A stretch of 55,765 nt of DNA, from assembly GCA_029881335.1 (NCBI GenBank), contig JAOUMU010000005.1:1-55765 (forward strand), given 5' to 3'. The stretch's first letter is position 1; each line of letters begins with the position of its first letter. The notes under the pieces were generated by a model. That model made no database searches, was not told the origin of the DNA, and saw only the letters and a program-made list of their open reading frames with translations. The DNA comes from Nitrospinota bacterium. Lineage in GTDB: Bacteria; Nitrospinota_A; UBA7883. Of the stretch, positions 1 through 55,765 are shown in pieces. The position numbers and the translations under genes are program-made.

Positions 1-34
1 CTTTTCGCGAGTTTTTCCCCATATTCCACGCTCC

Positions 35-104
35 CTTCGGTTACATGAAACATGAGGCGCCGGGTCATTTTCGCCCCTTACTTCGGTTACGTTTAATTTG
101 AGGC
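35..104. repeat. Imperfect direct repeat upstream of hflK
   Basis: Two 24-nt units lie at 35-58 and 81-104. Both begin with the same ten bases (cttcggttac) and end with tgaggc; the middle differs. They lie upstream of the hflK promoter. The function is unknown and chance similarity is possible. Confidence 0.3.
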
Positions 105-127
105 AATTCGTGTCATCCCTACTCATA

Positions 128-157
128 TTGACTTGGCTTCCTACTAACGGCTATACT
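128..157 (+). promoter_or_regulatory. Sigma70-type promoter for hflKC
   Basis: A -35 box TTGACT (128-133) and a -10 box TATACT (152-157) are separated by 18 bp. Each matches the consensus at five of six positions. Transcription would start near 164, giving a short leader before the hflK ATG at 190. The call rests on pattern only. Confidence 0.5.
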
Positions 158-189
158 CCACATTTTGCGCTTTTCAAGGTGTATAGATA

Positions 190-1332
190 ATGAGTTGGGA
201 TGATAAAGACAAGCCGCCGCGACGCGGAGGGGCTGGGGGATTCGATAAAATTCCGGATATACCGGACTTTGACCTGAGCAAGCTCAAGCCACCATCGTTA
301 CGGTCGATCCATTTTGTTTTCATGGGGATGGCCCTTTTTCTGCTGTATATGGCAACAGGTATTTACAGCGTGCAGTTGCAGGAGCGAGCCGTGGTGCTGG
401 CTTTCGGAAAACATGTGGACACCACCCCGCCAGGGATGCACTGGAACATCCCGTACCCCCTGGGGAAAGTGGTCAAGGTGCGGATGGAGGAGATCAAGAA
501 GGTGGAGGTGGGCCTTCGCACAGGGCCTACCGGCCTTTCCCATGCCGACCTTTTAAAGGAAGCCCAGATGCTCACCGAGGGGATCAACATGATCGACGTG
601 CAGATGTCTGTGCAGTACCAGATAAAGGATCCTGCTCAATTTCTGTTCGGAGTCTCAGACCCACAGTTGGACAGGAACGAGAATCCCAGGTATGGGTCCG
701 TGCGCATGATATCTGACGAGGGGCTGAAGTTCACCGTGCGCAACGTGGCGGAGGCGGCCCTTCGCGAGGTGGTGGGATCAAGCCCCATCGACGATGTGCT
801 CACAGTTGGAAGAAGCAAGATCCAGCAGGAGGTTCACGAACTTATGCAAAGAATCCTGGATATATATGGGGCTGGCGTCACGATAAACCTGGTGCAGTTG
901 CAGGATGTCTTCCCGCCAGAGGCGGTGAAGGAATCTTTCCACGACGTGAACAACGCCGAGGAGGACATGAACCGACTGATCCGTGACGCTGAAGGATACT
1001 CCAACGCTATCATCCCCCAGACCCGTGGAAAGGCTGCCCAGATCGTCGCCGAGGCGGAGGCGTACAGCGCCCAGAAAGTGAACATGGCCAAGGGTGACGC
1101 GCTTCGGTTTGACTCTCAGCTGACTGAATACATCAAGGCTCCGGAGATAACGAAAAAGAGGCTGTACCTGGAAACAATGGAAATCATTCTTGGCAAGGTG
1201 GATAAAACGATCATAGACAGCGAATCTTTAAGCTCTCTGGTGCCCCTGCTATCCCTGGGACAGAGTCGTGGCTCCAAGCGCCAGGCCCTGCCCAAAACAA
1301 CACAACCCTCTGAGCAGGAGAGTGGACGATGA
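190..1332 (+). CDS. hflK: HflK, subunit of the HflKC membrane complex
   Basis: HflK is an SPFH/prohibitin-family inner-membrane protein. With HflC it forms a large periplasmic assembly around the AAA protease FtsH and modulates its access to membrane substrates. The 380-residue product has the expected layout: a glycine- and proline-rich cytoplasmic N-terminus (about 1-40), one membrane segment near 42-60, the SPFH domain starting at the QLQERAVVLAFGK stretch, and an Ala/Glu-rich coiled coil (about 255-320) where HflK and HflC pair. An AAGG ribosome-binding site lies about 10 nt upstream of the ATG. The stop codon overlaps the hflC start (ATGA, 1329-1332), so the two are translationally coupled. 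Length and gene order match the family; the assignment is secure. Confidence 0.95.
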   Translation: MSWDDKDKPPRRGGAGGFDKIPDIPDFDLSKLKPPSLRSIHFVFMGMALFLLYMATGIYSVQLQERAVVLAFGKHVDTTPPGMHWNIPYPLGKVVKVRMEEIKKVEVGLRTGPTGLSHADLLKEAQMLTEGINMIDVQMSVQYQIKDPAQFLFGVSDPQLDRNENPRYGSVRMISDEGLKFTVRNVAEAALREVVGSSPIDDVLTVGRSKIQQEVHELMQRILDIYGAGVTINLVQLQDVFPPEAVKESFHDVNNAEEDMNRLIRDAEGYSNAIIPQTRGKAAQIVAEAEAYSAQKVNMAKGDALRFDSQLTEYIKAPEITKKRLYLETMEIILGKVDKTIIDSESLSSLVPLLSLGQSRGSKRQALPKTTQPSEQESGR

Positions 1333-2198
1333 ATTTGAAAAGTATATTGACCGCCCTGGCCCCGGTGCTTTTGGTGGTGGTGGTGCTCCTTGGGTCGGAC
1401 ACTTTTTTTATCGTCAATGAAAACGAGCAGGCTGTGATAACGCAGTTCGGCCGTTTTGTCCGGAAGATCCAGGAGCCGGGGCTGAAATATAAAACACCCC
1501 TATTGCAAAGTGTCATTTATTACGACAATCGCCTTCTGGACCATGACGTGCAGCCACAGGAGGTGGTCACAAAGGACAAAAGAACCCTGGTGGTGGACAA
1601 CTTCTCCAAGTGGAAGATCGTGGATCCTGAAAAGTTTTATAAGCGAGCCAAAACCGAAAAGGTGGCCGAGGAGCGCCTGCGCGACATCATATATTCAGAA
1701 TTGAGGCAGGATTTCGGCGCCCATGATCTCAACGAGATAATCTCCGCCAAACGAGTGGATTTGATGCGCCTGGTTACGGAGCGGTCCAACGCCAAGGTGC
1801 TGGAGCTTGAAATGGGAGTCGAGATCGTGGATGTGCGGATTAAACGCGCCGACCTTCCCCCCTCCAACCAACAGGCCGTATTCAACCGGATGAGGGCCGA
1901 GCGCAAGAGAATCGCCCGCCAGTTCCGCTCCAAGGGGGACGAAGAAGCGCAGAAAATCCGAGCCACCACCGACAAGGAAAAAGTAATCATCCTGGCCGAG
2001 GCGTACAAAACGGAGCAGGAGATTCGGGGTAAAGGAGATGCTGAGTCGATCAGAATAACAGCGGAGGCTTTCGGGAAAAATCCAAAGTTCTTCGAATTCC
2101 TGCGCAGCCTGGAGGCGTATAGAACCGCCATTAGCGAACAGGACTCCATGGTGCTCACCCACAACTCCCCATTCCTGAAATATCTCAAGGAGCCATGA
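1329..2198 (+). CDS. hflC: HflC, partner subunit of HflK
   Basis: This is the second SPFH protein of the FtsH-modulating HflKC complex. The 289-residue product starts with a membrane segment (about 7-27), followed directly by the SPFH domain (FIVNENEQAVITQFGR) and a long charged helix (about 185-250) that includes the EAQKIRATTDKEK segment typical of HflC. It overlaps hflK by 4 nt, so it is almost certainly co-transcribed and expressed in stoichiometric amounts. The gene is followed by a 180-bp GC-rich gap, and the next gene is convergent. Confidence 0.95.
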   Translation: MNLKSILTALAPVLLVVVVLLGSDTFFIVNENEQAVITQFGRFVRKIQEPGLKYKTPLLQSVIYYDNRLLDHDVQPQEVVTKDKRTLVVDNFSKWKIVDPEKFYKRAKTEKVAEERLRDIIYSELRQDFGAHDLNEIISAKRVDLMRLVTERSNAKVLELEMGVEIVDVRIKRADLPPSNQQAVFNRMRAERKRIARQFRSKGDEEAQKIRATTDKEKVIILAEAYKTEQEIRGKGDAESIRITAEAFGKNPKFFEFLRSLEAYRTAISEQDSMVLTHNSPFLKYLKEP

Positions 2199-2379
2199 TA
2201 CGCAGCCGGATCGGCTGGCCGGTCCGGCTTGCCGGTCCAGGCTGGCCGACCCGGTATAAGCCATCACCAGCCCATCCGCGTCGGCCGGCCACCCGTGGGC
2301 GCGCGCCTGTTGACGTTATTGTAGCCTCTTCCGGCGGCTGGCGCCATCTCCTGCCGAGTCCCTCCAGCAGGCCATGCCC

Positions 2380-4461
2380 CTATAAAAACCGTTTCACGCG
2401 TGGAAGCAGATCCTGGGGTGTCATAGGTTTCACGATAAAATCATTTGCCCCCCGTTCGAACACACTGTTGCGAAGGTTCACTTCCCTGGTCAAGTCCGCG
2501 GAGCCAGCGGTGGCGGCGATGATAGGGGTAAGCGAAAAGGCCGGGATCTTCCGCACCTCCGCGATAAATTCGAGCCCATCCATTTCCGGCATTACAATGT
2601 CTGTGATTATCAAGACCGGCGTCATATTGTCGAGTTTCCGGAGCGCCTCGGCTCCGTGGGAGGCCTCGACATACTCCAGGTCCACATCCAGGTCGTCAAG
2701 AAGGGCCATGGTCAATATCCTTTGATCCTCCTGATCGTCCACGATCAGGACCTGCTGAATGGTCTGGGGCAAATGGACATAAAACACCGTTCCTTCGCCA
2801 AGGCAGGACTCCGCGGAGATGCTCCCCCCGTGCGCCGTGACAATGTCATGGCTCAAAGGCAGGCCCAGGCCAGTGCCCATCTCGCCGGCGGTCCCCTGGG
2901 ATGTGGTCTTCACCTCGTGCCGGAACAGATCCGGTAAAATATCAGTTTCAATACCGGCCCCTGTGTCCTTCACCGCGATGCTGTTTTTATTCCCATCGGG
3001 TATGAACACGGTCACCACATCTCCCTTGGAGCAGAACTTGATGGCGTTCGACACCAGGTTGCGGATCACCTCCACCAGAAGGTCTGGATCGGCGACAATA
3101 GTGGCGCCAGTTTCTATTTCAACGTGGAGTTCCACCCCCTTTTCCTCGGCCAGCGGCTTTACACTGGCCAGGCATGAGGAGACCAGCGGATAGATGAATA
3201 TCTTTGTTTTGCGCAGGACCACCTTGCCGGTCTGGAGCCTGTTGATATCGAGAAGCTGGTCGATCATCCGCAACAAACCGTCACCCACCTCGATGGCTCT
3301 GTTCACCAAATCCTTTCTTCGCTCCTCGCTGTCCGCCATATGCAGCACGCTCAACAATCCCATGATCGACCCAAGGGGGGAGCGCAAATCGTGGGACACC
3401 AGGTTGATAAACTTGTCCTTGAGCTTTGTAGCCTCCTCCGCCTTCACCTTGGCTCCCCGAAGCTGGGCCTCCACCTTTTTCATCTCGGTGATATCGCGCC
3501 CCATTCCGGCCATGCCGGTATATTGCCCCTCTTCGTTCTTGATAGCCGCTCCACTGAAATGATGATCCACCAAAGCGCCATCAGCGCTTATCATATGCCC
3601 CTCCACCCAATGGATTCCCTTTTTGAAAACATCCTCAAAGGCTGCCCGCATAATACTAACTTCCTCGGTTGGGACGAACTCGTGAACCCTTTTCCCTTCC
3701 AGCTCCTCTGGCCCCAGCCCGGTTAGCTCTTCCATCTTTCTGTTCCATTTCACCAGTCTGCCTTCCATGTCGAACATGTAAAAGATATCCGGCATGACGG
3801 CAATAATGGCCTCCATTTCGCGCAGCGCCTCCGCCTTGGCCACCTCTGCCTCCCGGCGTTCCTCCACCTGGCGGCGCAGGTGGCTCACCAGTCGCAGAAT
3901 CAACAGCCACACCGCCACTAGTATGATAAAACCAGCGGCGGCCCCGACTAATACAGCGGATCTCACATCCTCTTCCATTCGCAGGAAAAACTCGCCGTTC
4001 ACCTTGAACCGGGCAACGCCCACCAGTTCGTTGGTGTAGAAATCAAAAAGCGGCGCCTTGGTGTCTATGCACTCGGCGCACATTTTTCCGGACGAACGGA
4101 CCATGTCCAGCGAGCCGGAGGCCACCGGCATCGCGCTGTAATCAATGGTGATTTCAACACTGTTGAAAAACGGAGTTCCATATTCGGGGTTGATGAGGAG
4201 TAAAATCTGGTCCATCAGATCCTCCACACGCTTTCGGTCCACACTCCCCACATCACGGGTAAGCGCGTTGGCAAAATGGTAGGATTGGGCTTGCGTCATG
4301 GTCTGGGCCTGGGCCTGGGCTTCCTTTTCCAGGCGGGGATGCAGGCTATAGCTCCAGTAGTATGTCAAAAGCCCCCCCAGGGAGAGAGCCAGCGCCAGGA
4401 ATATGACGCTGACAGCCATTTGTGCCCAGAGGAGTCCAGGCGATTCCTTGATATTACTCAT
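2380..4461 (-). CDS. Hybrid sensor histidine kinase (TM-periplasmic-TM-PAS-HisKA-HATPase-REC)
   Basis: This is a membrane two-component kinase of 693 residues. Membrane segment 1 (about 12-35) and segment 2 (about 168-190) bracket a periplasmic domain of about 130 residues that contains a CxxC pair (Cys128, Cys131). A PAS domain follows (about 215-330), then HisKA with the phospho-acceptor in the VSHDLRSPL motif (His357), an HATPase_c domain with N-box (NLVSNAIKF), G1 (DTGAG) and G2 (GTGLGL) motifs, and a C-terminal receiver domain with Asp621 (ITDIVMPEMDG) and Lys678. No output domain follows the receiver, so phosphate is probably passed to another protein. The start overlaps the end of the upstream YfiR-like gene by 8 nt, which implies one operon with that gene and the TonB-dependent receptor. 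The signal sensed is unknown. Confidence 0.9.
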   Translation of the reverse strand: MSNIKESPGLLWAQMAVSVIFLALALSLGGLLTYYWSYSLHPRLEKEAQAQAQTMTQAQSYHFANALTRDVGSVDRKRVEDLMDQILLLINPEYGTPFFNSVEITIDYSAMPVASGSLDMVRSSGKMCAECIDTKAPLFDFYTNELVGVARFKVNGEFFLRMEEDVRSAVLVGAAAGFIILVAVWLLILRLVSHLRRQVEERREAEVAKAEALREMEAIIAVMPDIFYMFDMEGRLVKWNRKMEELTGLGPEELEGKRVHEFVPTEEVSIMRAAFEDVFKKGIHWVEGHMISADGALVDHHFSGAAIKNEEGQYTGMAGMGRDITEMKKVEAQLRGAKVKAEEATKLKDKFINLVSHDLRSPLGSIMGLLSVLHMADSEERRKDLVNRAIEVGDGLLRMIDQLLDINRLQTGKVVLRKTKIFIYPLVSSCLASVKPLAEEKGVELHVEIETGATIVADPDLLVEVIRNLVSNAIKFCSKGDVVTVFIPDGNKNSIAVKDTGAGIETDILPDLFRHEVKTTSQGTAGEMGTGLGLPLSHDIVTAHGGSISAESCLGEGTVFYVHLPQTIQQVLIVDDQEDQRILTMALLDDLDVDLEYVEASHGAEALRKLDNMTPVLIITDIVMPEMDGLEFIAEVRKIPAFSLTPIIAATAGSADLTREVNLRNSVFERGANDFIVKPMTPQDLLPRVKRFL

Positions 4462-5032
4462 AGCGTTTCACCACCCCCATAAAAAAGGGCTTCAAGCGTA
4501 CGCCGGATTTTGACAACGTTTTCATGTTCACGAATGGGAGGACATACGCCTCCACAGAAATGCCGCCCAGTACGCCGCTCTCCACATGACCCGAATACGG
4601 CGAGAACACCAACACTCCCTTTTCACTCCCATAACCGATGATAGGATCCAGGCCTCCCTTTCCCATGTTTTCGCCGATAAAGACTCCCGCCACCCTCCGA
4701 TCCGCGTATTTCTGGAAGGTCATGTCGTTGGTAACTTCAATGCGGATGGGAATCTTGCGTATGGATGCGGAAGCCCGCCCCTTGTCGGAAATCCCCAGTT
4801 GGGTGGCTATATTATCAGCGGCGGGGCCATCAACTTTATACGCCACTATAACCAGAAGGGCGCCATCCTCCCCTTTCTTCGATTCGATATCCAGATCCGC
4901 CGCCAGCATCGCCTGGAAAAATTTGACGCCGGCCTTGACTCTTCTCTCCTCGTAAGGATCACTGGCCGAAGCCGCCTGTAAAGACAGCAGGAGTACGAGA
5001 GAAGAGAGCAACACCCTGCCACACGTCAACAT
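4454..5032 (-). CDS. YfiR-like (DUF4154) periplasmic protein
   Basis: The 192-residue protein has a clear signal peptide (about 1-24, ending SLQAASA). The mature part resembles the YfiR/DUF4154 fold: a modified N-terminal helix, a central VFIGE strand, and a C-terminal stretch with GGISVEAYVLPFVNMKTL leading into the final RLKPFFMGVV helix, where YfiR proteins read roughly GG-I-F-IN-...-GL-S-LL. YfiR proteins are periplasmic repressors or adaptors of membrane signalling enzymes. The gene sits between a TonB-dependent receptor and a hybrid kinase and overlaps the kinase by 8 nt. A role relaying receptor state to the kinase is inference. Similarity is moderate; the safest name is YfiR-like. Confidence 0.65.
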   Translation of the reverse strand: MLTCGRVLLSSLVLLLSLQAASASDPYEERRVKAGVKFFQAMLAADLDIESKKGEDGALLVIVAYKVDGPAADNIATQLGISDKGRASASIRKIPIRIEVTNDMTFQKYADRRVAGVFIGENMGKGGLDPIIGYGSEKGVLVFSPYSGHVESGVLGGISVEAYVLPFVNMKTLSKSGVRLKPFFMGVVKRYE

Positions 5033-5068
5033 CCTTACCGCTCCACCCCCCTCGCTTCCTCTGGAGGC

Positions 5069-7237
5069 CTAGAAATCATACGATACCTGCGCCCACCATG
5101 CCCTGCCAGTGCGCGGAAGGTCTTCCGGATATGAATTGGTGGCGGATATTGACTTGTACTTATGATCGGCTATATTGTTCACCCCGGCGCGCAAACTCAG
5201 TCCATGCATCCCCGCGTTGTGCCAGTTTACCGAAATATTCACCAATGTGTAAGCTGGCAGTCTATCTTCCCTGGGGTCCAGGATAAGCCGTTCCCGATCC
5301 CCCACATATTGCGCCCGTATCGCCAGAAGCAAATTGTCGGCCACGGCGCCGAAAAGCTTTATATTCCCCAGGACCTTGGCATAATTTCCCACGTCCTGGT
5401 TGGTGTTCACATCTTTGAGATCACAGTAGGAAGCGTTGGCGGCCAGGGTCCATTCCTCGCCCAACTCCATCTCCATTTCCATCTCCACTCCCTGCTGCCT
5501 GGCCTTGTCCTTGTTCGCGTAGTTTCTCCCCTCGCGCAAATCACCGGGGGCTATCATACTCTCAAGGTTGCTCTGGTACACAGTCACCCTGGCTGTGACC
5601 CCTGGCTGGTTGAATATATATCCCAGCTCCGCGGTCCGCGATGTCTCCGCCTTCAGATCCGGATTGCCCAGCCTGCCCACGCCATAGGTGGGGGAATATA
5701 ACTCCGCGAAAGTGGGAGGCCGATAAGCATGGGCGTATTGCGCCTTGACGATATGCGGCCCGCTACGCCACACACCGGCCAGCCGGGGGGAGACGCTGGA
5801 GCCGGCGTCGTCGAAATCGTCACTGCGCACTCCCAGGATCAGGTTCAGGTTTTCCGATACGGCCACCTGGTCCTGCAGCGCCAGACCAACGACCGTTCGC
5901 TCCTTGCCGGGAGTCAGCCAGTTGTTCTTCGGTCCACTATACCGCCTGGGGGTATCCAGGGCCTCACCCGTGGCGGGATCGAAGTTATACTCCTGCCACA
6001 CATCCCCCATGGCCACCTTGGAATATTGCGCCTGGAACAGCCATTTCTGGTGGCGCCACCCCTTGTATGCGGCTTCCAACCCGGCGCCGGATTTGCTCTC
6101 ACCATAATAGTTGCTGATCAGCCGTCCTTCCGGGGCGCCCGGAGGAATTCCATCCGCGCTAGGGCCATTTGGCCGGCCACCAGGAGGAGGCGGGCCTTCA
6201 CCGCCCTCCAACGGTATGGGAGCGCCTTGGGGCGCCAGCAGATGGTTTTTCACCTCAAAACTGTTTTCCGCGGCGTCGGCGTATACCTTCACATCATATG
6301 TTTCCCCCGGGGATGTGTGATACGAGACACGAACAGCGTTAAGCTTCTCCTCCTGCCAGCCTTCCAGGCCCTCCTGCGTCAAGGCAAGCATCCCATAATA
6401 GTGGCCATACCGGCGCTCCGATGTCTGGATCCTGGCCTCCAGCCCCCCAACACCAAGCTTTACAACACCCAGGGTTTGGCCATCTTCGTCATCAATAGGC
6501 CCCGGGGAATTGGATCGCCCCTCAGTCTCAGGCCGGGAAGCGAAATGATCCTTTCCGGAATCGATCCCAGATCCTTCGGTCCTCCAGGACGAACCGTTAA
6601 CTTGAAAGTGGAATCCGGTTTCCGGATTCTCGTATCTATATGACAGGCCGCCGCCGAAAGTCCCAAAGGCTCCTCCCGAGGCATAGGCGCGGTTACTTTG
6701 TTTCGTGATGATGTTTATCACACCGGAATAGGCGAACTCCCCATGAAGCGAGGCGCCCGGACCACGGATTATCTCTATCCTCTCCACCTGCTCTATGGGA
6801 ATCATGAACGCCGATGTGGTGGCGCCGTCGAAAGTCTTGTTGACCGTCACCGAATTCAACTGGACCTGCATATGCCCCGAATGGTGGCCATTGCCTATTC
6901 CACGGATTATTATCTTCGGGTCGCCGGGGTTGTTTATGGCGCTCTCCACTCCGGGAGTCATGGATATCGCCTCCCCCACGGTGCGGGCGCCCATGGCCTC
7001 CATCCGCTGGCCATGCAGAATTGTGATGATGCCGGGAACGAAATCGGCGTTCATCTTCTCTTTTGTGGCGATTTCCGTCTCTGTCTCGATCAACGCCAGC
7101 AACTGGCGCATCTCATCCATCTCCCCCGCCAGGGCGGTGTTCATCTCGAAACCCGCCTTGCCCGGCTCGGAAGCCTGGGCTGGACCAAAGCCCGCAACGA
7201 AAAGGAAAACCACGAATGCAATTCCAAAAAAGCGCAT
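5069..7237 (-). CDS. TonB-dependent outer-membrane receptor
   Basis: The 722-residue protein has a signal peptide (about 1-22, ending GPAQA), a short extension with an ETEIATKEK segment, a plug domain (about 65-185, with RGIG, IEIIRGPGASLHGEFAYSG and INIITKQ motifs), and a 22-strand-type barrel that ends in an aromatic residue (VSYDF). The extension before the plug resembles receptors that sit beside YfiR-like proteins and sensor kinases rather than plain siderophore receptors. A proline/glycine-rich stretch (about 340-385) probably forms an extracellular loop. A GAGGTG ribosome-binding site precedes the ATG. It is the first gene of the receptor / YfiR-like / kinase cluster. The ligand cannot be read from sequence. 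Confidence 0.9.
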   Translation of the reverse strand: MRFFGIAFVVFLFVAGFGPAQASEPGKAGFEMNTALAGEMDEMRQLLALIETETEIATKEKMNADFVPGIITILHGQRMEAMGARTVGEAISMTPGVESAINNPGDPKIIIRGIGNGHHSGHMQVQLNSVTVNKTFDGATTSAFMIPIEQVERIEIIRGPGASLHGEFAYSGVINIITKQSNRAYASGGAFGTFGGGLSYRYENPETGFHFQVNGSSWRTEGSGIDSGKDHFASRPETEGRSNSPGPIDDEDGQTLGVVKLGVGGLEARIQTSERRYGHYYGMLALTQEGLEGWQEEKLNAVRVSYHTSPGETYDVKVYADAAENSFEVKNHLLAPQGAPIPLEGGEGPPPPGGRPNGPSADGIPPGAPEGRLISNYYGESKSGAGLEAAYKGWRHQKWLFQAQYSKVAMGDVWQEYNFDPATGEALDTPRRYSGPKNNWLTPGKERTVVGLALQDQVAVSENLNLILGVRSDDFDDAGSSVSPRLAGVWRSGPHIVKAQYAHAYRPPTFAELYSPTYGVGRLGNPDLKAETSRTAELGYIFNQPGVTARVTVYQSNLESMIAPGDLREGRNYANKDKARQQGVEMEMEMELGEEWTLAANASYCDLKDVNTNQDVGNYAKVLGNIKLFGAVADNLLLAIRAQYVGDRERLILDPREDRLPAYTLVNISVNWHNAGMHGLSLRAGVNNIADHKYKSISATNSYPEDLPRTGRAWWAQVSYDF

Positions 7238-7393
7238 TGATCACCTCATATTGATTCGTATTCCCTTTGAGACCACCCAAAATGGACACCCCCAATTCCA
7301 ATTCTAAATACTGGCGATTTTCAATAGCTTCTTCGAATAACAGCGCACTTACGCGGTCTTGCGGCTCAAGGAGCTTGCAGGAGAACGGGCCGA

Positions 7394-8266
7394 TTAAATG
7401 GAGGCCAGGGCTCCAGAAGCGCTGATTATATGGGTGTTCATTCCCATTTGCTCCGCCGTGTAACCCAAAGCCAGACCAATCAACTGCTGAATATGGACCA
7501 CCGGCATCCGCAAGGTCTCGTCGATCTCCGGCTGGTATGCGTCCATATTCAGATGGCACAGCGGGCACTGAGTCACCAGGCAGTCCGCCCCCGATTCCTT
7601 GGCGGACCTTATCACGGAGCCGGAGAGGGTGAGCGAGTTTTGTTTGTTCATCATTATGATGGGGAATCCGCAGCACTTGAGCCGACCGGGGTAGTTAACC
7701 GTCTTGGCCCCTATCGCCTCCAGAATCCGCTCCATCTCGTCCGGATCGTCCGGATTCTTAAGGTCGGAGTATTCGTGGGGGCGTACGGAGTAGCAGCCAT
7801 AAAAGGCGGCTGCCTTCAGCTCTCCCAATGGCTTTACCACCAGGGCCTTGAGCTTGTCCAGCCCGTAATCCTCAATCAATATTTTGGCGAAGTGGCGGAC
7901 CTTGGCCTGCCCTTTGTATTCCCTTCCCGTCTCGCTTTTCAGCACATCATTGACCCGGGCCATATACCCCGGCTCCTTGGCCAGCCGCGCCTGGGCTTTC
8001 TTGTGCACTCCCTGGCAGGTGACGCAGATGTTCATGATATCCATCCCCCGCTCCTCGGCCAGGGCGAATGTCCTGGCGTTGACAGTGTCGGACACCATTA
8101 CGTTGTCCTCGCCCCCCACGCCGGCGCCGCAGCAGGCGGCGTCTTCCATCTCGAACAGCTCGATTCCCAGTTTCTTGCACACCAGGTTTGTGGAGGTCAA
8201 AAGCTCCCTTCCTGCCCCCTTGGCCACACACCCTGTAAAAAACGCATATTGCAAAGCCATCGTCAT
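7394..8266 (-). CDS. sdhE: Succinate dehydrogenase third subunit, SdhE/HdrB-type (CCG domains)
   Basis: The 290-residue protein has two cysteine-rich CCG modules like heterodisulfide reductase subunit B. The first contains GCVAKGAG, ACCGAG and CVTC, the second GCYSVRP, LKCCGF and CPLC. In non-classical succinate dehydrogenases or fumarate reductases this subunit replaces the usual haem-b membrane anchors and carries electrons between SdhB and quinone or thiol partners. No transmembrane helix is evident, so membrane contact would be peripheral. It begins 6 nt after sdhB and is the last gene of sdhA-sdhB-sdhE. The name sdhE is used here for the CCG subunit, not for the flavinylation factor of the same name. 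Confidence 0.85.
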   Translation of the reverse strand: MTMALQYAFFTGCVAKGAGRELLTSTNLVCKKLGIELFEMEDAACCGAGVGGEDNVMVSDTVNARTFALAEERGMDIMNICVTCQGVHKKAQARLAKEPGYMARVNDVLKSETGREYKGQAKVRHFAKILIEDYGLDKLKALVVKPLGELKAAAFYGCYSVRPHEYSDLKNPDDPDEMERILEAIGAKTVNYPGRLKCCGFPIIMMNKQNSLTLSGSVIRSAKESGADCLVTQCPLCHLNMDAYQPEIDETLRMPVVHIQQLIGLALGYTAEQMGMNTHIISASGALASI

Positions 8267-8272
8267 AGCCCC

Positions 8273-9268
8273 TTAATCATCACCATCGGTTTTAGTCCCC
8301 GCTCCGCCAACGTTCTTTCGCAGCTCATGGAACCTTTTGAAAATTCGCTTCACCTCACCCACCTTGTCGATCCAGTGCGGAAACATGGGGGGAGCCTTGC
8401 GCTTTAACATCATTCGTAGCCCCACGGGCATTATGCCCAACAGCCCGGGTATATTGAAAAATCCCACACTGCGCACTGGCAGGTAATTCTCGTTGAGCGC
8501 TCCGAACCAGCGCATAGACTCCCGGAAGCCCAGGGCATGCCGGGCGCCGGGGCTATTAGTGATCCCCGCCATCATCACCGCTTCCCGGGTTTCCTCTATC
8601 CTGGCCAGCGGCTTGGTCTCCGTGGGGCACCGGGTGGAGCACTCGCCGCAGTGGGTGCAGTCCCACAGTCCGTTAGGCTCGGTAATCTTCTCCATGCGCT
8701 CCCGGCCCTTGGCGTCCCTGGTGTCGAATATGAATCTATGGGCCTTGGCCAAGGTGGCCGGGCCCAAAAATTTCTTATCCACTTCCAGCACATTGCAGTC
8801 CGACCAGCAGGAGGCGCAGAGGATGCATGTGGTCACATCGTCAATCAGTTGAAACTGGGCAGGCGTCTGCAACCTTTCGCGCGCTGGCTCATCCGCCAGG
8901 TTAGGCTGCAGCCATGGGCTCACCTTGCGCAGGGAGGACCAGAAAGGCTCCAGGTCCACCACCAGGTCCCTTATCACCGGGAAGTTGCCCAGCGGGTCCA
9001 GTTGGATCACGCCATTTTTCACCAAGCCGGCCGCCTGGGTTTTGCACGCCAGCAGAGCATGACCATTGGCGCGCATGGCGCAGGAGCCGCAAATAGCAGA
9101 ACCGCAAGACATCCGGTAGGCCAGTGTTCCGTCCTGGGCGCCACGGATGGTGTTCAGGCATTTCAGGAGTGTATCTCCCTCCTCCAGGGCCAGCTTGTAT
9201 TCATCGTATCGCGGAGATGCGTCCTTGCCAGCCTCGAACCTGTAGATCCTGAAAGTGATCTCGGACAT
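8273..9268 (-). CDS. sdhB: Succinate dehydrogenase / fumarate reductase iron-sulfur subunit
   Basis: This is the electron-transfer subunit of complex II, 331 residues. The N-terminal ferredoxin domain has the [2Fe-2S] ligands Cys55, Cys60, Cys63 and Cys75. The helical domain has a CxxCxxCxxxC set (Cys148-158) and a second full CxxCxxCxxxCP set (Cys204-214). Classical SdhB uses only three cysteines at the last cluster to hold [3Fe-4S], so four here suggest a [4Fe-4S] cluster. A C-terminal extension of about 95 residues goes beyond the usual 230-250. The start overlaps the sdhA stop by 1 nt (TGATG). Confidence 0.93.
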   Translation of the reverse strand: MSEITFRIYRFEAGKDASPRYDEYKLALEEGDTLLKCLNTIRGAQDGTLAYRMSCGSAICGSCAMRANGHALLACKTQAAGLVKNGVIQLDPLGNFPVIRDLVVDLEPFWSSLRKVSPWLQPNLADEPARERLQTPAQFQLIDDVTTCILCASCWSDCNVLEVDKKFLGPATLAKAHRFIFDTRDAKGRERMEKITEPNGLWDCTHCGECSTRCPTETKPLARIEETREAVMMAGITNSPGARHALGFRESMRWFGALNENYLPVRSVGFFNIPGLLGIMPVGLRMMLKRKAPPMFPHWIDKVGEVKRIFKRFHELRKNVGGAGTKTDGDD

Positions 9269-10983
9269 CAGTATTTCCTCTCCTCCGGCTGGAACCGGGT
9301 GACGCGCACCGGCCGATACTTAAGCTCGTATCCGCCCTCCCCGGTCCTGAAAGCCATGGTGTGTTTCATCCAGTTACCATCGTCCCTGTCGGGAAAGTCG
9401 TTACGCGCGTGGGCGCCACGGCTCTCTTCGCGGGTCTGGGCGCCGGCGACGATCAATTCGCTGTATTCCAGCATGTGCCCCAATTCCAGCGCCTCCGTCA
9501 GGTTTGTATTGAACACCCCTTTTTTATTGTCCACCTTCACGTTTCGGAACCGGTCCTGAAGCTCTCTTATCTTTTCGTGGGCCGCTTCCATGTCGTCTTT
9601 GCCCCGGTAAACTCCCACTTTGTCTGTCATAGTGGTCTGCAGCTCTTCGCGAATGGCGGCCAGGTTCTCCGTTCCCTTGTTATGCAGAACCTCGTCGATC
9701 TCCCGCCGGGCGGCGGAAATCTCCCGGCTCTCATTCACCGGCGCCCACTTGGCGTCCAAGGTGACCTCGCGCATTTTTTTGCCTGCGCGGGTGCCGAACA
9801 CCAACGCCTCCAGCAGAGAATTGGTCCCCAGCCGGTTGGCCCCATGCACGCTGATGCAGGAGCACTCCCCGGCGGCGAAGAATCCCTTCACCAGGTCGCC
9901 CCGTTCGTTGGCCACCACCTGGCAGTCGTTATCCGCAGGGATACCCCCCATGGAATAGTGAGCCGTCGGCTGGATGGGCACTGGATTGTCCAGTGCGTCC
10001 ACCCCGATAAAATCCTTGGCGATCTGGTATATCTGAGGCAAGCGTTCCAGGATCTTTTCCTTGCCCAGGTGGCGCAGGTCCAAAAGCACGTAATCTTTTT
10101 TAGGTCCAGCGCCGCGGCCCGCCATAATCTCCGTCTGCTCCGAGCGGGACACGATATCCCTAGGCGCCAGTTCCAGCTTGCTGGGGGCGTAATTGGCCAT
10201 GAACCGCTCGTTGTTTCCATTCAGGATATAGCCTCCCTCCCCCCTGGCCGCCTCGGAAAGCAGCAAGCCATGCTGGTACAGCCCCGTAGGGTGGAACTGC
10301 ACGAACTCCATGTCCTGCAGTGGCACTCCGGCCCGGTAGGCGGCGCTGATGCCGTCACCGGTGTTAGCGTAGGCGTTGGAAGAAATCTTGTATGCCCGTC
10401 CATAGCCACCGGTGCCGAACATGACGGATTTGGCGTGGAACACCTCCGGCTTGCCGGTCTTCATGTCCATGGCCACCACTCCCCGGCAGATGTTCTCCTC
10501 CACAATCAGGCGCAACAGATAAAATTCGTTATAGAACTGCAGCTTGCCCCCTTTTTTCATCGATTGCTCGAAAAGGGTGTGCAGCAGGGCGTGGCCTGTC
10601 CGGTCCGCCGAATAGCAGGAGCGTTTGAACGAGTGACCGCCGAAGGCGCGCTGGGCGATCTTGTTTTCAGAAGTCCTGGAAAAAGGGCAGCCCAGCCGCT
10701 CCATGTCCACGATGACATGAGGAGCGTCGTTGCACATGATTTCAATGGCGTCCTGGTCGCCGATAAAATCCGCCCCTTTGACGGTGTCATATATGTGGGC
10801 GTTCGTGGAATCCCCGTCCACATTTGCCATCGCCGCAGCCACGCCACCCTGGGCGGCGCCGGAATGGCTCCTGGATGGGTAGACTTTGGTGATGACCGCC
10901 ACGTCCAGATGACCCACAACTTCCAGGGCGGCCCGAAGACCCGCAAGCCCGGAACCGACTATCACTACATCATGTGAAAGCAT
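9268..10983 (-). CDS. sdhA: Succinate dehydrogenase / fumarate reductase flavoprotein subunit
   Basis: This is the catalytic FAD subunit that interconverts succinate and fumarate. The 571-residue protein opens with the Rossmann dinucleotide motif ([13 protein letters not shown]). The FAD-attachment region with its conserved histidine follows ([16 protein letters not shown]). Substrate-site segments include [10 protein letters not shown], a RDIVSR stretch, HYSMGGI and [18 protein letters not shown]. The C-terminal helical domain ends in the usual [15 protein letters not shown]-like tail. It is first in the sdhA-sdhB-sdhE operon on the minus strand. Physiological direction cannot be decided from sequence. 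Confidence 0.95.
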
Positions 10984-11253
10984 GTCAATTACCTAGTTAT
11001 ATTGATCTTTGAGGTATTTCCCGCCAAAAGGCCACTATCCCCCATTTCATCCTGACAGAGGCATATTGTATAGACTGCCCTATCACCAAACAAGGGAAAA
11101 ATAATCCGTCAGCGGCTCACGCGGCCAGGCGGAAGTCCCGCCCCACGGTTCTTCCAGGCCGCGACAGATATTCGCGGATAAACAACCTCGATCCAAGGGC
11201 TTGAACCGCTGCCAATATCAGCTCGCCTGTGGTCACCCACCCGGCGCCGCCTG

Positions 11254-12978
11254 TCACGGAGCATGTTTCCTCACCAACTCGGCGATATGGCCGGGGGTCT
11301 CGGCGATATCCACCATCATCTTCTCTCCGGTGGCTCGGATCTTGATCTCCGCCTTCCCCTGCTCCACCCCTTTCTTCCCCACGATCACCTGTAGGGGGAT
11401 ACCGATCAGGTCCGCGTCCTTGAATTTGACTCCAGCCCTCGCGTCCCTGTCGTCGATTAACGGCTCCAGGCCACTTTCATCCAATTGGCGGTATATGCTT
11501 TCGGCCACATCCATCACAGCTTCATCATTTGCATTCAGTGGAAGCAGAATAACCTTGAAAGGAGCGATGGCCAGGGGCCACATTATCCCGGCTTCGTCGT
11601 GGTTCTGTTCGATGGCGGCGGCGGCGGTGCGCCCCACTCCGATGCCGAAACATCCCATAATCATCATCTGCTCCTTCCCCTCGGCGTCCAGGACGGTGGC
11701 CCGCATCGACTCGGAATATTTTGTCCCCAGTTTGAAGATATGCCCCACCTCGATCCCCTTGGCCAGGCCCATAGCTGCGGCGCACTCTGGGCATGGATCA
11801 CCCTCAATCGGTTGCCGGATGTCCGCCCATTCCGTCCCCTCCGGGAAGTCCCGTTCCGGATTGATGTTGACGATATGCATGTCCACCTTGTTGGCGCCGG
11901 TGACGGCGTTCACCATATTCCGGACCCAGTTGTCCGCCACCACCGGTATGGTCAGCCCAGGAGCTCCGGCGAATCCCACAGGCGCTCCGGTTGTTTTTAT
12001 AACATCAACTTCATCAGCCAGCGAGGCTTCCGCGCAGCCTATGGCCCGGGCCAGCTTCACATGGTTTATCCCATGATCCCCCCGGCACAGCGCCGCCACC
12101 AGAGGCCGCTCCTCCAGGCCGGTCTTGAAGATCAGCGTCTTGATAAATTCGGTAGAGTCCCGCTTCAGAAACGCCGCCACATCCTCCACAGCGCCCAGGC
12201 CGGGAGTGGAGACCTCTTCCATCGCCATATGTGGCGCCGGGTCCGCCGGCGTGGGGGGGAGCGGCAGGCGGGAGCGCTCCACATTGGCGGCGTATCCGCA
12301 TTTTTCGCAGTGGACGATGGTGTCCTCACCGGAATCGGCCAGCACCATGAACTCATGGGAGGAAGAGCCGCCGATCTGGCCTGTGTCCGCCTCCACGGCG
12401 GAAAATCTTAGACCGCATCTGCGGAAGATCGCCTCGTAGGCTTTTTTCATGGCTTGGTAGCTTTCGTTGGCGCCCTCCTCGTCCATGTCGAAGCTGTATG
12501 CGTCCTTCATGGAGAATTCGCGTCCGCGCATCACCCCGAATCGGGGGCGGATTTCGTCGCGGAACTTGGTCTGGATCTGGTACAGGTTCAGCGGAAGGTC
12601 ACGGTATGAGCGGACATCGTTCCGCACAAGATCGGTGATCACCTCCTCGGCGGTGGGGCCATAGCAGAATTCACGGCCATGCCGGTCTGTCACTCGCAAA
12701 AGCTCCTTGCCGTAAAAGTCCCACCGGCCAGATTCCTTCCAAAGCTCGGAGGGCTGGATCGAGGGGAGGAACACCTCCTGGGCGCCGGCGCGGTTCATCT
12801 CCTCACGGATGATGTTTTCTATCTTGCGCAGAACCCGCACCCCCAGCGGCATGACGGAATATATTCCCGCCGCCAGCTTGCGGATCAAACCCGCGCGCAG
12901 CATATACTTGTGGCTGACAACCTCCGCTTCAGATGGAGTTTCCTTCAGCGTTGGCAGGAATAATCTGGAAAATTTCAA
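11254..12978 (-). CDS. proS: Prolyl-tRNA synthetase, bacterial type with editing domain
   Basis: This class II aminoacyl-tRNA synthetase charges tRNA-Pro. The 574-residue length matches the bacterial (ProS type 1) form. The N-terminus (SRLFLPTLKETPSEAEVVSH) and motif 2 region (FRDEIRPRFGVMRGREFSMKDAYSFD) are canonical. An inserted editing domain (about 225-410), which removes mischarged Ala-tRNA-Pro, lies between motifs 2 and 3. Motif 3 is GCFGIGVGRTAAA, and a C-terminal anticodon-binding domain completes the protein. A CxxC pair (CEKCGY) precedes the insert. It stands alone between sdhA and a divergent gene. Confidence 0.97.
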   Translation of the reverse strand: MKFSRLFLPTLKETPSEAEVVSHKYMLRAGLIRKLAAGIYSVMPLGVRVLRKIENIIREEMNRAGAQEVFLPSIQPSELWKESGRWDFYGKELLRVTDRHGREFCYGPTAEEVITDLVRNDVRSYRDLPLNLYQIQTKFRDEIRPRFGVMRGREFSMKDAYSFDMDEEGANESYQAMKKAYEAIFRRCGLRFSAVEADTGQIGGSSSHEFMVLADSGEDTIVHCEKCGYAANVERSRLPLPPTPADPAPHMAMEEVSTPGLGAVEDVAAFLKRDSTEFIKTLIFKTGLEERPLVAALCRGDHGINHVKLARAIGCAEASLADEVDVIKTTGAPVGFAGAPGLTIPVVADNWVRNMVNAVTGANKVDMHIVNINPERDFPEGTEWADIRQPIEGDPCPECAAAMGLAKGIEVGHIFKLGTKYSESMRATVLDAEGKEQMMIMGCFGIGVGRTAAAAIEQNHDEAGIMWPLAIAPFKVILLPLNANDEAVMDVAESIYRQLDESGLEPLIDDRDARAGVKFKDADLIGIPLQVIVGKKGVEQGKAEIKIRATGEKMMVDIAETPGHIAELVRKHAP

Positions 12979-13300
12979 CTCGTCCGCTCCACTGGTGTAT
13001 TGTGATTAAAGGCTTGGATCATATTAGGTTACGAAGAGGGCCAAGTCAATATAACCCGTTATGCCGGATGCCAGCGCTCTAGTCAGCGCAAGCTGGCCAC
13101 CCCGCCACCATGTTTTTTTCAAGATTCCATCTGGTAATATAATGCTATTAAAAATACTGGTTTGGATTCGACGCTGTCAAAACCGATCTTCGCCGATGGA
13201 ATAAGGCGCAAGCGACCTCTTGTCCCGAATGAACCGGCAGGAGGGCAGAAACGATGCGTGGAATTGAACCCTGCCACATTATTGATCCGCGGAAGGTGAA
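12979..13300. other. Divergent intergenic region proS / Cache-CheD lipoprotein
   Basis: This 322-bp stretch separates two divergently transcribed genes. It contains a perfect -10 hexamer TATAAT on the plus strand (13138-13143) without a convincing -35 at the right distance. A GGAAGGTG ribosome-binding site lies just before the ATG at 13301. No RNA gene or coding frame was recognised. Confidence 0.5.
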
Positions 13301-14839
13301 ATGAAGCGTATTGCTCTCCCGTTATTTACCCTGTTTCTTATTCCAGCCATTTTTTGTCTATACGGCTGCTCCCCCACTTCCGGTCACGAAGTCAAATCGG
13401 AGACCTTCGAGAAGTTGCGCTCCGTTCGGCGGGAGAGAAAGCTTCTGGTGGTGCAAAAGCTGGAGCGGATGAGGGGCAGGGTGAAGGATTCGGTTAATAA
13501 TTCCGTGCTCACCGGGGCGTTTGACAGGTTCAGGTCGCTTCTGGCCGACGGCGCGCTTCCGGCGGGGACGGGCGCGTACGAGGACAAGGATCTGGACCAG
13601 GAGTATCTGGAGAAGTATTACAATTTTTACGACATCCTTTTCATAGATCGTGACGGGCTGGTGTTTCACACCATGAGGCGGGAATCCGACCTGGGCAAGA
13701 ACATATTCAACAGCGACATTTCCTCCACATTGCTGGCGCAGACGCTGAAATCTGGGACGCTGGATGATTTTGTTGATTACCACTATTACTCCCCCTCCAG
13801 GGAGCCGGCCGCTTTTTTCATCGCTCCCATGAAGCGGCCCGATGGCTTGTCGGGATGGATCGTGTTCCAGCTCTCATCCGGGGCCTTGAGGGATATAATG
13901 TCCCAGGACACCAGCATGGGGAAAACGGCGGAAGTGTACCTGACCAATGAAAGCCACGTTATGCTAACCCAGTCGCGCTTGTTGCCGCAGGATACGGTCA
14001 TGAACCTGCGGGTGGAGACGGAGGCTGTGAGGCGGGCGATGGAGGCCGGGGAAGGGGATGGCGTCATTCTCGATTACCGCGGCGTGCGTGTCTTCAGTTC
14101 TTTCGAGAAATTCCAATTCGCCGGGGTCGGCTGGGTAATCATCGCCGAGATGGACGAGGATGAGGTAATCACCCGACAATTCATGGATGACAGAGACCGC
14201 CTATATAACGAGATTTTCAAGCGGCTACCCGCCGGGACGACCGCCGAGCCGCATCCTGAATTGTTGTATCAGGAGAGCGTACGGGTGGACATCAACGAGT
14301 ATGGCTCAGGGCGGGTCGATGATGTGATCTCCACCGCCGGAGTCACCACTTGTACGGCGGTGGTGATCCAGTATCCCGGGAAGTTCGCCTTCCTGGGTCA
14401 TATTTATCCGCTGGATGATGTGTATTTCGAGGGGTGGGAGAAATATATATTAGGCGTGTATTATGGGTTGTTCGGCAGCGTCCATGGTGACAGGGTGGCG
14501 GACCTGATGGGAAGAATGCTCCATGAGATCACATATTTTAATATCCACCCATCGGAGACCAGACGTCTGGAAGCGGTGCTGCTGGCCACCCACCGCAACA
14601 GCTTCAGGCGGATTACCGACAGGCTGCTGGATACGGGGCTTCTTCTTTCCCAGATCAGGATTGTCACACTCGATGGGATGAAATATCTGGACGTGGCTGT
14701 GGAGGTGGATAAGGCCTCGGTGGTGGCCCACTGGGTGGGCCCCGGCGGAAAAAAAGAATGGACCAACGCGGCGGGCGCTCCCACCCTGGACGTACTCGTA
14801 AAGGATATTATCGGATACGATTCCCAGGGACCAGTCTAG
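13301..14839 (+). CDS. Lipoprotein with Cache sensor domain and CheD-like C-terminal domain
   Basis: The 512-residue protein has a signal peptide ending in a lipobox (LYGC, Cys23) with Ser at +2, which predicts an outer-membrane lipoprotein. A helix (about 30-75) leads into a Cache-like ligand-binding region (about 95-285, with FIDRDGLVFHT, APMKRPDGLSGWIVFQL and AGVGWVIIAEMDEDE). No second membrane segment follows. The C-terminal part (about 325-480) matches the pattern of CheD, the chemoreceptor glutamine deamidase: Thr345-x5-Cys351, then His367 in GHIYPLDD, an amphipathic helix (RVADLMGRMLHEI), a strand, then HRNSFRRITDRLLDTGL, where CheD has a conserved Asn and a helix before its final sheet. 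The domain reading is by eye. The 3' end shares a CTAG with the convergent kinase gene. Confidence 0.75.
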   Translation: MKRIALPLFTLFLIPAIFCLYGCSPTSGHEVKSETFEKLRSVRRERKLLVVQKLERMRGRVKDSVNNSVLTGAFDRFRSLLADGALPAGTGAYEDKDLDQEYLEKYYNFYDILFIDRDGLVFHTMRRESDLGKNIFNSDISSTLLAQTLKSGTLDDFVDYHYYSPSREPAAFFIAPMKRPDGLSGWIVFQLSSGALRDIMSQDTSMGKTAEVYLTNESHVMLTQSRLLPQDTVMNLRVETEAVRRAMEAGEGDGVILDYRGVRVFSSFEKFQFAGVGWVIIAEMDEDEVITRQFMDDRDRLYNEIFKRLPAGTTAEPHPELLYQESVRVDINEYGSGRVDDVISTAGVTTCTAVVIQYPGKFAFLGHIYPLDDVYFEGWEKYILGVYYGLFGSVHGDRVADLMGRMLHEITYFNIHPSETRRLEAVLLATHRNSFRRITDRLLDTGLLLSQIRIVTLDGMKYLDVAVEVDKASVVAHWVGPGGKKEWTNAAGAPTLDVLVKDIIGYDSQGPV

Positions 14840-16224
14840 CAGGTAGCCTCTTCCGGGCCGCCCGTCAGGTCATCCGACGGGTCTGGCAGATGGACGTAGA
14901 ACACCGTACCGCTCCCTGGCTGGGACTTCACCCACATGGAGCCGCCATGGGCGGTGACAATCTCGTTAATCAACGACAGGCCTATCCCCCAGCCGGAGCT
15001 TGGGTCGATATTTTTTCCGCTGGTGTCCAGGGTGGCGGCCATGATTTTGGCCGCGCGCCTCTCGTCCATTCCTTCACCGCTATCCTCCACCGCCAGGGAG
15101 GCCCCATCATCGGGGGGACAAAATATCCGTACCTTTCCACCCGGGCCCGTATATCGGACAGCGTTGGAAACCAGGTTTTGTATCACATGGGTCAGCAACG
15201 CTTCGTCGCCGAAAACCTCCACGCCAGGGGGGATATCGTTTACCAGATCCACTTCCCTTTTTAGGGCCACCGGCGTCAATGCATTGGCGGCCTTTTCAGA
15301 GATGGCCCGCAGCCCCGTCCATTTCCGCCCTTTGAGCAACATACCACCATGCATTCCCTTAAGCCTCATCAGCAGATGGATGATTTCGCGCATCCTGTCC
15401 ACGCTCTGCCCCAGGCTTTCCACCATTTCCTTTTTCCGTCCTTCTTCCAGGTCAGCCCCGAAGTTCTTCATGATATCCACCACCGCCCTGATACTGGATA
15501 GGGGATCCTTCAGGTCGTGGGACACCAGGGCGACCAGCTTGTCTTTCATCTGCGTCGCCGCCGCCGCTTCGGTATTGGACTGTTCCAGCTCCATGATCAG
15601 GACGAATTCCCTCCGGGTGTGCTGATCGCTGAAATAGGAAACCACCATGCTCAGCGCCGCCGCCGAGGACATCAGGAATATCTTGTCCGCGGATTCGGCC
15701 AACCCGCCACCCAGCACAGGGCCCAGATATATAACAAGCATGGCAACCAGAATGAAAATGGTGGCCATTGCGAAGCTGAACAACAGCCGGCATAATGGCA
15801 CGCAGAAGACCACCAGCATCATTCCGGCGTAGTACACCACTTGCGGAGAGTTGTCTGATATATAGTCTATGGACAAAACGCTGGCGCCGGCGGCTATTAC
15901 CAGTGTGGACAAAAGCGCCTGGGCAAAAAGGCCCTGGAACCTTTCCCGGTAGGAGAATCCTATAATGCCGATGGCCAGAGGGATGATCAAGGCGAACCTT
16001 ATGAAGAACGCCACCAGCGCATGGTCCGAGACCTTTTGTATGTCCACCAGGAAGAAAAGAGCGTAGATCGCCACCCCCACCACAAGGCCCACCCGGACCG
16101 GCTTGCGGGTCTTGTCCGTGTAGTGATCCAGAAACTCCCGTTCCAAAGCGGGGTCCTCGAATTTCAGATGGAGCAACCCTCCTTGCATTCTGGCGCCAGC
16201 CGACGCTGGCTTACATTCCCCCAT
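14836..16224 (-). CDS. Membrane sensor histidine kinase, no PAS or receiver domain
   Basis: This kinase of about 462 residues has an N-terminal block of five to six membrane helices (about 42-200) that probably forms the sensor. A coiled linker follows, then HisKA with the phospho-acceptor in LVALVSHDLKDPLSS (His236), N-box (NLVSNAVRY), and G1/G2 boxes (DSGEGMDE, GWGIGLSL). The start at 16224 is chosen because AAAGGA lies 6-7 nt upstream; an in-frame ATG at 16251 would place that ribosome-binding site inside the gene. There is no partner response regulator next door. The convergent lipoprotein gene overlaps its stop by 4 nt. Confidence 0.88.
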   Translation of the reverse strand: MGECKPASAGARMQGGLLHLKFEDPALEREFLDHYTDKTRKPVRVGLVVGVAIYALFFLVDIQKVSDHALVAFFIRFALIIPLAIGIIGFSYRERFQGLFAQALLSTLVIAAGASVLSIDYISDNSPQVVYYAGMMLVVFCVPLCRLLFSFAMATIFILVAMLVIYLGPVLGGGLAESADKIFLMSSAAALSMVVSYFSDQHTRREFVLIMELEQSNTEAAAATQMKDKLVALVSHDLKDPLSSIRAVVDIMKNFGADLEEGRKKEMVESLGQSVDRMREIIHLLMRLKGMHGGMLLKGRKWTGLRAISEKAANALTPVALKREVDLVNDIPPGVEVFGDEALLTHVIQNLVSNAVRYTGPGGKVRIFCPPDDGASLAVEDSGEGMDERRAAKIMAATLDTSGKNIDPSSGWGIGLSLINEIVTAHGGSMWVKSQPGSGTVFYVHLPDPSDDLTGGPEEATC

Positions 16225-16297
16225 TTTTCTTCCTTTGCGCCATGGCGCCATGCGCCAGCGGTGTTCGCGGTTGCAGGGTTGGTTTAGTTCCTGAGGT

Positions 16298-16330
16298 AAA
16301 AAGGGCCCGGAGTTGGATTCTCCGGGCCCT
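16298..16330 (-). terminator. Rho-independent terminator of hppA
   Basis: On the minus strand an 11-bp perfect GC-rich stem (AGGGCCCGGAG with its complement) encloses a 7-nt loop and is followed by a run of Ts. It lies about 30 bp after the hppA stop and ends the prs-rplY-pth-hppA run. Confidence 0.85.
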
Positions 16331-16359
16331 GCTTCACATGTTCGTCACGGTCGCTTCTG

Positions 16360-18351
16360 TCAGACGATCAGAAGCGGGGCGATAACAAGCGAGATGATCG
16401 ACATCAGCTTGATAAGGATGTTCATGGCAGGCCCGGAGGTATCCTTGAAAGGATCACCCACGGTGTCGCCGATGACCGCAGCCCTGTGGGCATCCGATCC
16501 CTTGCCGCCCAAGTTGCCGGACTCGATGTACTTCTTGGCGTTATCCCAGGCGCCGCCGCTGTTTGCCATGAACAGCGCCAGGGTCACGCCTGTGACCAGT
16601 GCGCCAGCCAGCATCCCGCCCAGGCCCGCAGGGCCCAAAAGCAGACCCACGACCACCGGGGCCAAAACCGCAGTGACGCCAGGGAGCATCATCTCCCAAA
16701 GGGCCGCCTTGGTGGCGATGTCCACGCAGGTGGCCGGGTCCGGCTTGCCGGTTCCCTCCATCAGACCCGGGATATCCCGAAACTGACGGCGGATCTCCTC
16801 CACCATCTTCATGGCGGCCTTGCCCACGCTCTTCATTGTCATGGAAGCTATGATAAACGTAATGGCGCCGCCCAGGAACAGGCCGATAACCACTTTAGCG
16901 TCCACCAGGTTGATAGTATCCAGATGCACCGCCTGGGTGTAGGCGGAGAAAAGCGCCAACGCCGTCAGCGCCGCCGATCCGATGGCGAAACCCTTGCCGA
17001 TGGCGGCGGTGGTGTTTCCCAGGGCATCAAGGCCATCGGTTATTTTCCTTGTCTCCGGTCCCAATCCGGACATCTCGGAGATTCCTCCGGCGTTGTCGGC
17101 GATGGGGCCGTAGGCGTCCACACTCATGGTGATTCCCACGGTGCCCAGCATACCCACGGCGGCCAGGCCCACGCCATATAGTCCAGCCCAGCTGTTGGCC
17201 ATGAAGGTGGCGATGGCTATCACTACCACAGGCGCCGCTACCGACTCCATGGCCAGCGCTACGCCTGTGATGATCAGTGTCGCGGCGCCCGTGGATGTGG
17301 ACGCGGCCAGGTTCTTCACCGGGCTGAACATCCCTGTGTAAAATTCAGTGAGCATGCCGATCATGACTCCGGCCAGACAGCCTGCCACCAGGGCGCCCCA
17401 GATTCCCCATTGCACATCATCGGGCATGAGAAGCAGAACAACGGGAATGGCGGCCAGCAGCATGATGGCGGCGGCCACCAGGGCGGTGTATCGCAGAACG
17501 GCGGCTGGATCCACACCCTTCATAAGGCGCATGGAGGCTATGCCGGCGCCAGAGGCTATAAGGCCCACCATCGATATGACCAGCGGGAGAACCATGTAGC
17601 CGGTAGGCTCCATCATGGTGGCGCCTATGGTCATGGTGGCCACCATAGATCCAACGTAGGACTCGAAGATGTCCGCTCCCAGACCGGCGGTATCACCCAC
17701 GCAGTCACCCACGTTATCGGCTATGACACCGGGGTTGCGCGGATCGTCCTCGGGGATTCCGGCTTCCACCTTGCCCACCAGGTCCGAGCCCACATCCGCG
17801 CTTTTTGTGTATATGCCACCGCCCACGCGGGCGAAGAGCGCGATGGTGGAAGCGCCCATGGCGAATCCGGCCACATACTGGACGTTTTCCGGGCTGGAGA
17901 ACGCCACGTACATCAGGTAGAAGAGGCTAAGGCCAATAAGCCCAAGGCTGGCTACGGAAAGACCCATGATCGAGCCCCCCTCGAAGGCCACCCGAAGCGC
18001 GGCGTCCTGCCCCTTCTGGTTGGCGGCGGCGGCGGTGCGCACGTTTGCCATGGTGGCGCCTTGCATCCCAATAAATCCGGCGGCCATGGAACAGCCCGCG
18101 CCCACCACGAATGCGGCGGCGGTGGCCGCATGGATAAACACCGCCAGCAGGATGAACACTAAAAGGATGAATACGGCAAGGATGGTATATTCCCTTCGCA
18201 GAAAGGTCATCGCTCCTTCATGGATCATGTCGGCGATTTCCTTCATCTTGTCGTTGCCGGGATCTTGACTTTTTACTTCGTTGTAGAGCCAATAGACCCC
18301 GCCCAGGCCAGCACCGCCTGTCAGGATCGCCAGAAAAACCAAAAATGTCAT
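16360..18351 (-). CDS. hppA: Membrane-bound ion-translocating pyrophosphatase, K+-dependent type
   Basis: This enzyme hydrolyses pyrophosphate and uses the energy to pump H+ (or Na+) across the membrane. The 663-residue protein has about 16 membrane segments and the family signatures: [21 protein letters not shown]-type substrate motif, [12 protein letters not shown], and [15 protein letters not shown] near the C-terminus. The segment [16 protein letters not shown] has Ala where K+-independent enzymes have Lys (GNTTKA), so this copy should be K+-dependent. Whether it moves H+ or Na+ is not settled by eye. It lies 26 nt after pth and is followed by a strong terminator. A separate soluble pyrophosphatase is present at about 47 kb. 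Confidence 0.95.
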
Positions 18352-18377
18352 TTTTTTCCCCCCTTATATTACGGGTA

Positions 18378-18947
18378 TCAGTTTCCGTTTACCGCGTCTC
18401 CACCTTCCATGGTATTGAATAAAAACCGGCTTTCCAAAAGTTCGAAAGCCCTTTCAAGGCCGTCAAGGAAGCCATCCTCCTCGTCGGCGGAAAACGCGCT
18501 TAATACATAATCACTGGCGTCGGTTCCCTCTGGTGGCCGACCGACTCCCAGCCTGATCCTGTGAAAATCGGCGCTGCCGATGTTCTCAATTATCGACCTG
18601 AGTCCGTTGTGCCCGCCATGGCCCCCGCCAAGTTTGTGCCGGACTTCTCCGAACCTGATATCGATGTCGTCATGCATGACCAACAATTCATCCGGCGCGA
18701 CGCCCAGATCCTCCATCGCCCGGCTCACCGGGCCACCGGACAGATTCATAAACGATCCTGGTCTTAAAAAAGCCGTCTCCACTCCCCCTGGCGCCGCCAT
18801 CGTAAACCAGGAGCCGTATCTATTTTCCATCTTCCCTTTTCCAGCGCGAGCCAGATATATATCCACCGCCATGAACCCCGCATTGTGCCTGGTGAGGGCG
18901 TATCGAGGGCCGGGATTGCCCAGCCCCACCACCAGCTTCACCTCCAC
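18378..18947 (-). CDS. pth: Peptidyl-tRNA hydrolase
   Basis: Pth recycles tRNA by cleaving peptidyl-tRNA released from stalled ribosomes. The 189-residue length is typical. The catalytic histidine lies in the N-terminal signature (GLGNPGPRYALTRHNAGF), and the MNLSGGPV and HDDIDIRFGEVR..GGGHGGHNGLRS motifs that shape the active site are intact. It lies 21 nt downstream of rplY in the conserved order prs-rplY-pth. Confidence 0.96.
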   Translation of the reverse strand: MEVKLVVGLGNPGPRYALTRHNAGFMAVDIYLARAGKGKMENRYGSWFTMAAPGGVETAFLRPGSFMNLSGGPVSRAMEDLGVAPDELLVMHDDIDIRFGEVRHKLGGGHGGHNGLRSIIENIGSADFHRIRLGVGRPPEGTDASDYVLSAFSADEEDGFLDGLERAFELLESRFLFNTMEGGDAVNGN

Positions 18948-18968
18948 GCCAGATTCATCGCCGGAGGA

Positions 18969-19643
18969 TTACTTCTTATTCTTCTTGTCCGGACTAGCGG
19001 CGGCGGGCGCCGTTTTTGCCGGAGCCGCTTTTGCACCAGCGGCGCCCCCCTCGGTTTCCTCTGTTTTCGCGGTCTTATCCTGTTTGGGCGGAACCACTGT
19101 GACTACATGAGCTTCCGGATCGGTCAATATCGAAACCGAGTCAGCGTGCTTTATATCCTTGGCGCACAATATCTGCCCCACTTCCATATCCTTTATGTAG
19201 ACCTCCAGGCGGGCCGGGATATCCTTAGGAAGGCACTCGATCAAAAGTTTTTTCCTCTGGATGCGCAATTCGCCTCCCTTTTCCTTCACTCCCACCGGCA
19301 CGCCGATAAATTCCAGCTCTATATCCAGTTTCATCGGTTTGGTTTCGTCGATCTCCAGCAGGTCGATATGCATAAGGGTGTCGTAGATGGGATGCACGTC
19401 CAGGCTTTTAATCATCACCGACCGCTCCTTTTTATCGCCCTCTATCCTGGAATGGATGACGCTATGGGAGCCGCCCCTGATTTCAAGGAGTTTTAGCAGT
19501 TCCTTGGCGTCCAGGGTGACCGCCACGTTTTCCCCATGACCATAAATGATCCCAGGCAGCTTGCCCTCCCTTCGCAACTGACGGGAAGGACCCTTGCGCC
19601 CAACCTGCCTTAAAGTTCCACTCAATGTTACCGCTTCACTCAT
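18969..19643 (-). CDS. rplY: Ribosomal protein bL25, long Ctc/TL5 form
   Basis: bL25 binds 5S rRNA in the large ribosomal subunit. The 224-residue protein is the long form: an N-terminal L25 domain (about 1-90, beginning LSGTLRQVGRKGPSRQLRREG), a second beta domain as in Ctc/TL5 (about 95-185), and a low-complexity Lys/Ala/Pro tail. It lies between prs and pth, which is its usual position. Confidence 0.95.
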   Translation of the reverse strand: MSEAVTLSGTLRQVGRKGPSRQLRREGKLPGIIYGHGENVAVTLDAKELLKLLEIRGGSHSVIHSRIEGDKKERSVMIKSLDVHPIYDTLMHIDLLEIDETKPMKLDIELEFIGVPVGVKEKGGELRIQRKKLLIECLPKDIPARLEVYIKDMEVGQILCAKDIKHADSVSILTDPEAHVVTVVPPKQDKTAKTEETEGGAAGAKAAPAKTAPAAASPDKKNKK

Positions 19644-19700
19644 TATGCCGTTCCTTTATACGTTAGGTTACTTGGCGCCAGTTCTCGCCGACGCCGGATT

Positions 19701-20657
19701 TTAATATTCAAACAGGGAGCTGACCGAGGTCTCCGCATGGATTCTCAAAATCGCCTCGCCCAGAAGGCTGGCGACGGAGAGCCTGGTTATCTTCGAAAAA
19801 TCGCCATTACCCTCCCCATGGTCTATAGAGTTGCTTGTTATTATCTCTCGCAGGGGTGACTTTTGGATCCTGTCAATGGCGGGACCGGAGAGAACCGCAT
19901 GGGTGCAACAGGCTGAAACCGAGCTGGCCCCGGCGTTCATGAGCGCCTTCACCGCCTCGGTAAGGGTCCCGGCGGTGTCCACCATGTCGTCGATGATCAG
20001 CACATCCCGATCCTTCACCTCACCGATGATGTGCATTACATTCGCCACGTTTTTGTCGGACCGGCGCTTGTCTATGATGCCCAATCCCGCCCCTATGACT
20101 TTTGCAAAGCTGCGAGCCCGCTCCACGCCGCCTGCGTCCGGGCTGAAAATGACCAGATCCTTGTAGTTGCCGCTCTTTATGTGCTCAATGAATATGGGTG
20201 CGGCGTACAGGTGGTCCACCGGCAGATCGAAAAAACCCTGTATCTGGCCGGCGTGCAGGTCCATCGTCAAAACACGGTCCGCCCCGGATGCTGTTACAAG
20301 GTCGGCCACCAGCTTGGCCGTGATGGGGGTGCGGGACTGTACTTTCCTATCCTGCCTGGCGTAGCCGAAGTAAGGTATCACGGCGGTGATTCTTTTGGCC
20401 GACGCCCTTTTTATGGCGTCGATCATTATCAATAACTCCATCAGGTTGTCATTGACGCTGGTGGAGGTGGACTGGATCACAAAGACATCTGAACCCCGGA
20501 CGTTCTGCTGTATCTGGACGAAAATCTCGCCATCGGAGAAGTTGGATACTTCCCTGGAGCTCAATGGCACGCAGATGGACTGCGATATTTCATTAGCCAG
20601 GGGCAGGTTGCTCCTGCCACTTATCAGTACCAGCCTTTCTTTGTCCGAGACGCTCAT
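19701..20657 (-). CDS. prs: Ribose-phosphate pyrophosphokinase
   Basis: This enzyme makes PRPP from ribose 5-phosphate and ATP for nucleotide, His and Trp synthesis. The 318-residue length is standard. Visible motifs are the N-terminal SGRSNLPLANEI, the ATP-site FGYARQDRK region, the Mg-binding DLHAGQIQGFF, FSPDAGGVERAR, and the PRPP loop (VLIIDDMVDTAGTL). It lies directly downstream of tRNA-Gln and starts the prs-rplY-pth-hppA run. Confidence 0.97.
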   Translation of the reverse strand: MSVSDKERLVLISGRSNLPLANEISQSICVPLSSREVSNFSDGEIFVQIQQNVRGSDVFVIQSTSTSVNDNLMELLIMIDAIKRASAKRITAVIPYFGYARQDRKVQSRTPITAKLVADLVTASGADRVLTMDLHAGQIQGFFDLPVDHLYAAPIFIEHIKSGNYKDLVIFSPDAGGVERARSFAKVIGAGLGIIDKRRSDKNVANVMHIIGEVKDRDVLIIDDMVDTAGTLTEAVKALMNAGASSVSACCTHAVLSGPAIDRIQKSPLREIITSNSIDHGEGNGDFSKITRLSVASLLGEAILRIHAETSVSSLFEY

Positions 20658-20704
20658 GACTCACCAAGTTAAACAAAAGATATTATAACAACAACCAGCC
20701 ACCC

Positions 20705-20779
20705 TGGCTGGGGCGGGAGGATTCGAACCTCCGAATGCGGGCTTCAAAGACCCGTGTCTTACCGCTTGACGACGCCCCA
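20705..20779 (-). tRNA. tRNA-Gln (anticodon UUG)
   Basis: A full cloverleaf can be folded. The 7-bp acceptor stem starts with U1-A72, a feature of tRNA-Gln. The D arm has a 3-bp stem, the anticodon stem is 5 bp with loop CTTTGAA (anticodon TTG at 34-36), and the T arm has a perfect 5-bp stem. A G discriminator and CCA are encoded. It lies 48 bp upstream of prs on the same strand. Confidence 0.96.
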
Positions 20780-20795
20780 CTTGATAAAACCAGTT

Positions 20796-20824
20796 ATTCT
20801 AGCCGTACATGGGCTCAAAATCCA
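20796..20824 (-). promoter_or_regulatory. Possible promoter for tRNA-Gln / prs cluster
   Basis: A -10 box TAGAAT lies on the minus strand at 20796-20801, placing a start site near the tRNA 5' end. A poor -35 (TGGATT) is found 17 bp further upstream. Weak call. Confidence 0.3.
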
Positions 20825-20951
20825 TAACATTTTGTTCTTTTTCATGAAGCATGGATGAATGGCCCTGCCTTGAGTCTGTCGGGACAGAGATAATCCAACA
20901 AATTCAATAGGAATACATTGTTTTTATTCATATTTTTGTTTTCATATTTCT

Positions 20952-20981
20952 TTGACATAGCTATTGTCGTTGGATTAGAAT
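20952..20981 (+). promoter_or_regulatory. Strong sigma70-type promoter for the AhpD-like gene
   Basis: A perfect -35 box TTGACA (20952-20957) is followed after 18 bp by a -10 box TAGAAT (20976-20981, five of six). It lies about 130 bp upstream of the ATG at 21114. With the terminator at 21676-21707 it bounds a single-gene transcript. Confidence 0.65.
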
Positions 20982-21113
20982 CCCCTTGTTGTTATTAGAA
21001 GAGGATTTTTTCCTTCTGATAGAATGGGGTGGGATATTCCGGACGCCTCGAATAAGCGGCCTTCCGGGTTTTTACTGCAACAAACTTTTTACATTTTTGC
21101 AAGGGGACATCTT

Positions 21114-21647
21114 ATGAGCAACGTACAGAAAATGCTGGACATTCGCGCGCAGATGAAAGAATTGTCTGGCCAGATGAATGACGCGGAAGCCAACGAGTAT
21201 ATGGATTCCGTATCCGGATTCAACCCGCGCATGTTTAAAATCATCAACACGGTCAGCCCGGACGCCGGCGTGTGTTTTGGTAACTATTACTCCACTGTTT
21301 TCTCCGATGGCGCCCTGAGCCAGAAAATCAAGGAGCTCATGTTCATGTCCGGCGGCGTGGGCACCATGTCCTCCAAGTGTATCGTCCATGTCATCCCAGC
21401 GTGCGAGAACGGAGCCACAATTCCGGAGATCTTCGAGGCGGCCACCGTGGGTGTCATCCTCGGCGGTTTCTCCCCCAGGGGCGCCGGCATTCCTTACGCG
21501 TTCGACTATGCCCTCAAATGCATCGAAGGCGCCACCGCGTATCATAACGAGCTGAAAGCTTCCGGCAACAAGGCAAAGGCCAAAGCCGCCGGTTTTGAGG
21601 CTATGGCAGTCCGCCCGGCCAATATCGACGGCGGTATCGACAGGTAA
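21114..21647 (+). CDS. Carboxymuconolactone decarboxylase / AhpD-like family protein
   Basis: The 177-residue protein belongs to the all-helical CMD/AhpD-like fold. The core reads SQKIKELMFMSGGVGTMSSK, then a CIVHV stretch with Cys and His four residues apart, and ENGATIPEIFEAATVGVILGG, where the family has its active-site helix. Canonical AhpD has CxxC; here only one Cys is present, so AhpD-type disulfide chemistry is doubtful and the substrate is unknown. The start at 21114 is preferred over an upstream in-frame start at 21024 because AAGGGGA lies about 7 nt before it. The gene has its own strong promoter and terminator, which suggests abundant expression. Confidence 0.85.
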   Translation: MSNVQKMLDIRAQMKELSGQMNDAEANEYMDSVSGFNPRMFKIINTVSPDAGVCFGNYYSTVFSDGALSQKIKELMFMSGGVGTMSSKCIVHVIPACENGATIPEIFEAATVGVILGGFSPRGAGIPYAFDYALKCIEGATAYHNELKASGNKAKAKAAGFEAMAVRPANIDGGIDR

Positions 21648-22011
21648 TCTTGCCTGCGAAGGAAAGATCCAATAGCCGGGTCCGCGCACGCGGGCCCGGT
21701 TTTTTTTGCTTTCGGCCAAAAAACCCAACCGCCAATTCTGAGTGACCTGATTGTCTTTTTGTTGCCCTGTTCGGATTATTGTGATTGGGCAGGATTTCTA
21801 CACTAAAATTCCTTCGGTCTCGCCCTCCACGACCACCCTGGCAGGCTATCTCCCCAGGATGTTCCCGGGCGACTTCATCGCCGGAAAAGAGCCCCCCCAC
21901 CATAAATCATTGCGTCCGGCGCCTATATCCCATAGATTATTATGAAAGATCCGCTGGGGCCTACGGTTTGGCCTGTGGTTCACAATGTAACTAGCTTAAA
22001 GGATGAATATA
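21648..22011. other. Intergenic region with terminator
   Basis: This 364-bp gap holds the terminator at 21676-21707 and then about 300 bp with no recognised gene. Short frames on both strands lack ribosome-binding sites and family resemblance. AAAGGA at 21998-22003 serves the next gene. Confidence 0.5.
21676..21707 (+). terminator. Rho-independent terminator after the AhpD-like gene
   Basis: An 11-bp GC stem (CCGGGTCCGCG against CGCGGGCCCGG, one G-T wobble) with a 2-nt loop is followed by eight Ts. It starts 28 bp after the stop codon. Confidence 0.9.
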
Positions 22012-22776
22012 GTGAAAGATTTGGCGAAAGTGGCGATGGTGACTGGGGCTTCCAGCGGAATGGGAATGGAGACGGCCCGGCGGTTCGCGAAGGAAGGTTA
22101 CGGACTGGCCCTTGGCGCAAGATCCGTGGAAAATATAGAAAAGCTGGCCCGGTCACTGGAAAATCCGGATCAGGTGATGACATCCGCCCTGGACCTGACC
22201 TCACTTCCCTCCATACAGAGTTTCACCAAATCCGCCCAGGACAGATTCGGCAAGGTGGATGTTTTGATCAACTGCGCAGGGGTGGCCCTGGGAAGGGAGC
22301 CTGCGGACCAGGGGAATCTGGAGGAGTGGCGGACCATGGTGGAGACTGATTATTTCGGCCCTATGGCCCTGGTTCGCGCCATCCTGCCGGGCATGAAGGA
22401 GCAAGGGAGCGGACATGTCATAAACATAGGCGCCTTGGCGGCGCTGTTCCCCCATCCCGGTTCGGCAGCCTACGCTTCCGCCAAGGAGGGGATCAGAATG
22501 TTTTTAAAATGCCTGCGGGAAGACACCCTCGGCGCCGGAATCAGGGTCACCAACATAGATCCCGGCATCACAGACACCGGATTTGCGCTGACCAGGTTCC
22601 GGGGGAGCAGTGAGGCCGTGGGCAAGCTGATGGAGGGTTTCACCCCGCTGACATCCCGTGACATGGCCGAATGCATATGGTTCGCCGCCTCCCTGCCTGC
22701 CCATGTGAATATTGACCAGATGACTGTGACTCCGACGGATCAGTCCAGCCCCACCAGGCTACACAAAAGGCAATGA
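22012..22776 (+). CDS. SDR-family protein lacking the catalytic serine
   Basis: This is a short-chain dehydrogenase/reductase fold protein of 254 residues. The NAD(P)-binding motif is VTGASSGMGMETA and the NAG-like motif is INCAGVALG. The catalytic Tyr and Lys are in YASAK. The catalytic Ser, expected 13 residues before the Tyr, is Ala (INIGALAAL), so activity may be altered or lost. GTG at 22012 is chosen as start because AAAGGA ends 8 nt before it; the ATG at 22003 abuts the ribosome-binding site. The stop overlaps the next gene by 4 nt. The substrate is unknown. Confidence 0.85.
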   Translation: MKDLAKVAMVTGASSGMGMETARRFAKEGYGLALGARSVENIEKLARSLENPDQVMTSALDLTSLPSIQSFTKSAQDRFGKVDVLINCAGVALGREPADQGNLEEWRTMVETDYFGPMALVRAILPGMKEQGSGHVINIGALAALFPHPGSAAYASAKEGIRMFLKCLREDTLGAGIRVTNIDPGITDTGFALTRFRGSSEAVGKLMEGFTPLTSRDMAECIWFAASLPAHVNIDQMTVTPTDQSSPTRLHKRQ

Positions 22777-23060
22777 CCGCCGACGCTCCGAAGAAGGAGA
22801 AGCGGCAAAGCTCCTCCGGCCTGTTGCTGCTGCTATTGGCCGTGGCGGTGGCGGGAGCGGCGTTGATGTTCCGGGTTGGGATGGGGGCGCTGGAGATGTC
22901 CGGCGCGGGCATGGAGCACAACAAACTGCTCAGGCAAAAGACAAATGTATGCTCCGACCGTGACCTGCTGGATGAATGCGCCAGGATAATGAAACTTATC
23001 GAGGAATCGGAAGCTGCCATGATGGCCAGGGAAAGGAAAGAGGGCGCCAGTCGCCCCTAA
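22773..23060 (+). CDS. Small single-pass membrane protein, unknown
   Basis: The 95-residue protein has a basic N-terminus (KKEKRQ), one membrane segment (about 15-38, Leu/Ala/Val rich) and a charged helical tail with two cysteines. It overlaps the SDR gene by ATGA, which supports translation and co-expression. No family was recognised. Its stop shares bases with the convergent transglycosylase gene. Confidence 0.6.
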   Translation: MTADAPKKEKRQSSSGLLLLLLAVAVAGAALMFRVGMGALEMSGAGMEHNKLLRQKTNVCSDRDLLDECARIMKLIEESEAAMMARERKEGASRP

Positions 23061-23800
23061 TCCTGCGCCACTTCGTTATTACCCTTTATCGGCTTATCGG
23101 AGAAGACCAGGACACCGTCTGATGTGATAGATTTATACATCTTGGCGGGCTTTTCTGGTGTTTCCACGGATCTTTGCCGGGAGGAGAGGGGGTAGTTGTG
23201 GCCGGTGAGGCTGCTGTACGCGTTCATCACCTTCTTTATGTAGCGCATCGTCTCCTTGTAGGGAGGCACTCCACCATAAGTTTCCACCGCCGTGGGCCCG
23301 GCGTTATAAGCTGCCAGCGCCAGCTTGGTGTTTCCGTCGAACCGTTTAAGCATTTTGCGCAAATACCTGGCGCCGCCGTGGATATTCTCCGTTGGGTCGA
23401 AGGAGTTGGTCACACCCAGGTTTCTGGCGGTTCCAGGCATCAGTTGCATCAGCCCCCTGGCGCCCTTGGGGGAAATGGTGAAACGATTAAAGTCGGACTC
23501 CACCTTGATAACTGACTTCACCAGCATAGGATCCAGATTGTTTCGTTGGGCGGCGGCGGTGATGATATGATCGTACGCCTTGGAAAACCTGTAGGAGCCG
23601 GGCTTGCCTACACGGGATTTGCTATTGTTATAGACATATTTCACCACCACCAGGCGAGAGCTTTGGTTGGGGCGGGTGTCTGTGAAGGAGACATCGCCGT
23701 TCTGGTCCATTAACATGAAGTACCCGGCCCGCGCTGGCGCGGGGAGCAGAAACAACGCGCAGAGCAACGCCATCCCAATAAACCTTCTCTTTCCCACCAC
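23057..23800 (-). CDS. Soluble lytic transglycosylase with flanking DUF4124-like motifs
   Basis: This is a peptidoglycan-cleaving SLT protein of about 247 residues. A signal peptide (KRR, then a hydrophobic core ending PAPARA) leads into a DUF4124-like segment (MLMDQNGDVSFTDTRPN). The SLT core has the catalytic Glu in KVESDFNRF, then GARGLMQLMPGTA, GARYL and LALAAYNAGP. A second DUF4124-like segment (YKSITSDGVLVFSDKP) closes the protein. The frame stays open to 24295, but those residues look non-coding. GTG at 23800 is chosen because an AAGG box lies 5 nt upstream and the signal peptide then begins correctly. Confidence 0.85.
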   Translation of the reverse strand: MVGKRRFIGMALLCALFLLPAPARAGYFMLMDQNGDVSFTDTRPNQSSRLVVVKYVYNNSKSRVGKPGSYRFSKAYDHIITAAAQRNNLDPMLVKSVIKVESDFNRFTISPKGARGLMQLMPGTARNLGVTNSFDPTENIHGGARYLRKMLKRFDGNTKLALAAYNAGPTAVETYGGVPPYKETMRYIKKVMNAYSSLTGHNYPLSSRQRSVETPEKPAKMYKSITSDGVLVFSDKPIKGNNEVAQD

Positions 23801-24509
23801 ATACACCTTGCTTGTTTGCAAGTACAAGTATAACAGAGGATTATCATTATGTCCAGAGGCTTTGGCGTCATTGAGCCATCCAAGATGAAAACCTGGGGCG
23901 CAGGCGCATTGGAAGGGAGCGAGAGTAAACATGGCAAATAGAAGTTCATGGAAACTCCGGGCTCTTGCTACACAAAGAAGTTCCCTTGGCCCTGTCATGC
24001 CGGACCTAATCCGGCGTCTCGGCCAGCCAGGCCGGGAATTCTGGACAATACCGGAAAGTCTAATAATCGCCAGGATATTCTTTCTTTTAGCCCTCATACT
24101 GAATAGTGGGTTCTCTGGGGGCATATAGCCCTGTCTCCCCCCTGGTCCCATCCTCCTTCGCCAGTTATCTCTGAAACTATCGGAATTCGACATTACCAGG
24201 CGATCCGTCTCTGGCATCATGGCCACACTTGATACGAACCTGATGGAAACAAAGGAGCAGAGCAGAATGAAAAAAAACCATAAAGCTGAAGACACCGTGT
24301 CCTGACGCGATATACCGCCGGGCGCCCAGGGGCGGACAGGCCTACCTACCCCCCCCCACCCCCCACCCCTCCTCTAAAGTTCGCCTTGGGTAGCCCGGCT
24401 TTTTTATTAATATCCACCACTTGGCGCACACGCTCCCGAGTCTGTTGCGGACACGTCCAAAGGGGTGTATCTTGAATAATTTCACCAGATGGCCGAACGG
24501 GAGTGACGT
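23801..24509. other. 709-bp region without a recognised gene
   Basis: The region holds the upstream sequences of the transglycosylase (minus) and the DUF2079 gene (plus). A minus-strand frame reads through much of it but gives low-complexity sequence with no signal peptide or family resemblance. A short palindromic stretch lies near 23994-24040, and a C-rich tract with a run of nine Cs lies at 24348-24372. Confidence 0.5.
23994..24040. repeat. Possible REP-like palindromic element
   Basis: The stretch has CCGGA-CCTAA-TCCGG, a 5-bp stem with a 5-nt loop, followed by imperfect GGCC-rich inverted pieces, in a gene-free region. Its style resembles dispersed extragenic palindromes, but no second copy was found in this window. 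Confidence 0.25.
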
Positions 24510-26111
24510 ATGGCGGATCAGCGCGACTCGGAGGATTACGCCGAGGGGTTCATGCCGGAACCTATCAAGGAGGAGGCGCCGACGACCTCGCTTTGGTCCC
24601 GGATATTCCTGGCGCTTCTGGTGGTGGGATATATATCGTGGTTCACCTATCATTCGATAGACCGCTGGAGCGCCATGCACACAAGCCTCGACTTTGTCCA
24701 TCTAGACTCCGCGGCATACAACACCGCCCACGGCAAGTTCATGTTCTCCAACGCGAAGATGATTAATTTCTGGGCGGAACATATCTCCCCGACATTGCTG
24801 GTGGTTTCCTTCTTCCACCTGTTCAGCGATGAATACTGGTTCATATTTTTCTACCAGTCCGCGTCGATCGGGCTGGCGGCCGTCCCCCTGTTTTTACTGG
24901 CCCGCAATATTCTGGGCGATGAGCGCGTGGCGCTATTCTTTGCCATGGGCTACCTGGCCAACGGGATGATCCAGATGGCCAATCTTTTCGAATACCATGA
25001 ATACGCGCACACGGGTTTCTTCTTTTTTGGGGCGTTGCTGGCCGCCCATCATGGCAGGTGGGGGTGGTATGCTCTTTGCGCCGCCGGCATCCTGGCGGTG
25101 AAGGAGGACGGGTTCATAACGCTGGCCGGAGTAGGCTTGTATGCCGCCGTGGCGTGCAAGGCATACCGCAAGGCGGCTTTCACATGGGTAGCCTGCGCCG
25201 GGGTGGCTATATTGGAATTCGGTGTCATATACCCATGGCTGCGTGAGGGTGAAGTGTACAAGTACGATTCATACTACTCATGGATAGGCGCCACCATGAC
25301 AGACAAGCTGGCCTATGTCCTGGGCAGCCCTTTCCAATTCATCTCCCAGGCGCTCGCTTCGCCTGTCCGGGCCGCGGCCTGGTGGAACCTTTTGCTGGGT
25401 TTTATGTTCCTCCCCCTCCTTTCCCCCTTAGGCTCCGCGATCATGTTTTGGCCTTCCATGGAGATTTTCCTCTCCTGGTACCCGGGCGCCCACGGGCTGA
25501 ATTACCATTATCCTTTGCTGGTGATGCCGATGTGGACCGCGGCGGCCCTGATGGGGACTGCCAATCTGGCCAGGATCGTGGCCAGGCTCAGACCGGGCCA
25601 TGGAACCAGACTGATTGTTTCATTTTCCGCAGCGATATATATTCTGGGGATGAACCTGTGGCAGGCCAGCTATTATGGGGGACTGCCGATAATATCGAAT
25701 CCATCCCGGCTGATCTCCGAACAGGACAGGGAGCACGCCAGCGTTGTAAGAGATGCCTTAAAGATCATCCCTCCCGGCGCCACCGTCTCCGCCCATGATG
25801 GGCCATTCAGCTTCCTGACCCACAACCCGAACGCGTATTTGTACCATGGAGACAAAACGGGCCATGTTATCGTCAATGTTTTCAGGGGGAAAAAGGGCCA
25901 TGGATACGGTATGTGGCCTTTTACAGCCATGGATATCGAATATATAGTGCTGGATGCAAACGCTCCGCATAAGTTTCGGCGCACCCACAAGTGGGACGTG
26001 GAGGACGTGAAGGGGCACCCGGATTACAAAATTATCCTGGAGCGGGACGGGTTACATATTTTCAAGCTGAAGAAGAAGACAGGCAAGAGCCGCTCCCCCA
26101 ACGCTTCATAG
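24510..26111 (+). CDS. DUF2079 family polytopic membrane protein
   Basis: The 533-residue integral membrane protein has about ten helices after a hydrophilic N-terminus of about 28 residues. The first long loop (HTSLDFVHLDSAAYNTAHGKFMFS, then an HISPTLL segment) matches DUF2079, a family related in layout to GT-C glycosyltransferases. An Asp-containing first loop is typical of such enzymes. The C-terminal 150 residues form a soluble domain (PPGATVSAHDGPFSFLTHNP). The function is not established. It is convergent with the membrane-TPR pair, which also has a GT-C-like layout, so a shared role in glycan or lipid modification is possible but inferred. Confidence 0.8.
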   Translation: MADQRDSEDYAEGFMPEPIKEEAPTTSLWSRIFLALLVVGYISWFTYHSIDRWSAMHTSLDFVHLDSAAYNTAHGKFMFSNAKMINFWAEHISPTLLVVSFFHLFSDEYWFIFFYQSASIGLAAVPLFLLARNILGDERVALFFAMGYLANGMIQMANLFEYHEYAHTGFFFFGALLAAHHGRWGWYALCAAGILAVKEDGFITLAGVGLYAAVACKAYRKAAFTWVACAGVAILEFGVIYPWLREGEVYKYDSYYSWIGATMTDKLAYVLGSPFQFISQALASPVRAAAWWNLLLGFMFLPLLSPLGSAIMFWPSMEIFLSWYPGAHGLNYHYPLLVMPMWTAAALMGTANLARIVARLRPGHGTRLIVSFSAAIYILGMNLWQASYYGGLPIISNPSRLISEQDREHASVVRDALKIIPPGATVSAHDGPFSFLTHNPNAYLYHGDKTGHVIVNVFRGKKGHGYGMWPFTAMDIEYIVLDANAPHKFRRTHKWDVEDVKGHPDYKIILERDGLHIFKLKKKTGKSRSPNAS

Positions 26112-26173
26112 AAGAGTCGTTTTTCTGCGGATTCAGGTATTGTAAACAGCTCGCCAGGCGGCCCCGGCCCGGT

Positions 26174-27964
26174 TCACCTGTACCCCAGGTTTTCAGCGTT
26201 TTTCAGGTGCTTCTCCGCTTTGTTGGAATCCCCCTTGTAGCGGTACGCCATGGCGAGATTGTAGTGGGCCTGCCCGTTGGCGGGATCCATCCTGACAAGC
26301 CCCTCGAATACCTTGATGGCCTGGTCATACCTTCCAGAGGCGCCGAGGGCGACTCCCAGGTCCATCCTGGCGACATTGTCCCTTGGCTTGGAGTTTACCG
26401 CCATGATGTAGTACTTGATAGCCCTGTCATAATCAGTCAGGTTTAAAAAGAGGCTCCCGAGCCTGTAGGCAGTCTCATAGCTTTGAGGATTCAGCTTTAT
26501 GGACTCCAGGTAGTTTTGAACCGCCAGAGGAAAGTCTTTCCTTGCCTCATGAATCCTGCCCAGATTGTAATAGGTTAAATAATATCCAGGATCAATCTTT
26601 CTTCCTCTATAAAGCAACTCCAGCGCTCTATCCTCCTGCTTCTTCCAAATCAGGATCGAGGCCAGGTTGTTCAGGCCCCTTATCTTGTTGGGGCTTTTGG
26701 CCACCACATCTTCCCACAGGCTCAACGAGTCCCTCCATACAAGGTTTCGCTTTGCGGCGATGGCGTATAGTGGAATGGAGATGGCGATGGAGATCAGAGT
26801 GGCGATGACAAACGCGCCGCGAGGCGAACCTATTTTCCCCAGCGCCTGCCGCTCCAACGAAACCAGGGCCGCCAATAATGCGGTCATGGGGAGGTACATC
26901 CTATGCTCGAAGACCAGGTCCTCCAGGACGAAAAAGGAGGATTCCACCGATGCGGCCAGGAATGCGAAAATAATCCCGAATGAAGCTATCCGGTTGCGCC
27001 TACGCAACAGAACTCCCGCTGCAAAGAGAGCCGCCAGGACCATGAAGGCCACGGCGCAATCCGCCATGGAAAGCGCGGGGGGGAAATCATAATCGAGGTT
27101 CTGGTTCACCGGGTAGAACAACAACTTCAAATATACAAATACGATAACGTTGAACTCCGTCATAAGATACTGATGGGCAGGCAGGAGGTTTGCCGCCCGC
27201 TCGCCCAGGTCCGCCACTTCCCCTTTACCCAGCAGCATGGTTAAAAGTGGCACCAGCAGCAACATCGGCGCGAAGACCAGCACCCTGGCCAGCCGTTTCC
27301 TCATCTCCTTCAGTGAGCCACTGATGACGATAAACTCCATCAGCGCCACCGCCACAGGAATGGTGACGGAAAATTGTTTTGATATCATGGAGAGGAACGC
27401 AAGGAGCACAGAGAAGATCAGCCATCCTTTCCACCGGGCAGGAGAGAGGCCACCTAGTTCGTCGGAAGCGGATTTCAGGTACGCCGCCAGCGAGGCGATG
27501 TAAAACAGCGTGGCGATGGATGTGCCTCTTTGCCAGATGTATGTGACCGCCTGGGTGTTCAACGGATGGATGGCGAAAATCAAAGCCGCCGTAAGGACGC
27601 ATGCGCCGGTGAGCAGGGGATCCACGTTTTTGCCCTCAAGCCTGTCGTTGGCGCGAAACAGGAGCCGCAAAAAGTAATAGTAAACAAGCGTGGCCGCTGC
27701 GTGGAAAGCTATACTAAGGATGTGGTAGCTGTATGTGTTCAATCCGCCCAGATGGTAGTTTAACGCAAAGGAGAGGAACATGATGAACCGGGATGGATTG
27801 TGCCACCATATTTCACTTAAGTTCCAAAGGTCCAAAATCGCCTGATTGTCCACAATACCAGCTAAATCGTCGAACTGGAACGGGTAGTTCACCACCCCCC
27901 GGTATAACGCGAATATGGCTGCGGCAAGTACAAGGGGGGGGAAGACGCGAGCGGCCAGACGCAT
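26174..27964 (-). CDS. Membrane-TPR protein, GT-C/TMTC-like (paralogue 1)
   Basis: The 596-residue protein has about ten membrane helices (about 1-400) followed by four to five tetratricopeptide repeats (about 410-596, with DRALELLYRGRKIDPG-, PLAVQNYLESIKLNP- and YDQAIKVFEGLVRMDP-type units). The N-terminal layout, with an acidic pair in the first periplasmic loop (FQFDDLAGI) and an NYHLGGLNTYSYHI segment, resembles PMT/TMTC-type protein O-glycosyltransferases. It is a tandem paralogue of the next gene, 100 bp away. Activity and substrate are inference. Confidence 0.8.
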   Translation of the reverse strand: MRLAARVFPPLVLAAAIFALYRGVVNYPFQFDDLAGIVDNQAILDLWNLSEIWWHNPSRFIMFLSFALNYHLGGLNTYSYHILSIAFHAAATLVYYYFLRLLFRANDRLEGKNVDPLLTGACVLTAALIFAIHPLNTQAVTYIWQRGTSIATLFYIASLAAYLKSASDELGGLSPARWKGWLIFSVLLAFLSMISKQFSVTIPVAVALMEFIVISGSLKEMRKRLARVLVFAPMLLLVPLLTMLLGKGEVADLGERAANLLPAHQYLMTEFNVIVFVYLKLLFYPVNQNLDYDFPPALSMADCAVAFMVLAALFAAGVLLRRRNRIASFGIIFAFLAASVESSFFVLEDLVFEHRMYLPMTALLAALVSLERQALGKIGSPRGAFVIATLISIAISIPLYAIAAKRNLVWRDSLSLWEDVVAKSPNKIRGLNNLASILIWKKQEDRALELLYRGRKIDPGYYLTYYNLGRIHEARKDFPLAVQNYLESIKLNPQSYETAYRLGSLFLNLTDYDRAIKYYIMAVNSKPRDNVARMDLGVALGASGRYDQAIKVFEGLVRMDPANGQAHYNLAMAYRYKGDSNKAEKHLKNAENLGYR

Positions 27965-28064
27965 ATTTCACCTTTCGGGGCATAAAATTCCGGGACGAGA
28001 TCAAGCATTAGCCAAAGAATTATACCATATGACCTGTGGCTGGAGGCCGGATCGTCCGGCTCTG

Positions 28065-29837
28065 CTATTTGCGTTGATCTCCCTTCCGCGCCGCCCCGGC
28101 TTCTCCCTTTTTCCTCTGTATGGAAGAGAGACCTTTCAAGGCAAACTTGTCATTGGGGGATAACTCCAGGATACCCCTGTACACCTTTTGCTCCGAGTCT
28201 GTATCTCCGTATATTTTCAAGATATCGGCCAGCTTGTAACGGGCGACCAGGTTCCTTGGGGCCATATTGACGGCGTCGACATATTCCGCCCCCGCTTCTA
28301 AAAGACGCCCCTGCGCCTCCAGGACCTTTCCCAGTTCCAGGGCTGTTATGGCTCCCCCTGGGGCCAGAGCCCGGGCTTTTCGCAAGTTCATCTCGGCGCC
28401 TTTCAGGTCGCCCCTCAGTCTCTTGAGCACTCCAAGATCGTGATGGACTTCGGCTATCCCGCCGCCGGCCACCACCACCCTCTCATATAGTTTCTCCGCT
28501 TCTTCATATTTACCCGATTTTTTTTTCACTGACGCAAGGTTAATAAGCCCTCTGGTTGAATCAGGATATTTATCGACAACATCTTTCCACAACGATTCTG
28601 CGGTGGCCCACACCTGATTTCGCTTTATCGTGGCCACTGAAAGGGATACCGTGGCCACAAGGGCCAAAGCCACCAAGGCCCCCATCGCCTGGCTACTCCA
28701 CTTGAAGCTGATTTTTTCCACAATAGCCGCAAAGGCCAGGAATAATCCCACTGAGGGAAGATACATTCTGTGCTCGAATACGATATCGGGAATCGGGAAG
28801 AATGAGGATTCCACCGACATGGCCAGAAAGAAGAATATCACACCGAATGAGGCCATCCTGTTTATCTTTATCAACCATACCCCTGTCATGAATAGCGCCG
28901 CCAAAAGGGCGAAGGAACCTGCCGATTCCCAAAACGATGTGACCACAGGTATGACGTGATCCAGATTCTGGCCTATTGGAAGCAAAAGAAGCTTTAGGTA
29001 TAAAATGATTATATTGAACTGGGTGAGAAGGTAATGCAGTGGGGAGAGGAGCTCACCTTTTCTGTATGTAAGGTCCATAACTTCACCGGTCTGGTAATGG
29101 AAGGTGAGAAATGGCACTACGAACAATAGGGGCAGGAAGGGGAGCAACGAACCGATTCTTTGCCTGAATCTGGAAAAGGAACCACTTATCATGGTGTATT
29201 CCAGCAAAGCCAACGCGACGGGAAGAGTGACCGACACCTGTTTTGTAATCATAGCGGCGGCGGCGGCGCCCAGGGATATGGTCCTCCATTGCTTCCAATT
29301 GATATCAGGAGCCCCCTCCAGCCGATCCAGGGATGACTTGAGATACGCTGCCATCGCAAGGAAGTAAAATAACGCCGACATGGTTGCGCATCTTTGCCAA
29401 AGGTAGGTGACAGCCTGGGTGTTCAGTGGATGGATGGCGTATAGCAGAGCGATGGTGAATTGGATATTTTCCGATCTTCCGGGATTGGGTTCTCTTCCGT
29501 CCAACCTCCCGGCCGCCCGAAACATGAGCCCCACCAGGTGGAACAGCAGAAGAACCACCGCCGCATGCAGGGAAACATTGACCAGATGGTAACCGAACGT
29601 ATTGAGACCTCCCAGATGGCGGTTTAAGGCGAAGCTATAGTTGGGGAGGAACCTGGAGGGATTATGATTCCAGATCAGGTCGGCCCTTCTGATGTCATCC
29701 AGTACGATGTTGTTTTGTATCCCCTTGATTCCATCGAAATGGAAAGGGTAGTCCAGGGCGCCCCAATATACAGCGAAAACAGCGATGACCAGGAAAGCTT
29801 GCCGCCATTGGCCCAGGAGTGTAAATGAGGATGTCAT
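28065..29837 (-). CDS. Membrane-TPR protein, GT-C/TMTC-like (paralogue 2)
   Basis: The 590-residue protein has the same layout as its neighbour: about ten helices, then TPRs (about 410-570, with YEEAEKLYERVVVAGG and LLEAGAEYVDAVNMAP units) and a basic tail (GAARKGDQRK). Shared landmarks include the first loop, an NRHLGGLNTFGYHLVNVSLHA segment and an FEHRMYLP motif. The acidic pair of paralogue 1 is changed here (FHFDGIKGI), so the second Asp is missing from the putative active-site loop. The two genes probably arose by tandem duplication and may now differ in activity. Confidence 0.8.
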   Translation of the reverse strand: MTSSFTLLGQWRQAFLVIAVFAVYWGALDYPFHFDGIKGIQNNIVLDDIRRADLIWNHNPSRFLPNYSFALNRHLGGLNTFGYHLVNVSLHAAVVLLLFHLVGLMFRAAGRLDGREPNPGRSENIQFTIALLYAIHPLNTQAVTYLWQRCATMSALFYFLAMAAYLKSSLDRLEGAPDINWKQWRTISLGAAAAAMITKQVSVTLPVALALLEYTMISGSFSRFRQRIGSLLPFLPLLFVVPFLTFHYQTGEVMDLTYRKGELLSPLHYLLTQFNIIILYLKLLLLPIGQNLDHVIPVVTSFWESAGSFALLAALFMTGVWLIKINRMASFGVIFFFLAMSVESSFFPIPDIVFEHRMYLPSVGLFLAFAAIVEKISFKWSSQAMGALVALALVATVSLSVATIKRNQVWATAESLWKDVVDKYPDSTRGLINLASVKKKSGKYEEAEKLYERVVVAGGGIAEVHHDLGVLKRLRGDLKGAEMNLRKARALAPGGAITALELGKVLEAQGRLLEAGAEYVDAVNMAPRNLVARYKLADILKIYGDTDSEQKVYRGILELSPNDKFALKGLSSIQRKKGEAGAARKGDQRK

Positions 29838-30207
29838 TGGCCCGGATGTAATTCACAAATGGGATTCATTTTAAACCATGCAAATGTAAGTGTGAGCAAA
29901 AAAACCTTGGGGCCCCTGCAGGCCGACGCCGCGGGCTGCGCCAATAGTTGAGACGGATTCGCATAACCGAGATTAAGGCGCCCCGCTGACTGATACAGAT
30001 GACAGCCATATGGCGTGAGCCATGGGAAAATGGCTTCCTGTCCGGATCACTCATGCTCAATTCCTGGCTTTTCATTGCTTTTACGGCATGGGACTCATCG
30101 ATGGCGGGAATTGCTGTAACCGGCCGGCTTATATCAAACCCAGAACGATCATAAACAAAAAAAGGAGGACGCCCGAAGGCGCCCCCCTGAAGGCTTCTAC
30201 CTTAATA
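29838..30207. other. Intergenic region containing the pilin terminator
   Basis: This 370-bp gap lies between the start of paralogue 2 and the pilin stop, both on the minus strand. It holds the terminator at 30157-30187 and presumably the promoter of the membrane-TPR pair, for which no clear boxes were found. No gene was recognised. Confidence 0.5.
30157..30187 (-). terminator. Rho-independent terminator of the pilin gene
   Basis: On the minus strand a 10-bp stem (two G-T wobbles) closed by a stable TTCG tetraloop is followed by seven Ts. It lies 20 bp after the pilin stop. Confidence 0.9.
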
Positions 30208-30597
30208 CTATTGCATGCCACCGAGGGTGGAATCCCAGGTAAAGATATCAGCCACTGTGTCAGAGTTGTTATCACACTGAGGATGGATAGCCGTGACTGT
30301 GAACCCGTTGATCTGTGGGCTGGTGCCCGCATGGGCCAAAACCACGAGCTTGGTCGGCGAGAAGCCGGTAATCGTGGTCCTGGTGAGACCGGTCGTGTAA
30401 GCGTCATAGTCAGTGAAGTACGCCTCTTCGGCGATGGCGTAGTTAGCCAGATCGGACTTGGCGCCCGAGCAGTAAGCCTTGGCGCGATACTGAGCGAACT
30501 GCGGAATCGCGATAGCGGCCAGAATGCCGATGATCGCCACAACGATCAAAAGCTCGACCAATGTGAAACCTTCTTTTTTGTTTAGAGCACGGAACAT
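30208..30597 (-). CDS. Type IV pilin (PilA-like major pilin)
   Basis: The 129-residue prepilin has a short basic leader (MFRALNKKEG) cut before Phe11 by prepilin peptidase. The N-terminal helix (FTLVELLIVVAIIGILAAIA) has Glu at mature position 5, needed for assembly. The globular part is small and has two cysteines placed for a C-terminal disulfide loop (AYCSGAK and HPQCDNN). The gene is isolated, with its own sigma54-like promoter, a 5' UTR hairpin, a GGGAGG ribosome-binding site (30604-30609, 6 nt before the ATG) and a strong terminator. This points to a highly expressed major subunit. The assembly ATPase at 35.9 kb is a plausible partner. Confidence 0.92.
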   Translation of the reverse strand: MFRALNKKEGFTLVELLIVVAIIGILAAIAIPQFAQYRAKAYCSGAKSDLANYAIAEEAYFTDYDAYTTGLTRTTITGFSPTKLVVLAHAGTSPQINGFTVTAIHPQCDNNSDTVADIFTWDSTLGGMQ

Positions 30598-30624
30598 ATG
30601 TTGCCTCCCATTTCATTTAAGTTG

Positions 30625-30647
30625 ATTGACCGAACTATTCGATCAAT
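30625..30647 (-). promoter_or_regulatory. 5' UTR hairpin in the pilin mRNA
   Basis: On the minus strand ATTGATCGAA and TTCGGTCAAT form a 10-bp stem (one G-T wobble) around the loop TAG. It lies between the predicted transcription start (near 30665) and the ribosome-binding site, where it could protect the mRNA 5' end or act as a protein target. Confidence 0.55.
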
Positions 30648-30676
30648 AATTGCCTTTTTCATCTGCACATTACCAA

Positions 30677-30692
30677 TACAAGTATCATGCCA
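30677..30692 (-). promoter_or_regulatory. Sigma54 (-24/-12) promoter of the pilin gene
   Basis: On the minus strand TGGCATGATACTTGTA matches the RpoN consensus TGGCACGNNNNTTGCW except for C-to-T at two positions (one in each element). The GG and the -12 doublet are 10 nt apart as required; the doublet is GT instead of GC. Pilin genes are often controlled by sigma54 with PilR, and an NtrC-family activator lies 3.5 kb away. Confidence 0.6.
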
Positions 30693-31068
30693 CACAGTGA
30701 CCAAGAATTGAGACGGATACTTAGAAACTTTGACATGGCACGTATGGTCTTCATAAACAAGATGATACGTATAGGCCTGTTATTGGTGCCGCGCTTGGAT
30801 AGCCCTTAATCTGAAAAACGCAGAGAAAAATATCAGCCACAACCAACACTGCGTGACATCAATTGTCACCCGAAACTTCCCGCGAGTGCGCTATTCATGA
30901 TAACCACTTACAAATCAGGCCGTTACTCGAACGAGAATTTGTTCATGCCCTTTGACGAAATTTGACATGCAATCAAGCATAACGTAATCTATTGTTAAAC
31001 AAGAAAATAAACGCGATTGGTGGCGGGGCGGATGAAAGATGAAGGGCTGTAAATATATTTCAATATAT

Positions 31069-32073
31069 TTACATGCCCCATATATAGAGGAATTGTGGGC
31101 CAGCGTTAACCATAAATGGCAGCTTCAGCGATACCGGCTCCAATCCGGCGGAGGCGCCGGAAACTTCGCTCTCTGCCTCCGCGGCGGAATAGGCGTTAAG
31201 GTGGACTTTTTTCCCAGGCGCAAACCTGATTACCGTGGCCTCTTTCAGCCCCGCCAGTTTCTTCGCCTCCTCGATGGAGTCCGGCAGATAGCCGATCCTG
31301 TCCACCAGGTTGCGCTCCAGCGCGTCTTGGGCGACAAACACCCTGCCGTCAAAGGCGGTGGTTGGGTCCACCACTTCTTTTCTCGACTCCGTGACCACGC
31401 TGATAAACTTTTTGTGCATCGCATCCATGATCCGGGTCAAGATTTCCCTCTCCTCCGGTGTCATCTGCTTGAACATGCTCAATAGATCCTTCGACTCGCC
31501 AGATTTCACAGAGTCGTCCCTCACCCCGATCTTGGTCAAAAGCCCTCCGGCGTCCAGCTTCATCATTATCACTCCCACCGATCCGGTGACGGTGGTGGGC
31601 TGGGCCAGCACCCGGTCCCCCACCATCGAAAGGTAGTAACCCCCGGAAGCGGCCAGAGACATCTGCTGGGCGACCATCGCGACCCCGGTCTCCCGTTTGA
31701 ATCGCATCAGTTCTTCGTATATTGCGTCGCAAGCGGCCACCTGCCCGCCTGGACTGTCGATCTTCAGCACCACCGCCTTTATCCTTTTATCCTTCCTGGC
31801 CGCGTCCAGCTGCGCGACTATATAGGCAAGGGTGCTGTCGGTTTTACGGCCCATGGCGGAACTTCCGGAGAAAGCGGTTATCACCCCCTGCACAGGCAGA
31901 AGCAGAACCTTGTCCCTGCCATGGCCGGAGATGACCACCTCCGAGAGGGGCGCCGATGGGGGGATAAGGTTTATGTTTAGCGAGTTAAGGCAACCTGCGG
32001 TGGCCAGCGAAGCCGCCAGGAGGAGAGCCAGATAGGCGCTATGAACGAATTTACCTGCTATTGACAGTCTCAT
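31069..32073 (-). CDS. sppA: Signal peptide peptidase SppA (36K-type), lipoprotein-like
   Basis: This S49-family serine protease degrades cleaved signal peptides at the membrane. Of about 334 residues, the first 27 form a signal with a possible lipobox (LATAGC). The protease domain has the lysine-region motif KIDSPGGQV, the nucleophile Ser in LAASGGYYLSM, and TGSVGVI. The start at 32073 is chosen because it yields a proper signal sequence; upstream in-frame codons give a non-signal extension. It overlaps the LpoA-like gene by 23 nt and is third in the regulator / LpoA-like / sppA operon. Confidence 0.9.
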   Translation of the reverse strand: MRLSIAGKFVHSAYLALLLAASLATAGCLNSLNINLIPPSAPLSEVVISGHGRDKVLLLPVQGVITAFSGSSAMGRKTDSTLAYIVAQLDAARKDKRIKAVVLKIDSPGGQVAACDAIYEELMRFKRETGVAMVAQQMSLAASGGYYLSMVGDRVLAQPTTVTGSVGVIMMKLDAGGLLTKIGVRDDSVKSGESKDLLSMFKQMTPEEREILTRIMDAMHKKFISVVTESRKEVVDPTTAFDGRVFVAQDALERNLVDRIGYLPDSIEEAKKLAGLKEATVIRFAPGKKVHLNAYSAAEAESEVSGASAGLEPVSLKLPFMVNAGPQFLYIWGM

Positions 32074-34228
32074 CCCGCACGTCGCTTTCCAGAATCGGAT
32101 TATCCGCAAGTCCCGTCTCCGGGACGCCAGGGGATTCCATGGATTCATCGACAGCCTCGAATGTTTCCGGGGGCGGGGGAGGAATCATCTCCACGATACG
32201 ATCTCCCTCCACCGTAAGGAATACCACCGATTTGTCCATTTCCCCGTCCAGCCCCATGCTCATTTCCCCGGAGACCCCCTCGAAATGATGAAGACCGCGC
32301 AGATAATGCGCCATCTCATACCTGGATCCGGCCCCCCGGGCCAGGGCGGAAAGCACAATCACCGCCGCGTCGTAAGCCTGGGCGGAAAGGATCGTCGGCT
32401 CGCTACGGAAGTAAAGGCTATAGTCCCGTATGAATGCCCGGACTTGCGGAGACATTGATCCTGGATGAAAGCCATCCAGAAATATCAACCCCTCCGCGTA
32501 TTTCTCCGCTATCTTCGCCAAAGAAGGATGGTTCACACCGCTAGAAGAGAGCCTGGCGATCCCGTCTATATTGTAAAACCGCAGCTCCGGCAGGATAAGA
32601 CTTACCTTGTCATACATTCCGGGAAGATAGACCGCGTCGTATTTCAGGCTCAGTCCGGGCAAAAAGTTCTTCGAATTGAGCGGAAGCCCTCCGTGGGAAA
32701 CTATCTTGGGAGAGCTGATATTTTCCAGGTTAACGTTCTGCAGGTAGCCATTTAACCCCTCCACGCCTACACCTGGAAAGTTAGCCTGCGCGCTCAATAT
32801 GACATCACGGGCCTCCTCGTCGGTCATCCCACCGATCCTTCGAATCTGCTCGCCGAAATCGGTCTGCTCCGGCATATACGCCTCCGCCGTAACCACCTCG
32901 CCGCCCAGCCTGAGAACCTCGTATGTGAAGTATTGGGAAAGCTCACGACCCTGGCGATCGGCAGGGTACAAGATCACGAACTTTTTCAGCCCCAGGTTAT
33001 TAACCGCCATAGAGGCCATTTTCCCCGCCTCCAGCTTGTTGGTCAGGGTGGTCCTGAAAAGAAACCGCGACAGCGACGTGGCCCCCTCCTCCGAGGCGGA
33101 AGGGCTGATTATGGGGATCCGCAAACCCTCGGCGACAGGGGCTGCTTTTTTGAACTCGTCGCTATATGCTGGCCCCAGGATGGCCAGGATGTCCCGGTCC
33201 TGGGCAAGCTCCAATATCCCATTTGACGCCTCCTCGGGTCCCAGCCCCGAATCCTTGAGAACAAGCTGAATATTTTTCTCCTTCATCAGTTTCAAAAAGG
33301 AGTTCAGCCCAAGCTGTATCCCCTGGATCATCTCCAGCCCCGCCGCGCTGCCTGGCCCGGTCAACGGCAATGAGACTCCGATCTTTATCTGGGCGGGACG
33401 GTAGCTGTCCTCGGCCGTAGGCCCATCATCGGCGGGGGCCACCATGGCTGCGTACTTGCTGTAATATTCCTGCCGGGCCTGGGCCAGCTTGACCTCCTGG
33501 CCGCTTTTGGTGTAGATGTCGATAAGCGCCAACAGCGCATATCCCGCCGGCCACTGGTCCGCGTACCTGCGTCGAATGTCATCCAGCTCGCGCTCATCGA
33601 CGAAATGAGTCAGCATCCGCTCCACCTCGGCTTTCGACCGGGCAAGAAGGCTCTCGACTTCCGACAAAAGACCGGCCTGGATATAGAACCTCGCGGCCAG
33701 ATTGTAGTTTTCCCTCTTTTCCGCGATCGCACCCTTGTAGAAAAGAATGTAAGCCTTGGTATCCGGCCGGGTTTCCGAGTTCATCGCCTGGTCAAACACC
33801 TTTTCAGCGCCCTCCAGATCCTTGAGATGATAGATGGAGATGGCCGAGTTCACCAACGCTTCGGCCCGGTTTTCCGATCCGGGAAACCGGTTCATTACCG
33901 TATTGAAAAAGTAAAGGGCGTCATCATATCTTTTCATTTCGAACCAGCACATCCCAATCTTGAAATATGCGTTGTCGGCCAGGGGATGGGTCGGCGCAGA
34001 GGAGGCGATGAACCGCATGTAGGTTTGGGCCGCCTGCTCGTAATTTCCACTGGCATAAGCGTCTTCCGCCTGGCCGTATATCGTGCTGGCGCCCTCCCCC
34101 CCTTGGGGCGTCGGCGACAGCACCGGCGGCGAATCCGATGTCCTGGGCCCCCGGGTGGTGGAAACGCAAGATACCACCATGACGGCTGCCACCAGGGCGG
34201 CCGCGACCTTAATCTTTCTCATCCTCAT
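32051..34228 (-). CDS. LpoA-like lipoprotein: TPR domain plus periplasmic binding-protein domain
   Basis: The 725-residue protein has a signal peptide with a lipobox (VVSC, Cys21). The N-terminal half is built of TPR-like helices (about 45-270, with GNYEQAAQTYMRFIAS, KRYDDALYFFNTVMNRFPGS and DLEGAEKVFDQAMNSE). A Leu/Ile/Val-binding-protein (Peripla_BP_6) domain follows (about 285-670, with IKIGVSLPLTGPGSAAG and ILAILGPAYSDEFKKAAPVAEG). This layout is that of LpoA, the outer-membrane activator of penicillin-binding protein PBP1A. An amino-acid ABC binding protein is less likely because no permease is nearby. It overlaps the NtrC gene by 20 nt and sppA by 23 nt. Confidence 0.8.
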   Translation of the reverse strand: MRMRKIKVAAALVAAVMVVSCVSTTRGPRTSDSPPVLSPTPQGGEGASTIYGQAEDAYASGNYEQAAQTYMRFIASSAPTHPLADNAYFKIGMCWFEMKRYDDALYFFNTVMNRFPGSENRAEALVNSAISIYHLKDLEGAEKVFDQAMNSETRPDTKAYILFYKGAIAEKRENYNLAARFYIQAGLLSEVESLLARSKAEVERMLTHFVDERELDDIRRRYADQWPAGYALLALIDIYTKSGQEVKLAQARQEYYSKYAAMVAPADDGPTAEDSYRPAQIKIGVSLPLTGPGSAAGLEMIQGIQLGLNSFLKLMKEKNIQLVLKDSGLGPEEASNGILELAQDRDILAILGPAYSDEFKKAAPVAEGLRIPIISPSASEEGATSLSRFLFRTTLTNKLEAGKMASMAVNNLGLKKFVILYPADRQGRELSQYFTYEVLRLGGEVVTAEAYMPEQTDFGEQIRRIGGMTDEEARDVILSAQANFPGVGVEGLNGYLQNVNLENISSPKIVSHGGLPLNSKNFLPGLSLKYDAVYLPGMYDKVSLILPELRFYNIDGIARLSSSGVNHPSLAKIAEKYAEGLIFLDGFHPGSMSPQVRAFIRDYSLYFRSEPTILSAQAYDAAVIVLSALARGAGSRYEMAHYLRGLHHFEGVSGEMSMGLDGEMDKSVVFLTVEGDRIVEMIPPPPPETFEAVDESMESPGVPETGLADNPILESDVRDETVNSR

Positions 34229-35606
34229 CCTTTTCCTGGTCCTTGATCCCGTATTTCTTGACCTTATACCTGAATGAACGAAACGACATGTTTACAAGCT
34301 TTGCCGCGTCCATCTTCCGCCCGTCGGCCCTCTCCATGGCCATGGTCAGATATTTTTTCTCCATCCCGGTCAGCATATCCTCCAGGTCCACGCCACCCTC
34401 GGGCAGGCTCGCATGATTCCCTCCGGTGGACAGCGCTTCACTGCGCACTTCGTCCTGCAGGCTCTCCTGGGTTATTTTAAGCCCTCCAGTCAGCACCACC
34501 GCCCTCTCTATCACGTTCTCAAGCTCCCGCACGTTCCCACGCCAAGAGTAACGCTCCAGAATATCCATAACATCGCTGGAAATGGTCATTCCCTTTTTCC
34601 CGACTTCGGTGGCGAATTTATCCACAAACTTGAGCACCATAAGGGGTATATCCTCCGGGCGGTCCCGCAAGGGGGGGAGATGCAGGGGGATTATGTTGAG
34701 CCGGTAAAACAGATCCTCCCGAAACCGCCCCTCTTTTATCAGCGTTTCCAGATTCTGGTTCGTGGCGGCGATTATTCTGACATCCACCTTGATGTCCCGC
34801 ACACCTCCCACGCGCTTGAATTCGCGTTCCTGCAGCATTCGCAGCAATTTTACCTGAAAGCTGAGGGGCGCCTCCCCCACCTCGTCCAGCAGAAAAGTTC
34901 CCTTGTCCGCCACCTCCAGCAGACCCTTCTTATCCACCACCGCGCCGGTGAAGGCCCCCTTTTGGTGACCGAACAGCTCACTTTCCAGAAGCTGCTCCGG
35001 CATCGCCCCGCAGTTGATCGATAAAAAGGGCATATCCTTGCGATCCGATTGCGAATGGATCGCCTTGGCCACCAACTCCTTGCCGGTCCCCGATTCCCCA
35101 GTGATCAGCACGGTGCTGCTGGAGGCGGCCACCTTCCTGACCATCCGGAACAGAGCCTGCATCTTTTCCGACTTGCCGATAAGATTCCCCATGGAGTAGG
35201 ATCGGCTAACTTCCTCCTTGAGCCTTTTCAGTTCGGTTTTGTCGGTCCTGCGCTCCATCGCTTTGGCGATTACGAGCTTGATTTCATCCACCCTAAACGG
35301 CTTGGTGATATAGTCGTAGGCGCCGATTTTCATCGCCTCCACGGCACTGTCGGCGCTGGCGAAGGCCGTGATCATGATTACCGGTATGTCCGGATCGACC
35401 TCCATGCTCCTTTTTAGCACCACCATTCCGGTAGCCTTCGGCATGTTTATATCGGTAATCACCAGATCTATGCCCCGCCTTTCAATCTTCTCGATCGCTT
35501 CCTCGGAGGTGGAGGCCAACGTCACCTGGTAGCCCTCGCGGACCAAAAGCACTTCGAGAAATTCCTGCATGCTTTTCTCGTCGTCAGCCACCAGCACTGT
35601 GAGCAT
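34209..35606 (-). CDS. NtrC-family sigma54-dependent response regulator
   Basis: The 465-residue regulator has a receiver domain (phospho-acceptor Asp52 in ITDINMP, Lys102), an AAA+ domain with Walker A (GESGTGKE, 170-177) and the sigma54-contacting GAFTGA loop (217-222), and a C-terminal Fis-type helix-turn-helix (AAKLVNMSFRSFRYKVKKYG). A charged tail follows. The gene leads an overlapping operon with the LpoA-like lipoprotein and sppA, hinting at envelope control. The divergent pilus ATPase and the nearby sigma54-like pilin promoter make it a candidate PilR. No histidine kinase adjoins it. Confidence 0.93.
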   Translation of the reverse strand: MLTVLVADDEKSMQEFLEVLLVREGYQVTLASTSEEAIEKIERRGIDLVITDINMPKATGMVVLKRSMEVDPDIPVIMITAFASADSAVEAMKIGAYDYITKPFRVDEIKLVIAKAMERRTDKTELKRLKEEVSRSYSMGNLIGKSEKMQALFRMVRKVAASSSTVLITGESGTGKELVAKAIHSQSDRKDMPFLSINCGAMPEQLLESELFGHQKGAFTGAVVDKKGLLEVADKGTFLLDEVGEAPLSFQVKLLRMLQEREFKRVGGVRDIKVDVRIIAATNQNLETLIKEGRFREDLFYRLNIIPLHLPPLRDRPEDIPLMVLKFVDKFATEVGKKGMTISSDVMDILERYSWRGNVRELENVIERAVVLTGGLKITQESLQDEVRSEALSTGGNHASLPEGGVDLEDMLTGMEKKYLTMAMERADGRKMDAAKLVNMSFRSFRYKVKKYGIKDQEKDEDEKD

Positions 35607-35699
35607 CGCCGTTACAATTCCTCAAGGATGATTCAATTCGCCACCGGGGCCACTCTCCCTCGCCTGAATCCCTGACCGGCGGCGCATGGGTAAACACTT

Positions 35700-35727
35700 G
35701 ATGTTATAACATCATTCCACATAGTGG
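35700..35727. promoter_or_regulatory. Adjacent palindromes, possible operator
   Basis: GATGTTATAACATC (35700-35713) is a perfect 14-bp palindrome. Three bases later CCACATAGTGG (35717-35727) is a 4-bp inverted repeat with a 3-nt centre. They sit midway between two divergent genes, a typical place for a dimeric regulator site. The regulator is unknown. Confidence 0.4.
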
Positions 35728-35822
35728 AAGATGAAAAATGCTCCTGAAGAGGGCCAAAAGGCCCCAGGGAGAGAGAATGAGCCTTTTTGGAAACCTCCTC
35801 CCCGGGGCCAGTGTCGTTTTTA

Positions 35823-35853
35823 TTGGACTGGAAAGCATAGTTTTCAATATAAT
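35823..35853 (+). promoter_or_regulatory. Promoter for the PilB-like ATPase gene
   Basis: A perfect -10 box TATAAT (35848-35853) is preceded by TTGGAC (35823-35828) at 19 bp, a slightly long spacing. The ATG is 70 bp downstream. Confidence 0.45.
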
Positions 35854-35922
35854 GAGGTGACAATTTGGAATATGGCTCTGTGTAACCAAATCGAGCTTAC
35901 TTAATTCTATCGGCAAGGGACA

Positions 35923-38127
35923 ATGGCGCAAGCGGCGGAAAAGAAATCCTCATTCAAAAAAAGCGTCCAGGATTCTGGTACCGGCGAAGTCCTAGGCAAG
36001 ATGCTCAGCAAGGAAGGGCAGATAACCCGTTCCCAGCTGAAGGAAGCCGAAGAGATCCAGAAGAAAACCAAGGAGCGGATAAGCAAAATAATCCGCCGCC
36101 TGGGCTACATGGACGAGGACTCGATTATCGCCTTTCTCGCCCGCCAGATGTCGATTCCCGTAACCAACATAACCGACGACAAGCCGGATCCTTCCCTGAT
36201 GAAATTCATCCCCTGGGACATGGCAAAAGAGTACATGGTGTTCCCCCTGCGGGGGGACGCGAAGATCCTGCGGCTGGCAATGCTCGATCCCACCAATTTC
36301 AATACCATAGAGGCCGTAGGCTCCCGGCTGAAGAAGACTGTCAAGCCATCGGTGGTGAGCGAGAAAAACCTGGCCGACGCCTACTTGAAATACTACAAGA
36401 TCAAGCAGGAGGAATATGACGAGATCGTCAGGTTGGCCCCGGTGGACGATGGGCCGGCGGAGGAAGAGGACATCAAGACAGTGGACGACCTGGGAAGCCT
36501 CATCTCCGACGCGGCGGAGGACGTCTCCATTGAGGGTGGCGAGGAAATTGATGAGTCGGATCAGGTGGGCGGCGCTGCCGACGCGGCCATCGTCAAGCTG
36601 GTCAACACCATTCTCATAAAATCTGTCACAGATGGCGCCTCCGACATACACATAGAACCATTCGAGAAATCCTATCAGGTCCGATACCGGAAGGACGGCG
36701 TGCTCCATAAGGCGATGAACCTGCCGCTCAACATCAAGTTGGCTCTGGTGTCCCGCATCAAGATCATGGCGATGATGAATATCGCCGAGAAGCGCAGACC
36801 CCAGGATGGCCGCATAAAGCTTAGGCTGGGAAAAGGGAGAGCTATCGATTTCCGCGTTAGTGTATTACCCACCCTGTTCGGCGAGTCTATAGTCGCCAGG
36901 CTTTTGGACCAGAGCAAGCTGCAGATAGACATGACCAAGCTTGGATTTTCCAGGAAGATGCTCGATAGATTCATGGAGCTCCTTCATAAGCCCCAGGGGC
37001 TGATCCTGGTCACCGGGCCCACCGGCTCTGGTAAAACCAATACGCTATATTCCGCTGTGAACATCCTCAACGAGCCGCACGTGAAAATCCTCACCGCCGA
37101 GGATCCGGTGGAGTTCAACTTTGCCGGCATCAACCAGGTGAACGTCCGCCCGGAAGTGGGGCTCACATTCGCCTCGGCGCTCAAGGCCTTCCTTCGCCAG
37201 GATCCTGAAGTTATCCTCATCGGTGAGATCCGCGACCTTGACACAGCGGAAATCGCGTTGAAAGCGGCATCCACTGGCCATATGGTGTTCTCCACCCTGC
37301 ACACGAACGACTGTCCCTCAACCGTCGCCCGTATTCTGGACATAGGCATCCAGGGTTACATGCTATCCTCGGCGCTGGTGGGGGTGCTGGCCCAGAGGCT
37401 GTTGCGCAAAATCTGCCAGGATTGCAAGTACGAGGTCAAAAAGATAGACCGGCAGATGCTGGTGGATGAGGGAGTGCCGAAAGAAACCGTGGAAAACTTC
37501 AAGGTTTTCCAGGGAAAGGGATGCGTCGTATGCGGCGGCAGTGGTTACAAGGGCCGAGTGGGCGCTTTTGAGATGATGGAGGCCACCACCGCCGTGCGGG
37601 ACGCCATCACATCCCAAGTATCCGAAGGGCAACTGCGCAAGATCGCCATCAAGGACGGCATGATGACCCTGCGCATGGACGCGATGGAAAAAGTCCATAA
37701 CGGAATCACCACCCTCAACGAAGCCCTTGGCAAGACAGTGCTGGTCAAGGAGGCGCTTCCGGCATACCTTCTCAACCCGGACGAGCTTGTCTTCGATGAT
37801 GGGGACCTTATCATCAAGGAGGGAAACACAGACCGCAACTTCTATCAATTGCTGCAGGGCCACCTGGCGATCATCAAGAACGGGCGCATCGTGGGGGAGA
37901 TCTCCCAGCCCTTCGAATACTTCGGCGAAATGAGCTCCCTGATGGATCAGCCCAGGACCGCCACCATCAAATCCAGAGGGAAGAGCGTGGTGAAAGTGTT
38001 CCCTGGCGACAAGCTGCGGCAGACCATCGAGGACTACCCGGACATCGCCATGAAGATCATCCGCTCCCTTGTGATAAGGCTCACCGAGGCGGACAAGAAA
38101 ATATCCCAAATGGGTCAAAAGCAATAA
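35923..38127 (+). CDS. PilB/GspE-type secretion ATPase with C-terminal cyclic-nucleotide-binding domain
   Basis: The 734-residue protein powers pilus or pseudopilus assembly. It has an N-terminal GspE_N/MshEN-type domain (about 20-165) and an N2 domain leading to the core. Walker A is GPTGSGKT (about 365-372), Walker B lies in DPEVILIGEIRD, followed by the His-containing STLHTND, and a tetracysteine zinc site is present (CQDC and CVVC). The unusual part is residues about 621-734: a cNMP-binding fold with phosphate-binding cassette FGEMSSLMDQPRTAT, where FGE and the Arg-Thr-Ala triplet are kept. Ordinary PilB ends near 570-600. Control by cAMP, cGMP or a related ligand is inference. Confidence 0.92.
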   Translation: MAQAAEKKSSFKKSVQDSGTGEVLGKMLSKEGQITRSQLKEAEEIQKKTKERISKIIRRLGYMDEDSIIAFLARQMSIPVTNITDDKPDPSLMKFIPWDMAKEYMVFPLRGDAKILRLAMLDPTNFNTIEAVGSRLKKTVKPSVVSEKNLADAYLKYYKIKQEEYDEIVRLAPVDDGPAEEEDIKTVDDLGSLISDAAEDVSIEGGEEIDESDQVGGAADAAIVKLVNTILIKSVTDGASDIHIEPFEKSYQVRYRKDGVLHKAMNLPLNIKLALVSRIKIMAMMNIAEKRRPQDGRIKLRLGKGRAIDFRVSVLPTLFGESIVARLLDQSKLQIDMTKLGFSRKMLDRFMELLHKPQGLILVTGPTGSGKTNTLYSAVNILNEPHVKILTAEDPVEFNFAGINQVNVRPEVGLTFASALKAFLRQDPEVILIGEIRDLDTAEIALKAASTGHMVFSTLHTNDCPSTVARILDIGIQGYMLSSALVGVLAQRLLRKICQDCKYEVKKIDRQMLVDEGVPKETVENFKVFQGKGCVVCGGSGYKGRVGAFEMMEATTAVRDAITSQVSEGQLRKIAIKDGMMTLRMDAMEKVHNGITTLNEALGKTVLVKEALPAYLLNPDELVFDDGDLIIKEGNTDRNFYQLLQGHLAIIKNGRIVGEISQPFEYFGEMSSLMDQPRTATIKSRGKSVVKVFPGDKLRQTIEDYPDIAMKIIRSLVIRLTEADKKISQMGQKQ

Positions 38128-38137
38128 CCCGCGGCCG

Positions 38138-39682
38138 ATGACCCTCTCCTCGTTGCTGGGCGGCTGCCTCACACTGGCGCTGGCCGCTGGTGGCGCCCCG
38201 GAAGGCTCCATAACATTGCAGCAGGCCTTGCGCCAAACCTTGGCGAACAATTTTGATGTGGCCTTGGAGCGCCTGAATGTGGAGTCTGCCCAGGCCGACC
38301 TTGAAGTCGCCGCCTCCGAATTCGATCCCTCGCTTGAGGCTTCCCTCTTCACACGAGCCAACCGCAGCCCGGCCGCCTCCGTCTTTTCCAATCCGGAGAT
38401 AAACGAGACGGATTCCATAACCGGCGGTGTGGGAGTCCTGGGCAAGACCAGCTTCGGCGCCAGCTACAACCTGGGAGTGGAGAGTGGGCAAAGCGCAACC
38501 AATTCAACATTTCAAAGCATCGATCCGGCATATGAATCTGCACTGAAACTGGAACTTACCCAGCCCATCCTAAAGGACGCTGGCTGGAAGGTGAACGCAT
38601 GGAGGGTCACTGCCGGAGCCGCCAATAAGGCTATCGCCGAGGGTCGGTTGCGGGCAAGCCTCATCCAGGCGGCGGAAGCCGCTATCGAGTCTTACTGGGA
38701 GCTGGTGTTCGCCGCTGAGAACCTGAAAACCCAACGGGAGCTTCTGGAGTGGTCCAGGCAATTCGAGGAGATGATCCGGGTCAAGGTGGCCGCGGGGGCT
38801 CTCCCCCCCATAGATATCATCCAGGCCCAGGCCTCCACGGCGGCGGCCGAGGAGCAAGTGGTGGTGGCCGAAAGCGAGATGGACAGAAGAGCGGACATGC
38901 TGCTGAAACTTATGAATCCTGGTATGGATTCGAAACTGTGGACCGAGCCGCTGATGCCAGGGCCCATGCCTTCCGCGCCACCGCCAACCCCGAAAGAGAG
39001 AGACTTCACGGCCACTGCCCGCCAGAAACGGCCAGAGCTTGCCATGGCGCTCAAGGAGGTGGAGAGTCAAAAGGCCGAGCTTTTATATCACGACAACCAG
39101 AGACTGCCATCGCTGGACGCCGTGGCCACCATGCGTTTGAACGGCCTGCGCGGCGATGCCCAGCCGGTGGTGGATGTCACCACAGGAGAGACAAAGATAT
39201 CCCAGCTCGATGGCTCGGCCCCGGACAGCTTGAGCGACGCCGCCTCTGGCAAGTATTACAACTACACCTTCGGTTTAAGGCTCACCTGGCCTCTGGGAGG
39301 GCGCGGCGCCGAAGGGCGGCATGCCAGGTCCCTGCGTCAGCTGGAATCGTCAGTTATCAGGCTGCGGGAACTGGAGAAAAGCGTGGCGATGGAAGCTCGG
39401 AACGCCAGAAGAGAGGTTATCAATGCGGCAAAAAGATTCCAGGCCTCCTCGGTGACCCGGAGCCTGGCGGAAAAGAAACTGGACGCAGAGATGAAGAAGT
39501 TCGCTGCGGGAGCCTCCACCCTGTTTCAGGCGGTGGAGTATCGCAAGGAGCTGGCCACCCAGAGAGGAAGGGAGCTGCGCGCCGTGGCCGATTGCTTTAT
39601 AACCCAGGCCCGGCTGGACAAAGCGGTGGGGGAGACGCTGGAAGCCAATTCGCTGGCGCTGGACCTGGCCCAGGAAAAGTGA
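38138..39682 (+). CDS. TolC-family outer-membrane efflux/export channel
   Basis: The 514-residue protein has an N-terminal hydrophobic signal region and two TolC-type repeats rich in long helices (ITLQQALRQTLANNFDVALERLNVESAQADLEVA, where only the pattern matters, and the Ala-rich helix around QASTAAAEEQVVVAES). The length is normal for the family. It starts 10 nt after the ATPase gene and overlaps the ATP-grasp gene by GTGA, so three plus-strand genes may be one transcript. No inner-membrane pump is adjacent, so the exported substrate is unknown. Confidence 0.88.
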   Translation: MTLSSLLGGCLTLALAAGGAPEGSITLQQALRQTLANNFDVALERLNVESAQADLEVAASEFDPSLEASLFTRANRSPAASVFSNPEINETDSITGGVGVLGKTSFGASYNLGVESGQSATNSTFQSIDPAYESALKLELTQPILKDAGWKVNAWRVTAGAANKAIAEGRLRASLIQAAEAAIESYWELVFAAENLKTQRELLEWSRQFEEMIRVKVAAGALPPIDIIQAQASTAAAEEQVVVAESEMDRRADMLLKLMNPGMDSKLWTEPLMPGPMPSAPPPTPKERDFTATARQKRPELAMALKEVESQKAELLYHDNQRLPSLDAVATMRLNGLRGDAQPVVDVTTGETKISQLDGSAPDSLSDAASGKYYNYTFGLRLTWPLGGRGAEGRHARSLRQLESSVIRLRELEKSVAMEARNARREVINAAKRFQASSVTRSLAEKKLDAEMKKFAAGASTLFQAVEYRKELATQRGRELRAVADCFITQARLDKAVGETLEANSLALDLAQEK

Positions 39683-40938
39683 CAGAACCATTGTTCGGCG
39701 CATTGATCGGCGCCGCAGGGAAGACTTCCACCCTGCATATCCCCAGTGTGCGTTTTGCCGGTGGAGTCCAGGCGTTCCATGTCTCCGAGGTGGAGTACGC
39801 CCGGATGGAGAAAAGTTTCAAAAGCCTTGGCGCCCGGTCGCTTCTTATGGCCTCCCTGGATGACGCCCTTATCCTCCATCAGCCTCCAGATCCGGAGTAT
39901 GTGGCGCTGCTACGGATGTGCGGCGCCGGTGGCGCAGGCCATTTGATACCAGCAGGATCGGAAGGGCAGTGCCTGGCCGAGGACGCGCTCCTGTGCCCCG
40001 CGACATTGGAATTTGTGCGCGACTGGCCGGGCGCGTTGGAGTTTTATATGGTTTCCGACATGGACGAGAGGCTGGCGCGGCAGGCGGGGAGACCTCTGCC
40101 CCCTTACCAGTCTGGCGTGGTGTCGCTGTTTAACGACAAGGTCTTCTTCATCAGAACCCTGGAGGATATGGGACTGCCGATCATAGAGAGCTACTCCGGA
40201 CCATCGGACGCAGTTGCATTTCGGCTGGACAAGGACCCAGGCTGGCCACTGGTGGCCCGATCATCCCGCAGCGTAGGCGGGGCGGGGGTGTGGGTGGCGC
40301 GTACTGCGGCCCAGAGGCGTGAGCTTAAAAAGCGGATCGAAAAAAGGCGCGGTGAGGTGTTCATCCTGCAAAAGTGGATCGACTCGGTTTCTTCGCCGAA
40401 CCTGCAGCTTTACGTGGGCGAGGATTCGATTTGTGTATTGGGGATGTCTGCGCAGGTTTTCCGCGATGGAATCCACCATGTGGGCAATTATTTCGACGGA
40501 TCGGGCGATGACGAAGTGGATGGCCGCGTCATGGCCCAAGCCAAGGCGCTGGCCATGGAGGCGGCCCGGATGGGTTACCGGGGTATTCTGGGAATCGATT
40601 TCATCATAACCGCCGGTGGGGAAATCTACGCCGTGGAGATAAATGCCAGACACAATACATCCACCCATGCCCTCTGGTTCGCCAACCGCCTGATAAACGG
40701 TGATCCTTTCGTGGCCTCTCCTGGGCGGGCGGCCTACATGCGCTGGCCTTCGGTAAGAGGGCGGCTTTGCGCCATGGAGTGGATGAAGCTGTTGGGCGAG
40801 GCCGCGTTCGACCCGGACACAGGCCAGGGAGCGCTCCCCTATGATTGCGGATGGGATGGGCTCGAAGCGGCGATCGTGGCTTCGGACCCGGAACATCGTC
40901 AATGGCTTGAGAAGAGGGCGGAGCGGGTGACTGCCTAG
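39679..40938 (+). CDS. ATP-grasp ligase of unknown substrate
   Basis: The 419-residue protein starts at GTG 39679, overlapping the TolC stop as GTGA with AGGA 4 nt upstream. An N-terminal pre-ATP-grasp region (about 1-150) is followed by an ATP-grasp fold. Its signs are a nucleotide-binding lysine region (KDPGWPLVARSSRSVGGAGV), FILQKWID, a central sheet (LQLYVGEDSICVLGMSAQVF), and the metal-binding IYAVEINARHNTSTHA, where Glu and Asn hold Mg. Such enzymes join a carboxylate to an amine or thiol. The C-terminal region resembles peptide-ligase-type members, but this is weak. Coupling to an export channel suggests a made-and-exported product; that is inference. Confidence 0.8.
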   Translation: MTEPLFGALIGAAGKTSTLHIPSVRFAGGVQAFHVSEVEYARMEKSFKSLGARSLLMASLDDALILHQPPDPEYVALLRMCGAGGAGHLIPAGSEGQCLAEDALLCPATLEFVRDWPGALEFYMVSDMDERLARQAGRPLPPYQSGVVSLFNDKVFFIRTLEDMGLPIIESYSGPSDAVAFRLDKDPGWPLVARSSRSVGGAGVWVARTAAQRRELKKRIEKRRGEVFILQKWIDSVSSPNLQLYVGEDSICVLGMSAQVFRDGIHHVGNYFDGSGDDEVDGRVMAQAKALAMEAARMGYRGILGIDFIITAGGEIYAVEINARHNTSTHALWFANRLINGDPFVASPGRAAYMRWPSVRGRLCAMEWMKLLGEAAFDPDTGQGALPYDCGWDGLEAAIVASDPEHRQWLEKRAERVTA

Positions 40939-41660
40939 GTATCTGGCTGGTCGTTGTCCGTTATTCCGGCTGAGTCCTCCAGGGTTTCCTGTGGATCGCG
41001 GATGGCTTTCACTTTTTTGTATCCTTCTTCGGGAGGCTTGAACGCGGGGGTGACCAGCCCTGCGGAGACCAGCATCTTCACTCCCTCCTCCACGGTCATG
41101 TCCAGCTCGATCACATCCTCCTTTGGGATCATCATGAAATACCCGGTGGTGGGATTCGGGGTGGTGGGCAGGAACACATTGACCAGTTCCTCCTGGGTTC
41201 TCATCTGGACCTCGCTCCAGTTTTCCCCGGTTATGAATGCCAGGGAGAAGGCGCCTTTGCGGGGGAATTCGATAAGCACTACCTTAGAAAAGCTCTGGGC
41301 TCCTGCGGTGGAGATGGCGCTCATTACCTGTTTGGCGCCGGTATAGACGGAGCGGATGATGGGAATCTGGTCCACAATCCATTCGCTAAGATCCAGAAGC
41401 TTCCTGCCAAAGAAGTTCTTGGTGAAACCGCCCACCAGGAAGATTATCAGAACTGTGGAGACGATGCCGAGGCCGGGGACCTCGAAATCCTGGGGTATGG
41501 GTGCGCCTGCCAGCAGCAATGCCTTTGTCACCAACGGGCCCAGGAAGTTGTCCAGGGTCTGGAACATCAGCTTGAATATGAGGATGGTGACGACAATGGG
41601 GATGACAACCGCCAGCCCGGCGAGAAAAGTCCTGCGTATACTGTGGGATATGCCCTTCAT
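40935..41660 (-). CDS. DUF502 family membrane protein
   Basis: The 241-residue protein has two membrane segments (about 10-32 and 58-80) with the family sequence FLAGLAVVIPIVVTILI, then a conserved soluble part (VDQIPIIRSVYTGAKQVMSAI, FPRKGAFSLAFITGE, VFLPTTPNPTTGYFMMIP). DUF502 proteins are widespread in bacteria and plants, and their function is not firmly known. The stop codon overlaps that of the convergent ATP-grasp gene through a shared CTAG. Confidence 0.9.
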   Translation of the reverse strand: MKGISHSIRRTFLAGLAVVIPIVVTILIFKLMFQTLDNFLGPLVTKALLLAGAPIPQDFEVPGLGIVSTVLIIFLVGGFTKNFFGRKLLDLSEWIVDQIPIIRSVYTGAKQVMSAISTAGAQSFSKVVLIEFPRKGAFSLAFITGENWSEVQMRTQEELVNVFLPTTPNPTTGYFMMIPKEDVIELDMTVEEGVKMLVSAGLVTPAFKPPEEGYKKVKAIRDPQETLEDSAGITDNDQPDT

Positions 41661-41688
41661 GTTAGGCCTATGAAAAACCGGGTGTGGC

Positions 41689-42582
41689 TCAAAGTTTGAT
41701 TATCAGCCGTTCCTTGGCCAGCCGCACCGGGACCATGCGCCGACCGCTGGGATCAAAAGATTGATCCTGCAGCCTGCTGAGGATTCTTTGAAGCTCCGCG
41801 TCTGTCCTGTCGGGGTCGTGATGAAAGAGGATGACCTCCCCCACATCGGCCGCGCGAGCCAGATCATAGGAATCCTCAACGGCGGAATGGCCCCAGCTAA
41901 CCTTGGTTTTATATTCTTCGGAGGTGTATTGAGCGTCCACCACCATCAGGTCCACTTTGCTCAAAAACTCCACCAGGGCCAGGCTCTGTTCCTCGGCCAC
42001 GATGCGCCCTTCCTCCCGCTCGGATTCCACGCCGTCATCAAAGAGGTTGCGGTATGGCTCGTGATCGGTGACGTAGGCGAAGCTTTTTCCGTTGTGGCTG
42101 ATCCTGTAGGCGAGGCACACCACTGGATGGTTGACGTACTTGCTCTGGATGTTTATGGAGTTGCCTATGTTTAGCTCCGACTCGGAAATATCGTGGAAAG
42201 AGAGCTTGGCCGCCAGCTCCTGTACTCTCACGGGAAAGTATGTGTACTCCATCTGCTGGGAGAGTATCTGCTCCAGGTTTTTGGAGTAGTGCACGGGTCC
42301 GTATAGCTTTATGGTGTACTTGGGGCTGAAGAGGGGCACGAAAAAAGGAAGCCCCTGGATGTGGTCCCAATGGGTGTGCGAGAAAAAAAGATGTATTTCG
42401 CTGACCGTTGGATCCTGCAAAATGTCCAGACCGAGCTTTCTAATGCCGGTGCCAGCATCCAGAATGATCAGAGGCTCGTTTTCGTTGCGGACCACCACGC
42501 ACGGTGTGTTGCCGCCGAATTGCGAAGTGTCCGGCCCTGGCGAAGGAATGGACCCTCTGACTCCCCAGAAATCAATTTCCAT
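41689..42582 (-). CDS. MBL-fold metallo-hydrolase
   Basis: The 297-residue protein is a metallo-beta-lactamase-fold hydrolase. The start (MEIDFWGVRGSIPSPGP with GGNT) and the metal motif SHTHWDHIQG are typical of the RNase Z/PhnP-like and class II phosphodiesterase branch. Later ligands are an Asp in VVDAQYT and a His in FHHDPDRTD. The substrate is probably a phosphodiester but is not decided. It lies 28 bp upstream of the DUF502 gene on the same strand. Confidence 0.88.
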   Translation of the reverse strand: MEIDFWGVRGSIPSPGPDTSQFGGNTPCVVVRNENEPLIILDAGTGIRKLGLDILQDPTVSEIHLFFSHTHWDHIQGLPFFVPLFSPKYTIKLYGPVHYSKNLEQILSQQMEYTYFPVRVQELAAKLSFHDISESELNIGNSINIQSKYVNHPVVCLAYRISHNGKSFAYVTDHEPYRNLFDDGVESEREEGRIVAEEQSLALVEFLSKVDLMVVDAQYTSEEYKTKVSWGHSAVEDSYDLARAADVGEVILFHHDPDRTDAELQRILSRLQDQSFDPSGRRMVPVRLAKERLIIKL

Positions 42583-42748
42583 TGCTAATCCTTAATTTAC
42601 CCCGGGCCTGGCGAAATACGAATAGACTTTACAAGGGCCCTGGCAATTGAATTACAATTTTACATGAATCTAATTCTGAATTGCAAAGAAAACAAAATGT
42701 TTTCAATTTTTGCATGGGAGGGCGAGCCCTCACCAGGGAGATGGAAAG

Positions 42749-43045
42749 ATGATACGACACATAGTCTTTTTCAAATTTAAGCCGGAGACCGGAGAGCGCG
42801 ACAAGGAATCGCTGGCGGGAAAGCTTGAATCGCTGAAGGATTCCATAGACAAGATCAGATCGCTGAAGGTGGGGCTGGACGTGGGGAACAAGCCGAATTC
42901 CTATGACATGGCGCTGGATACGACATTCGATTCCATGGCCGATGTGGATGCATACTCCAAACACCCGGAGCATGTGAAGGTTCTAGATACCATCGCCGGG
43001 ATATGCCAGACCACGGCCAAAGTGGATTACGAATCGGAGGATTGA
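42749..43045 (+). CDS. Dabb-family (stress-responsive alpha/beta barrel) protein
   Basis: The 98-residue protein is a dimeric alpha-beta barrel (Dabb) domain: MIRHIVFFKFKPE at the start, a helix with LAGKLESLKDSIDKI, the strand VGLDVGNK, a YDMALDTTFDS segment and DAYSKHPEHVKVL. The ATG at 42749 is preferred because GGGAGA lies upstream; an in-frame start at 42710 adds residues unlike the family. The molecular function is unknown. Its last 19 nt overlap the convergent acyltransferase gene. Confidence 0.88.
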   Translation: MIRHIVFFKFKPETGERDKESLAGKLESLKDSIDKIRSLKVGLDVGNKPNSYDMALDTTFDSMADVDAYSKHPEHVKVLDTIAGICQTTAKVDYESED

Positions 43046-43830
43046 GCCGGCCGATCCGGGACCTTGGCGCCGCCAGGTTCTCTCGCCCGCGCCACCCGCG
43101 CCGGAGAGCCCACCGCCACGACTCTGTCCGGCAGGTCCGCCGTCACCAAGGCCGCAGTCCCCACTACCGTATCGTCGCCTATCGTCACTCCATCCAGCAC
43201 GGAGACCCTGGCCCCCAGCCAGCAGTTGGCGCCTATTTTTATTCCCTTGGAGGTCCACCCCTGATCCAGCACGGCGATTTCCGGATCGTCGAAATTATGG
43301 GTGGTGGCAAACAGGCTGGTGAAGGGGCCCAGCAGGGTCTTTTCCCCTATGGTGATACTGGAGTTGGATGAGATATTGCACCAGGTGGAAAGGTTGACGT
43401 AATCACCAAAGACGATGTCGCCCTCCTTGCAGCTGAGCACGGAGGCTCGACCTATGTAGCAGTTCTCCCCCAAGGTGATGCCTTTGTTGGCCGAACCCTT
43501 GGCGTCGAGCAGGGCGCCGTCGTCGATGATGGTCCCGGCGCCGATCCTGATTTTCTTTGGATGGCGGAACCACACATCCGCGCCGAACACCACCCCCCGG
43601 CCCACCCTCCCCAGGATCATGGGGTAGAACACCTGGCGCAACGCCAGCCCCAGGGCGCCGGGAATGCGGGAGAATAGCAGCCCGATAAGCTCGAACTTTA
43701 TCAGGAACCAGAGCGAGCGCGAACCCACCACCAGGTCCTGATACTGGGCCAGCTTGCTCTTGCCGCTATGCCCGCTCTCCTTTTGTATCTGGATGTCTAT
43801 GTTTTGTTTGTTATCGGTCATTGGGTTCAA
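43027..43830 (-). CDS. Hexapeptide-repeat (LbH) acyltransferase
   Basis: The 267-residue protein has an N-terminal helical region (about 1-75) and a left-handed beta-helix of hexapeptide turns (about 78-245, such as IRIGAGTIIDDGALLD, ITLGENCYIGRAS and IKIGANCWLGARVSVLDGVTIGDDTVVGTAALV). The closing part matches WcaF/NodL-like O-acetyltransferases that modify sugars with acetyl-CoA. A histidine in FATTHNFDD is a candidate catalytic residue. The sugar acceptor is unknown; surface polysaccharide is a reasonable guess. Confidence 0.87.
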   Translation of the reverse strand: MNPMTDNKQNIDIQIQKESGHSGKSKLAQYQDLVVGSRSLWFLIKFELIGLLFSRIPGALGLALRQVFYPMILGRVGRGVVFGADVWFRHPKKIRIGAGTIIDDGALLDAKGSANKGITLGENCYIGRASVLSCKEGDIVFGDYVNLSTWCNISSNSSITIGEKTLLGPFTSLFATTHNFDDPEIAVLDQGWTSKGIKIGANCWLGARVSVLDGVTIGDDTVVGTAALVTADLPDRVVAVGSPARVARAREPGGAKVPDRPAQSSDS

Positions 43831-43878
43831 AAAGAGCCGGTATATTATTCTGGTTTTCCACCACAGCCTTCGCTTGGA

Positions 43879-44217
43879 TCATGGGCCAATTATATCAAGC
43901 AATCCTTCAACAATGCGGCCCATCTCCGCTTCATCCAGGCGCCCCATTTTCTTTCCAAGCCTCTGAGTGGATAGCGTCCGGACCTGACTGATCTTAACCC
44001 ATGAAGGCTTCGGAAGAAGCTTCGGCGGCAGAGTGTAAGTCAGGGGGAAACCGGCGCTTTGCGGCTGGCCCGTAACGGCCATGGCTATTATTGTACCGGA
44101 CTTTTTGTTGAATATCTCCCGGCTCAGCACCAGCACGGGACGGCGCCCTTGCTGCTCATGGCCCTGCCCTTGTTCAAGATCAGCCCAGTATATATCCCCT
44201 CTCAGTATTCGGGCCAT
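43879..44217 (-). CDS. MazF/PemK-type toxin (mRNA interferase)
   Basis: The 112-residue protein has the MazF fold signatures: LRGDIYWADLEQGQGHEQQGRRPVLVLS, then IIAMAVTGQP and PSWVKISQVRTLSTQRLGKKMG near the C-terminus. The family cleaves mRNA at specific short sequences. It overlaps the end of the antitoxin gene by 16 nt, as is usual for such pairs. It looks complete. Confidence 0.9.
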   Translation of the reverse strand: MARILRGDIYWADLEQGQGHEQQGRRPVLVLSREIFNKKSGTIIAMAVTGQPQSAGFPLTYTLPPKLLPKPSWVKISQVRTLSTQRLGKKMGRLDEAEMGRIVEGLLDIIGP

Positions 44218-44438
44218 GTCTCGCCAGCAAGCTTCTCGTCGGCCAGCTCACGCTCGGCCTCGGAGTCAAGCCTGGATAACTCCTCCACCAGCCTGGTCCG
44301 TTTCCAGCGCTCCATTTTCTCCCGTATAGCGGCCTGGATAGCCTGGCTGCGGTTGGGATATCGGCCTTGCTTGACCCACCGGTCCACGGTATGCAGCAGC
44401 TTTTCTTCCAATGTTATGGCCACTTTCGCGGTGCTCAT
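44202..44438 (-). CDS. Ribbon-helix-helix antitoxin of the MazF pair
   Basis: The 78-residue protein has an N-terminal ribbon-helix-helix (KVAITLEEKLLHTVDRWVKQ, then RYPNRSQAIQAAIREKM), which binds operator DNA, and an acidic C-terminal tail (DSEAERELADEKLAGE) that would wrap the toxin. GGAGG lies 6 nt upstream of the ATG at 44438; an ATG at 44441 is the alternative. It comes first in the pair and probably autoregulates it. Confidence 0.85.
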   Translation of the reverse strand: MSTAKVAITLEEKLLHTVDRWVKQGRYPNRSQAIQAAIREKMERWKRTRLVEELSRLDSEAERELADEKLAGETWPEY

Positions 44439-44522
44439 CATCCACCTCCAGTATTCCATATTATCATACCATAAGAGGCAGGCAAGGCGTGCGGCAAAGG
44501 AGTGTGTTTGGGAACCGTCAGC

Positions 44523-45379
44523 TTATTCCCGTGATTCCTTGAGAGATTTTATAACCTCAGAGAGTTCAAGAACTTCAAGTTTTGAGCGGCATTCCGGCCA
44601 GTTATGTTTCCAACAAACAATAACATCACAACCTTCAACAGAATGGCCGTGATCACGAAAGTTTCTGCTTTCGTACTCAAACTCTATTAGGGTTTTTTGC
44701 CATCTTCCATCACTAATCTGGCGTTTGGCTTCACAATCGGGAAATCCTGCCTGCACATTTTCGACAACATAGCCCAATTCGCGAGCCACCATTCCAAAAA
44801 GAAAAACAACGCCTTGTTCATTAATGGTTCATGTTGTAGACCGCGAAACGAAAGGGGGTTTCCATAGGTGGGACGTTGATCCCGCTTTATATGAAAAGTT
44901 TTCGAGACAGGTTTCGTGCTTTCCTCGTTCTGGATAGAATTCGAATCTGAATTCGCATCAAGTACTTTTGCCTGTGCAGTGGATCTTTCAATCAGCGTAA
45001 ACACATCGTCATATTCAGGGTTGTCATGGAAGCATTCCCTAAACTTGATGGGAATCCCAGTCCAAGGGCCAAAGCGTTTTTTGAATACAGCGACGCTATA
45101 ATTACTTCCTCCATGTTTATACTCAGCCATAGTCGGGATTTTGTTGAGTTTCCGGACCACTTCCGCCCAATCTTTGAGCAATATTTCTTCATCAGTTTTG
45201 ATATACGATTCGTCAGGCTGGAGGCCAGAAGCGCGAACCGCTTCTGTCCAGTTCTTATAATGTTTGAGAATGTAATGCTCTGCAATATCAAAGTGAGTCT
45301 TGAATTCCGCCCTTGTTGGCCTGCGCCCAAGCTCCTTGGACAATTTACGAATTGCATCTAGCAGATCATCTTTGGTCAT
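44523..45379 (-). pseudogene. Frameshifted homing-endonuclease-associated-repeat nuclease
   Basis: The first frame (45379 down to about 44826) encodes two homing-endonuclease-associated repeats (about 1-55, ELGRRPTRAEFKTHF..NWTEAVRASGL; and about 65-115, LNKIPTMAEYKHGG..FGPWTG), a linker, and PLSFRGLQHEP. The reading then moves by one base near 44825-44827. The continuing frame reads INEQGVVFLFGMVARELG, FPDCEAKR, and IEFEYESRNFRDHGH..CDVIVCWKHNWPEC, a PD-(D/E)xK-like nuclease half. Restoring one base after GAACC joins the two into one protein of about 285 residues. The cause is mutation or sequencing error. Codon use is more AT-rich than in neighbours. Confidence 0.75.
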
Positions 45380-45495
45380 ATTTTGATTGTATCAAATCCC
45401 CAGGCGCAGGTTGACAAAGCCCCCGTCCGGCCTCAAACTGTCAGCAACTATGTTGTAAGCAGGTTATTAAACCAGATTTCCCAAGTCAAAGCTCC

Positions 45496-46890
45496 ATGAA
45501 AGTACTTTTTGTCTATACCGATATCGATGTAAAGGGGGGCGCCCGCAGCTACCATTTCGGCCTGGGGCTTCTCTCCTCCGTGCTGAAGCAGGCGGGACAC
45601 ACCACCGAGCTGCATTATATGTTCGACGCGTGGGACCCGGAGGGCTTCGAGGCCCATGTGGACACCTTCTCACCCGATGTGATCGGATACACTTCCGACT
45701 CCTCCCAGATTCGCCACGTGGTGAAGCTGGTCAAGAGAATGAGCGGAAGGGGAATATTCCAGGTCGCCGGGGGTGTGCACTCCAGCCTATACCCCAAGTT
45801 CATGGAATCGGTGGACGGCCTGGACGCCATATGCACGGGCGAGGGGGAAGGCCCAGTCCTGGAGCTTGTCACGCGGCTGGCCAAGAGGGAGGACGTGACG
45901 AAAATCCCCGGCCTATGGGTTCGCCAGCCGGACGGCGCCATCCGCAAAAACCTCCCGGGCCTTTTTATCGAGGACCTGAACAGCATCCCTTTCGGCGACC
46001 GGGAGATGTTCAATTACCAGCAGGTGGTGAAGTCCGACTATGACCGGGCCACTTTCATGCTCTCCCGAGGCTGCCCCTACAACTGCAACTATTGCGGCAG
46101 CCCATCCATGGGCCGACTGCAGGAGGGGAAATACGTCCGCTTCCGCAGCGTGGAAAACGGCATCGCGGAGATCAAAGATATAGTGGGCCGCTACGATATC
46201 CGCAAGATATTCTTTGCCGACGATGTCTTCACCATCGACCGCAAGTATGTAAAAGAGTTCTGCGAGACCTACAAAAAGGAGATAGGAATCCCCTTCGAGG
46301 TGACCACCAGGGTGGAAAGCTCCCACATCGACACATTCAAGTATCTGGCGGACGCAGGCTGCACCCGGGTGGCCATGGGGATAGAGTCCGGCAGCGAGGA
46401 ACTGCGCCGAAAACATCTGAACCGGAAAATGACCAACGGGAAGATTATCCAGGCCTTCGCCGACGCCCGCGCCGCCGGGCTTAAAACCAAATCGTACAAC
46501 ATCGTCGGCTTCCCCCATGAGACATACGAGATGCACCTGGAAACGGTGGAGCTGAACCGCCAGATAAATCCGGACAGCTTGGTGATCTATATATTCAATC
46601 CATACCCCGGCACGGCCCTGTTCGACATATCCATCAGGGACGGGTTCCTGTCGCCGGATTTCATGGATGAGGACTTCATCTCCCGGACAGACACACCGCT
46701 GACCATGCCCCAGTTCACCCGCGAGGAGATATTGAAAGCGTACCGCAACTTCGCCTTCAGCGTGTACCGTGGCCAATCCGCCAGGAAGGCGCTACTCTAC
46801 AAGGTATATTACTCCCGCTTCGGCGAGCCGCTGATCCGGCTGCTGGACTCGGTGAAGAAACCGATCCAGAAACTGGCGATGGGGTCGTAG
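45496..46890 (+). CDS. B12-binding-domain radical SAM protein
   Basis: The 464-residue protein has an N-terminal B12-binding-like Rossmann domain (about 1-135, with SPDVIGYTSDS and IFQVAGGVHSSLYP) and a radical SAM core with CxxxCxxC in LSRGCPYNCNYCGSPS. Later motifs (KIFFADDVFTIDRKYV, RVAMGIESGSEELRR, SYNIVGFPHET) are typical of this family. The DxHxxG cobalamin-ligand motif is not seen, as in some members. Members methylate or rearrange lipids, tetrapyrroles and natural products; which applies here is unknown. Confidence 0.87.
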   Translation: MKVLFVYTDIDVKGGARSYHFGLGLLSSVLKQAGHTTELHYMFDAWDPEGFEAHVDTFSPDVIGYTSDSSQIRHVVKLVKRMSGRGIFQVAGGVHSSLYPKFMESVDGLDAICTGEGEGPVLELVTRLAKREDVTKIPGLWVRQPDGAIRKNLPGLFIEDLNSIPFGDREMFNYQQVVKSDYDRATFMLSRGCPYNCNYCGSPSMGRLQEGKYVRFRSVENGIAEIKDIVGRYDIRKIFFADDVFTIDRKYVKEFCETYKKEIGIPFEVTTRVESSHIDTFKYLADAGCTRVAMGIESGSEELRRKHLNRKMTNGKIIQAFADARAAGLKTKSYNIVGFPHETYEMHLETVELNRQINPDSLVIYIFNPYPGTALFDISIRDGFLSPDFMDEDFISRTDTPLTMPQFTREEILKAYRNFAFSVYRGQSARKALLYKVYYSRFGEPLIRLLDSVKKPIQKLAMGS

Positions 46891-46899
46891 ATAACCAGG

Positions 46900-46925
46900 G
46901 TGATGGGAGCGGCCCCCCCCATCAC
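46900..46925. terminator. Hairpin after the radical SAM gene
   Basis: GTGATGGG and CCCATCAC form an 8-bp stem around a C-rich loop, 10 bp after the stop. No T-run follows, so termination is uncertain. Confidence 0.3.
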
Positions 46926-47018
46926 AGGGTGCGCATCGCATCCGGCCAACAGTTTTCCCACTCCCGGCCCCATCTCTGGTATCATTAGCGATTTACACAT
47001 TCAAACCCACATTTGACA

Positions 47019-47591
47019 ATGATGACCAAAAGACACCCCTGGTTCGACATTGAACCGGGCCCAAAGGCGCCCCACCAGGTTCACGCCTTTATCGAGATCG
47101 AACGAAACTCCCGGCTGAAACTGGAGCTGGAAAAACACACCGGCTTTCTGATCGTGGACAGGATCCTGCACGGCGCGGTCCATTACCCCCACAGCTACGG
47201 CTTTATCCCCCAGACTTATTGCGACGACCAGGACCCGCTGGATATCTTCGTCCTCTGTTCGGAGACGATACCATCGGGTACCATCGTGGAGGCGAAGGTG
47301 GTCGGCGCCATGCGGATGACCGACCAGGGTGAACTGGATGACAAGATCATCGCCGTGGCCGTGGGCGACCCGGCTTTCGACGAGATTTTCAACATCACCC
47401 AGCTGCCCATATATCAACGCAGCGAGCTGAAAAAATTCTTCGAGGAATACAAGACTCTGGAGAAAAAGGAAGTGATCGTGGAGGATTTCATGAACCACGA
47501 TGAGGCGGCGACGGCTGTGAGGCAATCGATGGAAAGCTACAAGAAGGAAGCCGAACGGCTGAAGGCCAAGTACGGCCAAAGCCCCGACTAG
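47019..47591 (+). CDS. ppa: Soluble inorganic pyrophosphatase, family I
   Basis: This cytoplasmic enzyme hydrolyses pyrophosphate to phosphate. The 190-residue protein has the family I pattern: IEIERNSRLKLELEK, DRILHGAVHYPHSYGFIPQTYCDD, the metal-binding DDQDPLDIFV signature, and GELDDKIIAV. Two adjacent ATGs (47019, 47022) are possible and there is no clear ribosome-binding site, so the start is uncertain by one residue. It sits between two radical SAM genes. The organism also carries a membrane pyrophosphatase. Confidence 0.94.
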   Translation: MMTKRHPWFDIEPGPKAPHQVHAFIEIERNSRLKLELEKHTGFLIVDRILHGAVHYPHSYGFIPQTYCDDQDPLDIFVLCSETIPSGTIVEAKVVGAMRMTDQGELDDKIIAVAVGDPAFDEIFNITQLPIYQRSELKKFFEEYKTLEKKEVIVEDFMNHDEAATAVRQSMESYKKEAERLKAKYGQSPD

Positions 47592-47617
47592 ACATTTTTC
47601 GCCAGGTTCAAGCAGTT

Positions 47618-48724
47618 ATGACTGAAAAAACCAAGTTCGGCCATTTGCATGTCCCCTTGAAAAGAGTCCACATGGAGCTCACCAACGCTTGCGAGTTCGG
47701 ATGCAGGTTCTGCCCCAAATCAATCATGGAGCGCTCCTATGGATTCATGGAGAAGGAACTGGGTAAAAAGATCATCTCCGAAGTGGCGGAAAACAACATT
47801 GCGGAGAAGATCACCTTCCATGTGATGGGGGAGCCGACCATGCACCCCGACTTTTTCGAGTTCCTGGAGCACGCCGCCGCCGTGGGCCAGAAGGTGGGGC
47901 TGACCACCAACGGGCGGAACCTTGGGGGCGCCGTGGGCAAAAAGTTGCTCGACTACCCCTTGCACCAGTTGGATGTCTCCTTCCAGACTCCCACAGAGGA
48001 GTCTTTCCCCCTGCGGGAGGCAGGCAAGCTGACTTTCAAGGAGTACCTGGACGGGATCATGGATTTTTTTACCAAGTATAGGCGCCGATGGCCGGAGACC
48101 ATAATCAAGTTCCGGTTTCTGAACACCATCTTCCCGGTGAAGACCCTGGAAAAAGCTGTCGGCCCCATAAAAGTGATGTCCTCGACAAAAGAACTGCGGG
48201 CCACATTCAAGGAGTGGGTGCAAAACATCTATAGCCGCCTGGGGGTGGATCAGACGGATACGCAAGAGGCGCTGCGCCGGGTGGATGGCCTGGTCTCCTA
48301 CAAATGGAACGTGGTGGAGATATTGCCTAACCTGTTTTTTGAGACATACATCCTGGAGGACTGGGGGCATGCCTTCACCGGCGGGAAGGTGCATGACGCG
48401 TGGGCGGGATACTGCTTCGGCATGCGGGACCACTTCGCCATTTTGCATAACGGCGACGTGACCTTGTGCTGCGTCGATTTTTCCGGCAAGACGGCGATCG
48501 GCAACGTGAAAAACAACTCGCTGGAAGAGATCCTCTCCACCGATGAGTTCGGCGAGATCATGGCCGGGTTCGCCCGGTTCCGCCCGGTGCACCCATATTG
48601 CAAGCGGTGTATGGGCTCGGCGACACGGCTATCCTGGCTGTTCAAGCCTGTGCTGGGTGTGTTGGCTCTTGGGGCCTTAAAGCCCTTCTTCCACAAGAAA
48701 ACGAAGCTCTTTACCGGGAAGTAA
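47618..48724 (+). CDS. Radical SAM/SPASM domain protein
   Basis: The 368-residue protein has the [4Fe-4S]/SAM motif CxxxCxxC in ELTNACEFGCRFCPKS, a GEPTMHPDFFEF motif, and a C-terminal SPASM-like cluster region (TLCCVDFSGKTAIGNV, then PYCKRCMG). SPASM enzymes often modify peptides or act on sugars and cofactors. No precursor peptide gene was recognised next to it. It begins 27 nt after ppa on the same strand and may be co-transcribed. Confidence 0.88.
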   Translation: MTEKTKFGHLHVPLKRVHMELTNACEFGCRFCPKSIMERSYGFMEKELGKKIISEVAENNIAEKITFHVMGEPTMHPDFFEFLEHAAAVGQKVGLTTNGRNLGGAVGKKLLDYPLHQLDVSFQTPTEESFPLREAGKLTFKEYLDGIMDFFTKYRRRWPETIIKFRFLNTIFPVKTLEKAVGPIKVMSSTKELRATFKEWVQNIYSRLGVDQTDTQEALRRVDGLVSYKWNVVEILPNLFFETYILEDWGHAFTGGKVHDAWAGYCFGMRDHFAILHNGDVTLCCVDFSGKTAIGNVKNNSLEEILSTDEFGEIMAGFARFRPVHPYCKRCMGSATRLSWLFKPVLGVLALGALKPFFHKKTKLFTGK

Positions 48725-48742
48725 TCCCCTGGCCGCTCCCCC

Positions 48743-49651
48743 TTACAATGACGAACCCAGCTGAGCCAATTGACGGGAGAGATCCATCACCCTCTGGGCC
48801 TGGGCCGGCGGAAGGGCCGAAGCCATCTCCTCTAGGGCGGATGCGTTGGCGGAAATCTCGTTCCTGGCGTCCAGCCTGGCCTGGGCGGCCATCGAATCCG
48901 TCAGGGCGCCCACTTCCGCGCGATTGGCGGCGATCATCTGGCCTTGCAGTTCGTTGGCCTGGTCCGCCAGGTCTATCCTTTCGTTCGCGGCCTGGATGGA
49001 AGTCATGGCGTCGCCGAGTTGCCTGGCCTGCTGGCTTACGTTGTTATTGACATACACCACTGCCGCCAACGCCATCAGAGCCAAAATAAACGAGGCGTAG
49101 GAAACAAGGCTGGGGCGGTTTTTGCGGGGTTGCTCATCGGCCACAATAGGCGCTGCCTCCCGGGTGGCCATGGGCGTGGCTTCCGGCTCTTCGATAGCCT
49201 TCTCCTCTTCCTTCTCGGGCTCATCTTCCGCAGCCTCGGCAGTGTCATGTTCCGTGGTCTCCAGTTGTGGCTCGGAAATCGTGGGCACGGTTTGATCCAT
49301 GCCGGGCATGGTCTCGGCCAGCTCGGTCTCGGTTTCGGTCAGCTCCGGGGCCAGGGAGAGCATCGGCCGCCCCATTTCCCCCTTGGCTTCTTCATCTTCT
49401 AGCTGTTCCTCGTCCGGCTCCAGTTGCGGCTCCTGCTTCCCTTTCATACTGACAAGCTTCAGTGGTGAACCAGGCTCCACTGAGGAGGATTCTGATCCAC
49501 CCACCAATTCTTCCAAAAGCTCGTTGAATGTTTCCTCGCTTATGGTCGCAATGGGGCTGGCGTGTATCCCCTTTCCTTCCAGGATTTTCACCAGTTCCCC
49601 AGCCTGCATGTTCAGTTTGCGCGCCGCCTCGTACACCCTCAGATTGCTCAT
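48743..49651 (-). CDS. Membrane protein with N-terminal IF2_N-like domain and coiled coil
   Basis: The 302-residue protein opens with an IF2_N-type module (SNLRVYEAARKLNMQAGELV, then ILEGKGIHASPIATISEE, about 1-50), known from the N-terminus of translation factor IF-2. An acidic, disordered Glu/Pro-rich linker follows (about 55-175), then one membrane helix (about 184-205, YASFILALMALAAVVYV) and an Ala/Gln-rich coiled coil (about 210-300). The rest of IF-2 is absent. The ATG at 49651 is chosen because GTGGGGA lies 6 nt upstream; a longer frame from 49747 has no family support. The function is unknown. Confidence 0.8.
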   Translation of the reverse strand: MSNLRVYEAARKLNMQAGELVKILEGKGIHASPIATISEETFNELLEELVGGSESSSVEPGSPLKLVSMKGKQEPQLEPDEEQLEDEEAKGEMGRPMLSLAPELTETETELAETMPGMDQTVPTISEPQLETTEHDTAEAAEDEPEKEEEKAIEEPEATPMATREAAPIVADEQPRKNRPSLVSYASFILALMALAAVVYVNNNVSQQARQLGDAMTSIQAANERIDLADQANELQGQMIAANRAEVGALTDSMAAQARLDARNEISANASALEEMASALPPAQAQRVMDLSRQLAQLGSSL

Positions 49652-49785
49652 GTTCCGTCCCCACGGTTCGTAATGATTTGGGCATATGATATCATGACAT
49701 AGCGATGGAGGACCTATAAAATCCAATTCCCAGCGCTGCGGGCTCACCGCCCTGGGTTAACCACGATACGAAAGAGGAGGCGCAA

Positions 49786-50793
49786 ATGGCTAACTGGTAC
49801 TACGTAATCAATAACGATCGGCAGGGCCCCGTGCCCAGGAGCCAGATTTCCAGCCTGCTGAGCGAAGGTAAAATAGATAAGGATACACTGGTGTATACCA
49901 CGGGCATGAGCGGATGGCAAAAGCTGAGCTCCATCCGCAGCCTCCAGGCGGAGACGGCGGCTCCTCCCCCCCCACCCTCCAGGGCGTCCGCCTCCGCTCA
50001 CGAAATCGATTACAAGATCATGGGCGAGGAGATGCAGTTCGTGGAAGTGGAACTGGACCCCAGGGAGAGCGCCGTGGCGGAAGCGGGCGCCATGATGTAT
50101 ATGTCCCACAGCGTAAAGATGAGCGCCGTCTTCGGCGATGGCAGCGGCCAGAAGGGGGGATTCATGGACTCGCTTCTGGGCGCCGGGAAACGCCTGCTCA
50201 CCGGCGAGTCGCTCTTCACCACGGTATTCACCCATGAAGGACTCTCCGGCAAGGCCCATGTGGCCTTCGCGGCGCCGAATCCGGGAAAGATCATCCCCAT
50301 CCACCTGGCGGAGATTGGCGGCAAGGTTATCTGCCAGAAGGACGCCTTCCTGTGCGCGGCCAAGGGGGTCTCCATTGGTATTCATTTCCAGAAACGTATC
50401 GGCGTGGGGCTTTTCGGCGGCGAGGGATTCATCATGCAGTCGCTGGAGGGGGACGGCTGGGTGTTCGCCCATGCGGGGGGGACAATCATAGAAAGGGAAT
50501 TGGGCCCTGGCGAAAAGATGAAAGTGGACACCGGCTGCCTGGTGGCGATGATGCCCACAGTGGATTTTGATATCGAATACGTGGGCGACATCAAATCCGC
50601 GGTCTTCGGAGGTGAGGGGATGTTTTTCGCCGCCATCAAGGGGCCGGGCAAAGTGTGGCTCCAGTCGCTGCCGTTCGCCAGGCTGGCGGGGCGGATAAAC
50701 GCCATGCGCCCCAGAACCAGCATGCATGGGGGGGGGAGCGGCGGCGAGGGCTCTATCCTCGGCGGTATCGGCGACCTTATCGGTGGAGACTAA
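49786..50793 (+). CDS. GYF_2 domain fused to AIM24/TIGR00266 family protein
   Basis: The 335-residue protein has an N-terminal GYF_2 domain (about 1-55, NWYYVINNDRQGPVPRSQIS and GMSGWQKL), a proline-rich linker, and an AIM24-like beta domain (about 70-300, with AVAEAGAMMYMS, LLTGESLFTTVFTH, GCLVAMMPTVDFD and VWLQSLPF). The C-terminus is glycine-rich. AIM24 proteins are conserved but not well understood. GYF_2 domains are thought to mediate protein binding. A GGAGG ribosome-binding site precedes the ATG. ubiX follows after 8 nt. Confidence 0.88.
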   Translation: MANWYYVINNDRQGPVPRSQISSLLSEGKIDKDTLVYTTGMSGWQKLSSIRSLQAETAAPPPPPSRASASAHEIDYKIMGEEMQFVEVELDPRESAVAEAGAMMYMSHSVKMSAVFGDGSGQKGGFMDSLLGAGKRLLTGESLFTTVFTHEGLSGKAHVAFAAPNPGKIIPIHLAEIGGKVICQKDAFLCAAKGVSIGIHFQKRIGVGLFGGEGFIMQSLEGDGWVFAHAGGTIIERELGPGEKMKVDTGCLVAMMPTVDFDIEYVGDIKSAVFGGEGMFFAAIKGPGKVWLQSLPFARLAGRINAMRPRTSMHGGGSGGEGSILGGIGDLIGGD

Positions 50794-50801
50794 TCAATCC
50801 T

Positions 50802-51380
50802 ATGACGGCAACTAATCGCTGGATAGTGATAGGCGTCTCCGGGGCCTCCGGAGTGATATACGGGATACGTCTGCTGGAGTGGTTCAGCCAGAATCCGGCC
50901 AGTGGCCTGAAAACGCGGCTGGTGATGACCCCCTCCGCCGCCCGGAATATCGAGATAGAGACCGATTACCAGCCTGGCGATGTGGCCGCCATGGCGGACG
51001 TATCCGAGCGGTTCGACAACCTTACGGCCCCCATATCCTCCGGCTCCTTCCGCACAGAGGGGATGGTGGTGGCGCCATGCACCATGCGCACATTGTCGGA
51101 TATAGCCAACTGCAACGCCCACAATCTTCTGGTCCGGGCGGCGGATGTGACGCTAAAAGAGGGGCGCAAGCTGGTGCTGGTCCCGCGGGAGACGCCGCTG
51201 CACAAGGGGCACCTGCGGCTATTGACCCTGGCGGCGGATATGGGGGCGGTGATCCTGCCCCCCATGCCTGCGTTTTATCACAAGCCAAAAAGCGTGGATG
51301 ACATCGTGAACCAGACGGTGGGGAAGATCCTGGACCAGTTCGGCGTGGAGAACTCTATGTTCACCCGGTGGGAGGGGTAG
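50802..51380 (+). CDS. ubiX: UbiX-type flavin prenyltransferase
   Basis: UbiX adds a dimethylallyl group to FMN to make the prenyl-FMN cofactor of UbiD decarboxylases, used in ubiquinone and menaquinone synthesis. The 192-residue length is typical. Motifs are the FMN-binding GVSGASGVIYGIRLLE, the PISSGSFRTEGMVVAPCTMRTLS loop, RAADVTLKEGRKLVLVPRETPL and a PAFYHKPKS segment. No ubiD gene is in the window. Confidence 0.95.
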   Translation: MTATNRWIVIGVSGASGVIYGIRLLEWFSQNPASGLKTRLVMTPSAARNIEIETDYQPGDVAAMADVSERFDNLTAPISSGSFRTEGMVVAPCTMRTLSDIANCNAHNLLVRAADVTLKEGRKLVLVPRETPLHKGHLRLLTLAADMGAVILPPMPAFYHKPKSVDDIVNQTVGKILDQFGVENSMFTRWEG

Positions 51381-51431
51381 CGGAAGGAATGCGATAGAAC
51401 CTGGAAGTTCAGACTATAATGCAGGTGAAAT

Positions 51432-52049
51432 TCATTGAATTTTCTTTGCACCACATACGTGCAAGATTGTATTCACAAAGGCCTTTAATTCCGAGCACTG
51501 ATTAATTGCCACAGACAGGTCATTATCGCGCAGTATACGTCCAGCATCCCTCGGTTTGTTGTATTGCCCGCGTATTTTGCCATTACGAAATATATCCCCT
51601 ATATGTTTAGATGGCGGATTATTGTGGTTCACAGTCTCCGGATTATCTCCAGGCTTTACTTTCCTGCTGTGACGCGCCAACTTCAGAATGTCCTCCCAAT
51701 AAGGCAACAGCCATGCTTCAAAATCATATTGCGCTACATGTGGATGAAACCTTGACTCTTGACCTACCCATTCCTTCATTTTTCTTTTTGCTTCTGATGA
51801 ATCCTTAAATATCGGAGGGTTTTGACCTGTATAAACATCTGTCAAGGCAATCACATGGTCAGAAGGTTGTTTGCCGCTAAGTAAAGCCTGCACATCCCTT
51901 CTCAGTTTGTCACTGGTTGGAATTGTACCATGATGCACATCAAACTTCAGCGAAGGCATTTTGCCTGACAATCTGCTTTCCAAAAACTTTACTAGATGGG
52001 GCTTGAAAGCCTTCTCGGTTTCACCTTCCACAATAATAGATATTTTCAC
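51432..52049 (-). CDS. DUF4276 (TOPRIM-like) protein, partner of AAA ATPase
   Basis: The 205-residue protein has a DUF4276 pattern: VKISIIVEGETEKAF at the start with the first acidic residue of a TOPRIM-like fold, an IALTDVYTG strand with the second, and QYDFEAWLLP. The GTG start at 52049 overlaps the ATPase stop as GTGA, with GGGAGG 6 nt upstream, so the two are coupled. TOPRIM partners of such ATPases in OLD- and PARIS-like systems are nucleases; nuclease activity here is inference. Confidence 0.82.
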   Translation of the reverse strand: MKISIIVEGETEKAFKPHLVKFLESRLSGKMPSLKFDVHHGTIPTSDKLRRDVQALLSGKQPSDHVIALTDVYTGQNPPIFKDSSEAKRKMKEWVGQESRFHPHVAQYDFEAWLLPYWEDILKLARHSRKVKPGDNPETVNHNNPPSKHIGDIFRNGKIRGQYNKPRDAGRILRDNDLSVAINQCSELKAFVNTILHVCGAKKIQ

Positions 52050-53203
52050 GACCGCCCTCCCATGCGGCCATGCCTCCACACTTCATCAAGGGTATAATCA
52101 TTTAACCATACATCCAAATCCAGGGAGTCAGCCCATGTGGCGGTCGTGAACCCCTCTTCATCCACATCCATAACAACTACTTCCTGGGGTTTCAGGAACC
52201 GTATTAAGCTGTCGGAGTGGGTGGCGACTATCACCTGTGTTCTATCGGATGCTTCGCGCATCTGGTGTGCCAGCAAACTTAGCATCTCTGGATGAAGGCT
52301 GACCTCAGGCTCATCTATCATAGTGACAGTAGAAAGAGCAGGGCTTTGGAGAAGCGCAGTCAGCCAAATAAAACGCAAAGTTCCCTCCGACAGTTGGTGC
52401 ATATACATCGGAGTTTTGAAGTGTTTCTCCTTCCACGTCATTGCCAGCATTCCAGCCGCCACGGGAGGGAAATTCAACGATTCAAAGCCTGGGAAAGCCG
52501 CTTTTAACATATCTTCTATCACCTCGTATCGGTCATGATTACTTTCCCTAAGGTTATAAAGAAATGAGACCAAATCCTCCCCATCAGCGCCAGGAAGGTC
52601 AGCTGGTTTCATCTGTTGTGGGAGCTTTACCGGAGCACGCTTATCCACAGACAAGACATGGTATTGTGTTACGGAGCCAAGTATCCTCCTCAAATCTTCT
52701 GGCTGCTGAAACATCTTTGGAACCTGCGATAGCGATGTCTCCTGATTATTATGCTCCCAATTTGGAGTGGTGATTTTAGAATCTTCAATATCGTAGTAAC
52801 GTATTTTGTCATAAGCGGAGTCAATATATTTGAAAGGCTCATTATAGTTTAGCCTTTGCTGAATAAGGGTTTCCTGTGCGATTTTATATGACTGCCCACT
52901 GGGTTCAATATTCAGGCTATATTCAAGCGGGTTATAACCTTGAACTTCCATTGACGCTTCCAATATCAAGCGGTTTGATACTCCCTTTGTAAGCCGAGTA
53001 AGAACATCGGCCACACCACCCATATTGCTGAGAGTTCGGTTCATATTTCCCGTTGCTGAAGCGGACAATAAAGACACAGCGTCTAAAAGGGATGACTTCC
53101 CCACACCATTGGCACCGATCAAAACCACCAACGGTCGCATCTCGATCTTGACTTCATGCAAGCGCCGAAATCCACCGATCTTTATGCGTTTCACTTTATG
53201 CAT
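52046..53203 (-). CDS. AAA ATPase of OLD/RecF-like type
   Basis: The 385-residue protein is an ABC-type ATPase domain. Walker A is GANGVGKSSLLDAV (about 32-45), the signature region lies in HQLSEGTLRFIWL, Walker B is TMIDEPEVSLHPE, and a switch His is in VATHSDSLIRF. No nuclease domain is fused; the DUF4276 protein downstream would provide it. AGGGGAT precedes the ATG. The sequence is visibly AT-rich relative to its neighbours (20 of 60 G/C in one sampled line at 52801-52860), consistent with recent transfer. Confidence 0.88.
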   Translation of the reverse strand: MHKVKRIKIGGFRRLHEVKIEMRPLVVLIGANGVGKSSLLDAVSLLSASATGNMNRTLSNMGGVADVLTRLTKGVSNRLILEASMEVQGYNPLEYSLNIEPSGQSYKIAQETLIQQRLNYNEPFKYIDSAYDKIRYYDIEDSKITTPNWEHNNQETSLSQVPKMFQQPEDLRRILGSVTQYHVLSVDKRAPVKLPQQMKPADLPGADGEDLVSFLYNLRESNHDRYEVIEDMLKAAFPGFESLNFPPVAAGMLAMTWKEKHFKTPMYMHQLSEGTLRFIWLTALLQSPALSTVTMIDEPEVSLHPEMLSLLAHQMREASDRTQVIVATHSDSLIRFLKPQEVVVMDVDEEGFTTATWADSLDLDVWLNDYTLDEVWRHGRMGGRS

Positions 53204-53334
53204 TTCAAATATCCCCTACATCTATCTATTCAAGAAACCCATTAATGAAGCCATGTAGTCGCAATATTCTTTATTAACAACATACGATTCGCAGACCACA
53301 ACTATCTTTCGTCGCCATCTACGCCACCACCTCC

Positions 53335-54147
53335 TCACCAGAATCTTTCCACGAACACGTTGCCGGGGTCTTTTTTCTTGTGTTCCTTGAAGCCTTCGCC
53401 GGTGAGGATGGTGACCATCTCCTCCACCATGGCAGGGGCGCCGCACAGGAACACGCTGCTATTGGTCGTGTCCGGCTTGAAACCCCATCTCTTATCGATC
53501 TCGCCGGATTTCCACTGGTCCTGCACATAGCCTTTCGGCCCCTCCCACTGGGTATGTTCCTTATCGGGCCTGCTGATTATCGGCAGGTAGGCGAAGGTGG
53601 GGAAATACTCCGCCAGGGTCTCCAGCTCCGCGCGGTAGCCCAGGTCCCATGAATGGCGGGCGCCATGGATGATGGCGTACTTGCGGTGGGCCTGGCGGGA
53701 GAAAATGGAGCGGATCATGCTCATATATGGGGCCAGCCCGGTGCCTGTGGCCACCAGGATCAGGTTGTGCTCGTGGGGCGCCTCTTCGAGAGTGAATACG
53801 CCGGTGATCTTTGTCGCCATGAACAGCCGGTCGCCTTCGTTGAGGGCGAAAAGGCGCGGGGTGAGGCTGCCGGAGCGGATGAGGGTTATATAGAACTCCA
53901 GGTATTCCTTCTTCTCCGAGGCTGACGATATGGAGTAGGCCCGGCGGATCAGCTTTTCTGGAGGGGGCGCTTCCTCCTCCGGGTCGGCTATTTCGAAGCG
54001 GGGCGCGGAGCCTGGCAACCCCAGAGTGGTGAACTGGCCCGGTTTGAATTCCTTAAGTGGCTCGTCCGGCTTCACCCTTATGATGATGAGCCCCGGGGCG
54101 ATCTCCATTTTTCTGACCACGGTCGCGTTCAGGTTAACCTCTGCCAT
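53335..54147 (-). CDS. Ferredoxin-NADP reductase-like flavoprotein
   Basis: This FAD-containing oxidoreductase passes electrons between NAD(P)H and ferredoxin or flavodoxin. The 270-residue protein has the FAD motif RRAYSISSA with a GQFTTLGLP start, an LILVATGTGLAPYMSMIRSIF nucleotide-binding stretch and a VFLCGAPAMVEEM C-terminal motif. Its nearest family is probably bacterial Fpr. It stands alone, with a 165-bp gap upstream to a divergent gene. Confidence 0.92.
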   Translation of the reverse strand: MAEVNLNATVVRKMEIAPGLIIIRVKPDEPLKEFKPGQFTTLGLPGSAPRFEIADPEEEAPPPEKLIRRAYSISSASEKKEYLEFYITLIRSGSLTPRLFALNEGDRLFMATKITGVFTLEEAPHEHNLILVATGTGLAPYMSMIRSIFSRQAHRKYAIIHGARHSWDLGYRAELETLAEYFPTFAYLPIISRPDKEHTQWEGPKGYVQDQWKSGEIDKRWGFKPDTTNSSVFLCGAPAMVEEMVTILTGEGFKEHKKKDPGNVFVERFW

Positions 54148-54327
54148 GACATCTCTCCCTGTTTATCGTATGTATTCAATTTATCAGCATCACCGCTTCC
54201 GGCGCAATGAAGAACGGCGGCTAAATTCGGTGTCAACCGGGCCATAACGGACATGTTGCGGAAAATTGCGTAACAATGTAGAATTTTACTGAACAAAGTA
54301 ACAACAACCTGCATGGGGGTTGCAATC

Positions 54328-55056
54328 ATGGGAAAAGAAATGGACGTTAAAAAATACGCTGTCGAGGCGCTGGATCTTCTCAAGGACAACATAAACACTA
54401 TTGGGTTCGCCGCTTTGCTGGCAGGTGTGATAACCTCCCTGGCCTCGGTGACCATTGTGGGCGGGGTGCTGGTGGCAGGCCCGTTGGCTGGGGGGATGTT
54501 CTACGTTATCATGGATGTTAATTCCGGAGAGCCGTTCGACATCAAGCGGTTATTCGACGGTTTTACGCAAAACATGGTGCCGCTGGTTCTGGCTTCGCTA
54601 GTGATGAGCCTTTTCATTTCTCTGGGTTTCATGTTTCTGATTGTTCCCGGCATCCTGCTCACCGGCTATTACATTTTCACGTTCCTGTATATCGTGGACA
54701 GGGACATGGACTTCTGGGCTGCCATGGAGGCTTCCCGGCAGGAGGGATTCCAGGACCATGTCCGCTCCTTCGCGCTGGGGGCCGCCATGATGTTACCGGC
54801 TATAGTGGTGGCTGTTTTTATAATGATTATTTCTGTCATCGGTATGCCTTACATGCTGACGGCTGCCGTGGTGATCTTCGCCCATGTGTTGATGGCGGCG
54901 TTTTTTTCCTGCTTCGCTTTTCGGGCGTATGTGGATATCGTGGGCCTGGTGAACGACCCCAAGAACTCCGTAGGCGGCGGCGGAAGGGTGATGACGGCCA
55001 AGCCGAAGCTTCATGTGGAGCCTCCCCCTCCCCCTCCCCCTCCGGGCAAGAAATAG
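54328..55056 (+). CDS. Polytopic membrane protein with polyproline tail, unknown
   Basis: The 242-residue protein has about five to six membrane helices in alternating Val/Ala/Leu-rich blocks (about 25-50, 58-70, 90-140, 160-185, 190-210), a loop with YIVDRDMDFWAAMEASRQEG and a C-terminal tail ending in eight prolines plus GKK. The helix pattern recalls small membrane families with a conserved DRD..W-type loop, but no family can be named. The ATG at 54328 has GGGGGT 8 nt upstream; an ATG at 54313 is the alternative. Confidence 0.7.
   Translation: MGKEMDVKKYAVEALDLLKDNINTIGFAALLAGVITSLASVTIVGGVLVAGPLAGGMFYVIMDVNSGEPFDIKRLFDGFTQNMVPLVLASLVMSLFISLGFMFLIVPGILLTGYYIFTFLYIVDRDMDFWAAMEASRQEGFQDHVRSFALGAAMMLPAIVVAVFIMIISVIGMPYMLTAAVVIFAHVLMAAFFSCFAFRAYVDIVGLVNDPKNSVGGGGRVMTAKPKLHVEPPPPPPPPGKK
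55021..55044 (+). repeat. Hexanucleotide repeat encoding polyproline
   Basis: The 6-nt unit cctccc is repeated four times with one change at the end, giving eight proline codons. Slippage could change the tail length in steps of two residues. Confidence 0.6.
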
Positions 55057-55078
55057 CGGATATAAAAGCGAGAACCTC

Positions 55079-55104
55079 CCGCAGCCGGTTTAAGCCGGTT
55101 GCGG
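55079..55104 (+). terminator. Hairpin downstream of the membrane protein gene
   Basis: A 10-bp stem (CCGCAGCCGG with CCGGTTGCGG, one G-T wobble) has a 6-nt loop. Only a broken T-run follows (ccctttcgcttt), so terminator function is moderate. Confidence 0.4.
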
Positions 55105-55197
55105 CCCTTTCGCTTTAAATTGCTTCCGATCCCGTTGATAGGCTAAGATTGGGCCTTTACTTCCGGGAACGGGGCTTAAATAGCGGGGGCGCTTTAA

Positions 55198-55695
55198 ATG
55201 CGGGAATGGAACACCAGCCAAAAGGTGGCGGCCACCTTGATACTCGTCCTGCTGGGGATTGGGTATCTGGTGGGAGTGTCCAAGCTCTCCTCCAGCGTTG
55301 GGCTGGCGCCGGAGCAGGTCAAGGCCCGTTACTCAGCAAAGCCGGAACCGGTGGGCCTGACTGAAAGTCTGGCGGCGCTGATGGACGCAGAGCCGGAGAT
55401 AAGCGGTGAAAAACTGACCCACGTGGCCCATGCCCACATGATTCCCTACACCCTGGTGTTCGCGCTATGCGCGTTTTTTATAGTTCATTTCGGATGGAGC
55501 CCCAGGGCCCAGGTCTTGTTCATGGTTGCCTTCGCCCTCTCCATCCCCTTCGATTTTCTTTCAATGGCCGCCACCAGGTTCATCCACCCCTCCTTTTATG
55601 TGGGGATACTTCTCTCCGGCCTGGCGTTCGGGGCATGCCTGGGCATCACCATTTTTTGGAGCTTCTACGAGCTTTGGATATCAAAACCGGATTGA
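55198..55695 (+). CDS. Integral membrane protein, unknown
   Basis: The 165-residue protein has an N-terminal membrane helix (about 9-27), an external segment with paired histidines (THVAHAHM) and three further helices (about 80-98, 106-122, 132-157). No family was recognised. Histidines at the helix boundary could be haem or metal ligands, but this is speculation. A possible secreted protein gene begins within its last codons. Confidence 0.65.
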   Translation: MREWNTSQKVAATLILVLLGIGYLVGVSKLSSSVGLAPEQVKARYSAKPEPVGLTESLAALMDAEPEISGEKLTHVAHAHMIPYTLVFALCAFFIVHFGWSPRAQVLFMVAFALSIPFDFLSMAATRFIHPSFYVGILLSGLAFGACLGITIFWSFYELWISKPD

Positions 55696-55765
55696 CCTCC
55701 ATCTTTTTGCTGGTGTCCATGGTCTGCTGGCCAGGATGGGCCATGGCCCATGGCTCTGTGGTGAC
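55674..55765 (+). CDS. Start of a secreted protein, cut by the window edge
   Basis: From TTG 55674 a frame reads through a plausible signal peptide (M-D-I-K, then hydrophobic LTSIFLLVSMVCWPGWAMA, cleavage before HGSVV). A GGAG box lies about 12 nt upstream. It overlaps the end of the preceding gene by 22 nt. The remainder is outside the window. Confidence 0.4.
   Translation, partial: MDIKTGLTSIFLLVSMVCWPGWAMAHGSVV

What the first reader, a model, noticed from the sequence alone, without database searches (positions are those of the whole stretch)
13301..14839. Cache-domain lipoprotein carrying a CheD-like domain outside the cytoplasm
Residues 345-367 keep the deamidase geometry of CheD: Thr345-x5-Cys351 (CheD uses Thr-x5-Cys) and His367 sixteen residues later (about seventeen in CheD). 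The following helix, strand and an Asn-containing helix also line up with CheD. CheD is normally a free cytoplasmic enzyme that deamidates chemoreceptors. Here it follows a Cache sensor domain and a lipobox (LYGC), with no membrane segment after the sensor, so the whole protein should face the periplasm. A signal-gated periplasmic Gln/Asn deamidase, or a repurposed binding fold, would be new.
Basis: partly seen in the sequence, partly recalled or inferred. Interest (0 to 1): 0.8.

Follow-up and report, generated by a model that had tools for sequence, protein, structure and literature searches.

The report
Secreted Cache sensor with CheD-like enzyme
This gene makes an exported bacterial protein that joins a ligand-sensing Cache domain to an enzyme-like domain with the fold and the conserved Cys/His active site of the chemotaxis deamidase CheD; because relatives sit in operons with chemoreceptors, it may modify chemoreceptors from outside the cytoplasm, where no CheD-type enzyme was known to me or found in the papers searched.

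Summary
The 512-aa protein (13301-14839 +) has an export signal ending in a conserved Cys, a dCache sensor, no later membrane segment, and a C-terminal domain with Thr345-x5-Cys351 and His367. Neither Pfam nor NCBIfam recognises that domain. Homologues with the same architecture were found at 25 loci in three phyla. In an 18-sequence alignment Cys351 and His367 are invariant and Thr345 is Thr or Ser. A profile made only from this family finds true CheDs as its best hits outside the family. An AlphaFold model made without any CheD sequence (pLDDT 87) matches CheD first (E 2e-8), then NTAN1 and YfiH. Several relatives carry cleavable signal peptides, so the domain is extracytoplasmic. Nine of 25 loci lie in same-strand clusters with chemoreceptor and/or CheW genes. 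Best reading: a Cache-gated, exported cysteine amidohydrolase of the CheD/NTAN1 superfamily that tunes chemoreceptors from the periplasm. Shown: conserved residues, gene linkage in two phyla; predicted with confidence: fold and export. Inferred: catalysis, substrate, gating. In the window's own genome the gene is not next to a chemoreceptor. It fails the Pfam CheD test and lacks the CheD GGA and IGxRN motifs, so it is a new sister family, not a CheD.

The parts
13291..13296 (+). possible ribosome-binding site GGAAGG upstream of the ATG
   Evidence: sequence
13301..14839 (+). whole coding sequence, 512 aa: export signal - dCache - CheD-like domain
   Evidence: full-length homologues and alignment A7
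13301..13369 (+). N-terminal export signal (residues 1-22) and Cys23, probable lipidation site (LYGC, non-canonical lipobox)
   Evidence: Cys23 invariant in the 5 homologues of the lineage; hydropathy and pattern test
13391..14173 (+). dCache sensor region (residues about 31-291; Pfam dCache_1 match 92-282)
   Evidence: homologous to sensor regions of tandem-dCache chemoreceptors of the same genome
14279..14740 (+). CheD-like cysteine-hydrolase-fold domain (residues about 327-480)
   Evidence: hhalign, AlphaFold, Foldseek
14297..14299 (+). Glu333, invariant in the family; aligns with the GE near the CheD N-terminus
14333..14335 (+). Thr345, Thr/Ser in the family; counterpart of CheD Thr21 / NTAN1 Ser69
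   Evidence: PMC7022378
14351..14353 (+). Cys351, predicted nucleophile, invariant in 18/18; only Cys of the mature protein besides Cys23
14399..14401 (+). His367, predicted general base, invariant in 18/18
14741..14836 (+). C-terminal extension (strand plus helix) beyond the CheD core
   Evidence: secondary structure of the model
14836..16251 (-). neighbouring membrane histidine kinase (HisKA + HATPase_c), convergent; synteny kept only within the genus, probably not part of the system

Best explanation
The protein is exported and probably lipid-anchored. Its Cache domain senses a small molecule outside the cytoplasm. Its C-terminal domain is a cysteine amidohydrolase of the CNF1/YfiH-like (CheD/NTAN1) superfamily with a Cys351-His367-Thr345 triad. 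I propose that Cache occupancy gates or positions this domain, and that it deamidates (or otherwise modifies or docks on) Gln/Asn of a chemoreceptor ligand-binding domain, tuning chemotaxis from the periplasmic side as CheD does from the cytoplasmic side. Shown here: export features, Cache plus CheD-fold architecture (predicted model), conserved active site, operon linkage to chemoreceptors/CheW in two other phyla. Inferred: catalytic activity, deamidation as the reaction, the chemoreceptor as substrate, ligand gating, and that the window's own copy works with an unlinked chemoreceptor.
For: Fold: model pLDDT 87 / pTM 0.83 from 18 family sequences only; Foldseek top hit CheD 2f9z_C, E 2.3e-8, TM 0.69 on the target, then NTAN1, YfiH, CNF1, YlmD. 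Sequence: hhalign to 28 CheDs far above shuffles; the family HMM hits CheDs in unrelated genomes and ranks CheD first in the PDB, E 0.044; reciprocal HMM test puts the best members above shuffled decoys. Active site: Cys/His 18/18, Thr/Ser at 345; in all five proteins of the window's lineage the mature chain holds only Cys23 and Cys351, unusual for a structural Cys outside the cytoplasm. Export. Chemotaxis linkage: 9 of 25 loci are in same-strand clusters with an MCP and/or CheW (L087, L111-L115, L126, L127, L132); L114 is a cluster of CheB, this gene, MCP, CheW, a receiver protein and CheA. The closest relatives of its sensor in the same genome include a tandem-dCache chemoreceptor.
Against: No activity data. 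In the window's genome and the other copies of its lineage the gene has no chemotaxis neighbour, and the helical sensor module of the linked chemoreceptors is absent from G000-G002, G009 and G018. The CheD GGA and IGxRN motifs are absent. A reduced catalytic Cys outside the cytoplasm needs protection from oxidation. Domain order (Cache then CheD-like) does not show gating. Triad distances in the model could not be measured (no coordinates given).
Confidence: 0.55

Rival explanations
1. A non-catalytic repurposed CheD fold: the protein is a periplasmic ligand-binding co-receptor that docks on chemoreceptors and the CheD-like domain only binds.
For: CheD itself binds receptors and CheC (general knowledge; 2F9Z is a CheC-CheD complex); CheD-like domains without a recognisable catalytic Cys exist fused to CheR in related genomes (L058, L059).
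Against: Cys351 and His367 are invariant over three phyla at 26-40% identity, while other CheD motifs are gone; a binder would not need to keep a lone free Cys.
Confidence: 0.2
2. An exported amidohydrolase with another substrate: N-terminal Asn of peptides (NTAN1-like), cell-wall peptides or small amides. The Cache domain reports nutrient status and chemotaxis is only one of its contexts.
For: NTAN1 is the second-best fold match; the Thr-Thr-Cys before the nucleophile resembles NTAN1 Thr73-Thr74-Cys75 (PMC7022378); the domain has a C-terminal extension, as NTAN1 has; YfiH structures bind UDP-MurNAc; most loci are not beside chemoreceptors.
Against: No sequence match of any member to the NTAN1 family, whereas CheD is matched by profile; operons with MCP/CheW.
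Confidence: 0.2
3. The protein works with the neighbouring membrane histidine kinase (14836-16251, -).
For: Adjacent in all three genomes of the genus.
Against: Convergent orientation; the kinase is missing beside the gene in G009, G018 and all other lineages.
Confidence: 0.04
4. Chance resemblance to CheD, or a cytoplasmic CheD misread.
For: No Pfam or NCBIfam hit.
Against: Fold match E 2.3e-8, shuffle controls, invariant Cys/His, export signals in homologues.
Confidence: 0.01

Closest known systems
CheD, chemoreceptor glutamine deamidase (Pfam PF03975; T. maritima 2F9Z)
   Same: Fold; Thr-x5-Cys; His 16 residues after the Cys (17 in CheD); Glu near the domain start; linkage to MCP/CheW in some lineages.
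   Different: Exported and fused to a dCache sensor; Pfam CheD does not match; GGA and IGxRN motifs missing; extra C-terminal strand and helix; the genome also has ordinary CheD (as CheD-receiver fusions).
NTAN1, protein N-terminal Asn amidohydrolase (PF14736; 6A0E)
   Same: Same superfamily fold (Foldseek rank 2), Cys/His/Ser-Thr triad, Thr-Cys before the nucleophile, a C-terminal extension.
   Different: Human protein, no significant sequence match, no sensor domain.
YfiH/YlmD and the CNF1 catalytic domain
   Same: Same fold superfamily in Foldseek.
   Different: Much weaker match; YfiH binds zinc at its active site (PMC7022378).
dCache chemoreceptors (PF02743 + PF00015)
   Same: The sensor part is homologous to the dCache sensors of the genome's own MCPs.
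   Different: No membrane return, HAMP or signalling domain; a CheD-like domain instead.

Membership tests
CheD family (PF03975) | Pfam/NCBIfam profile match | tested here: not met
   no match in any of 13 members at E<=10; own-genome CheD search finds only two other genes
CheD family (PF03975) | CheD fold | tested here: met
   Foldseek top hit 2f9z_C E 2.3e-8 on a predicted model
CheD family (PF03975) | catalytic Cys and His, Thr/Ser helper | tested here: met
   18/18 Cys and His, Thr/Ser at 345; 28/28 CheDs have Cys and His at +17
CheD family (PF03975) | GGA loop and IGxRN motif | tested here: not met
   replaced by A-x-H (A[TPVN]H) and a helix without the conserved Asn
CheD family (PF03975) | cytoplasmic location | tested here: not met
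   single N-terminal export segment, signal peptides in homologues; prediction from sequence
CheD family (PF03975) | deamidation of chemoreceptors | not testable with these tools
   needs biochemistry
CNF1/YfiH-like cysteine hydrolase superfamily | alpha-beta-beta sandwich fold with Cys/His dyad | tested here: met
   superfamily definition from PMC7022378
CNF1/YfiH-like cysteine hydrolase superfamily | amidohydrolase/deamidase activity | not testable with these tools
   needs biochemistry
dCache sensors (PF02743) | Pfam match | tested here: met
   own protein 24.3 bits, below the 45-bit cut-off; homologues L083 48.6 and L086 48.8, above it
Bacterial lipoproteins | lipobox with Cys +1 | tested here: inconclusive
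   LYGC, Cys invariant in 5/5 of the lineage but PROSITE-type pattern met in only one of them
NTAN1 (PF14736) | profile match | tested here: not met
   no match in own genome at E<=10 or in members

The most novel reading that the evidence does not exclude
A second, periplasmic arm of covalent chemoreceptor modification: a Cache-gated exported deamidase rewrites Gln/Asn in the ligand-binding domain of a partner chemoreceptor, altering sensing rather than the cytoplasmic methylation helices.
Probability: 0.3. Interest if true: 0.9.

Novelty: new variant of a known kind. Interest (0 to 1): 0.75.

Why it matters
As far as I know, covalent modification of chemoreceptors (CheR, CheB, CheD) acts only on their cytoplasmic part. 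A sensor-linked CheD-fold enzyme outside the cytoplasm, found in three phyla and in operons with chemoreceptors and CheW, would mean that bacteria can also edit receptors or another envelope target from the ligand side. It also gives an exported bacterial relative of a superfamily better known for CheD, NTAN1 and YfiH, with a ready experimental handle (Cys351, His367 and a co-operonic candidate substrate).

Tried and rejected
Full-length AlphaFold with 5 homologues failed (pLDDT 42) and was not used. Pfam and NCBIfam on the C-terminus gave nothing. NTAN1-family membership was tested by sequence and not found. The neighbouring histidine kinase as partner was rejected as genus-only, convergent synteny. 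A conserved deamidation target in the linked chemoreceptors was looked for: conserved Gln/Asn exist (e.g. an FK[AS]Q motif in the modules), but one member has Met at one such place, so no site is claimed. The same chemoreceptor sensor module was sought in the window's lineage and not found in the genomes that carry the gene. Rfam on the window gave only a tRNA. Literature searches found no description of an exported or Cache-fused CheD; the library is open-access only.

Full report
What is there. The ORF at 13301-14839 (+) encodes 512 aa. It starts with a positively charged, hydrophobic N-terminus ending in LYGC, continues with a dCache sensor (Pfam dCache_1 E=2.7e-5) and ends in a domain of about 185 residues that Pfam and NCBIfam do not recognise.

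Homologues. Searches of relatives and then of other phyla found homologues with the same architecture: five in the window's lineage (the genome itself, G002 = a Nitrospinota MAG at 82% identity, G001, G009, G018), eight in the phylum of G048 and twelve in the phylum of G046 (counting the split gene of G922 once; a few of these are cut by contig ends). The family is rare: 11 of 385 genomes had a hit in the first broad search, only six of them true family members, and 4 of 395 in the phylum of G046.

Conservation. In the 18-sequence alignment of the C-terminal domain, Asp330, Glu333, Gly347, Cys351, Thr352, His367, Asp372 and a few structural residues are invariant. Position 345 is Thr, or Ser in two members. 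His431 is lost in one member. In all five lineage members the mature protein has exactly two cysteines, the would-be lipidated Cys23 and Cys351. An invariant unpaired Cys in an exported protein is best explained as a reactive thiol (inference). Members of the other phyla have further cysteines.

Is it CheD-like? Four kinds of test agree. (a) Profile-profile: the five-member profile against 28 CheDs scores 40.7, while 300 column-shuffled controls reach at most 24.1; the 18-member profile scores 32.1 over 133 columns against at most 21.1. Thr, Cys, His and the N-terminal Glu fall in register. (b) Searching hundreds of genomes with the family profile, the weak hits outside the family were CheDs, with one exception, a secreted NTAN1-like protein of the same superfamily (L103). 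(c) Against all PDB sequences the best hit is Thermotoga CheD (E 0.044). (d) AlphaFold on the 18 family sequences, with no CheD in the alignment, gives pLDDT 87 and pTM 0.83; Foldseek against the PDB returns CheD first (E 2.3e-8, TM 0.69 on the target), then NTAN1, YfiH, CNF1 and YlmD.

Where is it? There is one hydrophobic segment, at the N-terminus, and none later. The lipobox is non-canonical, so lipidation is likely but unproven. Homologues in the other two phyla end the segment with AxA-like sites (SGRALA|GQ, SSARA|AN, VNA|EG) or another lipobox (TASC, ISGC). Whether the signal is cleaved or stays as an anchor, Cache and CheD-like domains lie outside.

Context. In the window the gene stands alone: divergent from proS and convergent with a membrane histidine kinase, the latter kept only in its genus. 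In other lineages it is linked to chemotaxis: L087 directly after a tandem-dCache MCP; L111 between two MCPs; L112 after CheW and MCP; L113, L115 and L127 before an MCP; L114 in a cluster CheB - this gene - MCP - CheW - receiver protein - CheA; L126 as CheW - this gene - MCP; L132 after MCP and CheW. All are on one strand, with gaps of about 15-150 bases to the nearest partner. That is 9 of 25 loci, in two phyla; several other loci are cut by contig ends. With some tens of MCP genes among thousands, this is far above what random neighbours would give (rough estimate, not computed). Six of the linked MCPs share a repeated helical sensor module; this module is absent from the window's genome, so the partner there, if any, must be another receptor. 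The sensor part of the window protein is most like dCache sensors elsewhere in its own genome, of which the one examined belongs to a tandem-dCache MCP.

Mechanism. The simplest reading is a Cache-gated exported amidohydrolase whose CheD-like domain acts on chemoreceptors or a closely associated envelope target. The fold, the active-site conservation and the location are supported by tool results; the linkage to chemotaxis is shown for other lineages; catalysis, the deamidation reaction, the substrate and gating are inferences. The Thr-Thr-Cys before the nucleophile and the C-terminal extension recall NTAN1, so an N-terminal or peptide amide substrate is a serious rival.

Membership and novelty. 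It works like, and is related to, CheD, but fails the CheD profile, lacks the CheD GGA and IGxRN motifs and is not cytoplasmic. I file it as a new exported family of the CheD/NTAN1 superfamily: a new variant of a known kind. No paper found in the searches describes it, but the library is open-access only.

Noticed in passing
L001:1234-2295, L002:1342-2298, L080:15084-16022 and most CheDs of the window's phylum: The ordinary CheDs of this lineage are CheD-receiver fusions (about 315 aa, CheD PF03975 + Response_reg), not free CheD.
   Followed up: partly
L058 and L059 (G004:C89, G012:C5): A degenerate CheD-like domain that matches CheD only from position 20 on, with no recognisable catalytic Cys motif, fused to a CheR methyltransferase.
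   Followed up: partly
L103:1315-1980 (G290): A 222-aa protein with a Sec-type signal peptide and the Thr-x5-Cys / His pattern, weakly matching the NTAN1 family (E 0.0025): another exported superfamily member, without a Cache domain.
   Followed up: partly
MCPs in L087, L111-L115, L126: Linked chemoreceptors end in an acidic tail of the type VIPxDDxDFKDF, resembling aromatic C-terminal tethers for CheR/CheB (comparison from memory).
   Followed up: no
MCPs in L111-L115, L126 (alignments A8, A9): A repeated helical ligand-binding module (weak HBM/4HB matches) shared by chemoreceptors of several families; longer, with an extra copy, in L111 and L112.
   Followed up: partly
window 14836-16251 (-): Membrane histidine kinase whose ORF overlaps the end of the studied gene by 4 bases, convergent; conserved neighbour within the genus.
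   Followed up: partly
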